From Gemmataceae bacterium (lineage in GTDB: Bacteria; Planctomycetota; Planctomycetia; Gemmatales; Gemmataceae), in assembly GCA_019752375.1 (NCBI GenBank), contig JAIEMG010000037.1:1-64000 (forward strand): a stretch of DNA of 64,000 nucleotides. The letters run 5' to 3'. The stretch's first letter is position 1. Every line of letters starts with the position of its first letter. Shown one piece after another: positions 1 to 64,000 of the stretch. The notes beneath the pieces were generated by a model. The model saw nothing but the letters and a program-made list of their open reading frames with translations, was not told the origin of the DNA and ran no database searches. A program made the translations under genes and the position numbers.

Positions 1-491
1 GATTTGCCGTCGGGGTGAAACGCCACGCTGAAGACATCGTCGGCGTGCCCCACAAGCTCGCGCAGCTTCTTGCCGTTCTCCGTCGACCAGAGACACACCT
101 TGCGATCGCTGCCGCAGGTCGTCAGGAGCTTGCCGTCGGGGCTCAGCGCCAGACCGCGGATCCAGCCGTCGTGGGCCTGGTCCACCGCCCAGAGAGGCTT
201 GGCGTCCTTGTCGGCGAATGGCCAGCATCGCAGCTGGCCCCAGGAATCGCCGGCAAACAGGCGCTGCCCGTCCTTGGCGAAAGCAAGGGCCTGCACCCAG
301 CCGCCATGGCCGGCCAGGGTCGGCAACTCGGTGGGAGTCTCCGTGGTGGTGTCCCAGCGACGGATCGATGCATCGGTGCCGCCGGCGATCAGGAACTTGG
401 CGCACGGGCTGTAACGTAGCACGCACATCGGTCGGTCCGGCTTGAGCACTGCCACTTGCTTCGCCGAATAGCGCTTGGGATCCGCGTTCAT
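1..491 (-). CDS. WD40 repeat protein (3' end outside window)
   Basis: The minus-strand frame is open from an ATG at 489-491 to the window edge, so only the first ~163 residues are visible. The translation has WD40 blades: 'YSPCAKFLIAGGTDASIRRW', 'LALSPDGKLLTTCGSDRK' followed by VCLW, and 'GHADDVFSVAFHPDGK'. No signal peptide is evident at this start. WD40 propellers normally act as interaction scaffolds; no specific partner can be named. It follows the DUF1501 gene by 30 bp on the same strand and is the third gene of a DUF1549/1553 - DUF1501 - WD40 set, an arrangement common in planctomycetes. Confidence 0.85.
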   Translation of the reverse strand, partial: MNADPKRYSAKQVAVLKPDRPMCVLRYSPCAKFLIAGGTDASIRRWDTTTETPTELPTLAGHGGWVQALAFAKDGQRLFAGDSWGQLRCWPFADKDAKPLWAVDQAHDGWIRGLALSPDGKLLTTCGSDRKVCLWSTENGKKLRELVGHADDVFSVAFHPDGK

Positions 492-521
492 GCTTGTACT
501 CCGTCAGGCCCCCGGGCCGCG

Positions 522-1811
522 TCACGCCAGCAGTTCCTTGATCGCGATGCATCCTTCGTGGGCGATGGGCAGCGGTTGGCCGCTGTTGTCGTACTCCGTC
601 TCGAACGGGTCGATGCCAAGCGCACGGAACCAGGTGTGGAACAGATGGCCGATGTCGTGCTCATCGGTCGCCACGGCGGTGCCCTTGTCATTGGTCGCGC
701 CGACCGCGATGCCGCGCTTGATGCCGCAACCGCCCATGACCAGCGACCACGCTTCCGGCCAATGATCGCGGCCGATGTGACCGTTGATTCGCGGCGTCCG
801 TCCGAATTCGGACATGGCGATCACCAGCACGTTATCGAGCATGCCGCGCGCCGCCAGGTCCTCGATCAGGCTGGAAAACGCCTGATCGAATTTCGGGACC
901 ATGTTCTGGTGGCCGTTGAAATTGTCGCCGTGCGTGTCCCAGCCATACGAATTGACCTTCACAAAAGTGACGCCTGCTTCGAGCATACGGCGGGCGAGGA
1001 GCATGTGTCGGCCCAGCTCATGGGTGCCATAGCGCTCCACGTCGCGCGGGGCCAGCTTCGAGGCGTCGAAAAGCTCCTGCCGCTTCTGGAGCTGTGCAGC
1101 CATCTCGTAGACGTAGCTGTTCGCCTCGGTCGCGGACGTGCGACGCTCCTTGGCGTAGCGCTGGTCAGCCAGGCGGCGCAGCTCGTTGCGGTCAGCATCG
1201 TCCTCGGCGCTCAGAGACTTATGGCGCATCAGGTTTTCGGGCGGCTTGCCGTCGCCAAACGCGATGGCGCCGTACTTCGGGCCAAGGAAGCCGGCATCCT
1301 CCGTCATGAAGCCGCCACTGCCCGGCTTGATCCAGACGTACGGCGGCAAACCACTGTCGCCGGGGCCGAGCAGTTTCGCGACGGCACTGCCAAAGAAGGG
1401 ATAGGTGACGCCGCGGTTCTTCGGATCGCCACGCTGAATGCGTGCCACGCCGGCGGAGTGCGAATTGTCCTTGGTGCACAGGCTGCGCACCAGCGCCAGG
1501 TGGTGCATCTGCTTGGCCGTCCTGGGCAGCAGTTCGCTGACCTGGATGCCGTTGACCGAGGTCGGAATCGCGCGGAACGGACCGCCAAACTGCGTGTTCG
1601 GCTTGGGATCCCAGGTCTCGAGCTGGCTCATGCCGCCGTCGATCCAGACGAACAGGACTTGCTTGCGCTTCTTCTTCAGCTCCTCGGCAAACGCAGGCTG
1701 GGCCAGGTCGCCAAGCCCGAGTAAGCCCGCAGTGGTCCCTGCGGCGGCGCCGAGCCACTGTCGGCGCGACATCCGGTGCTCGGTTGGGGTGCAGAGTTTG
1801 GAGAACTTCAC
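522..1811 (-). CDS. DUF1501 family protein with Tat-like signal
   Basis: The 429-residue protein matches the planctomycete DUF1501 family, which has an alkaline-phosphatase/sulfatase-like fold. The N-terminus carries 'MSRRQWLGAAAG', a twin-arginine type motif, so export in folded form is likely. Family-like segments are 'VLFVWIDGGMSQLETWDPKP' near residue 50, 'SYGWDTHGDN' near 290 and 'AMSEFGRTPRINGHIGRDHW' near 340. The first ATG precedes the RR motif by 15 residues; an internal ATG directly before SRRQW is also possible. The gene starts 13 bp after the DUF1549/1553 gene, consistent with one operon. The substrate is unknown; metal-dependent hydrolase activity is only inferred from the fold. 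Confidence 0.9.
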   Translation of the reverse strand: MKFSKLCTPTEHRMSRRQWLGAAAGTTAGLLGLGDLAQPAFAEELKKKRKQVLFVWIDGGMSQLETWDPKPNTQFGGPFRAIPTSVNGIQVSELLPRTAKQMHHLALVRSLCTKDNSHSAGVARIQRGDPKNRGVTYPFFGSAVAKLLGPGDSGLPPYVWIKPGSGGFMTEDAGFLGPKYGAIAFGDGKPPENLMRHKSLSAEDDADRNELRRLADQRYAKERRTSATEANSYVYEMAAQLQKRQELFDASKLAPRDVERYGTHELGRHMLLARRMLEAGVTFVKVNSYGWDTHGDNFNGHQNMVPKFDQAFSSLIEDLAARGMLDNVLVIAMSEFGRTPRINGHIGRDHWPEAWSLVMGGCGIKRGIAVGATNDKGTAVATDEHDIGHLFHTWFRALGIDPFETEYDNSGQPLPIAHEGCIAIKELLA

Positions 1812-1824
1812 GGCGAATCTCCGA

Positions 1825-3411
1825 TCAATGATTCACGCAGAACTCGGTGGACGCCAGCAGTGCCCACGTCAGGTGCCCCAGCGCCACGGCGCGCCGATCC
1901 GACTTCTTCTTCAGGTACTCGACGACTTCCTGGCGTTCCTGCACGGTCGGTTGGCGCGTGAGCACGCTCAGGTACAACTCGTCGCCAACCTTGTCGTCCT
2001 CGAGCTTGGAGAGCCGTTCGATGAGGTTGCCCGGTTGTGCCGTCAGCCAGGTGAGGACCGTATCGTCATTGAGAACAAACAGGGCTGCCTTGAGAGAGGG
2101 ACTGATCTCGTCCTCCGGCTCGCGCCGTGGCCCAGCAAACGCACGAACGAATTTTTGACGCAACGCCTCGGTCGCTGCCGGTTCCTTGCCAGCACGCTCG
2201 CCGGTGGCTTCCAGTATCGCCCACAGAAGCTGGTCAGCCGAAATCCGCTTCTCGTTGGCGGTCCGATAGCTCTCCGGCGTCGGCTTTTCGCCTTTGGGGA
2301 GGATGCTCGAGCGTTGATACGTCTCGCTCAGGGCCAGCTCGCGGAGCAGCCACTTGACGTCGAACTGGTGGGCGACGAACTCGCGAGCCAGGAGGTCGAG
2401 CAACTCGGGATGCGAGGGCGGGTTGTCGCGATGGTGGAGGTCAAGCGGATGCACCAGTCCCCGGCCCATCATCAGGAACCAGAGCCGATTGACGATGTTG
2501 CGCGTGAACAGTGCGTTGTCCGCGGTCGGCAACTGCTCCGCCAGCAGTGCCAGCGGACTGAATCGGAGAACACCAGGGAACATTGCCTTCGGATCGGGAG
2601 CCTTGGTGTACTCTTCGCCCTTTTTGAAGGTCGGCACGTCGATTTCGTTCATGCCGGGGATGCGCGGGCCGACGGTCTTGGGGTCCTTGCGCATGACCGA
2701 CATGTAGGCAACCTTCTGCGTCAACGGCTTCTCACCGATCGTTGGGAACTTGGCGTCCTGGAGGAAGGTGTTCTGGAAGAAAGCGGACAGCCCCTGGAAG
2801 TCCTGTTGCTTGTAAGTCTTGATGAACAAATGGTCGTGGCACTGGGCGCACTTGAGGTCCATGCCCAGGAACAGGCGGCCGACGTCGCGAGTCAGTGCCG
2901 GGTAGTCCACCGGGTTTTGACCGTAGTTTTCCAGTCGCTTGGCGTAGAAGAAGGCAGCGCCGCGCGTGGCTTCATCCTTCGGCGCTGCCGCCAGGATCTC
3001 GCGCGCCAGCTGGTTCCAGGGCTTGTTGTTCTCGAAAGACTTGCGGAGAAACGCAGCCCAGTCGGCGTTGTCGCCCATCCGCTCCATGAGCATGACGTGG
3101 AAGGCGTCCTGCATCCTGCGCGAATAGTCGGGGCTTGAGAGGAGTTGGTCGATGAGCTTCTCGCGTTTGTCGGCGGTGCGGTCCTCCAGGAACGATCGGG
3201 CTTCGGCGCCGGAGGGGATTCGACCGGCCAGGTCGAGATAGACGCGGCGGAGAAACTCGGCGTCATCGGTCCGGGCGCTGGTGGGCTTGGTGCCGTTGGC
3301 GGAGGCGATCAGCGCGTCGATGCGGGTGTGCAGTCGGTCGGCGGCCATCGCCGGCCGAGCGAGCAAGCATACGACGCAGCAGATCCAGAGCTTCCCGGCG
3401 GCAGTCGCCAT
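1825..3411 (-). CDS. DUF1549/DUF1553 domain exported protein
   Basis: I chose the ATG at 3411 because it begins a signal peptide (MATAAGKLWICCVVCLLARP, cleavage near AMAA), giving 528 residues. An upstream start at 3471 would place 20 non-hydrophobic residues before it. The N-terminal half resembles DUF1549 ('DAEFLRRVYLDLAGRIPS'). The C-terminal half resembles DUF1553 ('FTRNIVNRLWFLMMGRGLVH' and a final 'LLASTEFCVNH'). Between them is 'LKCAQCHDH', a CxxCH haem-c-type motif. These proteins are abundant in Planctomycetes and usually paired with DUF1501, as here. Function is not established; a redox or surface polymer-degradation role is a common guess. Confidence 0.9.
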   Translation of the reverse strand: MATAAGKLWICCVVCLLARPAMAADRLHTRIDALIASANGTKPTSARTDDAEFLRRVYLDLAGRIPSGAEARSFLEDRTADKREKLIDQLLSSPDYSRRMQDAFHVMLMERMGDNADWAAFLRKSFENNKPWNQLAREILAAAPKDEATRGAAFFYAKRLENYGQNPVDYPALTRDVGRLFLGMDLKCAQCHDHLFIKTYKQQDFQGLSAFFQNTFLQDAKFPTIGEKPLTQKVAYMSVMRKDPKTVGPRIPGMNEIDVPTFKKGEEYTKAPDPKAMFPGVLRFSPLALLAEQLPTADNALFTRNIVNRLWFLMMGRGLVHPLDLHHRDNPPSHPELLDLLAREFVAHQFDVKWLLRELALSETYQRSSILPKGEKPTPESYRTANEKRISADQLLWAILEATGERAGKEPAATEALRQKFVRAFAGPRREPEDEISPSLKAALFVLNDDTVLTWLTAQPGNLIERLSKLEDDKVGDELYLSVLTRQPTVQERQEVVEYLKKKSDRRAVALGHLTWALLASTEFCVNH

Positions 3412-3604
3412 GGGGTTCTCCACAGGCGGGACGGACGGATGTTCAGGAGAGGTCTTACCTCTGGCCAACACAGTAACTGCAAAAGCTGGCGGACCTGGAC
3501 CGAAAAAAACCGGCTTTCAGGATCGCGAATCCAGATCGCCTTTTTTGTTGCACCCCGCACCATGCAGCGGTACCTTCACCGCCGGGAAGTGGGGAGACGT
3601 GTGA

Positions 3605-4000
3605 ATGATCAAGTTTGGCTGTCCGACCTGCGGCAACAGTCTGAGCGCTCCGGAGCACAAGAGCGGCAGCCTCAGCACCTGTCCCGCCTGCGGTCAGATG
3701 GTGCAGGTGCCCGCCATCGAAGGCGGCGGGGAGAAGCCCGGCGTTAAACCGCGGCGTGAAGGCATGCGAGCGTTTTGGGCACTGGTTCGTTTCTTTCTCT
3801 GGGGACTCGTCTTCGCCGGCTTGATCTTGACGGTCGCCAATTACTTCCTCGAAATCGAGAAGAAGGCCAAGGACGACCAGCTGTTCTTTGCGCTGCAAAC
3901 GCTGATTTATATCCTGGGCGGCTATTACCTGGCCCGCACCTTTGACGACAGCACCAAGAGTCTCGAGGAATTGTGCGCCCGCCTGCGGCGCAAGCGGTAG
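3605..4000 (+). CDS. Zinc-ribbon membrane protein
   Basis: This 131-residue protein begins with a four-cysteine zinc ribbon (CPTCG at about residue 6 and CPACG at about 27). It continues with two hydrophobic segments ('FFLWGLVFAGLILTVANYFL' and 'FFALQTLIYILGGYYLARTF') and a short basic C-terminal tail. Small zinc-ribbon plus transmembrane proteins are frequent in planctomycetes and have no assigned function. The upstream ~190 bp separate it from the divergent DUF1549/1553 operon and probably hold both promoters, although I could not pick convincing boxes. Confidence 0.75.
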   Translation: MIKFGCPTCGNSLSAPEHKSGSLSTCPACGQMVQVPAIEGGGEKPGVKPRREGMRAFWALVRFFLWGLVFAGLILTVANYFLEIEKKAKDDQLFFALQTLIYILGGYYLARTFDDSTKSLEELCARLRRKR

Positions 4001-4273
4001 CCGACGCGGAATGTCCTGGTTCCTCGAACAAGTCGCAAACGCGCATCACCGAGTTGCGTCGCTCATCCTTTGACCTTGTGTTCAATCGGCGCGCAATAAC
4101 TCCGTCCCGTTTGCTTCGTCGCTCCTCAATCTCTTTCGGGACCCATCGTTTCTGACAGAAAGCGATTGCGCGAAGGATGGGCATCGCGATTCGTGGGCGC
4201 AAGCGCTTGGCATTCAAATTGCACTACACGACTGCCTCGCCACTCTCCCACCCTCTCCTCAGCCCAGTAGGAC

Positions 4274-4705
4274 GTGCAAGAAATGGTCTGTGCCAGCCAT
4301 GCGGAAGAGGAGCCGGCCCAGATGCGCCGGCGACCAGAATCAGAAATCATCCTACTCGCGGTGGAGGACGCTGCCATCCGCGACGTCGTGCGGCAGGGCT
4401 TGCAGGTCCATGGCTACCGGGTCCTGGAAGCCCACAGCGGCGACGACGCGCTATCGCGCTGCGCGCAACATGGCGGTCCCATTCATCTCCTACTTGCCGA
4501 TGCCCACCTGAATGTAATCGATGGACAGCCTCTGGCCGAATCGGTGCGGATATCGCGTCCCGACATGAAGGTCGTGTGCATCTCCAGCCTCAACTACGAG
4601 ACCCTGGCGAAAAAGGGCAAGCTTCCCGCGGGCACCCATTTCCTCCAGAAGCCATTCTCGTCGACGCTGCTCGCCGCAAAAGTGCGGGCGGTCCTTGATG
4701 AGTGA
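4274..4705 (+). CDS. Stand-alone response-regulator receiver domain
   Basis: The protein is essentially one CheY-like receiver domain without an output domain. Visible features are the acidic pair in 'LLAVEDAAI', the likely phospho-acceptor Asp in 'IHLLLADAHLNVIDGQPL', a Ser in 'VVCISS' at the conserved Thr/Ser site and the conserved Lys in 'FLQKPFS'. The acidic pair is Glu-Asp rather than Asp-Asp or Asp-Glu. Start choice is uncertain: ATG at 4274 adds a poorly structured 16-residue head, while ATG at 4322 (MRRRPESE) begins just before the domain. No histidine kinase is adjacent, so the partner is unknown. Confidence 0.75.
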   Translation: MQEMVCASHAEEEPAQMRRRPESEIILLAVEDAAIRDVVRQGLQVHGYRVLEAHSGDDALSRCAQHGGPIHLLLADAHLNVIDGQPLAESVRISRPDMKVVCISSLNYETLAKKGKLPAGTHFLQKPFSSTLLAAKVRAVLDE

Positions 4706-4769
4706 GCGGGTGGACCCAAGTCCACGAGGCACTTCTCGTGGGCTTGGGTGCGATGCAAGACAATGGCAG

Positions 4770-7673
4770 CTACTTGGCCAGTCTTTCCAGGGCTGCGCGT
4801 GCTTCCTCCGTTTGTCTCGCTCCGGATGCTCCCCTGGCCAAGGCTTCGAGAAGCGATTTCGCCTCGGGAGTTGCCATGTGTTCCAGCGATTCCACCGCAC
4901 GCAGCGAGCGCAACAGGTCGGGCTCCGTCACCGGTCCCGTCAGCTTCTCGAGGAGCTGATCAATCCGCGTTGTCTCCTCGAGCGGCGGGTTGGCTCCCAG
5001 GCGCTTCCGCAAGGCCGACTCGGCCAGCGGTCCGAGCTTTTCTAACTCCACGGTGGCACGACGACGGACCTCGAAGTGATTGGAACTCAGGTCCTCCACC
5101 CAGCGTGCGATCACGGCGGCATCAATGGCCTGCACGGGCTTCAGACGTTCCTTGAGGAATGGCAGCGCATCTTTCGCGGTGGATAGCGTCCGAATCGCCA
5201 CATCGGCCGATTCCGCGTCGTCTTCCCCCAGCTGCTTCCACAAAGCCGTCAGTTCCGCGGCGGAGCGCTTCGCCTCGGCGTCTTCCATCAAAAGAGCCGG
5301 TAGGTCCCAGAGTAGGATGGTGGTATCCATGCCGCCGCTGACCAGGGTGCGGCCGTCGGACGTGAAGGCCAGGGATGTGACAGCGCCCCGATGTCCGCTG
5401 ACGTCGCGAAGCACCGTGCCCGTCGATGCCTCCCAGAGACGAATGGTGCCGTTGATGCTTGCCCCGGCAACGACTTTGCCGTCCGGAGACAGGGCCATGC
5501 GAGCCAGGTAGCTTTCCTGGTTTCCCATTTGCCGAAGCGGACGGCCGCGAACAAGGTCGTAAAGGTAGACAGTGCTCCCCTGCGACCACGCCAGCACCTT
5601 GCTGTCGGGCATGAACGTCATCGAGGTAACTGGGTTGCTTGGCCCCCCACCGTTCACAGGAAAAACGCCTGCCGCGGGCGGCGGACCGAAGCCGTTGGGC
5701 ATGTCGACTTTGATGGAAATCTTGCGACGGAGCTTGCCCGTGCTCACCTCCCAGAGCCGGATCTGATAGCCGTCCGCCGGATGATTGCCGACGGCTGCAA
5801 TGAGCTTGCTGTCGTGCGATGTCGCGATGGAGTTGACGAAGCCCAGACCGATGGCGGGCACGTTTTCCGCATCGAGAGCGACGAAATCGTCCAGCTGGCG
5901 GAGGAGTTTGGCGTTCGTGGCGTCCCACCAGGCAACGCGTCCGTCAAATCCGCCGCTGACCAGGATCTTCCCGTTCGGCGTGAACCGAAGATTTCCGAAG
6001 GAGAACTCGTGCGCCTGCCAGCTTCGGATCTCCTTGCCGCTGGCCATCTCCAGCAACTGGATTTTGCCGTTGAACCAGCTGACGGCCAGAGACTTGCCGT
6101 CCGGAGACGTGGCGAGGTCCGAGCCAATCGCGCCGAAGACGAGTCCCTCTTCAGCCGGCGGGCCTTCAATGCGTTTCCGTTCGCGGGAACTGGCGGCGTC
6201 CCACAAGATGACGTTGTTATCTCGCGTGGCGCCGGCGATGTGGTGGCCCGACGAGGTCAACGCCAGGCCGGTAATATCCGATTCCGCGCCCCCTGAGGCC
6301 GCGGCGGGCAAATGTTTACCGGTGCTCAGTTCCCAGCGCCGGACCAGCTTGCCGCTGGCTGCGGCGAGGAATTTGCCATCCGGAGAGACGGACAAGACGG
6401 ATTCATTTCCCCCATCGGGAGACGGAGGGCCGCCAAATGCATCCTCATCCCGTCGAAACTCCTTCAGAACGCGGACTTCCTTGGCAGTGGCCACATCGAT
6501 GAGTCGAATCTTCTGATTGGCCTGGGCAATGGCGATTGTCTTGCTGTCTCGAGCGAATGTGGCTCCAATCGCAAGGCTCGTGTCCTCCGACGGAATCAAT
6601 TCGCCTTTCTTCTTTCCCGTGGCGACGTCCCACCACTGGATCACTCCGCCATTGTTGCACACCACCGCCACGAACTTACCATCTGGAGAGAAGAATGCAG
6701 ACGTGATCGGCGGCATACCGCCTAGTTCTTGCTTCAGGTCGCCTGTGCGCGGGTCCCAGAGCTTGATGAACGTGTTCTCGTCCGGTGATTTGGGGTCGAT
6801 CACCAGTTCCGCCAGCAACTTGCTATCGGGCGAGAAAAGCACGCTCGCCGTTTGACCGCTCTTCTTCTCCGTCGTCGGCAATTCCTTGCCGGATTCCGTG
6901 TCCCACGTCCGTTGGGTCGGACTGTTGTTCACGTTTCCATTGCTGAACAACAGTTTGCCGTTGGGCGAGAACTGAACCGTCGAGGGTACGAAGCCCGGCT
7001 GCTTGGGCTGATCCGCGGGCTTGGCCTCCTTCGAGGCAGAAGCGAACGTGCGGATGTCCTTGCCGGTCTTGACGTCCACCAGCCGGATCTTGCCGACGAC
7101 GCCATCGTCCTCGGAATTCTCGATCGCGATGATGGCCAGCGCCGAGTCGTCGGGCGTGAAGGTCAGCATTCCATTGCCGTTCGTCTGGACCGGACCGAGC
7201 TTGTGCAGCAACTTGCCCGTCGCGAGGTCGAGGATACGCACGGTCTGGTCCTGCTGCTCGTTCACCGCTGCAAGCCGCGCGTTGTGAGAGACGACGAGTC
7301 CATTCGATCCAGCGGCAAAGGGAAGGCCGCCGCCAAAGCCACCGAGCCCACCCAGACCGTTGAACTGGGGGTTCTGCGGTTGCGGAGGCACAAACGAGTA
7401 GCGTTCCCGCCCGGTGTCCGCTTCCCACACGCGGATCGATTGGTCCTGCCCGATGGTTACGATGGATTTACCGTCAGACAGATACCGCACCGACGCGATC
7501 GTGCTGCCGTGACGAAACCGCAGGGTGCCCAGGCGAGCGCGGGCGAAGCGCGGCAGCGGGTCGCCGGCAAGGTCGGTCGCGGCTTTTTCTGCCGCCACGG
7601 GCGGTTCGGCGTGGGCAACAAAGCTCAGAGCAACGCCGACAACGGACCACAACCCCAGACGTACGATCGACAT
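4770..7673 (-). CDS. Exported WD40 repeat protein with helical C-terminus
   Basis: I start it at the ATG at 7673, preceded by a GAGGAGT ribosome-binding site and followed by a signal peptide (MSIVRLGLWSVVGVALSFVA), giving 967 residues. Residues ~45-780 hold many WD40 blades, for example 'TIGQDQSIRVWEADTGRERY', 'FSPDGKFVAVVCNNGGVIQW' and 'FTSDGRTLVSGGMDTTILLW'. The last ~190 residues are helical and HEAT-like ('SSNHFEVRRRATVELEKLGP'), an architecture seen repeatedly in planctomycetes. It is probably a periplasmic or surface scaffold. A Gly-rich insert near residue 100 ('NGLGGLGGFGGGLPFAAG') interrupts one blade. No enzymatic motif is visible. Confidence 0.88.
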   Translation of the reverse strand: MSIVRLGLWSVVGVALSFVAHAEPPVAAEKAATDLAGDPLPRFARARLGTLRFRHGSTIASVRYLSDGKSIVTIGQDQSIRVWEADTGRERYSFVPPQPQNPQFNGLGGLGGFGGGLPFAAGSNGLVVSHNARLAAVNEQQDQTVRILDLATGKLLHKLGPVQTNGNGMLTFTPDDSALAIIAIENSEDDGVVGKIRLVDVKTGKDIRTFASASKEAKPADQPKQPGFVPSTVQFSPNGKLLFSNGNVNNSPTQRTWDTESGKELPTTEKKSGQTASVLFSPDSKLLAELVIDPKSPDENTFIKLWDPRTGDLKQELGGMPPITSAFFSPDGKFVAVVCNNGGVIQWWDVATGKKKGELIPSEDTSLAIGATFARDSKTIAIAQANQKIRLIDVATAKEVRVLKEFRRDEDAFGGPPSPDGGNESVLSVSPDGKFLAAASGKLVRRWELSTGKHLPAAASGGAESDITGLALTSSGHHIAGATRDNNVILWDAASSRERKRIEGPPAEEGLVFGAIGSDLATSPDGKSLAVSWFNGKIQLLEMASGKEIRSWQAHEFSFGNLRFTPNGKILVSGGFDGRVAWWDATNAKLLRQLDDFVALDAENVPAIGLGFVNSIATSHDSKLIAAVGNHPADGYQIRLWEVSTGKLRRKISIKVDMPNGFGPPPAAGVFPVNGGGPSNPVTSMTFMPDSKVLAWSQGSTVYLYDLVRGRPLRQMGNQESYLARMALSPDGKVVAGASINGTIRLWEASTGTVLRDVSGHRGAVTSLAFTSDGRTLVSGGMDTTILLWDLPALLMEDAEAKRSAAELTALWKQLGEDDAESADVAIRTLSTAKDALPFLKERLKPVQAIDAAVIARWVEDLSSNHFEVRRRATVELEKLGPLAESALRKRLGANPPLEETTRIDQLLEKLTGPVTEPDLLRSLRAVESLEHMATPEAKSLLEALARGASGARQTEEARAALERLAK

Positions 7674-7757
7674 GAACGAGACTCCTCGAAGCACGGAAGC
7701 GATGGGCCTGCCACGAGTATTACAAAGGGACGGGGGATTCGTTGGCGACAATCGGGC

Positions 7758-7801
7758 CGCCGCTTGCGGCGTAGCGCCTCAGGGATACGCCGCAAGCGGC
7801 G
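7758..7801. repeat. Perfect 16-bp palindromic hairpin, REP-like
   Basis: Arms 7758-7773 (CGCCGCTTGCGGCGTA) and 7786-7801 are exact reverse complements around a 12-nt loop. The element sits just downstream of the minus-strand DUF1080 gene, so it could end that transcript, but there is no T-run. It resembles a dispersed palindromic repeat more than a classic terminator. Confidence 0.7.
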
Positions 7802-7806
7802 ACGGC

Positions 7807-8553
7807 TCACTCCGACACCTTCTCGCCGATCTTCTCAGGAATTCCCTTCACCTCGGGAAACGTCGTCAGCTCCAGGCCCTTGAACTGGATCTCCTGGGGC
7901 ACGTTGTTCGAGTGAAGCTGCAAGCCGATCGGCCCATCCTTGATGCGGTCCGGCTCCGGATCGCGCCAGTCCACGACTAGCACGCCGTTGGCAATCAGGC
8001 GAACGCGATTGCCCTGCGCAATGATGTCGAGTTCGTTCCAGTCATGCTGCTTGCCGACTTTCCGCGCGGGGCCACCATCCACGGGCAGGCCGTTGCGGCC
8101 GAAAAGGTCGTACATGCCCCAGCCCGACGGGAACATGACCAGGTGGCCGGCGTAGGTATACTTGGTCCGGTCCTTTTCCGGGTCCTTACTGACACTCGGA
8201 CGGACTTCGCCCCAGAAGGCGACGCCGGAGTGCATCTCGGACGTGACCAGCTTTGCCGCAAGCTTGAGCCGGAAGTCCGTGAACTTGCGTTTCGTCAAAA
8301 GGTAGGTGCTGAACTTGATCGGATCGGTATTCTTGGCGACGATGACGCCGTCCTTGACCGACCACAAGTCTGTATAGCCCTCCCAGCCCTCGAGGTCCTT
8401 GCCGTTGAAGAGCTTGATCGTCTCCGATTTACCCTCGCGCGGCGGCACAATCGGCGCCTCTTTCTTGGCCTGAGCGGCCGCGGGCAACTCGACGGCGAAC
8501 AGGAATGCCAGGCCAATGAACGGCAACAGACCGAGCGGAAGCAGGCGTCGCAT
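7807..8553 (-). CDS. DUF1080 (3-keto-disaccharide hydrolase-like) exported protein
   Basis: The start at 8553 gives a signal peptide (MRRLLPLGLLPFIGLAFLF, cleavage near AAAQA) and a 248-residue protein preceded by a GGAGA ribosome-binding site. The domain is DUF1080, a concanavalin-like beta-sandwich family: 'IKLFNGKDLEGWEGYTDLWS', 'TDFRLKLAAKLV', 'SGVAFWGE', 'NELDIIAQGNRVRLIANG' and 'DGPIGLQLHSNN'. The family is expanded in Planctomycetes and Bacteroidetes. Some members are described as 3-keto-glucoside hydrolases or glycan-binding proteins, so a periplasmic sugar role is likely but not proven here. Confidence 0.88.
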   Translation of the reverse strand: MRRLLPLGLLPFIGLAFLFAVELPAAAQAKKEAPIVPPREGKSETIKLFNGKDLEGWEGYTDLWSVKDGVIVAKNTDPIKFSTYLLTKRKFTDFRLKLAAKLVTSEMHSGVAFWGEVRPSVSKDPEKDRTKYTYAGHLVMFPSGWGMYDLFGRNGLPVDGGPARKVGKQHDWNELDIIAQGNRVRLIANGVLVVDWRDPEPDRIKDGPIGLQLHSNNVPQEIQFKGLELTTFPEVKGIPEKIGEKVSE

Positions 8554-8765
8554 GGAGAGTCTCCTTGGGGAACGGGAACGCGACAATCAGGACGCGATTC
8601 TACGGCCGAAATCTCCCGCTCACAAGGATTTGAATCAAAAGTCCGCAGTCCAATCGGGCATTTTGCCGCGATGGCGATAATCGAATTGGCCGGGATGATC
8701 GTCTATAGGGGTGTGGTGTTCGCGAAATTCACATCCATCTGCTCTCGTTCGGAGAAACTGTCACC

Positions 8766-11138
8766 ATGATCGGACGCAGAACCTTTCTCGGTCGATGCGC
8801 CGCGACCCTGACCGTCGGCGCCATCGGCGACACGACGGTGGCCAGGCTGCTCTTCGCCGCCGAGCCGGCCAAGAAGGTCGTCAACAAGCCGCTCGAGCTG
8901 GCCGTCTTCGAGAAACTACTCGAGAAGCACAAAGACAAGACCTACGAACAGATGTACACGGACGTATACAAGGACCGCAAGTATCTCGATAAGCTCTCGT
9001 TCGATCCGACGAAGGCGGCCTATTACGACCGCATCGCAGAGAAGCTACAGATGACGGACGAAGAGAAGGGCATCTTCGCCAAGAACGGCTTCGTCTCCAT
9101 CGACCACAAGCGCCGCCACAGCTTCGCGTCGGCCTACTGGCAAATCTACTCGGTGGACCTGCCGGTCTTCGTCAGCACCGACTCGATCATGCACGCTCTG
9201 CACCGGTCGTATGACGACATCCTGATGCAGCTGGAAATGACGCTGTTCACCTACACCATCACCCAGGTGCTGGAAGACTGCCATGCCGCCTTGGCCGAGC
9301 GCGCCGCCAAGAGCAACGAAGCGGCCGTCGCCGCCAACTACCAGGACGTGGACCTCTACCTGACCGTGGCCCGCAACCTGCTGGCAGGCGCCGGCGCTCA
9401 GGAGAAGGACAACGACAATCCGACCGGCAACGATCCCAAGTGGCACGACTTCTGGAAGGGCGACGTCCGCGTCGCCTCCAAGCGCGACAACGACAAGGAA
9501 GCGCTGGCGCGATTGAAGGACGTCCAGGAATTGAAGATCAAGACGCCGGACAACAGCGAGCCGCTGGCGATTTACGGCGGCGAGCGCTACATCGACTGGT
9601 CCCAGTTCAAGCCGCGCGGCCACTACACCAAGAACACCACGCTCAAACGCTATTTCCGCACGCTGATGTGGCTGGGCCGCATCGACTGCGGCTGGAACGT
9701 GCTGGACACTGGCGCCACGCCGGGCGTCAAGTCGGACAGCGATCGCGAGCTGCGCAATTCCGTCCTGATGATCGAGTTGCTCACCGCGACCGACAGCCTG
9801 AAGCGCCTCAAGGCGATGGACGACATCATCAACTTCATGGTCGGCAAGAGCGACAACCTGACCGTCTGGGCCCTGCAGGACCTGATGAAGGACGCCAAGA
9901 CCGAAACGCTGTCGGCCTCGGCCAATGCCGACGCGCTCAAGCGCCTCAAGACCGCCATCGAGAGCGGCAAACATGCCCAGCAGATGATCCGCTCGCAGCT
10001 GGTCGTCTCAAACCCCAACGACACCTACAAAGTGCCGCCTCCGTCCAGCTTCCAGCTGTTCGGCCAGCGCTTCATCATCGACTCGTTCGTCCTGTCGCAG
10101 GTCGTCTTCGACTCGATCATTTTCAAGGGCGCGAAGCAGGAACGCATGATGCCCGCCGGCCTGGACGTGATGGCCGCCCTGGGCAACCAGGAGGCGATCC
10201 CGCTCCTCAGCGATGAGCTGAAGAAATGGAACTACAGCGCCAACCTGCTGGCCAGCCGCGATTTCGTCGACCTGCACAAGGACGAGTTCTGGAAGGCGAA
10301 CCTGTATAACTTGTGGCTCGACTGCCTGCGCACGCTCGACGACGACCTGAGCGCCAACAAGAACTTCCCGGAGGTCATGAAGACGAAGGCCTGGCAGATG
10401 AAGCAACTCCAGACGCAGCTGGGCTCGTGGGCCGAGCTGCGCCACGACACGATCCTGTACGCCAAGCAGTCGTACACCGCTTTCCCGTCGTGCGAGTATC
10501 CCGCCGGCTACGTCGAGCCGTATCCCGAGTTCTACGCTCGCGTCAAGTTCTTCGCCGAGGAAGCGGGCCGACTGTTCAAGGACGCCGACTACTCCAGCCC
10601 TGACAAGAACCGCGCTGCCGAGCTCAAGTTCATCAAGGATCGCCAAGAAGTCTTCTTCAAGAAGATGGCCGAGACGGTCGGCTCCCTGCACACGCTCGCC
10701 AAGAAGGAGCTGAATGCCGAGAAGTTCACCGCCGAGGAGCAGACGTTTTTGAAGAAGACCATCGATATCCGCGGTGGCGGTAGCGGCCCACCGACCTACA
10801 GCGGCTGGTACTGCGATCTGTTCTACAACCGCTTGGAATGCACCAAGTGGGACCCGACGGTGGCCGACGTTCACACCGATCCGAAGTCGCAGAGCTGCCT
10901 GGAAGTCGGCGTCGGCGACGTCAACTTCGGCGTGATCGCCATCGACAATGAGAAGGACCGGGCGGTCTACGTTGGCCCGCTGTTCAGCTACTACGAGTTC
11001 CGCCATCCGGTCAACGATCGGCTGACCGACCAGCAATGGCAGGACATGATCCAGAAGAACAAGCTGCCGGCCCGTCCCGAATGGGTCAACGCGTTCCAGG
11101 CGACTCCCGCCGAGCGCAAGCCACAGTCGCCGCGCTGA
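8766..11138 (+). CDS. DUF3160 family protein, Tat-exported
   Basis: This 790-residue protein starts with MIGRRTFLGRCAATLTVGAI, a twin-arginine signal with an A-x-A-like end near residue 33. The body matches DUF3160: 'VSTDSIMHALHRSYDDILMQ', 'QFKPRGHYTKNTTLKRYFRT' followed by LMWLGR, 'FQLFGQRFIIDSFVLSQVVF', and the C-terminal 'YSGWYCDLFYNRLECTKWDP' and 'YVGPLFSYYEFRHP'. The family is mostly helical and is common in Planctomycetes and Archaea without a settled function. The gene is monocistronic, with a good stem-loop 27 bp after the stop. Start choice is firm because the RR motif follows immediately. Confidence 0.88.
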   Translation: MIGRRTFLGRCAATLTVGAIGDTTVARLLFAAEPAKKVVNKPLELAVFEKLLEKHKDKTYEQMYTDVYKDRKYLDKLSFDPTKAAYYDRIAEKLQMTDEEKGIFAKNGFVSIDHKRRHSFASAYWQIYSVDLPVFVSTDSIMHALHRSYDDILMQLEMTLFTYTITQVLEDCHAALAERAAKSNEAAVAANYQDVDLYLTVARNLLAGAGAQEKDNDNPTGNDPKWHDFWKGDVRVASKRDNDKEALARLKDVQELKIKTPDNSEPLAIYGGERYIDWSQFKPRGHYTKNTTLKRYFRTLMWLGRIDCGWNVLDTGATPGVKSDSDRELRNSVLMIELLTATDSLKRLKAMDDIINFMVGKSDNLTVWALQDLMKDAKTETLSASANADALKRLKTAIESGKHAQQMIRSQLVVSNPNDTYKVPPPSSFQLFGQRFIIDSFVLSQVVFDSIIFKGAKQERMMPAGLDVMAALGNQEAIPLLSDELKKWNYSANLLASRDFVDLHKDEFWKANLYNLWLDCLRTLDDDLSANKNFPEVMKTKAWQMKQLQTQLGSWAELRHDTILYAKQSYTAFPSCEYPAGYVEPYPEFYARVKFFAEEAGRLFKDADYSSPDKNRAAELKFIKDRQEVFFKKMAETVGSLHTLAKKELNAEKFTAEEQTFLKKTIDIRGGGSGPPTYSGWYCDLFYNRLECTKWDPTVADVHTDPKSQSCLEVGVGDVNFGVIAIDNEKDRAVYVGPLFSYYEFRHPVNDRLTDQQWQDMIQKNKLPARPEWVNAFQATPAERKPQSPR

Positions 11139-11164
11139 GCAACCATCGGGTCGCACCTCGCGAA

Positions 11165-11192
11165 CGAGCCCGGTCCGTCAGGACCGGGCTCG
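11165..11192 (+). terminator. Stem-loop after the DUF3160 gene
   Basis: A perfect 12-bp stem (CGAGCCCGGTCC with its complement) and a 4-nt loop GTCA lie 27 bp after the stop codon. No strong T-run follows, so termination is inferred from position and stem strength. Confidence 0.6.
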
Positions 11193-11293
11193 ATCCATTG
11201 CGCCGTCACGTCTCCCGTTCTTGCCCGTTCCCGTTCCCGAAATCGCCAAAAACTGCCTGGGATCGCCCTTGTGCTCCGTCAAGCCTAATGGTT

Positions 11294-11352
11294 CGGCCGG
11301 CACAGCCGGCCCTACCGACAAACTCTCCATGTAGGGCCGGCTGTGCCGGCCG
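11294..11352. repeat. 22-bp inverted repeat in intergenic DNA
   Basis: The arms 11294-11315 and 11331-11352 are perfect reverse complements with a 15-nt loop. Each arm holds the near-palindromic core GGCCGGCACAGCCGGCC and ends in CTAC/GTAG. It lies in the ~300-bp gap between the converging DUF3160 and GH44 genes. It could also act as a bidirectional terminator. The CTAC/GTAG end is shared with the palindrome at 34424-34481. Confidence 0.75.
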
Positions 11353-11439
11353 GACCCTAAATCCAAGCCTTGACGGCGCCCTGGTGCCGTCTTTGTGACA
11401 CCGCTCCAGATTGTGCACAGGCACGGCCTTGCACTTGGT

Positions 11440-14268
11440 TCACCGCCACGCCCCCATTTGTGGCACGTCACCCGGACTGCCGAAGCTCAGCACAATCACG
11501 TTTCCAAGCGAGGCGTCGCTGCTCATATCCAGCAACCACTGCCCCGCGCGGAACACGCCAATGCGCGACGTCCCCGTTCCGGTCCAGTCCCCGACAAGCG
11601 GCACGTCGCCGCTTTCACCGAAGTCGACCTGGAGCGTGTTCGACTGCCTGTAATTCGCGTTCGCCTTGCTCAGGAACCAGCTGCCGGCGCTGGGCCGATA
11701 GATGCCGATGTAGGTGCGGCCATCGTCCAGCCAGTCGCCGACCACGGCCACGTCTCCGGCGCCGCCGAAGTTGTCGATCTGGATCGTGCTGAAAGACGCA
11801 TAATCGGTGTTGAACATGCTGAGGAACCATTGGCCGGTGCCGGGCCGGAAAATGCCGATCTTGCTGAACCCGGCAGCAGTCCAGTCGCCGACGACCGGCG
11901 TGTCGCCTCTGGCGCCGAAGTCGATTTGCCGCGTGGCGTCCGGTGTGTAGCCGGCGTTGACGGAACTGAGGAACCACTGCCCCGTGCCGGGCCGAAACAC
12001 GCCGATCAGGTCCACGCTTCCGCCCTCCCAGCGGCCGACCACGGGAATGTCGCCCGGCGCGCCGAACGCGATTTGCACCGTGGTGGCGGGCGCGTAGTCG
12101 CCGTTGTTCATGTCGAGGAACCAGGTGCCGGCGCGAAACACGCCGACCCGTGCCTGGCCATCGCCGACCCAGTCGCCCGTGACCGCAGTGTCGCCCGCGG
12201 CACCGAACTGAACGACGCGGGTTGTGGCGGACGAGTAGTCGCTGTTGACGGCGCTCAGAAACCAGGTGCCATTGCGGAAGACGGCAACCCGGTCCGCCGG
12301 GTGCAGCGACGGCGTCGCGGAGGCTTCGCCCGATTTGAAGCTCTCGCCGCTGCCGTTGACCGCGGTGACCTGGTAGTAGTAAGTGATTCCGTTGGTCAGG
12401 CCCGTATCGCTAAATGATGTGCCGGTGACGCCGGTCGCCACCGGCGTGCCGCCCTCGCCGCCGCTGCTGGTGGCGCGATACACGTTATAACTGGTTGCGC
12501 CATTGACCGCGCTCCATCCGAGTGACACTTGACCGTTGCCCGCCATGGCGGCGAGCGTGCTTGGCGCCGCGGGAGCGCCCGTCTGGCTCGGCATCAAGAC
12601 GAACAGCTCGATGCTCTGCATCGGCACCGAGAATGTAAAGCTGTTGCCGGTGAAGTGAACGTCGGCCAGGCGCGTGATGGCGGCGTTGGTCTGGTTGCTG
12701 GGATTGATGGCCGCGAGTTGCCATTGCTGCGCGACGCCGCCGGTCTCGAAATTGCTGACGTTGATCGTGATTGACGTGGTCGCGCCGGGGTTGCTTGCAC
12801 TGTACAGGTTCTTGTTGATGACCATGATCGTCAGCGCGCCATCGCTCGAGCGCACCGCGCTGTAGGCAGCCACCTGGTCGGGGTTTGGTGCGCTGGTCGA
12901 AACGCTGGTATCGCCGAAGGTGCTGTCGTTGCCGTCGTAGTTGCGGTACATCTTCATGGCAAGATAGGTGGGCGTGCCGACGGCAGGCGTCTCCCAGCGG
13001 TTCGCCAGGTCGAGCCCCTCGCGGCCAAAGATGCCGAGGACGTCCGCCTGCGTGGTTGCGCCGTTCATGTGGCCTTCGGCGCCCCAGTTGTACTCGGTGA
13101 TGCCGATTTTCGTACCCGGGTAGTAGCTGTTGACCCAGCTGTGCATCATCGGGATGAGATTAACCTTACCGCCGTTGATGCCGGTCGTGCCGACCCAGCT
13201 CTGGTCGACGTAGTTCGGGTCCCACAGGCTGCGCGTCGATTGATTCCGCAAGAGCTGCGTGGCCGTCGAGACGTCGTCGCTGAATTCGTTGCCTTGCGGA
13301 TAGTAGTGCAGAGTGAAGTAATCGAGCAGGCGCTGTCCCGTGGTGACGTTGTACTGCCGCAGCTGGTCGAGCAGCCACGGCATGGCCGCCATGCCGTTAT
13401 AGGTGGCTCCCCAGTTCTCCGCCGCCGCATCGGCGCCGCTGATGAAGTAATTCGTCCAGCCCCATTCCTCCGGGCCGAGGATCTTGGCGCCCGGATCGAG
13501 TGCTTTCACCATGCTGGCATAGGCGATGATCTTGTCGCGTAGCTCCGTCATCGTCGTGCCGTTGGGATGGACATCCTGATGCGTCTCGTCCCAGAGGCCC
13601 GGCTCGTTGTCCATCGTGTAGTAGCGAAGTCCGCCGCTGCCGGAATTGCCGAACGTGGCAATCAAGTGCTGCACCCAGGCTTGCTGCAGTGCCACGCTGT
13701 TGGGCGTGTTAGCGTCATTGGGGTTGTTCCAGGTGATGGCCTGGCTGTTGGTCAGTATGCCGTTGCCCGCGGTGGGCAGCCACGGATCGGTGTCTTGCTG
13801 CGCGCCGTACTTGGTGGTCGAGTAGCTGCCGAGAATGGAGCGATTGGCCCCGAGCTTGGCGATGTAATCGAGCATCGGAATCGTCAACGACGCCTGGGCG
13901 CCGCCGGCCTTGGTGGCGCTGACGAAGCTGTCCGCCGACTGGCTGGGCACGCCGGGTCCGTCGGCGATGCTCTCGAAATACCAGTCATTGCCGTGGTTGG
14001 ACGCGTTCTGTTGCCAGTTGTAGGTGCTGGCCATGTTGCCGCCCTCGCGATTGAGGGGGGAATTCAGGTCGATCAGGGCAGCCGTGTCCGCGTGCGCGGT
14101 GCCGTAGATGTTCGCGTCAATGAGATGTTGGCCGGCCGCTGCGTCCACGCTGATATTCACGGCGAAGACCAGGCGGTGTTCCAGCGACTCCAGGATCGGC
14201 AAGAATCGCCGTTTGACCGGCGGTTTGGATGATCGCTGCGCACCCCTCCACCGAGAAAGCAAGCCCAT
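11440..14268 (-). CDS. GH44-like glycoside hydrolase with FnIII and six C-terminal repeats
   Basis: I start at the ATG at 14268 (942 residues) because it leads into an N-terminal region typical of planctomycete surface proteins, with a LEPR-XLL-like motif 'LESLEHRLVF' at residues 26-35. Residues ~40-580 resemble GH44 endoglucanase/xyloglucanase: 'NREGGNMASTYNWQQNASNH' and the two likely catalytic glutamates in 'MDNEPGLWDE' (E222) and 'GITEYNWGAEG' (E392). A fibronectin type III domain follows ('SLGWSAVNGATSYNVYRAT'). The C-terminal ~300 residues are six ~48-residue repeats with the pattern 'IGVFRPGTGQWFLS' ... 'GDTPVVGDW', probably a propeller or adhesion module. Plant beta-glucan cleavage at the cell surface is inferred. 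Confidence 0.85.
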   Translation of the reverse strand: MGLLSRWRGAQRSSKPPVKRRFLPILESLEHRLVFAVNISVDAAAGQHLIDANIYGTAHADTAALIDLNSPLNREGGNMASTYNWQQNASNHGNDWYFESIADGPGVPSQSADSFVSATKAGGAQASLTIPMLDYIAKLGANRSILGSYSTTKYGAQQDTDPWLPTAGNGILTNSQAITWNNPNDANTPNSVALQQAWVQHLIATFGNSGSGGLRYYTMDNEPGLWDETHQDVHPNGTTMTELRDKIIAYASMVKALDPGAKILGPEEWGWTNYFISGADAAAENWGATYNGMAAMPWLLDQLRQYNVTTGQRLLDYFTLHYYPQGNEFSDDVSTATQLLRNQSTRSLWDPNYVDQSWVGTTGINGGKVNLIPMMHSWVNSYYPGTKIGITEYNWGAEGHMNGATTQADVLGIFGREGLDLANRWETPAVGTPTYLAMKMYRNYDGNDSTFGDTSVSTSAPNPDQVAAYSAVRSSDGALTIMVINKNLYSASNPGATTSITINVSNFETGGVAQQWQLAAINPSNQTNAAITRLADVHFTGNSFTFSVPMQSIELFVLMPSQTGAPAAPSTLAAMAGNGQVSLGWSAVNGATSYNVYRATSSGGEGGTPVATGVTGTSFSDTGLTNGITYYYQVTAVNGSGESFKSGEASATPSLHPADRVAVFRNGTWFLSAVNSDYSSATTRVVQFGAAGDTAVTGDWVGDGQARVGVFRAGTWFLDMNNGDYAPATTVQIAFGAPGDIPVVGRWEGGSVDLIGVFRPGTGQWFLSSVNAGYTPDATRQIDFGARGDTPVVGDWTAAGFSKIGIFRPGTGQWFLSMFNTDYASFSTIQIDNFGGAGDVAVVGDWLDDGRTYIGIYRPSAGSWFLSKANANYRQSNTLQVDFGESGDVPLVGDWTGTGTSRIGVFRAGQWLLDMSSDASLGNVIVLSFGSPGDVPQMGAWR

Positions 14269-14898
14269 GAAAGACACTCCACGAGGAAACGAACGGAATG
14301 CGGACGCATCCACGCATACCGCGGACGCCGGCAGCGCCACGCTGCCTCTCTCTTCGGGGAGGTCGAGGAACCAACGGCACCGGACCACGGCATGGATGGG
14401 GAGGGCCGCGGTTCGGATCATCAATGCTGCAACCAAGCCACGATGAGCGCCAACGTTCACCCTGGGAAGGACGGGCCGTTTCGGACTGGGGAGGAGTTAT
14501 GGTATTCTTCGTCAGATTCGGCGGTGGGTCAACCGAATTTAGCGAAACGCTGCGATTGGGAGGAGGAAACGCAGTTTGTCAGTGGACCTGGGCCGTTTTG
14601 CCGTTCCGTAACGGCGGTCCGGCCGACCGGAGGCGTTTCCCCATTACAGACGGCAACGCCAACAATTGAAGAGACGCGCCGACCCATAGGAGCGGGATAG
14701 TTGGCCGTATGGTCACGCAAAGCACACGCCGATCGCCCCGACATCCTATTAATGACTCAACCGACGCACCTGCGCCAACGCACTTTTTCGCTTGCGACTG
14801 CGCTGCTCATCGCTCACAATCGGACCCAATCGTCCGCGAGAGGCTTCCGGTTGCGTTGTTGGCGGGAAGCAACTCAGATCGAACAGACATTCGATGAG
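14269..14898. other. 630-bp region without a supported gene
   Basis: This stretch lies between the divergent GH44 gene and the coiled-coil gene. Short open frames exist on both strands but none shows family similarity, a ribosome-binding site or sensible composition. It should contain both promoters and marks the left edge of a lower-GC segment. Confidence 0.5.
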
Positions 14899-15465
14899 AT
14901 GCCGCACATGAGCCCACACGAACTGTCGGCGTACATCACAAACTTACTCCGAAGTGAGGCGGAAGTCATCGCCTCCTTCTTAATCGGAGTTCTTCTAACG
15001 GGCACGCTGGCATTTTCGCTTCGTCGATGGCTCACTCCTGGCCGTGTTTCTGAGGGAGAACTGGCCAGAAAGGATGCGGAGATCGCAAGGAAGGACGCTG
15101 AGATCGCTAAGCGGGATACTCAAATTGCCAAGGTCGAAGGAAAGCTAGCAAGCCTCGAGGGGAAATTATTGGAGAGAGTTGGACTGTTGGGCATCCCACA
15201 GGAAAACACCATACATGAAACACCGCCAGTAGGCGCTCCTTTGGTGCCCGCCGATTACGTTGCGGCAAAAGCGCGTTGCGTCCAGCTGGAGAGCGAGAAT
15301 GCACGACTGGTGCAGGTTGCACAGTCCCTTGAACAAACCGTTGAGCATCTGCGGAAAGAGTTGACGCAGGTCTCGGAGGAATTGACACATTTGGCGAAGT
15401 GGCTGAAAGTGACCGAGGCGGAAAACGTGCGGCTTGCCGAGAGCGGCTCGCTTACCAAAGGCTAA
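14899..15465 (+). CDS. Membrane-anchored coiled-coil protein
   Basis: I do not recognise a named family. From the ATG at 14899 (an ATG at 14908 is equally possible) the protein has 188 residues. It has a short N-terminal region, one transmembrane helix near residues 24-42 ('VIASFLIGVLLTGTLAF'), then a charged coiled coil with heptad-like repeats ('RKDAEIARKDAEIAKRDTQI'), a Pro-rich break near residue 105 and a second coiled coil ('ESENARLVQVAQSLEQTVEH'). The topology suggests a membrane anchor with a long cytoplasmic rod. Base composition is less GC-rich than the flanks. It is 64 bp upstream of a ParA-like gene on the same strand, so the two are probably co-transcribed. Confidence 0.65.
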   Translation: MPHMSPHELSAYITNLLRSEAEVIASFLIGVLLTGTLAFSLRRWLTPGRVSEGELARKDAEIARKDAEIAKRDTQIAKVEGKLASLEGKLLERVGLLGIPQENTIHETPPVGAPLVPADYVAAKARCVQLESENARLVQVAQSLEQTVEHLRKELTQVSEELTHLAKWLKVTEAENVRLAESGSLTKG

Positions 15466-15529
15466 ATTGTAAAGCACGTTAGTGGCTGTTTTGTCAAACT
15501 CGTCCAAGTAACACGACAGCAGGTGTAGC

Positions 15530-16675
15530 ATGATAGATGCGCTCATGACCAAACTGAAGACGACCGGCTATCAACTCACAAGCCCGCCTGAGAATACAAA
15601 GGGATTCACCTTTGAGGCCAGGAAGGATGCTGATGTCGTGGCCGTACTTGTTAAGGAACACCAAGCCAAAGTTAATGTTGCTCATATTGCGCAATTTCAA
15701 GACTATCTAGGGTTAGAGGTGGCCAAGCGGTTTACCGGTGGCTGGATGATTTCGGCAAGCGGCTTCAGCAACCCGGCATTGACACACGTGAAGACGGAGG
15801 AGCCTAGCAATCTTCGCCTTGGGACATTCTCGATCGGAAGCCTGAACTGGGATTACCCACTTGGTCTGAGTCCAAGTGTTCCACCTCCAACATCGCCGCA
15901 GAAGGCTAACCTGCGGTACTTTGGGGTGTTCACCTGCAAGGGTGGGGTCGGGAAAACGACGGTAGCCGCCCACTTGGCCGGAGCATTTGCACTTCTCGGC
16001 TTTGATGTGGTCCTGGTCGACCTGGATCCTGACAAGAACCTGCGAAAGCTGTTCCTACAACCGGACCAGACCGAGGAGGATGGCGACGCATCGCTATACG
16101 TGCCGTCGAAAGGAGCTTCGGGGACAACGATTACGGTTCTCAATCACGACCACTGGAACGAAAAGCAGTATCCAGACATAAAGATCGTTGTCTGCGACTG
16201 CTCCCCCGTCCTCTCAGAGAACCCGAAGGATCTGATAAGTAAGTTTGATTACTGCATCATTCCTACGACCCTCAATTTACTTGGCGTAGCGAAAAAGGCC
16301 GATGTGATTACCCGTACGTTCGGTCATCTCCGCGAACTGAACCAGAAGGCGGAGATGTTTGCCTTGATTAACGGCTACGATGCTACCACGGACGCGGCAC
16401 CCAGAAACCGCCTCCTTTTAGAGTTGTTAAAGGCCGAACTCGATAAATACACTTCCAAGGACAAGAAATGCAAATTCATCCACCCCGATGAAGCCAAGAT
16501 TCGTTATAGTACTGCACTTTTCTATTGGGGAATCCATATCGTGAAGAAGACTCCGCCGGAGCTTGCCTTCAAGGAAGTAGCCGGTAGGAGCAATCCTAGA
16601 GTGGATTTTTTGCAATTGGCTGAGTATCTTGAACACCATACCGACATTGATGCCCTAAAGCGTCAGAAAGGATAG
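15530..16675 (+). CDS. ParA/MinD-type ATPase with N-terminal restriction-endonuclease-like domain
   Basis: Residues ~128-300 form a deviant-Walker P-loop ATPase of the ParA/Soj type: 'CKGGVGKTT' at 136-144, a Walker A' Asp in 'VVLVDLDPDKN' and Walker B-like 'KIVVCDCSPV'. The first ~100 residues resemble the Mrr/PD-(D/E)XK-type fold, notably 'IAQFQDYLGL' and 'GGWMISASGFSNPALTHV', which parallels the 'TxSGFs..A' signature of Mrr-like nucleases. The usual E/Q-x-K pair reads L-V-K (residues 40-42), so nuclease activity may be lost. No parB homolog or parS-like repeat is adjacent. It pairs with the upstream coiled-coil membrane protein. A defence or positioning role is inference only. Confidence 0.75.
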   Translation: MIDALMTKLKTTGYQLTSPPENTKGFTFEARKDADVVAVLVKEHQAKVNVAHIAQFQDYLGLEVAKRFTGGWMISASGFSNPALTHVKTEEPSNLRLGTFSIGSLNWDYPLGLSPSVPPPTSPQKANLRYFGVFTCKGGVGKTTVAAHLAGAFALLGFDVVLVDLDPDKNLRKLFLQPDQTEEDGDASLYVPSKGASGTTITVLNHDHWNEKQYPDIKIVVCDCSPVLSENPKDLISKFDYCIIPTTLNLLGVAKKADVITRTFGHLRELNQKAEMFALINGYDATTDAAPRNRLLLELLKAELDKYTSKDKKCKFIHPDEAKIRYSTALFYWGIHIVKKTPPELAFKEVAGRSNPRVDFLQLAEYLEHHTDIDALKRQKG

Positions 16676-16707
16676 TTGCCTGGCAAAAAGTTGAAAGCAG
16701 GAGAAGG

Positions 16708-16724
16708 GGACGCAGCCTGCGTCC
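16708..16724 (+). terminator. Small stem-loop after the ParA-like gene
   Basis: GGACGCA (16708-16714) and TGCGTCC (16718-16724) form a 7-bp stem with a 3-nt loop 32 bp after the stop, followed by a T-containing stretch. It is a weak terminator candidate. The rest of the ~310-bp gap up to 16988 shows no gene that I can support. Confidence 0.35.
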
Positions 16725-16988
16725 GCTGTGTTTCCTTTTCTCCCAGGGCATCAGCTCTGGCCAGCACTTCATTCATCGTGCGAATCCTGTGCAGCCTCAG
16801 TCAAGAGCAATGTGACTGCCGCCACAGTTTGACCATGTCCGCCAACGCGTTGGTGGTGGCGTGATGAGCCTGTACGAGAGTCGGTACGTCCAACCTTGAA
16901 ACCGCGAATGGAATGGACCGACGCGAGCAGGTCGGGTAGTTATGGCGACCGGTCAGTTCGCTGTGCCAAGGTCGGACAGGAACGCATC

Positions 16989-19715
16989 ATGAATGCCGAG
17001 CATCAGCGGCTGGAGGAAGATCGCCTGCGAACGCAGCCGTGGCGCAAGTGGGGCCCGTACCTCAGCGAGCGGCAGTGGGGCACCGTTCGGGAGGACTACA
17101 GCGCCAATGGCGATGCCTGGGGCTACTTTCCGCACGAGCACGCGCGCTGCCGGGCGTATCGCTGGGGTGAGGACGGCCTCGCGGGGTTTAGCGATGACGA
17201 ACAGCGGCTGTGCCTGAGCGTCGCCTTGTGGAACGGCAAGGACAGGATCTTGAAGGAGCGCCTCTTCGGGCTGACCAACCCGGAGGGCAACCACGGCGAG
17301 GACGTAAAGGAACTCTACTACTACCTCGACGCGACGCCGACCTGCTCCTACCTCAAGTATCTCTACAAGTATCCGCAGAGCGAGTTTCCTTACGAAGCGC
17401 TGGTCGAGGCGAATCGACGTCGCGGCAAGACAGACCCCGAGTTCGAGCTGCTCGACACCGGCGTCTTCGACGAGAACCGCTACTTCGACATCTTCGTGGA
17501 GTATGCCAAGGCGGACGCCGAGCACATCCTGATGCAAATCACCGCCCACAACCGCGGGCCCGAAGCGGCGACGCTGCACGTCCTGCCGCAACTGTGGTTT
17601 CGCAATACCTGGTCGTGGCGCAGCGGCGTGCCCCGGCCTTCGCTGCATGCCGATCGCGCGAATTCGCTCTTGGTCCGCTATCCCGACGTCGGCTATTTTC
17701 CCGAGGGATTCGGCAACCCAGGGCTGGATGGCTATCGGTTCTTCGTCGAAGGCGCTCCCGATCTGCTGTTCACCGAAAACGAAAGCAACATGCACCGCCT
17801 CTATGGCGTGGATGGTCAAACCGGACACGTGAAGGACGCCTTTCACGATTACGTGGTTGGCGGGACCGCGGATGCCGTCAACGCCGAGCGCGTCGGCACC
17901 AAGGCTGCGGCGCACTACGTCCTGAAGATCCCTGCCGGTCAATCGGCGCAGGTGCGCGTGCGGCTGGCGGGGCCGAAGGTCCCGCAAAGGTTCGAAGCGG
18001 AACCCGTGTTCGAGCAGCGGCGGCGTGAAGCAGATGCCTTCTACGCCGACTTGCAGAAAGACCTGACGGATGCCGACGGACGCCTGGTCCAGCGGCAGGC
18101 GCTGGCCAACCTCGTCTGGAACCGGCAGTTCTACTACATCGACGTTCCGCAGTGGCAGGACGGCGACCCGGCGCATCCCCCGCCGCCGCCCGGCCGCCGC
18201 TGGGGCCGCAATCGCGACTGGCGGCACCTGAACAACGCCGACGTGCTCACCATGCCGGACAAGTGGGAATACTCCTACTACTGCGTCTGGGACAGCGCGT
18301 TTCAGTGTATCCCCATCGCACTCATCGACCCCGAGTGGGCCAAGCGCGAGCTGTTGCTCTTGCTCCGCGAATGGTACATGCACCCCAACGGCTCTGTTCC
18401 GGCTTACGAATGGAACTTCGATGACGTGAACCCGCCCGTCTACGCCTGGGCCGCCTGGCGGGTCTATCAGATGGACCGCAATCGGCACCCGGAGTGCAAG
18501 GGCGATCGCGGGTTCCTCGAGCGGGTCTTTCACAAGTTGATGCTCAACTTCACCTGGTGGGTCAATCGCAAGGATGCCCAGGGCCGCAATGTCTTCCAGG
18601 GCGGCTTCCTGGGCATGGACAACATTGGCGTTTTCGACCGCAGCGCTCCCCTGCCGACCGGCGGCTACCTCAACCAGGCCGACGGCACCAGCTGGATGGC
18701 CATGTTCTGCCTCCAGCTCATGCGCATGGCCCTGGAGCTGGCCCGCGACAATCCCGCCTATCAGGATGTGGCCACCAAGTTCTTCGAGCACTTCCTGCAC
18801 ATTGCCGATGCGATGACCAACATTGGCGATTGCGGCGTCGGCCTGTGGAACGAAGAGGATCGTTTCTATTACGACGAGATGCGCCTGCCGAATGGCCACA
18901 TGCACACGCTGCGCGTGCGCTCCATGGTTGGACTTGTTCCCCTCTATGCCGTCGAGGTGCTGGAGCCGGAGCTGCTCGAAGCGCTGCCGGACTTCCATTG
19001 GCGCCTGAAGTGGTTCCTGAACTATCGCCCGGAGCTAGCCAAGCTCGTCTCCCACTGGGACGAACCGGGACGCGGCGAGCGGCGACTGCTCTCCCTCTTG
19101 CGCGGCAGCCGCATGAAGGCATTGCTGCGTCGGCTGCTGGACGAGACCGAGTTCCTGTCCACTTACGGTCCGCGCACCCTGTCGCGCGTCTATCGGGACC
19201 GGCCCTATGTCTTCGACTGCTGCGGTCAGATGCTGACCGTCGCGTATCGCCCCGCCGAGTCCGATTCGGACATGTTCGGCGGCAACTCCAACTGGCGCGG
19301 ACCCATCTGGCTGCCGGTGAGCTATCTGCTCATCGAGTCGCTGCAGCGCTTTCACCACTACTACGGGGACGACTTCAAGGTCGAGTGCCCGACCGGCTCG
19401 GGCCGGTTCCTCACGATTCACGAAGTGGCGGAGGAGCTGTCCCGACGGCTGACGCACCTCTTCTTGCGCGACGCCGACGGCTGGCGGCCGATCTTCGGCC
19501 CGGACGCGAAACTGCAGACCGATCCGAACTTCCGCGACTACCTGTTCTTCCCGGAATACATGGACGGCGACAACGGCCGCGGTTGCGGCACGCTCCATCA
19601 GGGCTGGACGTGTTTGATTGCGAAGTTGCTGCAACCGCGCAAAGCGCCGAAGCAGTGTGCGGACGTACCGAAATCCACGAGTGGAGTTCGTTCTACAACG
19701 CGACTTCCTCCGTAA
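16989..19715 (+). CDS. GH63-like glucosidase
   Basis: The ATG at 16989 is preceded by AGGA at suitable spacing and begins the conserved family N-terminus (MNAEHQRLEEDRLRTQPWRK), giving 908 residues; the longer frame from 16896 looks non-coding. The protein resembles cytosolic GH63 / mannosyl-oligosaccharide-glucosidase-like enzymes with an (alpha/alpha)6 barrel. Key segments are 'WGTVREDYSANGDAWGYFPH' at the N-terminus, 'WEYSYYCVWDSAFQCIPIAL' in the middle, 'NGSVPAYEWNFDDVNPPVYA', 'SNWRGPIWLPVSYLLIES' and a C-terminal 'GTLHQGWTCLIAKLL'. There is no signal peptide. The likely role is intracellular hydrolysis of alpha-glucosides such as glucosylglycerate or oligosaccharides; the exact substrate is unknown. 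Confidence 0.85.
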   Translation: MNAEHQRLEEDRLRTQPWRKWGPYLSERQWGTVREDYSANGDAWGYFPHEHARCRAYRWGEDGLAGFSDDEQRLCLSVALWNGKDRILKERLFGLTNPEGNHGEDVKELYYYLDATPTCSYLKYLYKYPQSEFPYEALVEANRRRGKTDPEFELLDTGVFDENRYFDIFVEYAKADAEHILMQITAHNRGPEAATLHVLPQLWFRNTWSWRSGVPRPSLHADRANSLLVRYPDVGYFPEGFGNPGLDGYRFFVEGAPDLLFTENESNMHRLYGVDGQTGHVKDAFHDYVVGGTADAVNAERVGTKAAAHYVLKIPAGQSAQVRVRLAGPKVPQRFEAEPVFEQRRREADAFYADLQKDLTDADGRLVQRQALANLVWNRQFYYIDVPQWQDGDPAHPPPPPGRRWGRNRDWRHLNNADVLTMPDKWEYSYYCVWDSAFQCIPIALIDPEWAKRELLLLLREWYMHPNGSVPAYEWNFDDVNPPVYAWAAWRVYQMDRNRHPECKGDRGFLERVFHKLMLNFTWWVNRKDAQGRNVFQGGFLGMDNIGVFDRSAPLPTGGYLNQADGTSWMAMFCLQLMRMALELARDNPAYQDVATKFFEHFLHIADAMTNIGDCGVGLWNEEDRFYYDEMRLPNGHMHTLRVRSMVGLVPLYAVEVLEPELLEALPDFHWRLKWFLNYRPELAKLVSHWDEPGRGERRLLSLLRGSRMKALLRRLLDETEFLSTYGPRTLSRVYRDRPYVFDCCGQMLTVAYRPAESDSDMFGGNSNWRGPIWLPVSYLLIESLQRFHHYYGDDFKVECPTGSGRFLTIHEVAEELSRRLTHLFLRDADGWRPIFGPDAKLQTDPNFRDYLFFPEYMDGDNGRGCGTLHQGWTCLIAKLLQPRKAPKQCADVPKSTSGVRSTTRLPP

Positions 19716-19755
19716 AAATCGGCGTACACGTCTGTAGCCTGCGCCGTACTCGAGC

Positions 19756-20409
19756 TTATTGATCCAGAGCGCACCGCACGGCAGCCACAATCTCGTCCAA
19801 CGAGGCCATCGCGCCAACGCCGATGTCACCGCACGCGAGCCGCTTGCTGATCGGCGGCACAACACGCAGCTTCGTCGCCTGCCGATTGATCCAGGTTATC
19901 ACGGCGTCCACGTCAAGGTCCGGCGCCGGTATCCCCTTCGGGATCATGGCTGCGAGCTGGTGCCAGTGTCGAATGGTCAACGGATGTTCCCACATGAGCG
20001 TGTTCATTGCCGGTGCCAGCACGACGGGCCGTGCCAGGTCCCACGCTCGCCACACACACGTCAAGCAATTGTCCGACAGCCCATTCGCCAGCTTGGCCAG
20101 TGTATTCGCGTCGAGCGGGGCAATCAGCAAGAGGTCGGCCCACCGGCGCAGCTCGATATGCGGGACCGGATCGTCGCGCTGCCAGCGCCGTCCCTCCGCG
20201 CGGCCGGGCCATTCGTCGGCATCCAGGAGCACCACCGCCGGGTTACGCTCGCTTCGTGCCGGGTCCAGCGCAACGGGATCAAAAAAGTAGAGCGACGCCT
20301 GGGTGGCAACCACCTTGACAGCGTGTCCCGCCTGCCGAAGCTGCTCGTAAAGCTCAGGCGTGCGAATCGCAGCGACGGAACCGGTGACGCCGAGGAGCAG
20401 GTTAGCCAT
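19756..20409 (-). CDS. coaC: Phosphopantothenoylcysteine decarboxylase (CoaC-like flavoprotein)
   Basis: This 217-residue protein is a stand-alone HFCD-family flavoprotein. It starts 'MANLLLGVTGSVAAIRTPEL', where GVTGSVAA contacts FMN, and contains 'LLIAPLDANTLAKLANGLSD' and the PxMNxxMW-type motif 'APAMNTLMWEHP' that marks phosphopantothenoylcysteine decarboxylases. CoaC makes 4'-phosphopantetheine on the way to coenzyme A. In most bacteria it is fused to CoaB; here the ligase is the separate upstream gene, overlapping by 8 bp, so the two are translationally coupled. Confidence 0.85.
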   Translation of the reverse strand: MANLLLGVTGSVAAIRTPELYEQLRQAGHAVKVVATQASLYFFDPVALDPARSERNPAVVLLDADEWPGRAEGRRWQRDDPVPHIELRRWADLLLIAPLDANTLAKLANGLSDNCLTCVWRAWDLARPVVLAPAMNTLMWEHPLTIRHWHQLAAMIPKGIPAPDLDVDAVITWINRQATKLRVVPPISKRLACGDIGVGAMASLDEIVAAVRCALDQ

Positions 20410-21145
20410 GGCCACGCTCCCGGGCACGCGCCTCGATTGCGTCCAGCAGCCGACTCGCCAGCTCGGCCCGTTTTACCCGGTGATATTGCCCGTCGATCGG
20501 ACCGAGGTACGCCCACGTTGCGGCGCCTTCCAGCGTGTTGGCAACCATCAGGTTCGCGTCGGAATGGCAGCGCGAGTGCTCGGCGATTTCGAGAAGTCGT
20601 TCCTCGCTGACGCCGACCTCGAGCTTGAACTTCACAAGGATCCCGTCGAAACCCCACTCCGTGCGGACCTGATCCACCAGCTTGGGCGTGCGAACGAGAC
20701 GCAGCCAGAGTACCTCCACGTCGCTCTTGACCTTGGCGGCTGCCATGTCGGCCAGCGTCGGCGGCTCGCCTTCCCAGGTGCGGTCGTCGGGGCGAAAGTG
20801 GGTCCGCGCGTCGGGAGCGTAGATGCCCGCACAGCGGTAGTCGCTGACAGCCGCGGAGTGGATGACGACGTCCAACCCGCCGTTGCGCACTCGCTCAGCC
20901 ATGTAGCCTTGCAAGTCATCGAAGGTGCGATACGTTTGGACGCTCAGGCGATCGGCACGGAACCGCTTCGGCTGCTTTATCTCGGCGATGGCTCCTGGGT
21001 GCGAGGTCAGCAGCGTGACGCGGTGGCCGCGGACGTGGCCCTCCAAAGCGATCTGAGCGCCGGTGCGCCCCGTGAAGACGTTGGTGATGCACCGCACCTT
21101 GTCGATCGGCGTCAGCGTGTTGCCGGCGGTGATGAGGATGTTCAT
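20402..21145 (-). CDS. coaB: Phosphopantothenate-cysteine ligase-like protein (CoaB)
   Basis: I start at the ATG at 21145 (247 residues), which opens with 'MNILITAGNTLTPIDKVRCI' followed by TNVFTGRTGA, equivalent to the 'TAGGT.E.ID.VR.I.N.SSG..G' signature of the CoaB domain. 'LDVVIHSAAVSDYRCAGIY' matches the conserved 'AAVaDy' region. It would join cysteine to 4'-phosphopantothenate before CoaC acts. The stand-alone form recalls eukaryotic PPCS more than bacterial CoaBC fusions. It overlaps coaC by 8 bp and lies 31 bp after the DUF1570 gene. Confidence 0.8.
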   Translation of the reverse strand: MNILITAGNTLTPIDKVRCITNVFTGRTGAQIALEGHVRGHRVTLLTSHPGAIAEIKQPKRFRADRLSVQTYRTFDDLQGYMAERVRNGGLDVVIHSAAVSDYRCAGIYAPDARTHFRPDDRTWEGEPPTLADMAAAKVKSDVEVLWLRLVRTPKLVDQVRTEWGFDGILVKFKLEVGVSEERLLEIAEHSRCHSDANLMVANTLEGAATWAYLGPIDGQYHRVKRAELASRLLDAIEARARERGHG

Positions 21146-21176
21146 GGCTACCGGCATTGTATCGCGCAACCCATCG

Positions 21177-22049
21177 TTAACGGGGCTCGCTGCGCGGCCG
21201 GGAATCAACTGCCGCGAGGTGCTTGTTGAGCGCGCCCTCGAGGCCGGGCACGGCACCGGCCAGGCGCGGGCCAAGCGGTCCGGGATTCTTGTTCGTCCGC
21301 AGCTGTTGCAGGTAGGCGAGCAGCACAGCTTTCGCTTCGGGCTTGCTCTGGAGCATCAGATGGACCCATGCCCACGATTCGCGATACTCCGCGGGCGTCA
21401 TCTGCTGAACCTTGCTCAGCTGCTCCAGGCGTTCGAGGTCCGGCTTGACCACGCCCGCGCGCATTTGCTCGAGATGCTGATAGTTGACTCCCTTCCAACC
21501 CAACGGCAGCTCGTAATACTCCGCCAGGCCCTCGTCGAGCCACAGCGGCACGTCGAGCAGGACGCTGTGCAGCAACGCATGCGTCAGCTCGTGGCGCAAG
21601 TCTTGCTGGATACGATCGCCCCAGTAGGTGTAAACAAGCAAGTCTTCGGCGCCGCCCACGCAGCGCTGCTGGGCGACGAAGAAGGCACGCCGCTTGGGCA
21701 GTTCGGGATACTGAGAGTGCATGAAGCGCTCATAGCGCTCGCGGTCCTCGAAGAGATAGACTTGCACCAGCCGATTGGCGGTCGGGAGCTGCAACTCCTT
21801 GTAGATCTGGTCGCGCAGGCCGGACAGCTCCTTGAAGATCGGCAGATCGGATTTCAGCTCGAAATCGGAAAAGAAGATGAACTGGGAAACGCGGAGCGAA
21901 CACTTGGCCGGAGCTTCCGGCACCGCGTCCTTTTCCGGCCGGTCGACGTTTGGACCAGGCAGGTGAATTCCGTGGCAACCCGCAACCAGTGCAAGGAATA
22001 CGAGCGCAACAATGTGGCGTGGAGGATGGCCACGCAGCCGGTTGTTCAT
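21177..22049 (-). CDS. DUF1570 lipoprotein, putative zinc metallopeptidase
   Basis: The ATG at 22049 yields a 290-residue lipoprotein (signal 'HIVALVFLALVAGC', lipobox LVAGC). It contains a gluzincin-type HExxH motif in 'LRHELTHALLHSVLLDVPLW', with a downstream Glu in 'LDEGLAEYYELP', matching the DUF1570 family common in planctomycetes. This suggests an outer-surface or periplasmic zinc peptidase; substrate and activity are untested. It is followed by coaB at 31 bp on the same strand, which does not suggest a functional link. Confidence 0.85.
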   Translation of the reverse strand: MNNRLRGHPPRHIVALVFLALVAGCHGIHLPGPNVDRPEKDAVPEAPAKCSLRVSQFIFFSDFELKSDLPIFKELSGLRDQIYKELQLPTANRLVQVYLFEDRERYERFMHSQYPELPKRRAFFVAQQRCVGGAEDLLVYTYWGDRIQQDLRHELTHALLHSVLLDVPLWLDEGLAEYYELPLGWKGVNYQHLEQMRAGVVKPDLERLEQLSKVQQMTPAEYRESWAWVHLMLQSKPEAKAVLLAYLQQLRTNKNPGPLGPRLAGAVPGLEGALNKHLAAVDSRPRSEPR

Positions 22050-22141
22050 GAGTTCCTGTTCCGTTGGCTCAGCCGAACCGGACGCAAGCGGCGGGATATT
22101 ACCGAGGGAGCCTGAATAGGGCCAGAGGAACTCTCCACGAT

Positions 22142-24040
22142 TCACGTCAAGACACGGCCGCTGCGGAGATTGCGGGCAATCTTGGCGTGTGTGGCTGTCT
22201 CCACCTCTGTCCACCATGATTTCCAGCCGTCGCGGCCAAGCAGTCCCCACTGTCGGTAGGTGCGCAGGAAGCGCAGCTTATCGGTACGCGTCAACAGGGA
22301 GGACTTGCAGAAGCTGGCATGAATCCGCGCCAGGTTCTGCACCCGCCGGCGTCGAGACATTCGGCGATGGACAGTGACGCCGACCAGGTCGATGAGGGTG
22401 AAGGAGAGATCCGTACCGAACGAGTCAACGGGGAGAAGGCGCGAGGCGCTTTGAGGGGTCATCACGCCACCACCCACGGCTTGGCGGGGTGACCCCACGC
22501 GTAGCCTGGGGAACAGGGGCGGCGCACCCTGAAAGTCGGGGCCATGCTCTTGACCGCTCGTGCCCGTGCTTCGCAACGTGGAAGAAGCCAACGGCCCCGC
22601 GCTGGAGCTTGCTCGATCCTGCACGAGGATGTTGGACGCCTTGAGGTCGCGATGGCAGACGTGCCGGCGATGTAATTCGCGGATGAGTACCGCGACCCGC
22701 TCGATGGCATGGCGGAGGATCGATCGTCGATGGTCGTCGGGCAACTCCGCCAGCCGTGCGGCGGCAGTGTGCAAATCGACGGCGTCTTGCACCTTTTCGA
22801 CGAGTAAATACCCCTCGCGGAGCAGTCCGCGCTGGCGGCGATGAAAGACAGCCAAGGGGCGTGGCGTCGGCAGGCCCCGGTCGCGCAGGCCGTGCCCGTG
22901 AAGCCACGAACGCAACGCGGGAGTCCGCCGAAGGAGTGCCGTCCAAGGATCGCTGCGTGCGGCCACGCGAAAGCGCTTGAAGATCACCGGTCGCACGGCA
23001 CCGTTCACCGGCACGGCCAGTTCCGCCACGGTTGCGCTGCGCGAGTCCTTGAGCAGCGGCAGTGCCGGATGGCGGAACGGGGCATCGGGATCGGCCAGCA
23101 GCGTCTCCAGGGAGACGACGTCGAGGTCCGTGACCGCGAACCCGGTGAAGCCGTGAGTTGAAAGTCGACGGTAGTGACGATTGGTGACAAGGCAGCGCTG
23201 CTGTCGACTCTGCCAGAAACCCAGGTTGGACTTCCACGTCGACCGTTCGAGTTCCTGGGCCAAGTTTTCCATGCCGTGCGGTTCCACGCTCCATGCGCGA
23301 CACCGCGCGTACGCGTTCCAGCAGCGCAGCCGGTCCGTCCGCAGCGCCCGAAGCATAAACCAGCGGTTGAGCAATGTCAGGTTCGCACGGCTGGCAGCCC
23401 AGTCGAGCGGCTGGCCCAAGGAGACGGCATGCAGGTCGACGAGGAATAGCTCCATGCGATTCTCAGCGCCTTGTCGCAGCAGCAAGTTACCCGGGTGCAA
23501 GTCGTGGTGAACCACGCCCGCATCGTGCATCCGAGCCAGGAAAGCGCCCAGTTCCTCGGCCAGGCGCTGCCGAATGGTGGTCTGTCGGGCCGCGGGCAAT
23601 TCGGGGAGGCTCGATTCCAGGTATGCGTTAAGCGGCTCCACGTTTTCCAAGGTTTGTGTGATCAGGAAGCTGTCGCCTGGGCCAGTCAGCGGTACCGCCT
23701 CGCCCACGGCCAGCGGTGCAATGGTCGGCACGCCGCGAGCCGCGACATCCAGGGCACGCTGATACTCGATGCGCGCCTTTGCCGGCCGCAACAACTCGCG
23801 CAGCCAGGCGCGCGTGTTCATCAGTCGATTGTGCTTGAGATGGAATTCCAGGCCTGGCAAGCAAACACGATAAACGGTGCGGTGCGGTCCGTGCTTGACC
23901 ACCTGAGCTTGTCCGGATCGAAGCCATTCGTCCAGCCGCAGGCCTTCGTTGCCAAGGAGCAGATCGCGCCACTCAGGCGCAATGAGCCAGCGAACGCCGG
24001 CCACGGTCATGAAGACGGGTTGGCTCATGGTCATCCTCAC
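22142..24040 (-). CDS. Tandem lipopolysaccharide kinase (Kdo/WaaP-like) protein
   Basis: The 632-residue protein contains two WaaP/Kdo-kinase-like domains. Domain 1 (about residues 35-270) has 'GVVHHDLHPGNLLL' as catalytic loop and 'LFLVDLHAV' as metal-binding Asp. Domain 2 (about 285-630) has 'VCHRDLKASNILVQD' and 'LIDLVGVTVHRR'. Between these two motifs of domain 2 is an insert far longer than usual (roughly 22400-22610) of low complexity. The GTG at 24040 overlaps the TGA of the upstream glycosyltransferase (GTGA), indicating coupling; ATGs at 24034 or 24028 are alternatives. A role in phosphorylating lipid A core or Kdo-like sugars fits the neighbouring glycosyltransferase. Confidence 0.8.
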   Translation of the reverse strand: MRMTMSQPVFMTVAGVRWLIAPEWRDLLLGNEGLRLDEWLRSGQAQVVKHGPHRTVYRVCLPGLEFHLKHNRLMNTRAWLRELLRPAKARIEYQRALDVAARGVPTIAPLAVGEAVPLTGPGDSFLITQTLENVEPLNAYLESSLPELPAARQTTIRQRLAEELGAFLARMHDAGVVHHDLHPGNLLLRQGAENRMELFLVDLHAVSLGQPLDWAASRANLTLLNRWFMLRALRTDRLRCWNAYARCRAWSVEPHGMENLAQELERSTWKSNLGFWQSRQQRCLVTNRHYRRLSTHGFTGFAVTDLDVVSLETLLADPDAPFRHPALPLLKDSRSATVAELAVPVNGAVRPVIFKRFRVAARSDPWTALLRRTPALRSWLHGHGLRDRGLPTPRPLAVFHRRQRGLLREGYLLVEKVQDAVDLHTAAARLAELPDDHRRSILRHAIERVAVLIRELHRRHVCHRDLKASNILVQDRASSSAGPLASSTLRSTGTSGQEHGPDFQGAPPLFPRLRVGSPRQAVGGGVMTPQSASRLLPVDSFGTDLSFTLIDLVGVTVHRRMSRRRRVQNLARIHASFCKSSLLTRTDKLRFLRTYRQWGLLGRDGWKSWWTEVETATHAKIARNLRSGRVLT

Positions 24041-25050
24041 GCCGCCCGTTGGTGCGAGCTCAGCGAATCAAGCAATGCCAGCCACTTTGCCGCACCGTAC
24101 GCGACGCTGAAATCATTCTGAACGCGTTGCCTGCCGGCCTCGCCCATGCGTCGTCGCAGTTCGGGATCGCGTGCCAGCGTGCGGACCGCCTCGCACCACT
24201 GACGAGGTGTCTCGACCAGGAACCCATTCTCCCCGTGACGGACCATCTCGACCTGAACGCCGACCGGATTGGCGACGACTGGAAGCCCCGCGGCCATGTA
24301 CTGGAGCACTTTGAGCCCGCACTTGCCGCGACTCCAGTCGTCATCGGGGACCCAGCTGATGCCGATGTCTGCCGACGCAATGTCGCTCGCCTCGCGGTCC
24401 TCTCGCCAGGGGCAGGCGATGACGTCGACGTGCTGGAGGTCGAGAAAGCGATCGCACACCAGCTTGAGCTTCAATCCGGGCACGCTGCGGCCTATTTCCT
24501 CCAGCAGCGGCTTGACGGTTTCCATCCCTTTCAACGTGCTGGAAGATCCGACCCAAATGAGTTGCACGCCAGCGCCCTGACGAGTGTGCTCGGCAATGGC
24601 ATAGCGATCGGGATCAATACAGGTTGGAATAACCGTCACTCGGTCCGGACTGAGGTATCGTCCTGCTTCGCGGCGAAGAAACGTGTTGCCGGCAACGACG
24701 GCATCCGTGGCGCGTACCAGCCCGGCGAAGTGTCGCAGCCGCCGCTCGCAGTGGATCCCGCGTGCGGCATAGGAATCGCGCAGGAAGACGGCATCGTCGA
24801 AATCGAAGATCAGGCGGCGCAGCGATCGGCGCAAGAGTGTGCGTTGCCAGCCCGGAACCAGGCGACGCTGGAGGATCACCGCCTCGGCACCACGCAACTC
24901 GGCGCCTAGACGGAACCGTGCCCACCAAGACGTCGGCCAGGGATGGAAATTGAGGGAGTGGCCGGCGCGTTCCAGGAACGGACGGAACGCAGCCAGTCGA
25001 TATCGACAGCAGACGTGCTCGGGACTTTCAACCAATGCGACCAGTTGCAC
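24037..25050 (-). CDS. Glycosyltransferase, GT4-like
   Basis: This 337-residue protein has a GT-B fold signature. The C-terminal half reads 'LIWVGSSSTLKGMETVKPLL', 'ASADIGISWVPDDDWSRGKC', 'LKVLQYMAAGLPVVANPVGV' and 'HGENGFLVETPRQW', matching family 1/4 glycosyltransferases. The N-terminal half ('YRLAAFRPFLERAGH', 'LIFDFDDAVF') fits the acceptor domain. It overlaps the tandem LPS kinase gene by 4 bp, so an outer-membrane glycolipid or polysaccharide pathway is likely. Donor and acceptor cannot be predicted. Confidence 0.85.
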   Translation of the reverse strand: MQLVALVESPEHVCCRYRLAAFRPFLERAGHSLNFHPWPTSWWARFRLGAELRGAEAVILQRRLVPGWQRTLLRRSLRRLIFDFDDAVFLRDSYAARGIHCERRLRHFAGLVRATDAVVAGNTFLRREAGRYLSPDRVTVIPTCIDPDRYAIAEHTRQGAGVQLIWVGSSSTLKGMETVKPLLEEIGRSVPGLKLKLVCDRFLDLQHVDVIACPWREDREASDIASADIGISWVPDDDWSRGKCGLKVLQYMAAGLPVVANPVGVQVEMVRHGENGFLVETPRQWCEAVRTLARDPELRRRMGEAGRQRVQNDFSVAYGAAKWLALLDSLSSHQRAA

Positions 25051-25083
25051 CAGCGGTCCTCCATGACCGTGCGGTGGATTGCG

Positions 25084-25500
25084 CTATGGAGCTTTTGCTT
25101 GCCCTTCGGCCTTCCAGCTGATTTCCACTGAAGGAGCCGGCGTGTTCTTGCGAACGGTGAAATGGTCCGCTTTCTGTTCCACAATCACGATGTGCAACTT
25201 GTTCATGTCCAGGGTCAGGTTCGGCGTGTTACCGAAGGGAGTCGCGTAATAGACTTCCACGGGTGCTTCGCCGCTGACGACGGCCTTGCCCTCCTGGACG
25301 ACGGTGGCCGATTGCAGCAGGCCGCCCCGGTAGGACTGGATCATCAGGGTCAGGATGCTGGCCACGAGGGCCGCGACAATCGATGCCGCGATAATGGTGA
25401 CCACCAGGCTATTGCGCGTGTATGCCTGCGGCTTACGGATTTGCGCCGGCGGCAGCTCTGGATTCGCGGAACCAGGTAAATTTTCGGTAACGTCGCTCAT
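25084..25500 (-). CDS. Small single-pass membrane protein of unknown function
   Basis: I do not recognise a family. The 138-residue protein has a Pro-rich cytoplasmic head, one transmembrane helix near residues 32-54 ('SLVVTIIAASIVAALVASIL') and a ~80-residue exported tail with beta-rich sequence ('VEVYYATPFGNTPNLTLDM', 'FTVRKNTPAPSVEISWKAEG'). It starts 13 bp after smpB and ends 33 bp before the glycosyltransferase gene, all on the minus strand, so it belongs to that transcription unit. Confidence 0.65.
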   Translation of the reverse strand: MSDVTENLPGSANPELPPAQIRKPQAYTRNSLVVTIIAASIVAALVASILTLMIQSYRGGLLQSATVVQEGKAVVSGEAPVEVYYATPFGNTPNLTLDMNKLHIVIVEQKADHFTVRKNTPAPSVEISWKAEGQAKAP

Positions 25501-25513
25501 GGCAGCTCCAGCA

Positions 25514-25996
25514 TTAGCGTCGGCGGTCAGTCATGGCCCGGCGGATCTCGCGCTGGGCATCGGCCTTTTTCTTGGCTTCTCGCTTGTCGTGAACTTGTTT
25601 GCCCTTGGCAACCGCGATCTCGACCTTGGCGCGGCCTTCCTTGAAATAGATGCGCAAAGGCACGAGCGTGAAGCCGCGCTGGGATGCCTTGGCGGCAAAC
25701 TTTTCAATCTCGCGGCGGTGCAGCAGCAGCTTGCGCGGACGTTTCGGCTTGTGGTTCAGCCGGTTGCCCATCGAGTATTCCGGGATGTCGCTGCCGAACA
25801 GCCAAAGCTCATCGTGTTCGATCTTTGCATATGCGTCCTCGAGGCTGGCACTGGATTCGCGCAGGCTCTTGACCTCGGTGCCGCGCAACACCACGCCGCA
25901 CTCCAGACGATCCATCACCTCGTACTCGTGAAACGCACGCTTATTCCTGCAAACGATCTTGATCCCGTCCTCTTTGTCTTTCTTGGCGCTGCCCAT
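25514..25996 (-). CDS. smpB: SsrA-binding protein SmpB
   Basis: The ATG at 25996 has a strong GGGAGG ribosome-binding site and gives a 160-residue protein of normal length. Conserved SmpB features are 'NKRAFHEYEVMDRLECGVVL' followed by RGTEVKSLR, 'LHRREIEKF', 'GFTLVPLRIYFKEGRAKVEI' and the Lys/Arg-rich C-terminal tail (VHDKREAKKKADAQREIRRA). SmpB binds tmRNA and positions it in the A site of stalled ribosomes during trans-translation. No tmRNA gene was recognised in the window. Confidence 0.96.
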   Translation of the reverse strand: MGSAKKDKEDGIKIVCRNKRAFHEYEVMDRLECGVVLRGTEVKSLRESSASLEDAYAKIEHDELWLFGSDIPEYSMGNRLNHKPKRPRKLLLHRREIEKFAAKASQRGFTLVPLRIYFKEGRAKVEIAVAKGKQVHDKREAKKKADAQREIRRAMTDRRR

Positions 25997-26223
25997 CACG
26001 TTGCCTCCCCGCAACATCTTAGCACAACCGAGGGCCGTGAAGAACAGGAAGAACTCGATCCCGTCCCTTGCGCGGCTTCTCCAGCTTTCCCGGTTACTCG
26101 ACGGCAGCCACCGCGCATCGCTTCGGCCCGCAGTGAGGGGGCGATGCCATTTTGCGTGGCGAACGGGGCAGTTTCAGCCTAGAATTGCACTGGAATTCGC
26201 CAAACGACATGGGAGGACTGAAC

Positions 26224-27000
26224 ATGCGCCGCGTGCATTTCACGGCTTTGGTATTGGGCTTGGTCCTGATCGCTTCCTCGCAACAGAGCCGCGCTCAGCA
26301 AAAGGAAGCCCCATCCCTCGATGATTGCCTGACGTACCTGAAAAGCGACAAGTCCACCGACCGCGCATTTGCCCTCTCCACCATGGGGTTGATGAAGAAG
26401 GACGCGCTCTCGGCGGCCAAGTTGATTGTCGGATCGTATTTCGATTCCAGCCCCGACGTGCGCCAGGCGGCCGACCTTGCGCTCAAGAATGTGAACCCCG
26501 ACCTGTACAAGCCGGTGACGAGCCTGGTCCAGACGCAAAACTACGACGCCCGCGTCCAGGCGATCACCGATCTCGCCAAGATGGGCAAGGATGGCGCTGC
26601 AGCACTTCCTGCCATGGTCAACTTTTTCAAGGACGGCGCAAAGGGTACGGAGCGTGCAGCCGTTGTCAAGGCAATGGGTGAAGTCGGCCTGGAAGACAAG
26701 GCCTTCACGCCCGAGATGGCGCAGCTCGCTTTGAAAGACCCCGACCCCGCGGTGCGTCAGGCTGCGCTCAAGGCCCTGCCGAAAATGGCCGACGCAGCCG
26801 GCCAGATGCCAACGATCCTGAGTGCCGTGGCCAACGACAAGACACCAGCCAACCGTATCGAGGCCATCAACGTCCTCGGTGTCGTGGGTGGGGGCAACAA
26901 GGATGCGATCAAGTCGCTCCAAGGGGTCGTAGCGGATCAAAACCAGCCGGCAGCGGTGCGCGAAGCTGCCAAAAAGGCGCTGATGAAGGTACAGAAATAG
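26224..27000 (+). CDS. Exported HEAT-repeat protein
   Basis: The start at 26224 follows GGGAGG and opens a signal peptide (MRRVHFTALVLGLVLIASSQ, cleavage near SRAQQ), giving 258 residues. The mature part is a series of HEAT/PBS-lyase-like helical repeats: 'DVRQAADLALKNVNPDLYKP', 'DARVQAITDLAKMGKDGAAA', 'DPAVRQAALKALPKMADAAG' and 'AAVREAAKKALMKVQK'. It is probably a periplasmic protein-interaction solenoid; no partner can be named. It converges with the PQQ propeller gene, with a long palindrome between them. Confidence 0.85.
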   Translation: MRRVHFTALVLGLVLIASSQQSRAQQKEAPSLDDCLTYLKSDKSTDRAFALSTMGLMKKDALSAAKLIVGSYFDSSPDVRQAADLALKNVNPDLYKPVTSLVQTQNYDARVQAITDLAKMGKDGAAALPAMVNFFKDGAKGTERAAVVKAMGEVGLEDKAFTPEMAQLALKDPDPAVRQAALKALPKMADAAGQMPTILSAVANDKTPANRIEAINVLGVVGGGNKDAIKSLQGVVADQNQPAAVREAAKKALMKVQK

Positions 27001-27008
27001 CAGCGTTT

Positions 27009-27071
27009 GTTCGTAGGTTCCGCCTTCAGGCAGGCTTTGGCCGAAAACCGTCTGAAGGTGGAACTACGAAC
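27009..27071. repeat. Long imperfect inverted repeat between convergent genes
   Basis: 27009-27029 (starting GTTCGTAGGTTCCGCCTTCA) pairs with 27052-27071 with two small mismatches around a 22-nt loop. It lies 9 bp after the HEAT gene stop and 12 bp before the end of the convergent PQQ gene, so it is well placed as a bidirectional terminator. It may also be another dispersed palindrome of this genome. Confidence 0.65.
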
Positions 27072-27083
27072 AATGCCCACCGG

Positions 27084-28334
27084 TTACTTCACACCCTTCA
27101 CATCGAAGCAGAAGATCAAATCCTGATCGCGCAAGTAGAGCCGTCCATTGGCGATCACGGGGTGCGTCCAGATCTGTCCGGCTTTGCGGTCCAGCTTCGT
27201 TTCGCGTGGGATCCTGAAGCGGCCCGTTTCCTTCCATCCCATCGGCGTCGCCTCGACCAGGGCGCAGGTGCCGTCGCCCTCGCTGTAGAGGTAGAGCATG
27301 CCGTCGGCGCACGTCAAGGAGCCCTTGCCGAGCTTGTTGCGTTCCGCCCAAACGCTCTGCCCGGTCTTGAATTCCTGACACGTCCAGCCTTTGTTGTCGG
27401 AATAGCCGTACAGGTGACCGCCGAGCAGCAGCACGCCGCCGTGGTGGTTCGTCATCACCTTGTTGCCGTAGACTTTTTCGGCCGTCACCTTGTCGTTCGC
27501 GGCAGTCAGTTTCACCAGGCCGCAGCCGGCGCCGTAGCCGGAGCTGACATAGACGTGGCCGGCGTCGAAAATGGGCGTGGGACAGATGGCGGTGTCGTTG
27601 CGGGCCAGGTCGCTGTTCCACAGGAACTTGCCGGTGTCCGCGCGCACGGCCGCCACGCCGCTGGCCGTCATCTGCACGTATTGCCGCACGCCGCCCACCT
27701 CGGCCACGATGATCGATGCGTAGGCAGCTCCATCCGTCAGCCCCTTGCTGCGCCAGAGTTCCTTGCCTGTGTTCTTGTCCAGGGCGACGAGCGTGCCCTT
27801 GGCCCCGCCCGGGGAAACGACAAGTCGGTCGCCGTCCACCAGGGGCGACTCGGTGTAGCCCCAATCGGGAATATCGCCGCCAAGGTCGGCGACCAGGTTG
27901 ATATGCCAGCGTTTCTTGCCGTCGGCCGCATTCAGACAGAGCAGGTCGCCACTGCCGCCAAGCGCGAAGATCGTGTCGCCGTCCACCGTCGGCGTGCCAC
28001 GCGGGCCATCGCCCCAGCCATTGACGAAGACTTTGCCCATCTCCGTCGCCCACAGTTCCTTGCCGGTCTTCGCATCCAGCGCAAGGATGAATTCCTTGGC
28101 GTCACGCCCGCCCATGGTGTAGAGCCGGTCGCCCACAATCGCCGGCCCCGCGAAGCCCATGCCGGCGTTCTCGAAGGTCCACAGCAGCTTTGGGCCTTCC
28201 TTGGGCCAGGCCTTGAGCAGCCCCGTTTCCTTCGAGACGTCGTTTCGCTCCGGGCCACGCCACTGCGGCCAATCCGCGGCCTGAACGGACAGGGCTCCGA
28301 GAACGGCAACACACACGAAAAGCCATCGCGCCAT
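27084..28334 (-). CDS. PQQ-like beta-propeller protein, exported
   Basis: The ATG at 28334 follows GGAG and begins a signal peptide (MARWLFVCVAVLGALSVQAA), giving 416 residues. The mature protein begins with the hallmark 'DWPQWRGPERNDVSKETGLL' of planctomycete PQQ-binding-like propellers. Blades with 'ALDAKTGKELWATEMGK', 'CLNAADGKKRWHINLVADLG', 'ALDKNTGKELWRSKGLTDGA' and 'VRADTGKFLWNSDLA' follow. Such proteins resemble outer-membrane assembly factor BamB and quinoprotein propellers. The fold is clear, but dehydrogenase activity is not implied. Confidence 0.88.
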   Translation of the reverse strand: MARWLFVCVAVLGALSVQAADWPQWRGPERNDVSKETGLLKAWPKEGPKLLWTFENAGMGFAGPAIVGDRLYTMGGRDAKEFILALDAKTGKELWATEMGKVFVNGWGDGPRGTPTVDGDTIFALGGSGDLLCLNAADGKKRWHINLVADLGGDIPDWGYTESPLVDGDRLVVSPGGAKGTLVALDKNTGKELWRSKGLTDGAAYASIIVAEVGGVRQYVQMTASGVAAVRADTGKFLWNSDLARNDTAICPTPIFDAGHVYVSSGYGAGCGLVKLTAANDKVTAEKVYGNKVMTNHHGGVLLLGGHLYGYSDNKGWTCQEFKTGQSVWAERNKLGKGSLTCADGMLYLYSEGDGTCALVEATPMGWKETGRFRIPRETKLDRKAGQIWTHPVIANGRLYLRDQDLIFCFDVKGVK

Positions 28335-28568
28335 TCGATTCTCCATGCTGATGCGAGACGAGCCCCGGCACTGCCGTAGCATCGTACCATTGGTTGCGGT
28401 ACGCGAAAAGCACTGCCGAGCCATGTCGTTCAGGGTTCGGCCAGGAAACCCGCCTTCATCAACTACTCATGCTTCTCTGGACTTGCAGCATCGCCACATT
28501 TCGCTAGATTGGCGCAAGCCCAGTCGCCGTCGAGCGTGCGTCCATGTCTTCCGAGAGAGACTTGCACG

Positions 28569-30734
28569 ATGACGTTTCAGCCTGTCGATAGCTTGCGATC
28601 CCGCACTTTCGTCGGTCTGCTCATCGCCCAGTTCCTCGCTGCGTTCAACGACCAGGCCATCCACGCCTCGGCCATGTTCTTCGCCATCAACCACAAGGCG
28701 ATGAACGAGGCCAACGCCATCAGCCTGATGCCAATCCTGTTCTACGCGCCATGGGCCATTTTCTGTACGTTCGCCGGCTGGCTGGCGGACCGGTACAGTA
28801 AACGGCAGTCGCTCGTGTTCTGGAAGATTGCCGAGGTCGCCATCACGGCGACGGCCCTTCTGGGCTTCTGGATCGGTACCGTCCGACACCACGACGCGCT
28901 CGGCCCATGGATCGTGCTGTCCACGGTGTTCTTGATGGGAACACACAGCGCGTTCTTCGTGCCGGCGAAGTACGGCGCCATGCCGGAAATCCTGCCGCCG
29001 CACCTGCTCTCCAAGGGCAATGGCTTGCTGGAATCGCTGTCGTTCCTTGCCGTCATCCTCGGCACCGTTTCCGGCGGCGTGCTCTCTTTCGTCTTCAAGG
29101 GCGAGGAGTACTACATCGGCATGATCCTGCTGGCCCTGGCGATTATCGGTGCGGTGGCCAGCTTCCTGATCGAAAAGATGCCGGCCGCCAATCCGACACG
29201 GCCGTTCCCGACCAATCTCTTCAAACCGTTGATCGACAACCTGCGCGTGATGTTGCGCTCCAAGCCGCTGGCGCTGGCGGTCCTCGGCATCGCGTTCTTC
29301 ACATTCATGGTCGCGTTCATGCGCGGCACCATGTACATGCACGGCGAGACGCGCAACCCGCGCTGGACCGAGCTGGAAACCAGCATTGTCGTCGGTGTGG
29401 TGGCGCTGGGTGTGGGCCTGGGTAGTCCGCTGGCCGGGTTTCTGTCCGGCGGCAAGATCGAGTTGGGACTGGTACCGCTGGGCGCGCTCGGCATGATCTT
29501 GTCTCTTGTCCTCGGTTCCATCTTTCTCGACAACAAGATCGCCCTGGTGGCGTGCCTGATTGGCGTCGGCTTTTTCACCGGCTTTTACATTGTGCCGTTA
29601 TTCACCTTGCTGCAACACCGCGCGCCCAAGGCCAGCAAGGGCGACTTGCTGGCGTCCGCCAACTTCATCAATGTAGTCGGCGCCATCAGTGCGTCGCTCC
29701 TGTTCAAGGTCCTGGTGATCGGGGCGCAGTGGACTGGCGTCACGCCGTCCGTCCCCACGCGCGAACGCGCTCAAGGTACGCTCGTGGAGTTGGAGTACGA
29801 CGAACACGGACGGCCAGCCCTGCTCCGTGTTGACCGCGGGGCCGAGCGGCGGCCGTTCGTGCGCTCCAGCCGGACCGAGGTCGTGCCGGACGAAGAGGAC
29901 AAGGTCGATCGGACGATCATTGAAACGCACGGCAGCCCGGAAGTCGGCTCTCCGGTAATCGTGGGCAGCTACACTCTGGAGCGCCAGGGTTTTCGGGTGG
30001 TCTATTTCATCGTGCAGCCGGCCGACATACCGCTCAAGCCCGCCTACAACAACCAACCGCTGACGCGCTACTTGTTCCTTGGCGCGGGGTTCATGACGCT
30101 TGGCATTCTGATCGTGCTTTGCCGACAGATGCCGGACTTCTTCGTGCGGTCGCTGCTGTGGGCGCGCTCGTTGCGCCGTTACAGGGTTTCGGTGATCGGC
30201 CTACATAACGTGCCGACTGACGGGCCAGTAATCCTGGCGACGAACTGCACGCATCTCGAAGACTGCATGAACGTCGTCTCGGCGACCGATCGTTTCACGC
30301 GTTTCATACTCCTCGATGACAAGCCCACCGACAAGGTAGGTCCGTTGCTTGCGTACCTGGCGCGGCGCACCGGATTGATTGCCCTGCCTGCTGGCGCAGC
30401 AGCGGATGCGTGGGGCAAGGCGCTGGAAAAGGGAACCCGCGCGCTCAAGTGCGGCACCATGGTCGGCGTGACCGCGGATGGACAGGAGTCACCCGAGATG
30501 GAGAGGGTGCTGGAACAGATGCGCGCGGCGCAATCCTCCGCAGTGGTGCCCGTCCTTTGCTGTGCCATCGTTGCTCCGGCAAACGGCGAGACCGATCCGC
30601 AGGGCGTTCGCGTCGTGATGGGAAAGCCGCTGCCAGTTCACGCGACGCTGGCAGAGATTCAGGAAGCCATTCGCAGCTTGAGTACCTCGGCACCGTCGGA
30701 CGAATCCCATACCGATGCGCCATTGCTTCACTAA
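28569..30734 (+). CDS. MFS transporter fused to a degenerate PlsC-like acyltransferase domain
   Basis: The 721-residue protein starts 'MTFQPVDSLRSRTFVGLLIA'. It resembles the LplT-Aas fusion for lysophospholipid uptake and re-acylation. Residues ~1-400 are an MFS transporter ('FLAAFNDQAIHASAMFF', 'GWLADRYSKRQS'). A soluble insert of about 100 residues sits before the last transmembrane helix. Residues ~540-715 align with the PlsC acyltransferase fold. The NHxSxxD motif reads N-C-T-H-L-E-D, and the PEG motif reads 'TADGQES', so the catalytic His and Glu are not in place. The acyl-ACP synthetase part of Aas is absent. A transport or lipid-sensing role may remain; this is inference. Confidence 0.8.
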   Translation: MTFQPVDSLRSRTFVGLLIAQFLAAFNDQAIHASAMFFAINHKAMNEANAISLMPILFYAPWAIFCTFAGWLADRYSKRQSLVFWKIAEVAITATALLGFWIGTVRHHDALGPWIVLSTVFLMGTHSAFFVPAKYGAMPEILPPHLLSKGNGLLESLSFLAVILGTVSGGVLSFVFKGEEYYIGMILLALAIIGAVASFLIEKMPAANPTRPFPTNLFKPLIDNLRVMLRSKPLALAVLGIAFFTFMVAFMRGTMYMHGETRNPRWTELETSIVVGVVALGVGLGSPLAGFLSGGKIELGLVPLGALGMILSLVLGSIFLDNKIALVACLIGVGFFTGFYIVPLFTLLQHRAPKASKGDLLASANFINVVGAISASLLFKVLVIGAQWTGVTPSVPTRERAQGTLVELEYDEHGRPALLRVDRGAERRPFVRSSRTEVVPDEEDKVDRTIIETHGSPEVGSPVIVGSYTLERQGFRVVYFIVQPADIPLKPAYNNQPLTRYLFLGAGFMTLGILIVLCRQMPDFFVRSLLWARSLRRYRVSVIGLHNVPTDGPVILATNCTHLEDCMNVVSATDRFTRFILLDDKPTDKVGPLLAYLARRTGLIALPAGAAADAWGKALEKGTRALKCGTMVGVTADGQESPEMERVLEQMRAAQSSAVVPVLCCAIVAPANGETDPQGVRVVMGKPLPVHATLAEIQEAIRSLSTSAPSDESHTDAPLLH

Positions 30735-30786
30735 AGCGGTTTGCCGTTGCCCCTTGGCGGATGAATCGCACCGATGCTGCCATCTC

Positions 30787-32190
30787 TCAATGCATGGCGT
30801 CCAGCGGCTTGAGGCGGATCGCGGAGAGAGCCGGCAACAGGCCGCCAACACATCCCATCAGCACCGAAAAGACCAGGCCCACCATGAGGATACGGGCATC
30901 GACGACTAGCTTCAGCATCACGCTCTTACCACCCCCCTGGCCGCCGCTCATCTGACTGGTGGCCGACAGTCCGTCGGCGAGGGACCCGAGGGCGCAGCCA
31001 ACGAGACCGCCGATGAGCGCCAGCAGCAGCGACTCCAGGAAGAACGACACCAGGATCTGCCAGCGTGCGAAGCCAAGGATGCGCATGACGCCAATGTCGC
31101 GCGTCCGCTGGGCGATGGCGGCGAACATCGTGTTCATGACGCCGAAGACCCCGCCGACGCCCATGAAAACCGTCACGAAGATGATGGCGATGAGGAACGT
31201 CTGATTGGTGCCGTTCAGTGACTCGAAGTACTGCGTTTCGGTCTGCGCCTGGACGGCCGGGCTCTTGAAATCGGAAGTGATCTCCCGGGCCACCTGGGCC
31301 GGGTCCAGGCCGTCGGCGACCCGGATGACGGCCGTGCTCCGCGTCATCTTGCGGAGCATTGCTCCTACCACTTCGCGCTTGGCCCAAACCTCCGAATCGA
31401 AGGTCTTGCCCGCGGACTTCATGATGCCGACGACGACCCACTTGCGCGGTCCCAGCTCGAAGGTGTCGCCGACCGCGAGGGATGGCTTGGCGACGTCCCG
31501 TCCCAGCTCGCGTGCCAGGCCCTCGCCCAGGACGCCCTGCACGTACTGCTCGTTGCCGCCGCCCGGAACCGCCTGGATACCAGCGCCGCGATCAAACCAC
31601 TGGCCGCCCTCGTGCAGCGGCAGCTCGTGAACCATGCCCGCAACAACGGGATCCTCGATGCCGCGGACCTGAACAAAGCGAGAGGAGCGCTTGCCCGGCT
31701 GAGGGTTCGGCAGCTGCTGCGCGACCACCTGGTACAGCTCCCAGCTGACGAGGGGACGCACTTCGGTCTTGTTGTCCTGACGCACCTCGGCACGCTTGAT
31801 GTACTCCTTGTTTTCCAGCGTGCTGATGTCGCCATAGCCCAGGTCGCTAAAGACCTCGTCCGTCGCGCCGTCGGCCAGCACCATGACGTTGCCCGCCACT
31901 GCACTGCCCTTCGTGAGCGCGTACATGCCGTTGACGAAGGCGAGCATGACGGTCATCAGGGCGACGACGAGGGTAAAGGCCAGTCCCGTCAGGAGCGTGG
32001 TACGCCAGCGCACCATCAAGTTGCGCACGTTGTAGCCCAGTGGGACCCGTCGCACGAGGCCGACTGCCTGCAGGAGCATCAACACCATCAAGCCGGCGCT
32101 GATGAGCAAGATAACGGCGACCACAAGGAGGACGCCGCCGCCCACGAGAATCGCCAACCATTTGAACAGAATCAGGAGAAGGGCTTTCAT
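30787..32190 (-). CDS. ABC transporter permease, FtsX/MacB-like (second permease)
   Basis: The 467-residue protein has two N-terminal hydrophobic stretches, a large exported domain (~120-320) and a C-terminal FtsX-type membrane domain. Characteristic segments are 'NLMVRWRTTLLTGLAFTLVV', 'FGVMNTMFAAIAQRTRDIGV' followed by MRILGFARWQ, and a final 'GLLPALSAIRLKPLDAMH'. MacB/LolCE-type permeases extract lipoproteins or export peptides through mechanotransmission rather than classical transport. It begins 16 bp after the first permease gene, last in the minus-strand ABC operon. Confidence 0.88.
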   Translation of the reverse strand: MKALLLILFKWLAILVGGGVLLVVAVILLISAGLMVLMLLQAVGLVRRVPLGYNVRNLMVRWRTTLLTGLAFTLVVALMTVMLAFVNGMYALTKGSAVAGNVMVLADGATDEVFSDLGYGDISTLENKEYIKRAEVRQDNKTEVRPLVSWELYQVVAQQLPNPQPGKRSSRFVQVRGIEDPVVAGMVHELPLHEGGQWFDRGAGIQAVPGGGNEQYVQGVLGEGLARELGRDVAKPSLAVGDTFELGPRKWVVVGIMKSAGKTFDSEVWAKREVVGAMLRKMTRSTAVIRVADGLDPAQVAREITSDFKSPAVQAQTETQYFESLNGTNQTFLIAIIFVTVFMGVGGVFGVMNTMFAAIAQRTRDIGVMRILGFARWQILVSFFLESLLLALIGGLVGCALGSLADGLSATSQMSGGQGGGKSVMLKLVVDARILMVGLVFSVLMGCVGGLLPALSAIRLKPLDAMH

Positions 32191-32206
32191 CGGTATCCCG
32201 CGGCGG

Positions 32207-33598
32207 TCAAGCGACCTTGGAGAACACTTCGGACACCTTCACCGACCGTGCCGACCACGCCGGCAATACGCTGCCAGCCAGGGCGGTCGCAGCGCCGATG
32301 CTCAGGCCCCACCAGGGTGCGGCGTCGGAAATGAAGAACTTGCCGAAAAAGGCAATCGGCAAGGCGAGGCCGCCGACCAGGTCGTTGATCAGGAAATAGG
32401 TCAGCCAGCCGCTGATCAAGCCGCTGGTGCAGCCGATGAGCAACGCCTCGCCAAGCACCAGGGAGAGGATCTGGTTGGGCGAGAAGCCGAGCACCTTCAG
32501 CACCGCCATCTCCACCCGGCGCTCGCGGACGCTGATGCTGATGGCGTTGGCGATCACCAGCGACATCGTCACCAGGATCGCCGGCACCAGCAGCCAACGC
32601 ATGCCAAACAACAAGTCCTTGTAGGCGTCGAGGAACGAGGCGATGCCTGACGAGGCCGTATCGCATTTGACGGCGGGCGTCGTGTATTCCGGCGACGAGC
32701 TGATCTGCTGCGCCACGCGCTCGAAGGCATCCATGTCCGGTACGCGCACCCACATGAGCGCCAGCGTTCGCTCGGTCATGGCATGTTGCTTGTCCTTGGA
32801 CTTGCCCTTGTTGTAGGACTCGATCGCGTCCTGGAGGTACTGGTAGTTCATGGCAGCGCTCAGCTCGTAGCGACCGCCAGGGATCTCGCCGAGGATTTCA
32901 AACTCCAGGTCGATTTCCTTGTAGTTGAGGCTCGTGACCTTGAAGCGTTCGCCCACGCGCTTGTTCATCTGCGCCAGCCGCGTCGGACCCACCAGGACCT
33001 TGTAGGGGTACTTCTCCATCTCCCTGCACGCATCGTTGAGCAGGCGCTTTTCCTCGTCGGTTGCCTGATCGATGTCGTCCATCATGCTGCTGTACTTCTT
33101 GGTGCGGTTGTCGTAGGAGATGATCTTGCTCGGCTCCATGGCGAAGAAGAAGATGATGTTCTCGCGCGTCTTCTTGTTGGGATCGAGCGTGCCGCCGTAG
33201 AAGGCCCAGAGCATCGAATCCTTGGCGGGATTGACGCGATAGTCCCCTGCGTTGCGCGGCGCCCCTTCGGCCAGACTGGTGGCGTAGCTGATCGGCATCT
33301 GGCTGGGGAGCTGGTACTTCTCGGTGATGATTGCTTTAAGGTTCTCACTCTTCGCCGCTGTCTGGCGGTCGAGGAACGCCAGGATGCTCCACACCAGCGT
33401 GATGACCAGGACGAGAATGAAGGTCGCCATGCCGGTCAGCACGCTCCGCAGCACATTGCGGCGCAGGCTCTTGAGCATGAATCGCGTCTGTTCCCAGTAG
33501 AGGATCGCCACGAAGAGAACCAGCGCCAGGGCCGCGATGCCCACCGGGTTGCGCCAGTCGCTTGTGAAGCGGAGCAAAACCTCGTCGATGCTGTTCAT
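32207..33598 (-). CDS. ABC transporter permease, FtsX-like (first permease)
   Basis: The 463-residue protein has an N-terminal transmembrane pair ('IAALALVLFVAILYWEQ', 'SVLTGMATFILVLVITLVWS'), a periplasmic domain of ~230 residues and three C-terminal helices with the FtsX signature 'IANAISISVRERRVEMAVLK' followed by VLGFSPNQIL, ending 'VLPAWSARSVKVSEVFSKVA'. Its start overlaps the ATPase stop by 4 bp (ATGA), so it is translationally coupled. With the next gene it likely forms a heterodimeric permease, as in LolCE. Confidence 0.88.
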   Translation of the reverse strand: MNSIDEVLLRFTSDWRNPVGIAALALVLFVAILYWEQTRFMLKSLRRNVLRSVLTGMATFILVLVITLVWSILAFLDRQTAAKSENLKAIITEKYQLPSQMPISYATSLAEGAPRNAGDYRVNPAKDSMLWAFYGGTLDPNKKTRENIIFFFAMEPSKIISYDNRTKKYSSMMDDIDQATDEEKRLLNDACREMEKYPYKVLVGPTRLAQMNKRVGERFKVTSLNYKEIDLEFEILGEIPGGRYELSAAMNYQYLQDAIESYNKGKSKDKQHAMTERTLALMWVRVPDMDAFERVAQQISSSPEYTTPAVKCDTASSGIASFLDAYKDLLFGMRWLLVPAILVTMSLVIANAISISVRERRVEMAVLKVLGFSPNQILSLVLGEALLIGCTSGLISGWLTYFLINDLVGGLALPIAFFGKFFISDAAPWWGLSIGAATALAGSVLPAWSARSVKVSEVFSKVA

Positions 33599-34332
33599 GC
33601 GGTCGGCTCCGAAGTGATCCGGCTGTCCAGTGCCGGGGCGCCAGGCACGGTCTCGGACACGAGCTGGCCTTTCTCCAGATGCAAGATTCGCTCCGCGCGG
33701 GAAGCAGCCTTGGGATCGTGCGTGACCATCAAGATCGTCTTGTTCAAGCTGTTCTTCAGCTCGACCATGAGATCGAGGATCTCGTGGGCGGAGCGGGTGT
33801 CGAGATCGCCGGTCGGCTCGTCGGCGACGATGAGCGTCGGATCGGTAACGATGGCACGGGCGATGCCCACACGCTGCTGCTGGCCGCCCGAGAGCTGGCC
33901 CGGCCGGTGATTCATGCGGTTCGACAGCCCCACCAGGTCGAGCGCCGTCGTGACCTGCTGCTTGCGCATGGCCTTGGACATCGGCAACAGCAGCAACGGC
34001 AATTCGACGTTTTCGTACGCCGTGAGCACCGGGAGCAGATTGTAAAACTGGAAGACGAAGCCGACATTCCGCGTGCGCCAGCGGGCCAAGCGGGCCTCGC
34101 TCATGTCGCTGATCGTCTCCGGGCCGACGCGGATGACGCCGGAAGTCGGCCGATCGAGCCCGGCAATGAGGTTCAACAGCGTCGTCTTGCCGGACCCCGA
34201 GGGCCCCATGAGCGCCAGGAATTCGCCTTCCGGAACGTCGAGGCTGAGGTTCATCAGGACGTCAATCTGCTCGCTGCCCCGACGAAACGACTTGCAGACG
34301 TTTTCCACGCGGACGATCGGTGCCAAACTCAT
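33595..34332 (-). CDS. ABC transporter ATP-binding protein, MacB/LolD type
   Basis: The protein contains Walker A 'GPSGSGKTTLLNLIAG', a Q-loop 'GFVFQFYNLLPVLTAYENVE', signature 'LSGGQQQRVGIARAI' and Walker B 'LIVADEPTGDLD', all typical of the LolD/MacB/FtsE subfamily. I chose the ATG at 34332 (MSLAPIVRVENVCKSF, 245 residues) because AGGAAGG lies at better spacing than for ATGs at 34341 or 34353. It couples with the first permease by an ATGA overlap. It presumably drives the two FtsX-like permeases with the HlyD-like adaptor. Confidence 0.92.
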   Translation of the reverse strand: MSLAPIVRVENVCKSFRRGSEQIDVLMNLSLDVPEGEFLALMGPSGSGKTTLLNLIAGLDRPTSGVIRVGPETISDMSEARLARWRTRNVGFVFQFYNLLPVLTAYENVELPLLLLPMSKAMRKQQVTTALDLVGLSNRMNHRPGQLSGGQQQRVGIARAIVTDPTLIVADEPTGDLDTRSAHEILDLMVELKNSLNKTILMVTHDPKAASRAERILHLEKGQLVSETVPGAPALDSRITSEPTA

Positions 34333-34423
34333 CGCGTACATCCTTCCTGTCATCCAGCGGGGTCATCCTTGTCGGTTTGCGCTACTCTGAGGAGCCGCGT
34401 AACAATAAGTTGAACAATTGCAC

Positions 34424-34481
34424 GTAGGACGGATTTCCAATCCGTCCAGAGAAAACCGGACGGATTGGAAATCCGTCCTAC
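34424..34481. repeat. Perfect 24-bp inverted repeat inside the ABC operon gap
   Basis: Arms 34424-34447 and 34458-34481 are exact reverse complements with a 10-nt loop. The left arm begins GTAGGACGGATTTCCAATCC, and within it GGACGGATT/AATCCGTCC forms a smaller palindrome. The element is in the 309-bp space between the HlyD-like and ATPase genes. Its GTAG/CTAC ends match those of the palindrome at 11294-11352. Confidence 0.85.
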
Positions 34482-34539
34482 AGGAATTGCACAAGTGATT
34501 CTTGCGCGGATCCTGAGAGCGCGATTCATCATGAACGTC

Positions 34540-34617
34540 TGTAGCCACAAGCTTCAGCCTGCGTAATTCCGTCGCAGCAGCAGCAGCAGACTCCGCAGGC
34601 TGAAACCTGCGGCTACA
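34540..34617. repeat. Second, imperfect 24-bp inverted repeat in the same gap
   Basis: Arms 34540-34563 (TGTAGCCACAAGCTTCAGCC then TGCG) and 34594-34617 pair with a few mismatches around a ~30-nt loop that includes a short GCA triplet run. It belongs to a different sequence family from the neighbouring palindrome but has the same TGTAG/CTACA border style. Confidence 0.7.
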
Positions 34618-34641
34618 GAGGCGGACGCCGATTCTTCCCAG

Positions 34642-35865
34642 TTACTTCAGGAACGAAACCAGCACGCCCATATCGGGGAGCAGGAACTCGCCGCTTTGTT
34701 CCATCGCTGGGATGTCGATCTTGACCCGCACCGTGACAGCGCCCTTGGAACGGTTGGCGACGGGCATCCGCCGCGACACCACTCCGACATAGCCGGCGGG
34801 ATGGGTCTTCAAGAAGGCCTCGTCGCGCTGGCCGGCTTCCGGCATGATTCGGCAGCGCTGTCCTTGCTTGACCCGGCTGATGTCGCGCTCCTGAATATCC
34901 AATTCCACTTCAAGGTCGCGCAGGTCCGCCATTTCGCACAGGTAGCCGGCCGCTCCGAACGCCAGCGGATTGACGTAGCCGCCGAGTTCGGCCTTCTTGC
35001 TCAGGACGATGCCCGTGGTGGGCGCAAGGATGGTGCAGTTCTTCAGTTGCTTTTCTGCTTCCTCGACATCGGCCTGGGACTTTTGCAGCTGGGCCCGAGC
35101 GAGCAACCGCCGTTCGCCAAGCGCGACCTCGAGCCGGTCCACCGTTTGCTTGTGCATTTCATAACCCGCTTGATCGAGCGTCGTCTGAACGATGGCTTTC
35201 TCCATGTCGTCGCGGGACGTCGCGACGCCCGCACGTCGTTTGTTGCGCTCGTCGATGCGTGCAAGTTCGAGCTTGGCGCCCATGTTTGTCATCTGCGCGC
35301 GCGCGGCGCGAATCTCCTGGAGGGCGGAACCGGATTCCACTTCCTTCAGGTTCACTTCGGCCACTTGGCGAGCAGCATCGGCACTCTTCACGCGCGCCGC
35401 GTAGATCACCGGATCGATCTTGGCCAGCACATCCCCCTTCTTGTAGACGGCGCCTTCCTTGAAGGCGGGATCGAGCCAAATGATCTCGCCGCCGACTTGC
35501 GGGCTGAGCTGGATCTGGTGGGCCGCGATGACGTAGCCCTTGGCGTCCAGCACCACGTCGCCGGATGAGGCCGGCGAGGGCGATGGCGTGCCTGAAGGGG
35601 CCGTCGAACGCACGTCTCCCGTGTTCGTTCCTTCGGCGATCGATGCGCGGTCAGCCGGCGAAAGCCGATACGCACGCCAGCCGAACAACATTGCCGTCGC
35701 CAGCGCAATGGCGGTCACGCCCCAGGGAAGCCAGGCACTGCGCGGTCGAACCGCCGGACCGTTGGGCTGCAGGCGCAGCGACCGAACGCGGTCGCTCAGC
35801 GACGCCTGCCCGTTAGGGCCGGGTTCGCCGCGAGCAGGGACAACAGTGTCCTTCGTTTCACGCAT
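34642..35865 (-). CDS. HlyD-family membrane fusion (adaptor) protein
   Basis: The 407-residue protein has a cytoplasmic head, one transmembrane helix near residues 48-65 ('WLPWGVTAIALATAMLFGWR'), a biotinyl-lipoyl half-motif 'GGEIIWLDPAFKEGAVYKKG', a long helical hairpin (~170-270) and the return half 'APTTGIVLSKKAELGGYVNP'. A beta-barrel region completes it. Such adaptors connect inner-membrane ABC exporters to outer-membrane channels. Its start overlaps the TetR gene by 8 bp. No outer-membrane TolC-like gene is nearby. Confidence 0.9.
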   Translation of the reverse strand: MRETKDTVVPARGEPGPNGQASLSDRVRSLRLQPNGPAVRPRSAWLPWGVTAIALATAMLFGWRAYRLSPADRASIAEGTNTGDVRSTAPSGTPSPSPASSGDVVLDAKGYVIAAHQIQLSPQVGGEIIWLDPAFKEGAVYKKGDVLAKIDPVIYAARVKSADAARQVAEVNLKEVESGSALQEIRAARAQMTNMGAKLELARIDERNKRRAGVATSRDDMEKAIVQTTLDQAGYEMHKQTVDRLEVALGERRLLARAQLQKSQADVEEAEKQLKNCTILAPTTGIVLSKKAELGGYVNPLAFGAAGYLCEMADLRDLEVELDIQERDISRVKQGQRCRIMPEAGQRDEAFLKTHPAGYVGVVSRRMPVANRSKGAVTVRVKIDIPAMEQSGEFLLPDMGVLVSFLK

Positions 35866-36586
35866 GTTTCACCCGTGGATTTCTCTTGGCCCGCTGCGCC
35901 GACCCGTTGCGAGCAGTGCCGTTCGTGGCAGTCGATTTCGCGGGCTTCGGCGAGCGACGTGCCGTCTTCTCGACCGGACCTTGCAAGTACGTACCCAGCA
36001 TGTCGAGGCAAAGATGCAGCATTTCCTCGCAGTTGAGCGAAGATGGGTCCGCGGCAGCTTGCATGGCCAGACCGTGCAGCAGCGCCTGGACCAGCGTGGC
36101 CACGGCGCGAGGGGAAACGGAGCGGAGCGGCGGGCGCTCCTTCCACTTCTCCGCGAAGCCACGCGCCATGTTGCCGCGCCATTCCTCGTAGAGACTGGCA
36201 AGTCGCTTGCGGAAGTCCTCGCGCGGCCCCATCTGCGCCAGAAACGTGTACTGAAGGCAATGAAACTCGGGACTGACCTGCGGTTGGGCGGGCACCGTGG
36301 CCAGGAGGTGCCGCACCCAGTCCCACACACCGGCCTGCTCGCAGGGTTGGCCGCCCGGGGTGCCGATGCGCTGGTACATCAGTTCGAGCAATCGATCGAA
36401 CACGGCCAGCAGGATCGCTTCCTTGGTGCGGTAATAGTACGTCAGCTGGCCACGACTCATCCCAGCCGCCTTCTCAATCTCCGAAAGCGATAAGTTCTGC
36501 AAACCCTGGGCCGCGATGATCCCCACCGCGGCCTGGATGATCTGCTCCCGTCGCATTCCGGCCACGTCAATGCGTGCCGATTTCAT
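35858..36586 (-). CDS. TetR/AcrR family regulator
   Basis: The 242-residue protein has the N-terminal HTH of TetR regulators ('REQIIQAAVGIIAAQGLQNL', 'SLSEIEKAAGMSRGQLTYYY' followed by RTKEAIL) and a helical ligand-binding domain. The C-terminal tail is unusually basic and Lys/Arg/Ala-rich. As first gene of the minus-strand operon it most likely controls itself and the HlyD/ABC exporter behind it, and possibly the divergent gene at 36773. Confidence 0.9.
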   Translation of the reverse strand: MKSARIDVAGMRREQIIQAAVGIIAAQGLQNLSLSEIEKAAGMSRGQLTYYYRTKEAILLAVFDRLLELMYQRIGTPGGQPCEQAGVWDWVRHLLATVPAQPQVSPEFHCLQYTFLAQMGPREDFRKRLASLYEEWRGNMARGFAEKWKERPPLRSVSPRAVATLVQALLHGLAMQAAADPSSLNCEEMLHLCLDMLGTYLQGPVEKTARRSPKPAKSTATNGTARNGSAQRAKRNPRVKHA

Positions 36587-36609
36587 GAAGGCCGCCTCGG
36601 AAGAGTGTT

Positions 36610-36639
36610 TAGACCGATCAACCTAGTAGTAGACCAATC
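36610..36639. promoter_or_regulatory. Candidate TetR operator: 20-bp spaced direct repeats
   Basis: TAGACCGATC at 36610 and TAGACCAATC at 36630 are near-identical direct repeats exactly 20 bp apart, just upstream of the TetR start, with a partial inverted element CCGAT...ATCGG across them. Placement suits autoregulation; no footprint or comparative evidence is available. Confidence 0.35.
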
Positions 36640-36772
36640 GGACCAGCATTGTCAATATGACCGCCACGACCGGTCGAACACTCCCGGCCGATTGCATCCT
36701 CGCGCGCCTGTGGTAAGAAGAGTGAATTGTCCCATCTCCCATCCGGTTCTGATCGTGCTGGAGGAAAGCATC

Positions 36773-37714
36773 ATGGTGCAGCTGCGTGGCTGGTGCGCCG
36801 CCCTTTTCTTGCTTGCCGCGACCCAGGCGTTCGCCCAGGACAAGGTCGAGCTGAAATGGAAATTCGAGAAGGGCAAGACCTTTTATCAGGAGCAGACCGT
36901 CGAGGCGAAGGGGACCACCAAGGTGCAAGGCCTGGACATCCACATCAACAGCCAGCAGACCCTGGTCGTCGCCTGGACGCCGGTCACGCAGCTGGATGAC
37001 AAGGGCTGGATTGTCAGCCAACAGATTGCCGGATTGAAACTGGTCATGGACATGGCCAACAAGAAGATCGTTTACGATTCCCAAAAGACCGGCGACGCCC
37101 CGAAAGAGTTTGCGGACGCGCTCAAGCCGCTCATCGGCGCCGAGTTCAAGCTCACCATCGGTCCGGACTGGAAAGCCACCAAGGTCGAGGGCCTGGAGGG
37201 ACTGCGCGACAAGCTGGGCGAAGCCAATCCATTGGTCAAGCAGCTGACGCAGGGGCTTCTCACTGAAGAGACATTCAAGCAGATGGCGGACCAGCAGTTC
37301 GCACTGCTGCCGGCGAAGCCCGTCGCCAAGGGCGCAAGCTGGACGGTGGACAGCAAGCTGCCAATGGGCGGCAACGGGACCTTCGTTGTGCGCAACAAGC
37401 ACACCTACGAAGGCAAGGACGGCGCAATGGATAAGATCAAGGTCGAAACCACATACTTGAAGTTTGAAGCGCCCGCGGCGAAGGGACCGCCGCAGCCGTT
37501 CAAGCTCAAGAGCTTCGACATGAAGAACTTCAAGTCGACGGCTGCGATCCTGTTCGACGCGACGAAAGGACGCGTGGAGCGCAGCAGCCAGGATACCAAT
37601 CTCGAGGGCGTACTCACGGTGGAAATCGGCGGCCAGGACGTGGAAGTTGGCCTGAGCCAATCGCAGAAAATCGCGTCGATTACCACCGACACGAATCCGA
37701 TCAAGCAGAAGTAG
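36773..37714 (+). CDS. Exported protein resembling DUF6263
   Basis: The ATG at 36773 follows GGAGGAAAGC and begins a signal peptide (MVQLRGWCAALFLLAATQAF), giving 313 residues. The mature part is beta-rich and resembles the DUF6263 type: 'VELKWKFEKGKTFYQEQTVE', repeated strands, and 'LLPAKPVAKGASWTVDSKLP'. The ending is 'VEIGGQDVEVGLSQSQKIAS'. A lipoprotein-carrier-like or scaffold role has been guessed for such proteins, but nothing here fixes a function. It is divergent from the TetR gene. Confidence 0.7.
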   Translation: MVQLRGWCAALFLLAATQAFAQDKVELKWKFEKGKTFYQEQTVEAKGTTKVQGLDIHINSQQTLVVAWTPVTQLDDKGWIVSQQIAGLKLVMDMANKKIVYDSQKTGDAPKEFADALKPLIGAEFKLTIGPDWKATKVEGLEGLRDKLGEANPLVKQLTQGLLTEETFKQMADQQFALLPAKPVAKGASWTVDSKLPMGGNGTFVVRNKHTYEGKDGAMDKIKVETTYLKFEAPAAKGPPQPFKLKSFDMKNFKSTAAILFDATKGRVERSSQDTNLEGVLTVEIGGQDVEVGLSQSQKIASITTDTNPIKQK

Positions 37715-38032
37715 GAGCACTCAACCGCCCGCCGACTACAGCACCGTGTCGAGCGTGTAAAGTCCTCCCAGTCCGCGCAGTCCGCGGACTCGGTCACGGT
37801 CCGCGCGACGCCCGGGTCTACTTCATCTCAGCACCTTCCGCACTGCGGGTTCAGGCTCGGCCTGGGAAGAAACTCCGGCTGTGACACCTGCGACGTCACG
37901 ATCGCTCACGATGGGTCGATCCTCGTTCAGACCGCACTTCGCGCCCGCATTGGGCCGTGCTATAAGCGCGCGTGGACGGCTCGCAGTTCCCGCGCGGCCG
38001 TCGCCTCGACCCCGGAATTCAGGAGATGGCGT
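37715..38032. other. 318-bp intergenic region, no gene seen
   Basis: Neither strand shows an open frame with a plausible start, ribosome-binding site or family match. A short GC-rich imperfect hairpin near 37770 is the only structure noticed. The promoter of the gene at 38033 should lie here. Confidence 0.4.
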
Positions 38033-38866
38033 ATGCGTTCGTTTAAGTTGGCCCTGACCGGCCTCTTGTTGGCCCCGGCCGTGTATGCCCAGCAGCCGAT
38101 TCCGCCCATCCAGTCTCCGCCGGCTGCCGCCCAGCCCCCTGCAAATGCCCAGCCGCCCGCGGCGCAACCGCCCGCGGCGAACAACCCAGCCCGGCTCGAC
38201 CAGCTGCTCAATCGCTGGGAGCAGGAAATGAAGAACATTCAGACGCTGACCGCGGACCTGAACCGCACAATGCTCGACAAGACCTACCAGGGCACCGACG
38301 TCTTCACGGGCACTGCCAAGTACATGAAGCCGAACCTGGCAATGCTCGAGCTTCAGAAGAAGAGCAACGCACAGGTCTTCGAAAAGTACATCTGCTCCGG
38401 CACCTTCCTTTATGAGTGGGTGCCCGGCAACAAGGTAATTCGCGCCCACGAGCTGCCGCCGCCCAAGGCCGGCCAGGTCGGCGACGACAACTTCCTGTCG
38501 TTCCTCTTCGGCATGAAGGCTGAAGAAGCAAAGCGCCGCTACGACCTCAAGCTTGTCAAGGAAGACCAGTGGTACGTCTATATTGAGGTTCTGCCGCGCT
38601 TCCCGGCCGACAAGGTCGATTTCCAAAAGGCCCGTCTGGTGTTGAATCAGAGCAACTTCCTGCCGCGCCAGGTCTGGTTCGAGCAGCCCAATGGCAACGA
38701 GATCACCTGGGACATCCCCAAGATCCAGAGCGGCACCCAGATCAAGCGCGAAGACTTCGCGCCGCCCGCCACCTTGCCCCAAGGCTGGAACATTATCCGC
38801 GTTCCCCGCGCCGATGCCGCGGCGCCCGCCGGACAACCGCCGCGCATCGTGCGGCCGCAGCAGTAG
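38033..38866 (+). CDS. Planctomycete TIGR03009-like exported protein
   Basis: The 277-residue protein has a signal peptide (MRSFKLALTGLLLAPAVYAQ), a Pro/Ala/Gln-rich linker and a LolA-like beta domain: 'TADLNRTMLDKTYQGTDVFT', 'GTFLYEWVPGNKVIRAHELP', 'FLSFLFGMKAEEAKRRYDLK' and 'LVLNQSNFLPRQVWFEQPNG'. This matches the planctomycete-specific TIGR03009 group. The fold resembles outer-membrane lipoprotein-sorting proteins, so a carrier function is possible but unproven. A heptamer palindrome array begins 5 bp after the stop. Confidence 0.75.
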   Translation: MRSFKLALTGLLLAPAVYAQQPIPPIQSPPAAAQPPANAQPPAAQPPAANNPARLDQLLNRWEQEMKNIQTLTADLNRTMLDKTYQGTDVFTGTAKYMKPNLAMLELQKKSNAQVFEKYICSGTFLYEWVPGNKVIRAHELPPPKAGQVGDDNFLSFLFGMKAEEAKRRYDLKLVKEDQWYVYIEVLPRFPADKVDFQKARLVLNQSNFLPRQVWFEQPNGNEITWDIPKIQSGTQIKREDFAPPATLPQGWNIIRVPRADAAAPAGQPPRIVRPQQ

Positions 38867-38871
38867 GAAGA

Positions 38872-38983
38872 AGTAGCCAGTAGCCAGGAGTCAGTAGTCA
38901 GTAGCCAGTAGTCAGTAGCCAGTAGGAATTAGCAAGTGGTCAGTACTGACTGCTGACTACTGACTACTGGCTACTGATTCCTG
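38872..38983. repeat. In-register heptamer array folding into a palindrome
   Basis: Sixteen consecutive 7-mers run without a register slip. The first are AGTAGCC/AGTAGTC variants (38872-38927); after degenerate units and a central AGTACTG (38942-38948), the array turns into the complementary form ACTACTG/GCTACTG (38956-38976). The whole can fold into a long hairpin, resembling the short tandem heptamer repeats of cyanobacteria. It lies between the TIGR03009-like gene and the NYN gene. Confidence 0.85.
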
Positions 38984-39069
38984 CGTTTCTGCCTTTCCCC
39001 CTCTCGCGCTGGGCGTTAGATTAGGGGCATTCCGTCCTACGGTCCGAGCATCTGTCCAAAGGATCTTGC

Positions 39070-40101
39070 ATGTCGGCTGACGGCGCGCGCTCTCTTGCGG
39101 TGTTTATTGACTTTGAGAACCTGGCCCTGGGATTCCAGGGCCGACGCGATCGCTTCGATATTGCCCGTGTGCTGGAACGCCTCGTGGAAAAAGGCAAGAT
39201 CGTCGCGAAGAAGGCGTACGCCGACTGGAGCCGCTTCCTTCCCTACACCGGCCCATTGCATGAAGCGGCCATCGAACTGATCGAGATTCCCCGCCGTGCC
39301 GTGAGTGGGAAGAATTCAGCAGACATACGCCTCTGTGTCGATGCGATGGACCTGGCGTATTCCAAGGACCACATCGATACCTTCGTCATCGTCTCCGGCG
39401 ACAGCGATTTCTCGCCGCTGGTGTCGAAGCTCAAGGAACTGGGCAAGCACGTCCTCGGCCTGGGCATGCAGGAATCGACGTCCGACCTGTTGCGCGACAA
39501 TTGCGATGAGTTCATCTACTACGAGGACCTCGGCAAGGCGCCTATCAATGTGCCGGCCCTGGACTCGAAGATCCCGGAAGGCAAGCGCAAGGCATTTGCC
39601 CTGCTCCTGGAATCGATGCTGGCGCTGCGCCGCGAAAACAAGGAAGTCCTCTGGGGCTCGATGATCAAGGACACGATCAAGCGCAAGAAACCGTCCTTCA
39701 ACGAAGCGTATTACGGCTACCGGACGTTCAGCGAACTGCTGGAAGACGCCCAGAAGGAAGGCGTGCTGGAACTGGAGACCGACAAACGCAGCCGAACCTA
39801 TGTGGTGACGCGGTTTGGCGCTGAGCTGCATGGCGGCGGCCCCAGCGCCGCGGCCGCGCCGGAGCCGCGTGCCAAATCGACACGCGGCCGGCGTCGCTCT
39901 TCAGGTAGGGCGCGTGCGCCGGGCGAGCCCCGCACGATCAGCGTTCGACTGGCCAACACCGAGCCGGCCCCTCAGCCCGCGCCGCCCCCGATGGAAGACG
40001 TGCAGGAACGGCGGCAGGAACCGGAGCGCGCGCCCGATCCGCCGCCACGACCTCGTGACGAGGGCGTGTCCGACCGCGACATCCTGTTTTCTTCCGAGTG
40101 A
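39070..40101 (+). CDS. NYN (PIN-like) domain protein with OST-HTH/LOTUS domain
   Basis: Residues ~8-150 are a NYN nuclease domain with acidic residues at D14 ('VFIDFEN'), D85/D91 ('NSADIRLCVDAMD') and D111/D113 ('VSGDSDFSPLV'). Residues ~165-255 resemble an OST-HTH/LOTUS winged helix ('RKAFALLLESMLALRRENKE', 'YGYRTFSELLEDAQKEGVLE'). The last ~90 residues are a disordered Pro/Arg-rich tail. All the expected acidic residues are present, so RNase activity is plausible. LOTUS domains bind RNA or G-quadruplexes in eukaryotes and bacteria. The gene stands alone. Confidence 0.85.
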   Translation: MSADGARSLAVFIDFENLALGFQGRRDRFDIARVLERLVEKGKIVAKKAYADWSRFLPYTGPLHEAAIELIEIPRRAVSGKNSADIRLCVDAMDLAYSKDHIDTFVIVSGDSDFSPLVSKLKELGKHVLGLGMQESTSDLLRDNCDEFIYYEDLGKAPINVPALDSKIPEGKRKAFALLLESMLALRRENKEVLWGSMIKDTIKRKKPSFNEAYYGYRTFSELLEDAQKEGVLELETDKRSRTYVVTRFGAELHGGGPSAAAAPEPRAKSTRGRRRSSGRARAPGEPRTISVRLANTEPAPQPAPPPMEDVQERRQEPERAPDPPPRPRDEGVSDRDILFSSE

Positions 40102-40194
40102 CAGCCGCCCGTCACAGTTACGCGCTGGACCCTGCCTTCGCGATGGCTTAGAATCGAGCTTTGCCAAGGAACCGGGTCGCGCCGAGCTAGTGCC

Positions 40195-41712
40195 ATGTCC
40201 ACCTCGCCGCAAGTGCAAGGCGCCGAACCACAGCCACCCACGGTCGATGCTTTTCTCAAGACCGTGATGCGCAGCGGCGTACTGTCCGCGCAGCAGCTCC
40301 AAACCGCTCTGCAAAAGTTGCCGGCCGATCAGTTGAAGAGCCCCAGCGCCGTCGCCGACCATCTCGTCAAGCTGGGCAAGCTCTCGCGTTTTCAGGCGAA
40401 CAAGTTGCTCCAGGGGGCGACGGTCGGCCTGGTGTTAGGGGCATTTCATCTGCTGTCGCCCATTGGCAAGGGCGGCATGGGTGCGGTCTTTCTGGCGCGC
40501 GACACCCGCAGCCAGACCCTCGTTGCCGTGAAGGTCCTGCCGCCCAAGCGTGCCAAGGCCGAAGAGCGGCTTCTGGCCCGCTTCAAGCGCGAGATGGAAA
40601 TCTCGCAGCGCGTGAATCATCCCCACATCGCCAAGACATTCGAGGTCGGCGTCCACGACGGCGTGAACTTCATTGCCATGGAGTACATCGCCGGAAAGAA
40701 CCTGCACAAGCTGATCAGTGAACAGGGAATTCTGACAACCGCGCGCGCGGCTCGGCTTTTCACGGAGATCGCGCTCGGTCTGGAGCACGCGCACGGCCAG
40801 GGCCTGATTCACCGCGACTTGAAGCCCTCCAACATTGCCATCACACTCGACGATCACGCCAAGGTGCTCGATCTGGGGCTTGCCCTGATGCAAGGCGAAG
40901 TCGCCGCGGACCGCACCGTGGTGGGCGGACAGGGATATGTGGTGGGCACGCTCGATTACCTCGCGCCGGAGCAGGCCGAAGACGCCTTCGCGGTTGATGT
41001 GCGATCGGACATTTATTCGCTGGGTTGCACGCTCTACTACACGTTGACGCGGCAGGCGCCGTTTCCCGGCGGCAACGCGCTCCAGAAACTGCTGCGTCAT
41101 CGCGTGGACGAGCCGACGCCAATCGCGCAGCTCAACCCCGCGATCCCGCCTGAATTCGTGGCAATCGTGGCCAAGATGATGGCCAAGCGCAAGGAGCAAC
41201 GCTTCGCCAATCCCACCGAAGTGCGTGAAGCCCTGGCGCCGTGGCTCCCCGCGGATTATAGGCCACTCATCGCGGCAGAAACGACGATCAAGCCCGCGAA
41301 AGCGGAGACCTTGAAAATAGCGGTGAAGCCGGTTGCCAAGCCCGCCCCGGCCGAACCGACGGTCGCAGCTGCGCCGGCGCCCGCAAGTGCTCCGGAACCA
41401 TCGCCGGCGGCACAAAAGGAAACGTCGAGTTCGTGGTTTCACCAGCTGACGCCCAAAGACGTAGCGCCTCCCGCGCGAAACGAAGGTCCAGCGCCTCCTG
41501 ATGATGCGATCCAGCCAGCGCCGGTGCCCGTGATTGCGTCAACTGCCAGCACCGCAACGACGACGCCACCCGTCGAAAAGGCAAATGCAGCACCCGATGT
41601 CCGAATGCTCGATACGCCGTTCTGGTTCGATTTCGGTGTGCCTGTAGTTGCGGGGGGGCTGTTCCTGTTCGTCGTTTGGCTGGCCGGCATGCTCGCCCTG
41701 TTGCGACGATAG
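40195..41712 (+). CDS. Membrane-anchored Ser/Thr protein kinase (Hanks type)
   Basis: The 505-residue protein has an N-terminal helical region (~15-75), then a full kinase domain: Gly loop 'IGKGGMGAVFLAR', Lys113 in 'VAVKVL', catalytic 'HRDLKPSN' with Asp208, 'VLDLGLALM' in place of DFG and 'YLAPEQAED' for the APE motif. A Pro/Ala-rich linker (~345-470) leads to a single C-terminal transmembrane helix ('VVAGGLFLFVVWLAGMLALL'). The architecture is typical of planctomycete kinases, with the kinase probably facing the cytoplasm. Substrates are unknown. Confidence 0.92.
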   Translation: MSTSPQVQGAEPQPPTVDAFLKTVMRSGVLSAQQLQTALQKLPADQLKSPSAVADHLVKLGKLSRFQANKLLQGATVGLVLGAFHLLSPIGKGGMGAVFLARDTRSQTLVAVKVLPPKRAKAEERLLARFKREMEISQRVNHPHIAKTFEVGVHDGVNFIAMEYIAGKNLHKLISEQGILTTARAARLFTEIALGLEHAHGQGLIHRDLKPSNIAITLDDHAKVLDLGLALMQGEVAADRTVVGGQGYVVGTLDYLAPEQAEDAFAVDVRSDIYSLGCTLYYTLTRQAPFPGGNALQKLLRHRVDEPTPIAQLNPAIPPEFVAIVAKMMAKRKEQRFANPTEVREALAPWLPADYRPLIAAETTIKPAKAETLKIAVKPVAKPAPAEPTVAAAPAPASAPEPSPAAQKETSSSWFHQLTPKDVAPPARNEGPAPPDDAIQPAPVPVIASTASTATTTPPVEKANAAPDVRMLDTPFWFDFGVPVVAGGLFLFVVWLAGMLALLRR

Positions 41713-41747
41713 CAGGACGCATTTTGGCAAGATCCTCGCAAAAACAA

Positions 41748-41776
41748 TTGCTCTTGCGCGACTGCTCTTCTACAAT
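41748..41776 (+). promoter_or_regulatory. Sigma-70-type promoter upstream of the SAM riboswitch
   Basis: TTGCTC (41748-41753) and TACAAT (41771-41776) are separated by exactly 17 bp. Transcription would start near 41783, about 13 nt before the riboswitch P1 helix, which is the expected geometry for a riboswitch leader. Confidence 0.6.
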
Positions 41777-41795
41777 TCTCCTTGCCTTGGTGAGT

Positions 41796-41906
41796 ATCTT
41801 ATCCAGAGTGGCTGAGGGATAAGGCCCTGCGAAGCCACAGCAACCGGTCTCCCGCGGGAGATGCTGGTGCTACCTCCTTCCCGGTCCCGGCCGGGAGAGA
41901 TAAGAT
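41796..41906 (+). promoter_or_regulatory. SAM-I (S-box) riboswitch
   Basis: The P1 helix is perfect: ATCTTATC (41796-41803) with GATAAGAT (41899-41906). Between them are the conserved core elements: AGAG plus GTGGCTGAGGGAT...GGCCC (kink-turn side of P2, closed by AGCCAC), GCAACC, the P3 hairpin TCTCCC-GC-GGGAGA, the GGTGCTACCTCC stretch equivalent to the consensus GGTGCCAATTCC, and a P4 hairpin CCCGG...CCGGG. SAM-I riboswitches turn off methionine and sulfur genes when S-adenosylmethionine is abundant. This one precedes a terminator and a threonine-synthase-like gene. Confidence 0.9.
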
Positions 41907-41918
41907 CGTGTGACGCAC

Positions 41919-41953
41919 ACGCCTCTTCATCTCATTCCGGAAGAGGCGTTTTC
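41919..41953 (+). terminator. Intrinsic terminator, expression platform of the riboswitch
   Basis: ACGCCTCTTC (41919-41928) and GAAGAGGCGT (41940-41949) form a perfect 10-bp stem followed by TTTTC. It begins 12 nt after P1, so SAM binding can plausibly favour it. Beyond it, the leader up to 42108 carries a CCCTTGTC-GGAA-GACAAGGG hairpin (42022-42041) and two more ACAAGGG copies, but no gene. Confidence 0.85.
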
Positions 41954-42108
41954 ATGCGCCCCTTCCGGTCCAGTCCTGGACGATACCCACCCACGATTGT
42001 CCTTTGTCCCTGGTCCGTCCTCCCTTGTCGGAAGACAAGGGATGCGGCCAATATGTTTTGGGGCGAGGACCTCGGTAATTCACACAAGGGACGAGAGACA
42101 AGGGACCA

Positions 42109-43368
42109 ATGACCATGAGTGATTTTGTGCGTGGCTTGAAGTGTCGGCTGTGTGGCAAGCTCTACGGGAAAGAAGCGCTGAACTTCTGCACCGACGACTT
42201 CGGCCCCCTCGAGGTGGATTACGATTACACCCTCCTTGCCGAGGCGCTGAACCGGCCCAAGATCGAGCTGCGGGCGATGAACATGTGGCGCTACCGCGAG
42301 CTGCTGCCCCTCGACGGGGAGCCTACGGTCGGCCCGCAAGTGGGTGGTACGCCATTGGTCCGCGCCAATCGCCTGGCCAAGGAACTGGGCGTCAAGCACC
42401 TGTGGCTCAAGAACGATGCGGTCAACTTCCCGACGCTCTCCTTCAAGGATCGCGTCGTGTCCGTGGCGCTGAGCAAGGCGCGCGAGTTCGGTTTCAAGAC
42501 CGTAGGCTGCGCCTCGACGGGCAACCTGGCCAACAGTGTCGCCGCCAACGCTGCGGCTGCCGGCCTGGAGAGCTACATCTTCGTGCCCGCCGACCTGGAG
42601 AAGACCAAGATCCTCGGCACCAGCATCTACGGGGCCAAGGTGATCGGCGTGCGCGGCACCTACGACCAGGTGAATCGCCTTTGCACCCAGGTCGCCTTCA
42701 AGTACGGCTGGGCGTTCGTCAACATCAACCTGCGGCCGTTCTATGCCGAAGGTTCCAAGACGGTCGGCTTCGAGATCGCCGAGCAGCTCGGCTGGCGCAC
42801 TCCGAAGCATGTCGTCGTACCGATGGCCGGCGGCAGCCTGATCTGCAAGGTTCAGAAGGCATTCCAGGAGCTGCACAAGATCGGCCTGATCGACGATCCG
42901 TCGTGCAAGATCTACGGTGCGCAGCCAACGGGTTGCAGCCCCATCAGCACAATGGTCAAGAACGGCTGGGAAGCCCACCGGCCCGTGCGCAAGCCGAACA
43001 CGATCGCCAAGTCACTGGCCATCGGCGATCCCGCCGACGGTTTCTTCGCCGCCAAGGTGATCCGCGAGTCGGGCGGCTGGGCGGAGGACGTCACTGATGC
43101 CGAGATCGCCGAGTCGATGGCACTCCTGGGACGCACCGAAGGTATCTTCGCCGAGACCGCCGGCGGCGTGACGCTGGCGGTGACGCGCAAGCTGCTCGAA
43201 CAAGGCCGCATTCCGCGCGACGAGGAAATCGTCCTGTGCATCACCGGCAACGGGCTCAAGACACAGGACGCTGTGGCGGACTTGCTGGAACAGCCGACGG
43301 TGATCGGGCCGTCGCTGGAAGAGTTCTCGCCGCTGGTGGACGGCGTCCGCGAGGCGGCGCTGGTCTAA
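42109..43368 (+). CDS. thrC: Threonine-synthase-like PLP enzyme under SAM riboswitch control
   Basis: The 419-residue protein is a fold-type II PLP enzyme of the threonine synthase family. It has an N-terminal zinc-ribbon-like stretch ('LKCRLCGKLYGKEALNFCTD'), the PLP lysine K113 in 'TLSFKDRVV', the phosphate-binding loop 'CASTGNLANSVAANAAAAG' and a C-terminal 'CITGNGLKTQDA'. Canonical threonine synthase converts O-phosphohomoserine to threonine. Control by a SAM-I riboswitch, and the sulfur-carrier genes downstream, argue that it may instead perform a sulfur replacement on an activated homoserine to give homocysteine. That is inference; sequence alone does not separate the two. The third ATG-proximal start (42115) is an alternative. 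Confidence 0.85.
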   Translation: MTMSDFVRGLKCRLCGKLYGKEALNFCTDDFGPLEVDYDYTLLAEALNRPKIELRAMNMWRYRELLPLDGEPTVGPQVGGTPLVRANRLAKELGVKHLWLKNDAVNFPTLSFKDRVVSVALSKAREFGFKTVGCASTGNLANSVAANAAAAGLESYIFVPADLEKTKILGTSIYGAKVIGVRGTYDQVNRLCTQVAFKYGWAFVNINLRPFYAEGSKTVGFEIAEQLGWRTPKHVVVPMAGGSLICKVQKAFQELHKIGLIDDPSCKIYGAQPTGCSPISTMVKNGWEAHRPVRKPNTIAKSLAIGDPADGFFAAKVIRESGGWAEDVTDAEIAESMALLGRTEGIFAETAGGVTLAVTRKLLEQGRIPRDEEIVLCITGNGLKTQDAVADLLEQPTVIGPSLEEFSPLVDGVREAALV

Positions 43369-43404
43369 GCGGAATCAGGCGGAGTAGTTCCGAGGAAGTG
43401 ATTC

Positions 43405-43695
43405 ATGGTCCCGGAACTCTTCGAAATTCAGTATGCGAAGCAAGCGGTCGCGGATGTTCATGCGCTTCGCCCCTTCGATCAGAAGAAGGTCCTTGACGCG
43501 ATCGAAATTCATCTCTTGAACGAGCCGATGAAGACCAGTCGATCGCGAATCAAACGCATGGCGCAACCCTTTTGGAGCGAGTACCGACTGCGAGTTGACG
43601 ACATTCGCGTGTATTATGACGTGGATGAACCAAAGCGAACCGTCAGTATCTTGCGTATCCTGGAAAAAGGAAGCGAGCCAACGTCGCGAGGATGA
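43405..43695 (+). CDS. RelE/ParE-type toxin
   Basis: The 96-residue protein has the typical RelE/ParE size and fold pattern: 'FEIQYAKQAVADVHALRPFD' followed by QKKVLDAIE, 'SRIKRMAQPFWSEYRLRVDD' and 'IRVYYDVDEPKRTVSILRIL'. Members are ribosome-dependent RNases or gyrase poisons; which one cannot be told. It begins 36 bp after the thrC-like gene and is followed 6 bp later by its presumed antitoxin. Toxin-first order is the reverse of the classical arrangement. Confidence 0.8.
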   Translation: MVPELFEIQYAKQAVADVHALRPFDQKKVLDAIEIHLLNEPMKTSRSRIKRMAQPFWSEYRLRVDDIRVYYDVDEPKRTVSILRILEKGSEPTSRG

Positions 43696-43701
43696 TCGGC
43701 G

Positions 43702-43956
43702 ATGAAGACAGTCGAAATCACTCCCGAACTCAAGTGGGATGAAGTCCTTCAACAGGCCAAGGACGAGGACGTGGTGCTGACACGCCAGGGCCACGCCGTC
43801 GCCATGCTGAGCGATTTTGACGACGAAGATGTCTACTGGTACCAGCGCGAACGGCATCCCGAATTTGTCGCCTCGATTAGCAAGGCGCGGCTTCAAGTTA
43901 CTGCCGGGGAAACGACGAGCCATCAAGACGTCAGGAAGCAGCTTGGAATTCAATGA
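43702..43956 (+). CDS. Phd/YefM-like antitoxin
   Basis: The 84-residue protein has a DNA-binding-type N-terminal half ('ITPELKWDEVLQQAKDEDVV' followed by LTRQGHAVAMLSDFD) resembling Phd/YefM antitoxins, and a charged C-terminal half likely to bind the toxin. It lies 6 bp after the RelE/ParE-like gene. An operator would be expected upstream of the toxin gene; none was obvious in the 36-bp gap. Confidence 0.7.
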   Translation: MKTVEITPELKWDEVLQQAKDEDVVLTRQGHAVAMLSDFDDEDVYWYQRERHPEFVASISKARLQVTAGETTSHQDVRKQLGIQ

Positions 43957-43996
43957 GGTCGGCTCATCGGAGAAGCGTTCCGATGCCGGGGTCCCG

Positions 43997-44248
43997 ATGG
44001 CGCTGGTGAAGTGTATTCACTGCGGAGCACTCAACAACAAGCAAGGGCCGAAACCTCTGTGTGACCGGTGCGGCCAGATGTTCTTTGCGGATCCACCGAC
44101 AACGGTGAGTGCGCTACCCAAAGAAGCCCCTCCCATTTCGGACGCACAGCGATGCGCGAAAAGCGAGGCGGCTCATTCGTTGTTTCTCATCGCGGTGTTT
44201 CAACTGATCTGCGGCTGCGCTGATGACGGGAAGTTTGGACACATTTGA
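43997..44248 (+). CDS. Small zinc-ribbon protein
   Basis: The 83-residue frame starts 'MALVKCIHCGALNNKQGPKP' followed by LCDRCGQMFF, a clear CxxC...CxxC zinc ribbon, and ends with a hydrophobic stretch 'SLFLIAVFQLICGCADD'. Its stop overlaps the start of the next small frame. The zinc-ribbon half is convincing. The C-terminal part could reflect a frameshift that split a longer zinc-ribbon/membrane gene. Confidence 0.55.
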   Translation: MALVKCIHCGALNNKQGPKPLCDRCGQMFFADPPTTVSALPKEAPPISDAQRCAKSEAAHSLFLIAVFQLICGCADDGKFGHI

Positions 44249-44339
44249 ACACAAGAAGGCAGCCGAGCGCTCCGAGAGGATGCTGCTTCTCGTCGCTGGT
44301 GCAATGGCGATTGGAGTCGCTGTTCGGGGGCTCAGTTAA
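44223..44339 (+). CDS. Tiny membrane ORF, 38 residues
   Basis: ATG at 44223 lies inside the end of the zinc-ribbon frame. The peptide 'MTGSLDTFEHKKAAERSERM' continues into a hydrophobic helix 'LLLVAGAMAIGVAVRGL'. It may be a real single-pass micropeptide or the displaced C-terminus of the preceding gene; stop at 44337-44339. Confidence 0.4.
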   Translation: MTGSLDTFEHKKAAERSERMLLLVAGAMAIGVAVRGLS

Positions 44340-44340
44340 C

Positions 44341-44490
44341 ATGCCCAGGTACATTGGATCGACTGCGGCAACGATTTTCCTCATAACTCGATGGATCATG
44401 ATCGTGATGCTGCTCAAGGCAACAAGAACGGCGACCAGAAGCCGCCGACTTGCCGAGGCTGAGGCGGGTTCGCAAAAGGAGATAGTATGA
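44341..44490 (+). CDS. Tiny membrane ORF, 49 residues
   Basis: The ATG begins 1 bp after the previous stop, and the frame's end overlaps the MoaD-like start by 4 bp (ATGA). The peptide has one hydrophobic helix 'AATIFLITRWIMIVMLLKA' and a basic/acidic tail. The tight chaining suggests translational coupling; no family recognised. Confidence 0.4.
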   Translation: MPRYIGSTAATIFLITRWIMIVMLLKATRTATRSRRLAEAEAGSQKEIV

Positions 44491-44759
44491 CCGTGCGTAT
44501 CCAGATTCCAACCCCCATGCGGCAGCACACCGAAGGCAAGGCGACCGTCGAAGTCGCCGGTGCCACGGTGCAGGCCGTGCTCACTGAACTGGGCCAGAAG
44601 TACCCCGCCATCGTCGAGCGACTCTTCGACAAGGGGCAGGTGCGGCGGTTCGTCAACGTCTATCTCAATGACGAAGACATTCGCTACCTCGACAATCTGA
44701 ATACGGCGGTGAAGGACGGCGACGAGCTGGCGATCATCCCCGCCGTGGCGGGAGGCTGA
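44487..44759 (+). CDS. MoaD/ThiS-like sulfur carrier protein
   Basis: The 90-residue protein is a beta-grasp sulfur carrier: 'VRIQIPTPMRQHTEGKATVE', 'VQAVLTELGQKYPAIVERLF', 'VNVYLNDEDIRYLDNLNTAV' and a final 'GDELAIIPAVAGG'. The exposed C-terminal Gly-Gly is what E1-like enzymes adenylate and convert to a thiocarboxylate. Family members serve molybdopterin, thiamine, cysteine (CysO) or methionine (HcyS) synthesis. No moa or thi gene is nearby, whereas a SAM-riboswitch-controlled PLP enzyme and an E1-like enzyme are, so an amino-acid sulfur role is preferred here. Confidence 0.88.
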   Translation: MTVRIQIPTPMRQHTEGKATVEVAGATVQAVLTELGQKYPAIVERLFDKGQVRRFVNVYLNDEDIRYLDNLNTAVKDGDELAIIPAVAGG

Positions 44760-44762
44760 GGC

Positions 44763-45107
44763 ATGCCTGACGACGCCGAACGCGAAGTCCCCGAAGGCGC
44801 CGCGGTCTTTCCGCTGATCCCAGCGGAACTTGGCGTGCATCCGCTGCTGCTCGCGGTCTTGCACGCGGTTGTTTTTCTGGATGGCTCCGCCGAGGCCATT
44901 GTCGATCCGGACGCCGCCGATGAGGCGCTCCAGCATCTGGCGACTTACGTGCAGCGACTGAGCGACGCCGACTTGCGCCGTGTCCGCGAAGACCTGCTCG
45001 CCCTGGGAAGCCACGCCAAGCAACAAGGCTGGCCCAAGCAGGAGATCCGTTTCCTGAAAGACTTCCTGGCGAACTTCGGCACGGCTGGGGAAGAGAAAGA
45101 GGCGTGA
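44763..45107 (+). CDS. Small helical protein of unknown function
   Basis: The 114-residue protein begins 3 bp after the MoaD-like stop and is not recognised. It is acidic and mostly helical: 'PAELGVHPLLLAVLHAVVFL' followed by DGSAEAIVD, and 'DADLRRVREDLLALGSHAKQ'. It has no signal or metal motif. Close spacing with the sulfur-carrier gene suggests co-translation and perhaps a role in the same pathway. Confidence 0.65.
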   Translation: MPDDAEREVPEGAAVFPLIPAELGVHPLLLAVLHAVVFLDGSAEAIVDPDAADEALQHLATYVQRLSDADLRRVREDLLALGSHAKQQGWPKQEIRFLKDFLANFGTAGEEKEA

Positions 45108-45112
45108 TTGCC

Positions 45113-45751
45113 ATGTCTGTTGCAGCGGCATCGAGAAAAACGCCAGCCCCGGTCTCCACTTGCGCGCCGCCCGTGCCGGTCGAACGGCTCTACCGATTCT
45201 CGGCGGAGCAATACGACCGGATGGCGGAGGTCGGCATATTTCGACCGGACGATCGCGCCGAACTCATCGAAGGGTGGATCGTCAAGAAAATGGGCCAACA
45301 TCCGCCCCACGCGCGCTCCATCATGCGTCTGAACAAGCAACTCCTTCGCCTGCTGAGCGATGAGTGGGAACTGCGCGTGCAGATGCCGATTGCCCTCGCC
45401 CACAGCCGGCCAGAACCCGACGTGGGGATCGTGCGCGGACCGGATGGTCGATACGAAGACCGGCATCCGCGTCCCGCCGAAATTGCTTTGCTCATCGAGG
45501 TCGGCGATTCTTCGCTCCTTGCGGATCGGCGCTCCAAGCTTCCGCTGTATGCCGCCGGGAAAATCGTTGAAGTTTGGCTCGTCAATCTCGTGCAGGGGCA
45601 GATCGAAGTCTACACCCAACCTCGGGGCGGCCGGTCAGCCGCGTTCCGCCAGCGGCAAGATTACGTGCCAGGGCAGGAAGTTCCCCTGCTTCTGGAAGGT
45701 AAGGAGATTGCTCGCCTTTCGGTATCGTTCCTGTGTCTGCTCGAAGACTGA
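45113..45751 (+). CDS. Uma2 (DUF820) family putative nuclease
   Basis: From the ATG at 45113 the protein has 212 residues; a GTG at 45104 overlapping the previous stop is an alternative. The Uma2 PD-(D/E)XK-like core reads 'DDRAELIEGWIVKKMGQHPP', 'SRPEPDVGIVRGPDGRYEDR' and 'IALLIEVGDSSLLADRRSKL' followed by PLYAAGKIVEVWLVN. The D...E-x-(V/K) arrangement suggests the fold is intact, though the Lys after Glu is replaced (E-V-G). Uma2 proteins are hugely expanded in planctomycetes and cyanobacteria with unknown roles. Confidence 0.85.
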   Translation: MSVAAASRKTPAPVSTCAPPVPVERLYRFSAEQYDRMAEVGIFRPDDRAELIEGWIVKKMGQHPPHARSIMRLNKQLLRLLSDEWELRVQMPIALAHSRPEPDVGIVRGPDGRYEDRHPRPAEIALLIEVGDSSLLADRRSKLPLYAAGKIVEVWLVNLVQGQIEVYTQPRGGRSAAFRQRQDYVPGQEVPLLLEGKEIARLSVSFLCLLED

Positions 45752-45791
45752 CTGATCAACGACCGTGCCGCCCTTTGTGAGTTCATCCGAT

Positions 45792-46826
45792 ATGGACCCC
45801 GCACTCGAACGCTACAGCCGGCAGATGCGCTTCTTCGGCATCGGCGAGGCCGGTCAGCGCAAACTGCTCGACAGCCACGTGACGCTCTGCGGCTGCGGAG
45901 CTCTCGGCACGGTGTTGGCCAATGCCTTGGTCCGGGCCGGGGTTGGCCACCTGCGTCTCGTGGACCGAGACTTCATCGAGACGCACAACCTGCAGCGCCA
46001 GGTGCTCTTCGATGAACACGACGTGGCGGAGAACCTGCCCAAGGCCGAAGCGGCGGCGCGGAAGCTGGGCGCCATCAACTCGTCGGTCCACGTCGAGCCG
46101 GTGGTCACCGACATCGATCGCACCAACATCCTGGATCTGGTTCAGGATGCCGACCTCATCCTGGACGGCACCGACAATTTCGAGATCCGCTATCTCATCA
46201 ACGACGTAGCGGTCAAACTCGGCAAACCGTGGGTGTACGGCGGCAGCATCGGCAGCCACGGCCAGACGATGACGATCCTGCCGGGCGAGACGCCGTGCCT
46301 GCGCTGCGTCTTCGAGGCAGCGCCGGCACCCGGCGAGGCGGCGACCTGTGAAACCGCGGGCGTCCTTGGGCCAATCGTCAACATCGTCGCGAGCTTCCAG
46401 GCTACCGAGGCCTTCAAGATCCTGACTGGCCGCCGCGATCAGATCAATCGCGAGCTGATCTATATCGACGTATGGGAAAACGTGTATCGACGTATCAAGA
46501 TCGCCAAGCTCAAGGGCGCCGTGGACTGTCCCTGCTGCGGCCATCGCCGGTTCGAATGGCTGGACGGCGAGCACGGCACGCAGACGACCAGCCTGTGCGG
46601 CCGCAATGCCGTGCAAGTGGCCCACCGCGTGGCCGGCCGATTAAATTTTGAAGACATGGCACGCCACCTGGAGACGTTGGGCGCGGTGACCTACAACCGA
46701 TTCATGCTCCGGTTCACGGCAGACGCGCATGAATTCACGGTCTTTCCCGATGGGCGCGCCATCATCAAGGGCACCAGCGACATCGACAAGGCGCGGACGT
46801 TGTACGCAAAGTACATTGGACACTGA
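45792..46826 (+). CDS. E1-like adenylyltransferase/sulfurtransferase (ThiF/MoeB/HesA family)
   Basis: The ATG at 45792 (MDPALERYSRQMRFFGIGEA) gives 344 residues. An ATP-binding Rossmann fold shows 'VTLCGCGALGTVLANALVRA', 'LVDRDFIETHNLQRQVLF' and 'LILDGTDNFEIRYLINDVAV'; zinc cysteines are in 'CLRC' and 'CPCC'. The C-terminal ~90 residues form an extra domain beginning 'SLCGRNAVQVAHRVAG', whose Cys could accept sulfur. Such enzymes adenylate the Gly-Gly end of MoaD/ThiS-like proteins. No rhodanese domain is present, so sulfur probably comes from the desulfurase at 47492. Confidence 0.9.
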   Translation: MDPALERYSRQMRFFGIGEAGQRKLLDSHVTLCGCGALGTVLANALVRAGVGHLRLVDRDFIETHNLQRQVLFDEHDVAENLPKAEAAARKLGAINSSVHVEPVVTDIDRTNILDLVQDADLILDGTDNFEIRYLINDVAVKLGKPWVYGGSIGSHGQTMTILPGETPCLRCVFEAAPAPGEAATCETAGVLGPIVNIVASFQATEAFKILTGRRDQINRELIYIDVWENVYRRIKIAKLKGAVDCPCCGHRRFEWLDGEHGTQTTSLCGRNAVQVAHRVAGRLNFEDMARHLETLGAVTYNRFMLRFTADAHEFTVFPDGRAIIKGTSDIDKARTLYAKYIGH

Positions 46827-46858
46827 TGGTGCCATCACGGCAGTGAAGAGGGCAGGAC

Positions 46859-47470
46859 ATGGCCACCGTAGAGACGCTCCTCCCACGCGAGGCGTCGCAA
46901 CTCCCGCCGATCCCGGTTCATCGTTTCACGGTGGATCAGTACCATCGGATGATCGAAATGGGCGTCCTTACGTCGAATGATCGCGTGGAGCTTTTGGAAG
47001 GGTGGATCGTTGACAAGCTGCCGCAACACCCCGCCCACGCTGGCACCATTTCCATCCTTCAGGCAAAGCTCTCGCCAAAGCTACCGAAGGGCTGGATTAT
47101 TCGCGTACAGTCCCCGATCGCTCTGGATGACAGCGAGCCCGAACCCGATCTGGCAGTAGTCCGCGGCCCGGAGGAGCGATATCTCGCCGCTCACCCGAGA
47201 CCTGAGGACATCGGCATCACGATCGAAGTATCGGACTCGACTGTCGATTACGACCGCAACGACAAAGTACGAGCCTACGGGCGAGCGCGGCTTCCGGTGT
47301 ACTGGATCGTGAATCTCGTGGAGCTTGTCGTTGAAGTCTACACCGGTCCCAGGACGGGCAAGGCCCCAGGGTATCGCACGCGGGAGGTTTTTCGCGTCGA
47401 GCATGGTGTTCCGATCTTCCTTGCAGGCCGAGAAATCACTGGGATCCCTGTTCGCCACCTCTTTCCCTGA
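46859..47470 (+). CDS. Uma2 (DUF820) family putative nuclease, second copy
   Basis: The 203-residue protein shares the Uma2 layout with the gene at 45113 (about one-third to one-half identical by eye): 'NDRVELLEGWIVDKLPQHPA', 'SEPEPDLAVVRGPEERYLAA', 'IGITIEVSDSTVDYDRNDKV' and 'YWIVNLVELVVEVYTGP'. It sits 32 bp after the E1-like gene and 21 bp before the cysteine desulfurase. The pair flanks the E1 gene, suggesting local duplication or repeated insertion. Confidence 0.85.
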   Translation: MATVETLLPREASQLPPIPVHRFTVDQYHRMIEMGVLTSNDRVELLEGWIVDKLPQHPAHAGTISILQAKLSPKLPKGWIIRVQSPIALDDSEPEPDLAVVRGPEERYLAAHPRPEDIGITIEVSDSTVDYDRNDKVRAYGRARLPVYWIVNLVELVVEVYTGPRTGKAPGYRTREVFRVEHGVPIFLAGREITGIPVRHLFP

Positions 47471-47491
47471 TCGCCTTCACCAACGGTCATC

Positions 47492-48631
47492 ATGATTTAC
47501 CTCGACAACGCCGCCACCAGCTTCCCCAAGCCCGAATCAGTCTATCGGGCGTTGGATCACTTCGCGCGACACGATCTGGCCAACCCGGGCCGTGCCGGCC
47601 ACAAGATGGCGCTGGCCGCCGAGCGCGCCCTGGACGACGCCAGGCACCGGCTCAATCAGCTCTTTCACGGCAAGGAACCGCAGCGCTTCATCTTCACGCT
47701 GAATTGCACCGATGCGCTGAACATGGCGTTCAAAGGCGTGCTGATCGAGGGCGATCACGTCATTACCAGCAACCTGGAGCACAACAGCATCAGCCGGCCG
47801 CTGCGCCAGATGGAGCTCGACAACCACATCACCCTCACGCGACTCTCGGCCGACGGCGGCGGCACTGTGAATCCCGATGACGTGCGCAAGGCCATCACGG
47901 CGAAAACGCGACTGATTGCATTGACGCACGCAAGCAACGTCGTTGGTACGGTACAACCGATCGCTGAATTCGGGCGGATTGCGCGCGAGCACGACTTACT
48001 CTTGCTTGTGGATGCCGCACAAACAGCCGGCGTCGTGCCCATCGACGTGCAGACGATGAACATTGACCTGCTCGCGTTTCCGGGCCACAAGTCGCTGCTG
48101 GGGCCGACGGGAACGGGGGCCCTTTACGTGGGGCCGCGCGCACGCGTCGGCGCGTGGCGGGAGGGCGGCACGGGAGGGGACTCCTCCAGTGAAACGCAGC
48201 CGAAGGAGTTTCCTTATTTTCTGGAGGGCGGCACGCCGAATGTGCTTGGCGTCGCCGGACTGGCGGCGGGCGTGCAGTATGTGACCGAAAAGGGGCTGAA
48301 TGCCATTCGCGAGCATGAAGTCGAGCTGACCGAACGACTATGGCGGCGCCTGGACGAACTCGGTGGCTTTGAAGTTTTCGGCCACCGCGATCCGACCAAG
48401 CGCGTGGGTACGCTGAGTTTTCGCTCCGAGGCACTTCCAGCCGCGGAACTGGGCGGCATTCTCGATCAGGCGTTCGACATCGCCATCCGGCCTGGCCTGC
48501 ATTGCGCGCCCTACATCCACCGCGCGCTAGGCACGTTTCCCGATGGAGCGGTTCGCGTCAGCCCCGGCGCTTTCAGCACGGCAGAAGACATCGACCGACT
48601 GACGCAAGCATTGTCGGAGATCGTGGCATGA
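47492..48631 (+). CDS. Cysteine desulfurase, group II (SufS-like aminotransferase class V)
   Basis: The 379-residue PLP enzyme has 'MIYLDNAATSFPKPESVYRA' at the N-terminus, the PLP lysine K200 in 'FPGHKSLLGPTGTG', and the catalytic cysteine C338 in 'RPGLHCAPYIHRALGTFPDG'. It releases sulfur from cysteine as a persulfide. No suf/isc genes are adjacent; its neighbours are a sulfur carrier and an E1-like enzyme, so supplying sulfur for thiocarboxylate formation is the likeliest local role. Confidence 0.92.
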   Translation: MIYLDNAATSFPKPESVYRALDHFARHDLANPGRAGHKMALAAERALDDARHRLNQLFHGKEPQRFIFTLNCTDALNMAFKGVLIEGDHVITSNLEHNSISRPLRQMELDNHITLTRLSADGGGTVNPDDVRKAITAKTRLIALTHASNVVGTVQPIAEFGRIAREHDLLLLVDAAQTAGVVPIDVQTMNIDLLAFPGHKSLLGPTGTGALYVGPRARVGAWREGGTGGDSSSETQPKEFPYFLEGGTPNVLGVAGLAAGVQYVTEKGLNAIREHEVELTERLWRRLDELGGFEVFGHRDPTKRVGTLSFRSEALPAAELGGILDQAFDIAIRPGLHCAPYIHRALGTFPDGAVRVSPGAFSTAEDIDRLTQALSEIVA

Positions 48632-48661
48632 GGGGTAAACTAAAGCAGGGAAGGACATGCC

Positions 48662-48910
48662 ATGAACGACAGGGCACTTGATATTCCGTGGGTGGATTCC
48701 AACCTGTTTTGGGAGAATTTTGGCAAACTTCCCGAGGAGGAGTACTGGAAGTTCGCCGAGCAGTTTGTCGGCGTGAGCCTGGACGGAACGCGCATCCTCG
48801 CCAGTGGGGTCGACGAGCAGGAAATGGAAGCACGCCTCAGGGAAATGGGCATCGACCCGTCACGAGTTGTGGGCATGTATATCCCGCCACCGGGAGCGTC
48901 GATCCTCTGA
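48662..48910 (+). CDS. Small hypothetical protein
   Basis: The 82-residue acidic protein ('LPEEEYWKFAEQFVGVSLDG', 'GVDEQEMEARLREMGIDPSR') is not recognised. Its stop codon overlaps the ATG of the following retropepsin-like pseudogene, a coupling that suggests they once formed a two-gene unit. Confidence 0.55.
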   Translation: MNDRALDIPWVDSNLFWENFGKLPEEEYWKFAEQFVGVSLDGTRILASGVDEQEMEARLREMGIDPSRVVGMYIPPPGASIL

Positions 48911-49370
48911 TGCCGCTGCGGTTTCGCTATCACCTGCAACGGATGGGGCAGATGGTCCATCCCCTGGGTGGTCGAACCGTGCGCCTGCGTCCCTTGGTGG
49001 ACATCGCGTCGTTGGACCGAGGGATACCCGTGTGCGTCCGGCGTTGATTGATACCGGCGCAGACGACACCATTTTCCCGGAGTCGCTCGCACCGCTCCTC
49101 GGCGTCGACTTGAGCCAGGCACCCATTGGCTTGGCAACGGTTGCAGGGGCGGGGTCTGTTTCCCTGCGCTATGCGAGTGTGACCTTGCGGCTGACCGATG
49201 GCCGCGAACCAGCGCGAATGGCCCGCAACGGTAGGCTTCACGCCCGCTCGATTGATTCATGCCTCGCTCGGTTTCGCCGGCTTCTTGCAGTTCTTTACCG
49301 CCACCTTCTTTGGCGACATCGAGGAAGTCGAATTGGGCGTCAATTCCTTGTATCCCGGCACAGAAGCGTC
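48910..49370 (+). pseudogene. Retropepsin-like aspartic protease pseudogene
   Basis: Three fragments in different frames line up with a planctomycete aspartyl-protease-like protein. The first, from ATG 48910, reads 'LRFRYHLQRMGQMVHPLGGR' and stops at about 49047. The second has the active-site motif 'ALIDTGADDTIFPESLAPLL'. The third reads 'REWPATVGFTPARLIHASLG' followed by FAGFLQFF and ends near 'VNSLYPGTEAS'. Shifts occur near 49035 (a GTGTG run) and near 49205-49215. The gene is broken unless the assembly has two errors. Confidence 0.75.
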
Positions 49371-49730
49371 CTACCGCAGCTTGAATCCCACCGATAGTGG
49401 GGCACGATCGCAGCAGCGGCCGGCTTCCCACAGTTCCACGGCACCCTCGTAGACAAACGGCGTCTTGTCCGTCCACAAGTTGGGCTCAGGAATGACGCTG
49501 CCGATGGTCAGCGTCGAGGACCCCTCCGTGAGGCGAGCGATCGTGCGAAAGGGATATGCGATTTCCACCGTCGTCACGCCGGGACAACGCGGTCCGTGCA
49601 ATTTGCCGCGCAACTCGGTCGTGGCCGTAACAGTCTCCAACTCCACGTGAACCCAGACCTCAGCCTCGGCGGCCGACAGTCGGCGAATTTCCAAAGTCGT
49701 CGTGCGAATTTTGTTGTTCATGGACTTCAC
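49371..49730 (-). CDS. Small beta-sandwich-like protein coupled to queA
   Basis: The 119-residue protein starts with a GTG that overlaps the queA stop (GTGA); the ATG at 49721 is an alternative. It is beta-rich: 'VWVHVELETVTATTELRGKL', 'GVTTVEIAYPFRTIARLTEG' and 'IPEPNLWTDKTPFVYEGAVE'. The last part resembles the immunoglobulin-like sandwich of GH2 glycosidases ('PxLWTPxxPxLY'). No catalytic site is present. The function is unknown; the C-terminus abuts the pseudogene on the opposite strand. Confidence 0.65.
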   Translation of the reverse strand: MKSMNNKIRTTTLEIRRLSAAEAEVWVHVELETVTATTELRGKLHGPRCPGVTTVEIAYPFRTIARLTEGSSTLTIGSVIPEPNLWTDKTPFVYEGAVELWEAGRCCDRAPLSVGFKLR

Positions 49731-50758
49731 AGGATCAGCATGGCGTCGCCGTAACTGTAGAAGCGATAGCGCTCGGCAATGGCTGTCATATACGCGTGCC
49801 GCAGCAATTCAACGCCGGTGAAGGCGCCGACGAGAAGCAGCAAGGTTGAGCGTGGCAAATGGAAGTTCGTTAGTAACGCATCCACCGCCTTGAATTCGTA
49901 CGGCGGATGGATGAATAGGTCGGTCTCGCCGCGCCACGGCCGGAGAGCGCCGGTTGCCGCCACGGTCTCCAGGACGCGAACGGTCGTCGTGCCCACCGCG
50001 ACGAGCTTGCCGCAGTGCTGCCGGCAAGCTTCGATGGCCGTGAGCGCGTCGGCGGAAAGCTCGCCCCACTCGCGGTGCATCGCGTGACGGGTGTAATCAT
50101 CAACTTGGATCGGCTGAAACGTGCCCCGGCCGACGTGTAAGGTCACGGCCGCACTTGGGATTCCGCGCATTCGGAGCCGTTCGAATGTGTCTGGGGTGAA
50201 ATGTAACCCCGCTGTGGGTGCGGCAACCGCTCCCGACCGGAGCGCATAGACCGTTTGATAGCGATCCTGGTCCACAGTGCCTGCTCGCCCCTTGCGGATA
50301 TATGGTGGCAGAGGCACCTGGCCGAATCGCTGCAGCAGGTCTGCCGGCACGCCCGACTCGCTGGGCCGTGCGAGCCAGTGGCCTTCGGCTGTTTTCGCGA
50401 GGAGTGTCAACGTGAACGGACGCGGTTCAATCTCGATGATCTCGCCTTCAGTCAGCCTGCCGCGCGTCTGACACATCAGTTCCCAGACACTGTCCGCGGG
50501 GGCGTGGAGGAAGAGTCCCTCCCACTTGCCGCCCGTGCGGCGGCGCCGGCCCAGGAGACGCGCCGGCAGCACCTTGGTGTCATTGCGGACAAGTAAGTCG
50601 CCGGGATTCAGCAATTCGGGCAAGTCGCTGAATACGCGATGCTCCAGGCTTCCGGTAGGGCGACGCACGACGAGCAGGCGCGATTGATCGCGCACGGGCG
50701 CGGGCTCCTGCGCGATCAGTTCAGGGGGCAGTTCATAGTCCAGAAACGGCATGGACAT
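49727..50758 (-). CDS. queA: S-adenosylmethionine:tRNA ribosyltransferase-isomerase QueA
   Basis: From the ATG at 50758 the protein has 343 residues, normal for QueA. Hallmarks are 'LDYELPPELIAQEPAPVRDQ' followed by SRLLV, 'LLVRNDTKVLPARLLGRR', 'AVAAPTAGLHFTP' and 'TNFHLPRSTLLLLVGAFTG'. QueA transfers and isomerises the ribosyl group of SAM onto 7-aminomethyl-7-deazaguanine in tRNA, giving epoxyqueuosine. No other que gene is in the window. It is followed, with a 4-bp overlap, by a small beta-sandwich gene. Confidence 0.95.
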   Translation of the reverse strand: MSMPFLDYELPPELIAQEPAPVRDQSRLLVVRRPTGSLEHRVFSDLPELLNPGDLLVRNDTKVLPARLLGRRRRTGGKWEGLFLHAPADSVWELMCQTRGRLTEGEIIEIEPRPFTLTLLAKTAEGHWLARPSESGVPADLLQRFGQVPLPPYIRKGRAGTVDQDRYQTVYALRSGAVAAPTAGLHFTPDTFERLRMRGIPSAAVTLHVGRGTFQPIQVDDYTRHAMHREWGELSADALTAIEACRQHCGKLVAVGTTTVRVLETVAATGALRPWRGETDLFIHPPYEFKAVDALLTNFHLPRSTLLLLVGAFTGVELLRHAYMTAIAERYRFYSYGDAMLIL

Positions 50759-50825
50759 GGCAAACGCAAAGCCCCGCGAAGCCGTCAGCGGCACCGCGGG
50801 GCTTGCTCCAAGTTGATGGCTTCGC

Positions 50826-51404
50826 TTACTTCTTTAGCGCCTTGAGCCACTCTTCAAAGCCCGCCTTGTAGTTAGCTACCGTGTCGGCCGGGCCAACGAG
50901 GCGGAAGTGGAAGGCGTCGTCGCCTCCTTCATAGTGGATCGCCAGCATCCGCTGGCCAGGGCGGTTTTCCACCTTGCTGGCCGGATCGAACGGGCGCTCC
51001 TTGAACTTGTAGGTGCCGGTCACGTCGAGGTACGGCGCCTTCACGGTGCCGATCTTGATGTCGGTGACCTTGGAGACGTCGTCCAGCGTCTTCCCTGCGG
51101 GCGGAACGAACATTTCCTTCCACCGCTTGATGTTGGCTTCCGGGGAGCCGCCAAGGCCCTTGAAGATGATCAGTTCCGCATCGACCTTGTCATCCTTGAC
51201 CTTGGGCAGACGGAACTGAAGGAAGCGCATGCGATTGTCCGGCTTCTCTTCCTTCCACTCCTTCGGGATGGCGGCTTTCATGCCATCGAGTTCGACGACC
51301 TTGCCTTTTTCGTCCTTCTTGTCTTGGGCGCTCGATTCGGCAGCGCTCCAGCCCCAGACCAGCACGCCGGCACCCAGCAGCGCTGCGCAGAGGACTCGTT
51401 TCAT
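50826..51404 (-). CDS. Exported hypothetical protein
   Basis: The ATG at 51404 (two codons inside the longest frame) starts a signal peptide (MKRVLCAALLGAGVLVWGWS, cleavage near SSAQD), giving 192 residues. The mature protein is Lys/Glu-rich with 'VVELDGMKAAIPKEWKEEKP', 'RFLQFRLPKV', 'AELIIFKGLGGSPEANIKRW' and 'DAFHFRLVGPADTVANYKAG'. The pattern resembles planctomycete exported proteins without named function. It lies 67 bp upstream of queA. Confidence 0.75.
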   Translation of the reverse strand: MKRVLCAALLGAGVLVWGWSAAESSAQDKKDEKGKVVELDGMKAAIPKEWKEEKPDNRMRFLQFRLPKVKDDKVDAELIIFKGLGGSPEANIKRWKEMFVPPAGKTLDDVSKVTDIKIGTVKAPYLDVTGTYKFKERPFDPASKVENRPGQRMLAIHYEGGDDAFHFRLVGPADTVANYKAGFEEWLKALKK

Positions 51405-51502
51405 CGGCAACTCCTTGTGATTGACGGGCGCTTGCGCCCAGGTGAGGAGAATCGCTTCGTCCCCTCATCAGTAAAGCCTTGCGGCGATGAAATAGCAAGC
51501 GG

Positions 51503-51820
51503 TCAGTCCAATTCCATCAGGAAGCGTGCCATCTCGTCCGCGGCGTGTGTATTGCCCGCTTGCTTGGCCACCGCAACGCCGCGATTCCAGAGTTCGCGGG
51601 CCTCGTCGGAACGCTCCAGGCGCAGAAGTGCCTGGCCGCCCTGCAGGTAAGCGGGCGCGTAGTCGGGAACGACCGCGATCAAGTCCTGGAACTGCTTCGC
51701 GGCCGCCGCATTGTCCCCCGCGCTGACGTATTCCATTGCCAGGCCGTACCGGAGGAACGGGTCGTTGGGATCATCGGCCAGCATCTCTTCGAGTTGTTCT
51801 TTCCGCGATTTCGCCGCCAT
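51503..51820 (-). CDS. Small TPR protein
   Basis: The 105-residue protein consists of two to three tetratricopeptide repeats: 'DPFLRYGLAMEYVSAGDNAA', 'AAKQFQDLIAVVPDYAPAYL' followed by QGGQALLRLERSDEARE, and a final helix. There is no signal peptide. It is probably a cytoplasmic interaction module; the partner is unknown. Confidence 0.8.
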   Translation of the reverse strand: MAAKSRKEQLEEMLADDPNDPFLRYGLAMEYVSAGDNAAAAKQFQDLIAVVPDYAPAYLQGGQALLRLERSDEARELWNRGVAVAKQAGNTHAADEMARFLMELD

Positions 51821-52176
51821 TTGCCGTACCTCCGACTGAGATTGCGCGTCCTTTTAGTTTCTACGCCGGGCCCAATCGCCGGGCAACGGCGGTACAGACG
51901 GTACAACCGGAATGCACGGTCCTGGCTTCCTACCCTGCATTCCAGGTCAAATGCGTAGCCTTGGCCCCGCCTTCATGTGAACCTGGTGAACCTGGCGAAT
52001 GCCTCTTTAGCACCCTTGCTCACTCAGTCGAATTTAGAGGCGGTACTCGGCTACCGGCCCGCCGCTGTCGGCTTCTGGGGGATGCCCGACAATTGCCGCC
52101 CGCCGATCGACCGGCCACTGGGGACACCATGAGCCTGCACCTCTTCCTGAATCACCACACTGCCTGGCCCGCTCCG
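51821..52176. other. 356-bp intergenic region
   Basis: The frame of the following protease gene remains open through this region, but it lacks similarity, and the true signal peptide begins at 52177. The divergent TPR and protease promoters should be here; no clear boxes were found. Confidence 0.4.
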
Positions 52177-53547
52177 ATGAAACCAAGAATTCACCGCGTC
52201 CTGCTCCGAACGACGCTGGTCCTCTTGTGCCTGACGAGCGCCGCCTTATTACGGACGCCGTCCGGCACGGCCGCGCCACCGGACAACCCGCGACGAACGC
52301 CGATCGTGGAGGCGGTCGAACGCGACCGTGGCGCGGTCGTCAACATCCACAGCGAACGGACCGTCAAGGCGCCCGCCGGCGACGACTTGCCGTCGCTCAC
52401 GCCATCACAGAATCGTGTCAACGGCATGGGCACGGGCATCATTATTGACCCGCGCGGCTACATCATCACCAACCAGCACGTCGTCGAGGACGTGAGCGTG
52501 ATCCGCGTCCGATTGGCGGATGGCGCATCCTTCAACGCTCGCGTGCTGGCTCGCGATAGCGAGACGGATCTGGCACTGCTCAAGATCGAAGCGGGCCGGC
52601 CGTTGCCGGTGATGCCCTTCGGCACTGCCACCGACCTGATGGTCGGAGAAACGGTGATCGCGATCGGCAACGCCTTTGGCTACGAGCACACCGTGACGAC
52701 GGGAATCGTCAGTGCCGTCAAACGCGACGTGACGCTTAACAAGGACATTTCCTACAAGTCGCTGATTCAGACCTGCGCCGACATCAACCCCGGCAATTCC
52801 GGTGGGCCGCTGCTGAACATCAACGGCGACCTGGTCGGCGTGAATGTGGCGATCCGCGCGGGCGCCCAGGGTATTGGGTTCGCCATCCCCGTGGATACCA
52901 TGCTGCGCGTGGCGGCCGAGATGATGAGCAGCCGCCGCCGCACCAGTCTGACGCACGGGTTGGCTTGCCGCGATCGCGTGGACACGACGCAAGGCGCGCC
53001 GATCCGCAGCCTGGTGGTCGAGCGCATCGAAACCGGCGGCGCCGCGGCGCAGGCGGGGGTGCAACGGGGCGACATCATCGTCCAGGTTGGAGATCAACGG
53101 GTTGGTTGCGCTTTGGAGCTCGAGCGCTGCCTGCTCGAGCGGGCCGCCGGCGACCGTGTGCCCGTCGTGATCCGCCGCAATGGCACCGAGCAGAAGGTTG
53201 AGCTGGTCCTGCTGGCCGTCGAGAAAACCGTGCCCGTACCCGCCGAGGTCGTCTGGCGAAAGGTGGGACTCCGTTTCAACCCGGTCAATGGCGAAGTCGT
53301 CTCGCGCGTCAATCCGCACCTCCATGGAGGCTTGGCCGTTACCGAGGTCAATGGGGACAGTCCGGCAGGCAAGGCCGGCATCCAGCGCGGCGACATCCTG
53401 GTTGGCCTGCACCAGTGGGAGACCATTACCCTCGACAATGTTGCCTTCGTCGTAACGCACCCCGACCTGGCATCGTTCAATCCGCTTCGCTTCTACATCG
53501 TCCGCGGCGGCCAGGTGCATCGCGGCTGGCTGCAGCAAGTCGACTGA
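52177..53547 (+). CDS. HtrA/DegP-like serine protease with two PDZ domains
   Basis: The ATG at 52177 starts a signal peptide ('RVLLRTTLVLLCLTSAALLR'), giving 456 residues; an ATG at 52129 is an alternative. The trypsin-like domain shows His in 'IITNQHVVED', Asp in 'RDSETDLALLKIE' and Ser in 'INPGNSGGPLLNINGD'. Two PDZ domains follow, with carboxylate-binding contexts 'GGAAAQAGVQRGDIIVQVGD' and 'DSPAGKAGIQRGDILVGLHQ'. The enzyme would degrade or chaperone misfolded envelope proteins. A strong stem-loop follows the stop. Confidence 0.92.
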   Translation: MKPRIHRVLLRTTLVLLCLTSAALLRTPSGTAAPPDNPRRTPIVEAVERDRGAVVNIHSERTVKAPAGDDLPSLTPSQNRVNGMGTGIIIDPRGYIITNQHVVEDVSVIRVRLADGASFNARVLARDSETDLALLKIEAGRPLPVMPFGTATDLMVGETVIAIGNAFGYEHTVTTGIVSAVKRDVTLNKDISYKSLIQTCADINPGNSGGPLLNINGDLVGVNVAIRAGAQGIGFAIPVDTMLRVAAEMMSSRRRTSLTHGLACRDRVDTTQGAPIRSLVVERIETGGAAAQAGVQRGDIIVQVGDQRVGCALELERCLLERAAGDRVPVVIRRNGTEQKVELVLLAVEKTVPVPAEVVWRKVGLRFNPVNGEVVSRVNPHLHGGLAVTEVNGDSPAGKAGIQRGDILVGLHQWETITLDNVAFVVTHPDLASFNPLRFYIVRGGQVHRGWLQQVD

Positions 53548-53575
53548 TCAGGACCACCCACCCCTGATGACGAAC

Positions 53576-53603
53576 CGGGCCTGCGGCGACTGTCGCAGGC
53601 CCG
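53576..53603 (+). terminator. Stem-loop after the HtrA-like gene
   Basis: CGGGCCTGCG (53576-53585) and CGCAGGCCCG (53594-53603) form a perfect 10-bp stem with an 8-nt loop, 29 bp after the stop. A short TTCG follows rather than a T-run. Confidence 0.6.
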
Positions 53604-53725
53604 TTCGCATTCCTGCGAACTCGATATGCACCGTGCCGCCTACAATGTTCCATCGAGCGCTGAAATTGCTCCAGCGATCCGCCATGGCCATCCCAGCGCG
53701 CGTGGCTAACTCTACGGGAGATGTG

Positions 53726-54472
53726 ATGAACATTCTCGCGTCCGCGCAAGATCTGCCGACCACGACCGGGCCAATGCGGGCCTACGTTTATGCACCAACG
53801 GAGCCCGGCCGACCAGCGCGGCGTGATCCTGGCTTGGTGCTTTATTCAGAGATCTTCCAGCAAACGCCGCCGGTTCGCCGCTTGGCCATGCAGTTCGCCG
53901 GTCTAGGATACGTCGTCATGGTGCCTGAGGTCTACCACAGCCGCGAGCCGCTTGGGACCGTGCTTGCCTATGATGATGCAGGTAAGAACCGTGGAAACCT
54001 GCATAAGCAGACAATCCCGCTCGCCGTGTTCGATGAGGATATCCGCGTCGCGCTGGCCGCGCTCGAGGCACACCCAAATTGCAATGCTCGGCTCGGAGCG
54101 GTCGGCATTTGCCTGGGCGGGCATCTCGCGTTTCGGGCTGCGCTCCAGCCGCGGGTGCGTGCCGCCGCCTGCTTCTACCCGACGGACCTGCACACCGGCA
54201 CGCTTGGCGTGGGTGCAGCAGCGGACTCACTGACCCGTGCTGGCGAAATCCGCGGCGAATTGTTGATGGTGTTCGACCGACAGGATCCGCACGTGCCCTT
54301 TGAAGGCCGACGACAGATCTACGAGGCACTCGACCGCGCCGGGACATGGTTTACCTGGCACGAGTTCAATGCGGCTCACGCGTTCTTGCGTGACGAAGGG
54401 GAACGCTACGATCCCGCAGCCAGCCAATTATGCCTTGGGTTAGCCGCTGACCTGTTCCGCCGCTGTTTGTGA
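53726..54472 (+). CDS. Dienelactone hydrolase family protein
   Basis: The ATG at 53726 follows GGGAG and gives 248 residues. The alpha/beta hydrolase core has nucleophile Cys in 'VGICLGGHLAF' (G-x-C-x-G-G), Asp in 'VFDRQDPHVPFEG' and His in 'EFNAAHAFLRDEG', the Cys-Asp-His triad of dienelactone hydrolases. 'IPLAVFDEDIRVALAALEAH' is also family-like. Carboxymethylenebutenolidase-type activity on lactones or esters is likely; the substrate is unknown. It converges with the RND operon. Confidence 0.88.
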   Translation: MNILASAQDLPTTTGPMRAYVYAPTEPGRPARRDPGLVLYSEIFQQTPPVRRLAMQFAGLGYVVMVPEVYHSREPLGTVLAYDDAGKNRGNLHKQTIPLAVFDEDIRVALAALEAHPNCNARLGAVGICLGGHLAFRAALQPRVRAAACFYPTDLHTGTLGVGAAADSLTRAGEIRGELLMVFDRQDPHVPFEGRRQIYEALDRAGTWFTWHEFNAAHAFLRDEGERYDPAASQLCLGLAADLFRRCL

Positions 54473-54499
54473 GGGTGTCCGCATCTCATCCGGTCAGAG

Positions 54500-57400
54500 C
54501 TAATGGCCGGCGTGCGATGGCTTTACCACCGGTGGGCGCTCCCCGCTATCGTCCAATGGCCTTGTTGCGGCACGACGGTCCTTCCAGGACTGGATAACGT
54601 AGAAAAACACCGGCGTCAGGAAGATGCCGAAGGCGGTCACGCCCAGCATGCCGGCAAACACGGCCGTGCCAAGCGTCCGCCGCATCTCCGCGCCGGCTCC
54701 CTCGGACAGCATCAATGGCACCACGCCGAGGATGAAGGCGAACGACGTCATGATGATTGGCCGCAACCGCAACCGGCAGGCAGCGAGTGTTGCCTCGCGC
54801 CGGGGCACGCCCGCCTCGCGCTGGGCCTTGGCAAACTCGACAATCAGGATCGCGTTCTTGCACGCCAAACCCACCAGTACCAGAAAGCCAATCTGCGTGA
54901 AGATGTTGACGTCCATGCGAGCGATCACCACCCCGGCGATGGCGCAAAGCAAGCACATCGGCACGACCAGGATGACGGCCAGGGGCAACGACCAGCTTTC
55001 GTACTGCGCTGCGAGCACGAGAAACACCAGCACCACTGCCAGGAGAAATACCCACATGGCCGTGTTTCCCGTCTGGAGCTGGAGCAGGGCGAGCTCGGTC
55101 CATTCGGTCCGCATGGACTGGGGCAAATCGTCGGCTGCCCGTTCCAGATGTTCGATGGCCTGGCCGGAGCTGGTTCCTGGCCCGGCGGAAGCATGCACGG
55201 CGGCGGAGTCGTACATGTTGTAGCGCATCACCATCACCGGGCCGCTGCGGTAGCGCACCGTGGAGAAGGCGGCCAAGGGCACCATCTCGTCCCGGTTATT
55301 GCGCACCTTTAACTGTTTGATGTCCTCGACCGACCGGCGGAACACATCGCGGGCCTGGATGTTGACCTGCCAGGTGCGGCCAAAGCGGTTGAAGTCGTTG
55401 ACGTAGTACGAACCGAGGTTAGCCTCCAACGTCGTGCGAACGTCGTCGATCAAGATGCCGCGGTCCTTGGCCTGCTCCCGGTCGATGAGCAACTCCACCC
55501 AGGGCGTGTCGGCCCGGAAGCTGGTGAAGACGCCTTGGAGGTGCGGATCAGCCTCGCCGTTGGCGACGACATGGTCCGCCGTCTTTTGGAGTGCCATCAG
55601 GCCGCCCGTGGCGGTGTCCTGCACGATGAGCTTGAACCCGCCTGCAGTACCCAGGCCCTCGACCGGCGGCGCACCGAAGATGTTGATGACCGCCCGCGGC
55701 ACCGCACGTTGAAGTCGCTCTTCAAGCGATGCGGCGATTTCCTCGCTCGACAAACCCGGCTTGGCGCGATTCTCGAAGTCGTCGAGCATCAGGTAAAGCG
55801 CGCCGAAGTTTGAAGCGTTGGCATTGAGCAGGATCGACTGGCCCGAAATGGCGACAGTGTGCTTGACGCCGGGCGTCTTCAGGGCAATCGCCTCGACATC
55901 TCGCACCACGTCCGTGGTCCGGCTAACACTGGCCGCATCGGGCAACTGGACATTGACCAGCAGGTACCCCTTGTCCTGCGCAGGGATGAAGCCGGTGGGC
56001 GTACGCTGAAAGCCCCACCACGTCAATCCCAGCAGGCCGGCGTAGACAAGCAGCACAACAGGTGAGAGGCCGAGGAGCCGGGACACCGAGCGGGCATAGA
56101 CGCCGGTTGACAGCTCGAATCCACGGTTGAACATGCGGAATGTTTCGCCAAGGACGGCATTGAGCGGACGAACCACGGTCAGGCCCGCCAGCGCTCCAGC
56201 CAACGCCCCTGCCACGATCGGCCCACCCAGCCGCAGGGTGTCGATCATTGCTCGCGATGCGTTCACGCCGGCCCCCGCCAAGGCAGCATCGACCGTGTGA
56301 TAGCCGATGATCTTGTAGCCAAGCCACGCGCCCGCGGGCACGAAAACAAACCACGGCAGCGGCTCGAATTGTCCCAGCTCGCGCCGCCGCAGCAGCAGCG
56401 CCGAGAGCGCGGGGCTGAGGGTCAACGAGTTGAAGGCCGAGATGACAGTCGAGACGGCAATCGTCAACGCGAACTGTCGGAAGAACTGCCCCGTGATGCC
56501 GCTGATGAACGCGCAGGGAATGAACACGGCCGACAACACCAAGCCAATCGCAATCACCGGTCCAGAAACCTGCTCCATCGCGCGCAAGGTCGCCTGGCGC
56601 GGGCTGAGCCCATGCTCGATATGGTGCTCAACGGCCTCCACGACGACGATCGCGTCGTCCACGACGATGCCGATGGCCAGCACCAGGCCAAACAGCGTCA
56701 GGTTGTTGAGCGAGAAACCGATCGCCGCCATCACTGCAAAGGTGCCAATAATGGCGACCGGCACCGCCACCAGCGGAATCAGCGCGCTGCGCCAGTTCTG
56801 CAAGAACAGCAATACCACCACTGCCACCAAAACGACGGCGTCAAACAACGTGTTGAACACCTCGTGGATCGATTCCTTGATGAACGGGGTGGTGTCGTAC
56901 ACGATGGAATAGTCCATCCCCGGCGGGAAACGGCGTTTGAGCTGTGCCATGCGTTCCTTGACGCGCTGGGCGACTTCCAGGGCATTGGAGCCCGGCAACT
57001 GGTACACCGACAAGGCTACCGAGGGCTTGCCGTCCAGCGTGCAGGCCTGGTCGTAGGACTGGGCGCCCAGCTCGATGTCGGCCACGTCCTTGAGGTGGAC
57101 GAGCGTGCTGCCGACGTTCTTGACGACGATGTTCGCGAACTGTTCGGCGTTCTCAAGCCGGCCCAGCGTGGTGATGATGTACTGTGTGACCTGGCCCGCC
57201 GGCGTGGGCGGCTGGCCGATCTGGCCGGCCGCGACTTGCACGTTCTGTGCCTGCACGGCCATGATGACATCCTGTGCGTTAAGGCCGTAGGTCGACAGCT
57301 TGGCCGGGTCCAGCCAGAGCCGCATGCTGTAGTCGCGCTGGCCCAGGTACGTGACGTCGCCGACGCCGGGCAGGCGCGATAATTCGTCGCGAATCTGAAT

Positions 57401-57880
57401 GGTCGCGTAATTGCTCAGCTCCAGGTTGGTGCGCGTGCCATCGGTCGCGAACAGGTTGACGATCATCAGGACGTTGGGCGACTTCTTCTTGACCGAGATG
57501 CCGCGGCGCTTGACCAGATCCGGCAGGATCGACTCGGCCAGCGACTCCCGGTTTTGCACGAGCACTTGAGAGATGTTGAGATCGCTGCCCGGCTGGAAGG
57601 TGACGGTCAGTGTGTAGTTGCCGTCGTTGGTGCATTGCGAGGACATGTACATCATGCCCTCCACGCCATTGACCGCCTGCTCGATCGGTGCGGCCACCGT
57701 GTCGGCGACGACCTCGGCGTTCGCACCGGGATAATACGCGGACACTTCCACCGTGGGCGGCGCAATCTCGGGATACTGAGCGATCGGCAGCGTGAAGAGC
57801 GCGATGCCGCCTGCCAGCACGATGACGATCGACAGCACCGCCGCGAAGATCGGTCGATGGATGAAAAATCGCGAAAACAC
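54500..57880 (-). CDS. RND efflux pump subunit, HAE1/AcrB type (second)
   Basis: The 1126-residue protein opens 'MFSRFFIHRPIFAAVLSIVI', standard for AcrB/MexB proteins. Proton-relay residues are present: 'AIGIVVDDAIVVVEAVEHHI' in TM4 and the Lys in 'GLACKNAILIVEFAKAQREA' in TM10. Porter-domain segments ('VAAPIEQAVNGVEGMMYMSS', 'QLPGSNALEVAQRVKERMAQ') are normal. It is longer than AcrB (about 1050) because of a hydrophobic insert near residues 500-590 ('LGGPIVAGALAGALAGLTVV'). It starts 8 bp after the first pump gene; substrates may be drugs or lipophilic metabolites. Confidence 0.93.
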   Translation of the reverse strand: MFSRFFIHRPIFAAVLSIVIVLAGGIALFTLPIAQYPEIAPPTVEVSAYYPGANAEVVADTVAAPIEQAVNGVEGMMYMSSQCTNDGNYTLTVTFQPGSDLNISQVLVQNRESLAESILPDLVKRRGISVKKKSPNVLMIVNLFATDGTRTNLELSNYATIQIRDELSRLPGVGDVTYLGQRDYSMRLWLDPAKLSTYGLNAQDVIMAVQAQNVQVAAGQIGQPPTPAGQVTQYIITTLGRLENAEQFANIVVKNVGSTLVHLKDVADIELGAQSYDQACTLDGKPSVALSVYQLPGSNALEVAQRVKERMAQLKRRFPPGMDYSIVYDTTPFIKESIHEVFNTLFDAVVLVAVVVLLFLQNWRSALIPLVAVPVAIIGTFAVMAAIGFSLNNLTLFGLVLAIGIVVDDAIVVVEAVEHHIEHGLSPRQATLRAMEQVSGPVIAIGLVLSAVFIPCAFISGITGQFFRQFALTIAVSTVISAFNSLTLSPALSALLLRRRELGQFEPLPWFVFVPAGAWLGYKIIGYHTVDAALAGAGVNASRAMIDTLRLGGPIVAGALAGALAGLTVVRPLNAVLGETFRMFNRGFELSTGVYARSVSRLLGLSPVVLLVYAGLLGLTWWGFQRTPTGFIPAQDKGYLLVNVQLPDAASVSRTTDVVRDVEAIALKTPGVKHTVAISGQSILLNANASNFGALYLMLDDFENRAKPGLSSEEIAASLEERLQRAVPRAVINIFGAPPVEGLGTAGGFKLIVQDTATGGLMALQKTADHVVANGEADPHLQGVFTSFRADTPWVELLIDREQAKDRGILIDDVRTTLEANLGSYYVNDFNRFGRTWQVNIQARDVFRRSVEDIKQLKVRNNRDEMVPLAAFSTVRYRSGPVMVMRYNMYDSAAVHASAGPGTSSGQAIEHLERAADDLPQSMRTEWTELALLQLQTGNTAMWVFLLAVVLVFLVLAAQYESWSLPLAVILVVPMCLLCAIAGVVIARMDVNIFTQIGFLVLVGLACKNAILIVEFAKAQREAGVPRREATLAACRLRLRPIIMTSFAFILGVVPLMLSEGAGAEMRRTLGTAVFAGMLGVTAFGIFLTPVFFYVIQSWKDRRAATRPLDDSGERPPVVKPSHAGH

Positions 57881-57888
57881 GGGCTGAC

Positions 57889-60800
57889 CTACTTCCGAAC
57901 TATCGATCCCGAATTGTCGTCCGGCCTTGGCATGGGCTCAACGTCTGCTCCGTTCTCGCCGTTGCCCGGCAGCGAGTGGCCGTTGGTCTTCGGTTCTTCG
58001 TCCAGGCTGATCCGCGTATTGATGGTCACGTTCGACCGAGTGTGGGCCGCGGGGTTGAGCGGCCCGGGGTTCGGCTGAGGCATCCCGGAACCGAACTTGC
58101 CGTGCCGCCGCGAAGCACGACCCCGAATTTTGCCGAGCATTAATGGCAGCAGCCAGGGCAGGCCGAGCGTCAAGACGCCGACGAGGAACAGCAACCCCGT
58201 GCCAAGCTGGCGCACCACGCGCGACGCAAACAGCGGCTGCTCGGCGATGCCCTCAATAACGTAGAAGAACACCGGCGTGAGGAAGATGCCGAACAGCGTC
58301 ACGCCGATCATGCCGCTGAAGACAGCGATACCGAGCACCTTGCGCATCTCCGCGCCGGCACCGTGGCCGACGATTAACGGCACGACTCCGAGGATGAAGG
58401 CGAAAGACGTCATCAGAATGGGCCGCAAACGCAGCTGGCAAGCCTCCAGCGTCGCCTCGCGCCGCGATAGACCCGCGTCCTCGCGCTTGTGCTTGGCGAA
58501 CTCAACAATGAGGATCGCATTCTTGCTTGCCAGTCCCACCAGGACCACAAAACCGATCTGCGTGAAGATATTGATGTCGCCACCCGTGATCGCCACGCCC
58601 GTCAGCGATCCCAGGATGCACATGGGCACTACCAGAATGACAGCCAACGGCAGCGCCCAGCTTTCATACTGCGCTGCCAGCACGAGGAATACGAACACCA
58701 CCGCCAGCGGGAAGATCAAGTTGTTCCAGACGTTCTTGGACGCGTCGATCTGCATGTAGTTGATCTCGGTCCACTCGAACGTCATGCCCGGCGGCAGCAC
58801 CTCGTGACAGAGTCGCTCCATCTCCTCAATGCCTTCGCCGGTCGAGACGCCGGGCTTGGTGAGGCCGAGCACCGCGGAGGCGTGATACATGTTGTAGCGG
58901 CCGATGTTGATCGGCCCGCCGATTTCCTTGATGGTCAGCAGGGCGCCCAGCGGCACCATCTCGTTCCGCTTGTTGCGCACCTTGAGCAACTTCACCTTGC
59001 TGACGTCGTTGCGGAATTCACCGCGAGCCTGGACGACGACTTGCCAGGCACGGCCAAAGCTGTTGAAGTCGTTGACGTAGTACGATCCGAGGTAGATCTG
59101 GAGCGTGGCAAAGACTTCCTTGGGATCCACGCTCAGGGCCTCGCATTGCTCGCGGTCGAGATCGATGTACAGCTGCGGCATGTTGGCCCGGTGAATGCAG
59201 AACAATCGCTCGACTCTGTCACTCTCCTTGGAGCGCTCGATCAGGCGTTCGATGGCTTTCTCCAACTCGTGCGAGCCCAGATCGGCGCGGTCCTCAATAA
59301 TGATCTTGAACCCGCTGGAAGCTCCAAGCCCCGACACCGGCGGCGGCGTGAAGATGGACACCAGCGCGCCGGGCACTTCATCGTCGATCCGATCGCGAAG
59401 TCGTTCCAGGATTGCTGTATACGCCAGCGAAGGATCGCGGCGGTTCTCGAAGCTATCGAACGTAACGAAAAACTGCCCGAAGTTGGAGCCGTTCGCGTTG
59501 AGGGTGAACGACTGGCCGGCGACCATGGTCATGTGCAGAACGCCCTGTTCGGACCGAACGATCTCGCCGATCCGTTCCATGACCTGCTGACTGCGTTGTA
59601 GGGAGGCTGCATTTGGCAGCTGCACGGCAATGTAGAACCGACCCTGGTCTTGGTTAGGGACGTAGCCGCTCGGCAAATGACCGAAGCCCCATGCCGTATT
59701 CAGCAGCAGCCCGCCGTACGCCAGCAACATCACCGCACTGCCGGTCAGGGTGACGCCGGCAAGCCGTGGAAACGCGCCAGCAAGTCGCCGCCGCCGTCGA
59801 TACAGGAGTCCGCCAATGACCAAGGCCAACACCACGCCCCCGACCATGCGCAGCTCCGCGGCAACCCACGACTTATCGAGCAGGATCGTCTCCATGCGCG
59901 GCGGCAAGTGGAATTGGCGAAGCCACGATAGTACCAGCGGCAATTGCCAGCCAAACCAGCCGCCGGCCGCGGCAAGGAGCAATACACCCAGGGGAGCTCG
60001 CCCGGTCAGGGAAGCGCCGACCAAACGCGTATAGCCGGCTGTGCCCGAGCGGAATGTGGCATTGAAGAGCCTGAACAAGCCGCCGAGCGCCCCGTCAAGT
60101 ATTCGGCCCGGCATGTCTTTCTTTGCCCCGCGCGGCTGGAGTAGGATCGCCGCCAGTGCCGGGCTCAGGGTCAAGGAGTTGAACGCCGAAATGATGGTCG
60201 AAACGGCGATTGTCAGGGCAAACTGGCGAAAAAACTGCCCCGTAATGCCACTGATAAACGCGCACGGCACGAACACCGCTGATAACACCAGCGCTACAGC
60301 GACGACCGGACCGGAAACTTGTTCCATGGCCTTGTGGGCTGCCTGGTGCGGCGTCAGGCCCGTCTGGATGTGGTGCTCGACGGCTTCCACGACGACGATG
60401 GCGTCGTCCACGACGATGCCGATGGCCAGCACCAGGCCAAACAGCGTCAGGCAGTTCAACGAGAAACCGATCGCTGCCATCACCGCGAAAGTACCGATGA
60501 TGGCGACCGGCACCGTCACCAGCGGAATCAGCGCGCTGCGCCAGTTCTGCAAGAACAGCAAAACGACCGCCGCAACCAGCACGACTGCTTCGATCAGCGT
60601 GCGGATGACTTCATCGATCGACTCCTGGATGAATGGCGTCATGTCCAGGGCCACAACGTAATCGAGGTCTTCCGGGAATTCCTTCTTCAGTTGCTCCATC
60701 TTCTCGCGGACGCGCTGGGCGGTGGCGATAGCATTGGCATCGGGCAGCGCCCACAGCGCAATGCTGGCGGCGGGACGGCCGTCGATGCTATTGGTGGTGT

Positions 60801-61635
60801 CCATGTTGCGAGCGCCCAATGCGGCGTGGCCAACGTCCTTGAGACGCACTTGTCGGCCGGCGTTGTCGCTATGGAGGATAATCTCGTCGAACTGTTCGGG
60901 CACGCTGAGCCGGCCCAGCGTGCGGACGGTAAACTCGAACATCGCACCATTCGCACCGGCGGATTGCTGGCCGAAGTGACCGGCCGTTACCTGCATGTTC
61001 TGCTCGCGGACGGCGGCAGCAACGTCGGACGCCGTCAGGTTCAGTGCTGCCAGCCGTTCCGGGTCCACCCACAAGCGCATGCTATAGTCCTGCTGGCCGA
61101 ACTGCTGCACGTCGCCCACTCCCGGCACGCGAGCCAATTCGTCGCGGATGCGGATGGTTGCATAGTTGCTCAGGTAAAGCTGGTCATAACGGCCCTTTGG
61201 CGAATAAAGGCCGATAACTTGGAGGATGTCCGGATTACGCTTGCGGGTGGTGACGCCGGCCAGCTTGACCACGTCGGGTAGGAGCGGCAGAGCCAGGTTG
61301 ACGCGGTTCTGGACCAGTACCTGAGCGAAGTTCAGGTTGATGCCCGGCTTGAACGTGACCGTCAGGGTGTAGCTGCCGTCGTTGTTCGACTGCGACACCA
61401 TGTACATCATGCCCTCGACGCCGTTGACCTGCTGCTCGATGGGGGCCGCCACCGAGTCCGCGACGACGTGCGAGTTGGCGCCCGGATAATTGCACATGAC
61501 GACGATGCTGGGCGGCGTGATCGGCGGATACTGCGCAACGGGAAGGTTGGCGGCGGCGACGGCGCCGGCCAGGGTGATGACGATCGACAGCACCGAGGCG
61601 AAGATCGGCCGTTCGATGAAAAAATGCGAGAACAT
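57889..61635 (-). CDS. RND efflux pump subunit, HAE1/AcrB type (first)
   Basis: I start at the ATG at 61635 ('MFSHFFIERPIFASVLSIVI'), the canonical RND N-terminus; the longer frame from 61713 would overlap the adaptor gene. The 1248-residue protein keeps 'AIGIVVDDAIVVVEAVEHHI' and 'GLASKNAILIVEFAKHKRED'. An insert near residues 545-660 adds two to three hydrophobic segments ('APLGVLLLAAAGGWFGWQLP', 'MVGGVVLALVIGGLLYRRRR'). A ~110-residue C-terminal tail is hydrophilic and rich in Arg, Asn and Pro. With the next gene it could form a heteromeric pump, as MdtBC does. Confidence 0.92.
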   Translation of the reverse strand: MFSHFFIERPIFASVLSIVITLAGAVAAANLPVAQYPPITPPSIVVMCNYPGANSHVVADSVAAPIEQQVNGVEGMMYMVSQSNNDGSYTLTVTFKPGINLNFAQVLVQNRVNLALPLLPDVVKLAGVTTRKRNPDILQVIGLYSPKGRYDQLYLSNYATIRIRDELARVPGVGDVQQFGQQDYSMRLWVDPERLAALNLTASDVAAAVREQNMQVTAGHFGQQSAGANGAMFEFTVRTLGRLSVPEQFDEIILHSDNAGRQVRLKDVGHAALGARNMDTTNSIDGRPAASIALWALPDANAIATAQRVREKMEQLKKEFPEDLDYVVALDMTPFIQESIDEVIRTLIEAVVLVAAVVLLFLQNWRSALIPLVTVPVAIIGTFAVMAAIGFSLNCLTLFGLVLAIGIVVDDAIVVVEAVEHHIQTGLTPHQAAHKAMEQVSGPVVAVALVLSAVFVPCAFISGITGQFFRQFALTIAVSTIISAFNSLTLSPALAAILLQPRGAKKDMPGRILDGALGGLFRLFNATFRSGTAGYTRLVGASLTGRAPLGVLLLAAAGGWFGWQLPLVLSWLRQFHLPPRMETILLDKSWVAAELRMVGGVVLALVIGGLLYRRRRRLAGAFPRLAGVTLTGSAVMLLAYGGLLLNTAWGFGHLPSGYVPNQDQGRFYIAVQLPNAASLQRSQQVMERIGEIVRSEQGVLHMTMVAGQSFTLNANGSNFGQFFVTFDSFENRRDPSLAYTAILERLRDRIDDEVPGALVSIFTPPPVSGLGASSGFKIIIEDRADLGSHELEKAIERLIERSKESDRVERLFCIHRANMPQLYIDLDREQCEALSVDPKEVFATLQIYLGSYYVNDFNSFGRAWQVVVQARGEFRNDVSKVKLLKVRNKRNEMVPLGALLTIKEIGGPINIGRYNMYHASAVLGLTKPGVSTGEGIEEMERLCHEVLPPGMTFEWTEINYMQIDASKNVWNNLIFPLAVVFVFLVLAAQYESWALPLAVILVVPMCILGSLTGVAITGGDINIFTQIGFVVLVGLASKNAILIVEFAKHKREDAGLSRREATLEACQLRLRPILMTSFAFILGVVPLIVGHGAGAEMRKVLGIAVFSGMIGVTLFGIFLTPVFFYVIEGIAEQPLFASRVVRQLGTGLLFLVGVLTLGLPWLLPLMLGKIRGRASRRHGKFGSGMPQPNPGPLNPAAHTRSNVTINTRISLDEEPKTNGHSLPGNGENGADVEPMPRPDDNSGSIVRK

Positions 61636-61699
61636 GCCCGCCCCTGGTGCAGACACGGCGTCAGTGGGAAAGCTCCCTGTGCCGTGCTTGTCGGCAAAC

Positions 61700-63028
61700 T
61701 CATTCCTTCGCAACCGGTTTTCTTCCGGATTCTTTGTCTAATCCGTTTCCGGGTGTTGTCTGGTTCAGCAGCTTCCGCAACGGCGAGCCAGGCGGCTCCA
61801 GCGGTGCCTGGTCCTTGGCATGGACCTGCGTTTTGGCCCGCACCCGCTGCATTCCGCTAATGACGACGCGTTCGCCTTCCAGTAAGCCCTCGAGGACGTT
61901 GCCCTTGGCATCTTGCTTCGCCGGCTTGATCTCGCGCAATTCCTTAAGCGACTGTCCCGGCGTGACCAGGCGATACTCCACCACATCCTTCTCTTCACGG
62001 CTGCCGTCGGCTTTTTCCTCCATGGTGGTCTTGACCACGTACACATACTTCCGTCCCTGGTCGCTCTGGATGGCCTCGTCCGGAATCAGCAGGGCGTGGT
62101 ACGGCTTGCCGATGGGCAGGCGGATGCGGATGAAAAGGCCGGATCGGAGAGTGTCGCGCGGATTGTCGAAGACGGCGCGCATCCGGATGGTGCCGCTGCT
62201 GCCGCTCAGGCGGTTGTCGAGGAAATCGACGGCGCCGGTGTGGGTAAAATCCTCCGCGTTGGCCAGCCGCATCAGCACGGGGAACTTCAAGTCCTTGAAC
62301 GGGGCGGTGGAAGTCGACCCTCCCTCACCGACGAGATCGAGGTAGGTGCGTTCGTCCACGTCGAAATAGGCGTGGACCTTGTCGTCGGCGACAACGGTGG
62401 TAAGGATCGTATCGTCGGCTTTGATGTTATTACCGGGATCGACGTAGCGCCGGCTGACGCGGCCGCTGATCGGCGATAGAACGTGGCAAAACTCCCGGCT
62501 GAGTTTCGCGTCACGGAGCTTTGCCTCGGCTTGGGCAACCGTGGCCCGAGCCACTTCCAGGTCGCCGCGCTGCTTGTCGACGTCCTCCGCGGTCGCTGCC
62601 TTGGTCCGGACCAGGTCCATCGAACGCCGGTAGAGCGCGTCCGCTCGTTGAACTTCGGCTTTTCGCGTGGCCAGATCCGCCGCGGCCGAATCTACCTGGG
62701 CCTGGTAGGTGCGCGGGTCGATCTCGAAAAGCACCTTCCCCTCGGTCACGCGGTCGCCTTCCTTGAAGGGGGCCGAGTCGACGTAGCCGGTAACTCGCGC
62801 TCGGATATCGACAGTCCGATAGGCGTCGAGGCGACCGGTGAAGTCCTGGAACTCGACCAGATCATCCGCAATTGGCGTGGTGACGACGACTTCGACTTTC
62901 TTTTCCTTGATGGCCGGCGTCTGCCCGCAACCAGCGATCACCCCAGCCGCCAACAGCGTAAGCCATCTCCCCAGCGCAATGCTGCAACGGCTCGATGGAT
63001 AGGCGTCACGAGGATAAAATTTTCGCAT
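61700..63028 (-). CDS. RND membrane fusion protein (AcrA/MexA type)
   Basis: The ATG at 63028 gives a 442-residue lipoprotein (signal '...TLLAAGVIAGC', lipobox VIAGC). It has the adaptor order: 'FTGRLDAYRTVDIRARVTGY' followed by VDSAPFKEGDRVTEG (lipoyl half), a helical hairpin ('LATRKAEVQRADALYRRSMD'), 'VLSPISGRVSRRYVDPGNNI' and a beta-barrel/membrane-proximal C-terminus. It is the first gene of the minus-strand operon and serves both pump subunits. No outer-membrane factor or regulator is within the window. Confidence 0.9.
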   Translation of the reverse strand: MRKFYPRDAYPSSRCSIALGRWLTLLAAGVIAGCGQTPAIKEKKVEVVVTTPIADDLVEFQDFTGRLDAYRTVDIRARVTGYVDSAPFKEGDRVTEGKVLFEIDPRTYQAQVDSAAADLATRKAEVQRADALYRRSMDLVRTKAATAEDVDKQRGDLEVARATVAQAEAKLRDAKLSREFCHVLSPISGRVSRRYVDPGNNIKADDTILTTVVADDKVHAYFDVDERTYLDLVGEGGSTSTAPFKDLKFPVLMRLANAEDFTHTGAVDFLDNRLSGSSGTIRMRAVFDNPRDTLRSGLFIRIRLPIGKPYHALLIPDEAIQSDQGRKYVYVVKTTMEEKADGSREEKDVVEYRLVTPGQSLKELREIKPAKQDAKGNVLEGLLEGERVVISGMQRVRAKTQVHAKDQAPLEPPGSPLRKLLNQTTPGNGLDKESGRKPVAKE

Positions 63029-63264
63029 CCTCAAGCTCCGGCATTGCGTTTGGGCCAGTCTGGCGGACGAATCGGCGTGCTGCTCCGGAAGTGTGGCGGA
63101 AGAACCGCCGCACGGGGCGGTTGCTGGCTGCACTGGCGGCGCAACGGCCTTCCCGTCTGGCGGGTTTGCGCGGACTGACCAGTCAGTCCTATTGTAAGTA
63201 AAGTCAGCTTGAGCCCACGTGTCAATCGAAATGGGCGCAACCGGCCTTCCGCTACGCGGCCATG

Positions 63265-63891
63265 CTGTGGAATTGAGTGACTAACTAACTTGCGATAAGG
63301 ATGCTGGTCGCGTTGCTCACGCTGGATGTGGAATTTCTGGTATTCGTCCCAACCGTCACCACAGTACACGCTCCGAACATTCAGCATGGCTTGGGCTCCC
63401 GGTACCGTTTAGTGCATGCCGGACCGCTCTATGCGATCTTTGACCAAGTGGCGACGCGCTCCTTCGATCACCCCACTGGCAATCGGATAGCCGACGGCCA
63501 AGCATTCGTCGTAACGCATGCGCTGCTGGTTCTTCCGCAGATAGATCCATACGTCTCGCAGCGCTTTCTTCTTGGCCGCGGTCAGCTTCCGAGCACGTCC
63601 CAAGGCCCCCAAACGGCGGAGGACACCGCGCGTCTTGCCTCGCAAGACGCGCAACAACTGCTTCCGTACAAACTGCTTGGCCTCGTCGCTCTTCTCGTGG
63701 TAAAAGACATGCGCCGCCTTCCACAAGCGGGGCGTTACATGCGGCAAATCCAAGATATCCACGCTGTTGGACGGATTCAGTACGCCAGCGAAGGCGAAGA
63801 CGTGAATCGCCAAGTGGCGACTGTCGCCAAGTTCGGCGAGAAGGTCGTGACGAAACACCATGTGCAGGAATCGGATGTCCAGATGCTGCAC
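63265..63891 (-). pseudogene. ISKra4-family transposase remnant
   Basis: On the minus strand the C-terminal half of an ISKra4-type transposase is readable: 'VDILDLPHVTPRLWKAAHVF', 'MRYDECLAVGYPIASGVIEG' followed by ARRHLVKDRIERSGMH, an in-frame TAA at 63409-63411 where Trp is normally found, then 'AMLNVRSVYCGDGWDEYQKF' and 'HIQREQRDQHPYRKL' in the same frame. N-terminal sequence above ~63850 is degraded or out of the window. The nonsense codon means this copy is inactive. Terminal repeats were not identified. Confidence 0.75.
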
Positions 63892-64000
63892 AGAAGCAAC
63901 CGCACCTTCGAGCGCATCCTAGCGAGCCTGCCGGCAAGCGTAGCGGATCAACGGGGTGAGGGGTGGATCAGTCGGCGCTTGTGAATTCTTTCATTGAATG

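Follow-up and report, generated by a model that had tools for sequence, protein, structure and literature searches.

Tandem heptamers that form a hairpin at the 3' end of a Gemmataceae gene, and their counterparts across bacteria

The window, by which we mean the whole 64,000-nucleotide stretch of Gemmataceae DNA that was analysed, contains between two of its genes an array in which a 7-base word is repeated in tandem and then gives way to its complement. Such an array is at once a repeat and a palindrome, and the question that it raises is what kind of element it is, how it came to have this form, and what it might do at the junction between two genes.

The array and its neighbouring genes

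The array occupies positions 38872-38983 and comprises sixteen 7-base frames that pass from AGTAGYC to the complementary word by way of a central AGTACTG. Read from 38872, the first ten frames are AGTAGCC, AGTAGCC, AGGAGTC, AGTAGTC, AGTAGCC, AGTAGTC, AGTAGCC, AGTAGGA, ATTAGCA and AGTGGTC; the eleventh is the centre, and it is followed by ACTGCTG, ACTACTG, ACTACTG, GCTACTG and ATTCCTG. At most one mismatch separates eight of the ten left frames from AGTAGYC, and the same holds for four of the five right frames and RCTACTG. For period 7, the window's best score is 35, compared to a maximum of 13 in 20 shuffles, and since the tandem unit is exactly 7 bp, the array is an intergenic heptameric simple-sequence repeat.

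It is also a hairpin. When positions 38861-38990 are folded as RNA, the predicted free energy is -70.6 kcal/mol (z -8.3), a value that none of 200 shuffled sequences equals, and a DNA fold of the locus gives z -7.1. The RNA stem extends from 38863 to 38984 on the forward strand, which is slightly farther than stated in the first-pass annotation, a sequence-based note that had correctly located the sixteen frames and had recognized both the repeat and the hairpin. In the stricter DNA stem, positions 38885-38924 pair with 38944-38983 around a degenerate centre of 19 bases (38925-38943). The palindrome is imperfect and its arms are unequal, with ten AGTAGYC-type heptamers on the left (38872-38941, forward strand) and GRCTACT-type heptamers on the right (38944-38983, forward strand). 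A search of Rfam with the hairpin returned nothing above the gathering score; the sub-threshold matches are to miRNA precursors, as is typical of any long hairpin.

The array adjoins the 3' end of the upstream gene, and the first-pass annotation had suggested that it could shape the RNA ends of that gene. This gene (38033-38866, forward strand, 277 amino acids) was identified from the list of open reading frames and a gene call, gene calls throughout being made with our own script and not with a standard gene finder, and its TAG stop codon (38864-38866) lies within the base of the hairpin. Its product has no Pfam match at E 0.001. The downstream gene (39070-40101, forward strand) encodes an NYN domain (PF01936, E 4e-37) and has a weak OST-HTH match below the cut-off. 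No T-tract intrinsic terminator, defined as a G+C stem followed by a T tract, is present in 38700-39200. Elsewhere in the window, a heptamer-like stretch at 42003-42115 (AAGGGAC, GAGAGAC, AAGGGAC, CAATGAC) runs into the start codon, at 42109, of a PALP-family gene, and a short perfect hairpin, CCCTTGTC-GGAA-GACAAGGG, lies upstream.

The preservation of heptamer register through the change of strand had been regarded as a special property of this array. The exact complement, GRCTACT, starts 6 bases (modulo 7) off the left frame, and a 1-base rotation of the right unit is needed to keep the register. Across 126 hairpins, the offset between left and right registers takes all seven possible values (24, 14, 13, 12, 9, 20 and 34 hairpins), a distribution that departs only mildly from evenness (chi-square p=3e-4). 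That the register is exact through the hairpin centre is incidental.

Copies in the same genome and in other bacteria

A search of the 8.46 Mb genome, which had been named beforehand as a check, establishes that the array is not confined to a single locus. The pattern AGTAGYCAGTAGYCAGTAG has 50 forward and 39 reverse matches at 12 places, and none when it is read backwards. A shorter pattern with one mismatch allowed gives 139 matches compared to 44 backwards, indicating that weaker copies exist as well. All 12 loci fold as hairpins in which AGTAGYC units are followed by a short loop and GRCTACT units. The 11 hairpins for which both neighbours were called all lie between same-strand genes (same-strand junctions make up 60% of intergenic bases), and 10 of these 11 start no more than 10 bases from a stop codon.

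Arm lengths differ between loci and between species. The window copy and a copy on contig C184 (locus L037) have part of an unusual centre in common, with a common stretch of 13 bases; loops also appear by eye to be shared between the copies on contigs C310 and C345 and among those on C73, C114 and C189. Among the 126 hairpins, loops with at least 10 common bases are found in 22 of 242 within-genome pairs and in 25 of 7633 between-genome pairs. Loops are thus shared far more often within than between genomes, and copies therefore exchange or spread within a genome.

A 580 kb portion of the genome that had not been chosen for arrays contains five arrays of period 7, five of period 9 and one each of periods 6 and 8, a weaker period-7 excess than that of Sediminibacterium described below. 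A stem score of at least 17 is reached in 57 of its 284 junctions (about 20%), namely 37 of 186 same-strand, 17 of 47 convergent and 3 of 51 divergent junctions. Since so many junctions hold long palindromes, the heptamer hairpins are one class in a palindrome-rich genome.

Other repeat-word palindromes were observed alongside them. The long near-perfect palindromes of this genome form several dispersed families, some of which start with GTAG as REPs do (L044, L049, L167, L173 and others). A palindrome made of degenerate heptamers (AATGACG, AAGCCCG, AATGACG, AATCAAG, GACCAAT) is dispersed over at least five junctions of the 580 kb (L169:18974, L171:3126, L178:2425, L179:13113 and L180:5229). 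Hairpins of 9-base words of the ACCACGGAT-CACACGGAT type lie at L168:4412, L173:3999, L178:5674 and L182:9581 in the planctomycete; similar stems, ACCACAGAGTTACACGGAG, are found in Sediminibacterium (pair 375) and are possibly a second cross-phylum repeat-word palindrome. An 18-unit TTTCGAG heptamer array is present in the window's own genome (L034:10533-10662), and in genome G087 a TTTCGAG heptamer hairpin (L300) stands ahead of the same NYN gene as is found downstream of the window array.

The array is present in 7 of 95 genomes of the family. Inward polarity is found in 3 of 392 genomes of the phylum, at 30 forward places, and the opposite polarity in none of the 392. Two other family genomes carry many arrays of the reversed word (43 in G020 and 9 in G090), so the words differ between relatives. 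Of 30 loci, counting that of the window itself, only 5 keep a homologue of the upstream gene, and the relatives therefore provide no true empty or filled site for the window junction. Other long hairpins (stem of at least 17), L300 among them, precede the NYN gene in 9 of 29 cases compared to 23 of 200 random genes of the window's own genome, a comparison whose control is a single genome and on which we do not lean.

A scan of 84,980 bacterial genomes, one per species, for the AGTAGYC hairpin pattern yielded at least 114 stretches from about ten phyla. Among the matches listed are Planctomycetes, Acidobacteria, Chloroflexi, Bacteroidota, Cyanobacteria, alpha- and gamma-proteobacteria, 'Deltaproteobacteria', Verrucomicrobia, Fibrobacter, Streptomyces and Uhrbacteria; many of these matches come from metagenome bins, and the label of at least one looks wrong. 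Isolates among the matches listed include Sediminibacterium goheungense, Chryseolinea serpens, Streptomyces rochei, two Mesorhizobium and a Cylindrospermum. An assembly artefact had been named as one possible source of the inverted half of the window array, and the occurrence of the same form in the isolates S. goheungense DSM 28323 and C. serpens DSM 24574 makes this unlikely.

Stop codons, strand polarity and turnover of the word

Among the matches listed, 116 hairpins could be placed relative to genes: 73 are in same-strand, 23 in convergent and 9 in divergent junctions, 10 are at an edge and 1 is inside a gene. For the 105 with both neighbours called, the intergenic background against which these counts are to be read is 62% same-strand, 15% convergent and 23% divergent bases. 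Genes adjacent to an array end in TAG more often than other genes do (53 of 100 compared to 157 of 590, p=5e-7), and for 34 of the 100 the stop codon is a TAG inside a unit. Because 7 is a multiple of 3 plus 1, a heptamer unit that contains a stop closes all three frames.

The arrays are dense in S. goheungense. In the first 400 kb of its stretches, period 7 accounts for 77 arrays, period 8 for 9 and period 15 for 3, whereas periods 4-6 and 9-13 are unrepresented, and these densities are inflated because the first 20 stretches were mostly chosen for arrays; the 38 arrays of period 14 are largely the period-7 ones. The words include AGTAGTG, GTGAATG, AATAAGG, GATGTCA and CAAGAAA. Of the 65 convergent junctions 21 hold a period-7 array, as do 46 of the 291 same-strand and 7 of the 77 divergent ones; these counts mix array-chosen stretches with others picked for position. 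Arrays that follow a stop carry a stop codon in sense in 57 of 65 cases and in antisense in 16 of 65, where 31% of all heptamers would do so, and since a few word families dominate, these cases are not independent. A sense stop codon is present in 11 of 22 arrays of the planctomycete genome, indicating that such a stop is not required.

The arrays of S. goheungense also have a strand polarity. They are purine-rich on the sense strand in 56 of 65 cases after a stop and in 3 of 26 before a start, and the 5' arm is purine-rich in 40 of 42 heptamer stems compared to 29 of 49 other stems. In same-strand junctions of at least 60 bases, T-tract terminators are found in 1 of 44 with arrays compared to 22 of 163 without (p=0.03). 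No such avoidance was seen in convergent junctions (3 of 20 compared to 7 of 35, p=0.73). Arrays lie inside called genes at 4 of 67 loci, and some are one-armed.

We compared S. goheungense with a second Sediminibacterium species, using 127 reciprocal best pairs (median protein identity 90%) and 106 conserved junctions. Arrays are present in both species at 9 of these junctions, in one species only at 2 and 3, and in neither at 92 (p=3e-9); the corresponding counts for stems are 11, 7, 9 and 79 (p=1e-5). At several shared sites both arms have changed between the species and the pairing has been kept, the paired words being, for example, of GTGAATG and GTGAGTA type, of AATAAGG and CAGAGAA type, and of AGTGAGT and GTGAATG type. 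All 10 of the array sites that were aligned are filled in both species, and none of the 10 shows an empty-site insertion.

What the hairpins might be

We tentatively favour, with something close to an even chance of being correct, the reading that these are REP-like intercistronic palindromic elements of the 3' end, built from heptamers, that would act as a barrier between the expression of neighbouring genes. Position and fold prediction show that, with a purine-rich arm after the upstream stop and the complementary arm before the next gene, the transcript of the junction folds into a long hairpin at the stop. Such a hairpin would most likely obstruct ribosomes, 3'-5' nucleases or RNA polymerase where the upstream message ends, and could in this way separate the expression of same-strand and of convergent neighbours; it is probably a spacer between adjacent genes, or a brake. 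Shared loops show that copies multiply or exchange within a genome, unequal arms are consistent with changes of length by whole heptamers through slippage, and the Sediminibacterium sites show that one heptamer is replaced by another in both arms while the site and the hairpin persist. The 3'-end reading is favoured because sites persist through changes of word, arrays keep close to stop codons, divergent junctions are depleted of them, T-tract terminators are rare at arrays in same-strand junctions, and the dispersed copies have one polarity. It is weakened by the lack of a G-U bias, of a T-tract terminator at the window locus and of avoidance in convergent junctions, and also by those arrays that lie inside genes, are one-armed or are divergent (9 of 105 listed).

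Selection on RNA should favour G-U over A-C mismatches, and no such preference is found: 83 same-strand hairpins contain 58 G-U and 67 A-C mismatches, and those of S. goheungense 10 and 18, respectively. These counts weigh against RNA selection and make a DNA-level process a serious rival. The hairpins could be a functionless mutational product, an explanation that we consider unlikely though far from negligible, in which 7-base slippage and hairpin-directed repair (quasi-palindrome correction) lengthen and homogenize the arms in non-coding DNA, and junctions carry arrays since genes cannot. Besides the missing G-U bias, the unequal arms, the change of both arms together between species and the lack of mirror order among the units, which independent slippage of each arm would produce, all fit this explanation, and passages of a report on yeast describe the homogenization of arms by template switching (PMC8604942). 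It does not, however, predict the single polarity, the depletion in divergent junctions or the sites common to two species, and the mirror order expected of arm-to-arm copying is not found. Template switching, which the first-pass annotation had suggested, is not supported in the simple form in which one arm is copied from the other. An initial test in which 76 of 187 mirror units were equal (p=0.0002) owed its result to the innermost unit, which the search pattern fixes; without that unit, 25 of 115 mirror-position units (21.7%) are equal compared to 23.8% and 29.0% at one-unit offsets, no better than chance (permutation p=0.49).

The sharing of loops within genomes would also be expected of a mobile palindrome like a REP/REPIN or a MITE, served by a transposase in trans. 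The AGTAGYC unit holds GTAG, the tag of many REPs, and passages of one study describe GTAG REPs as often supplying a TAG stop (PMC3733652). GTAG is present in every AGTAGYC unit and not as a single foot tag. However, many other heptamers lack it, and all 10 compared sites are filled in both species. The REP transposase (PF01797, Y1_Tnp) occurs in all 9 array-bearing genomes, but also in 7 of the 10 that are array-poor. No AGTAG-type array lies near any of the 8 Y1-transposase loci fetched, the only heptamers being two AAAACAT runs in one locus, and the two Y1/RAYT-like loci inspected have flanking palindromes of their own, distinct from the heptamers. A transposase-driven element is less likely, and we regard the mobile palindrome as improbable. 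Y1/RAYT-like genes with their own flanking palindromes were observed at L273 (contig C124 of the window's genome) and at L255/L270 (S. goheungense). We think it more doubtful still that the hairpin is nothing more than a bidirectional intrinsic terminator with a stem that chances to consist of repeats. Its position, its purine-left/pyrimidine-right polarity and the partial avoidance of canonical terminators in same-strand junctions would suit a terminator, and three loops of the window's genome (L035, L040 and L041) appear by eye to hold G+C-rich stems with T runs. Against this, the window locus has no terminator-like site, a T run after the right arm is missing by eye from most copies, and the genome's 11 copies with both neighbours called include no convergent one.

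Beyond the 3'-end reading itself, it is a real possibility, if one that may well prove wrong, that these are pan-bacterial 'turnover hairpins': 3'-end palindromes in 7-base words whose site, hairpin and purine/pyrimidine polarity would be conserved in many phyla while both arms switch to a new word together, through a DNA-level process in 7-base steps. The mirror form, the fixed polarity and the rewriting of words at conserved sites pose a testable question, namely which process works in 7-base steps, and raise a second, namely what keeps the hairpin in place while its sequence changes. S. goheungense, a cultivable host with dense arrays, makes the question directly approachable.

Intergenic heptamer repeats are already known. 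The mirror hairpin is apparently undescribed, as are the one polarity that it keeps in many phyla and the change of words at kept sites, since our literature search on the unit and the repeat type, whose coverage included few subscription papers, found no description of a mirror heptamer hairpin. The STRR heptamers of cyanobacteria, with their embedded small dispersed repeats, are tandem heptamers between genes, as here; we know of no mirror arrangement among them. REP/GTAG palindromes are linked to Y1 transposases, whereas no such link was found for the heptamer hairpins at 8 Y1 loci. As described in passages of PMC3733652, REP/GTAG palindromes are likewise dispersed, intergenic and near stop codons, with GTAG often giving the TAG stop, and are found in planctomycetes; they differ in having a fixed 20-40 bp, whereas the arms of the heptamer hairpins are tandem units of variable number and sequence. 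REPs no more than 15 nt from a stop stall ribosomes, according to passages of PMC12306157. The TAACTGA repeats of Beggiatoaceae, Cyanobacteria and Bacteroidetes (MacGregor 2015, PMC4679880) differ, in the passages that describe them, in being direct, with one inverted set in 170, in lying mostly just ahead of start codons and in having no particular RNA structure predicted; they are alike in their 7-base unit, their patchy occurrence across phyla and their all-frame stops, and the same passages report 7-nt indels between strains. Over-representation of heptamers in bacterial intergenic DNA is noted, and in the passages concerned not explained, by Rehm et al. (2015, PMC4692102). Those passages discuss the GGGNATC heptameric repeats of Xanthomonas and Nostoc as G-quadruplex arrays, and two-arm mirror hairpins, turnover of the unit at conserved sites and the AGTAGYC family are not described in them. 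The GGGNATC repeats nevertheless resemble the heptamer hairpins in having a 7-base unit and in lying in intergenic DNA between aligned ORFs, where, according to the same passages, arrays on the coding strand come after stops and those on the non-coding strand come before starts.
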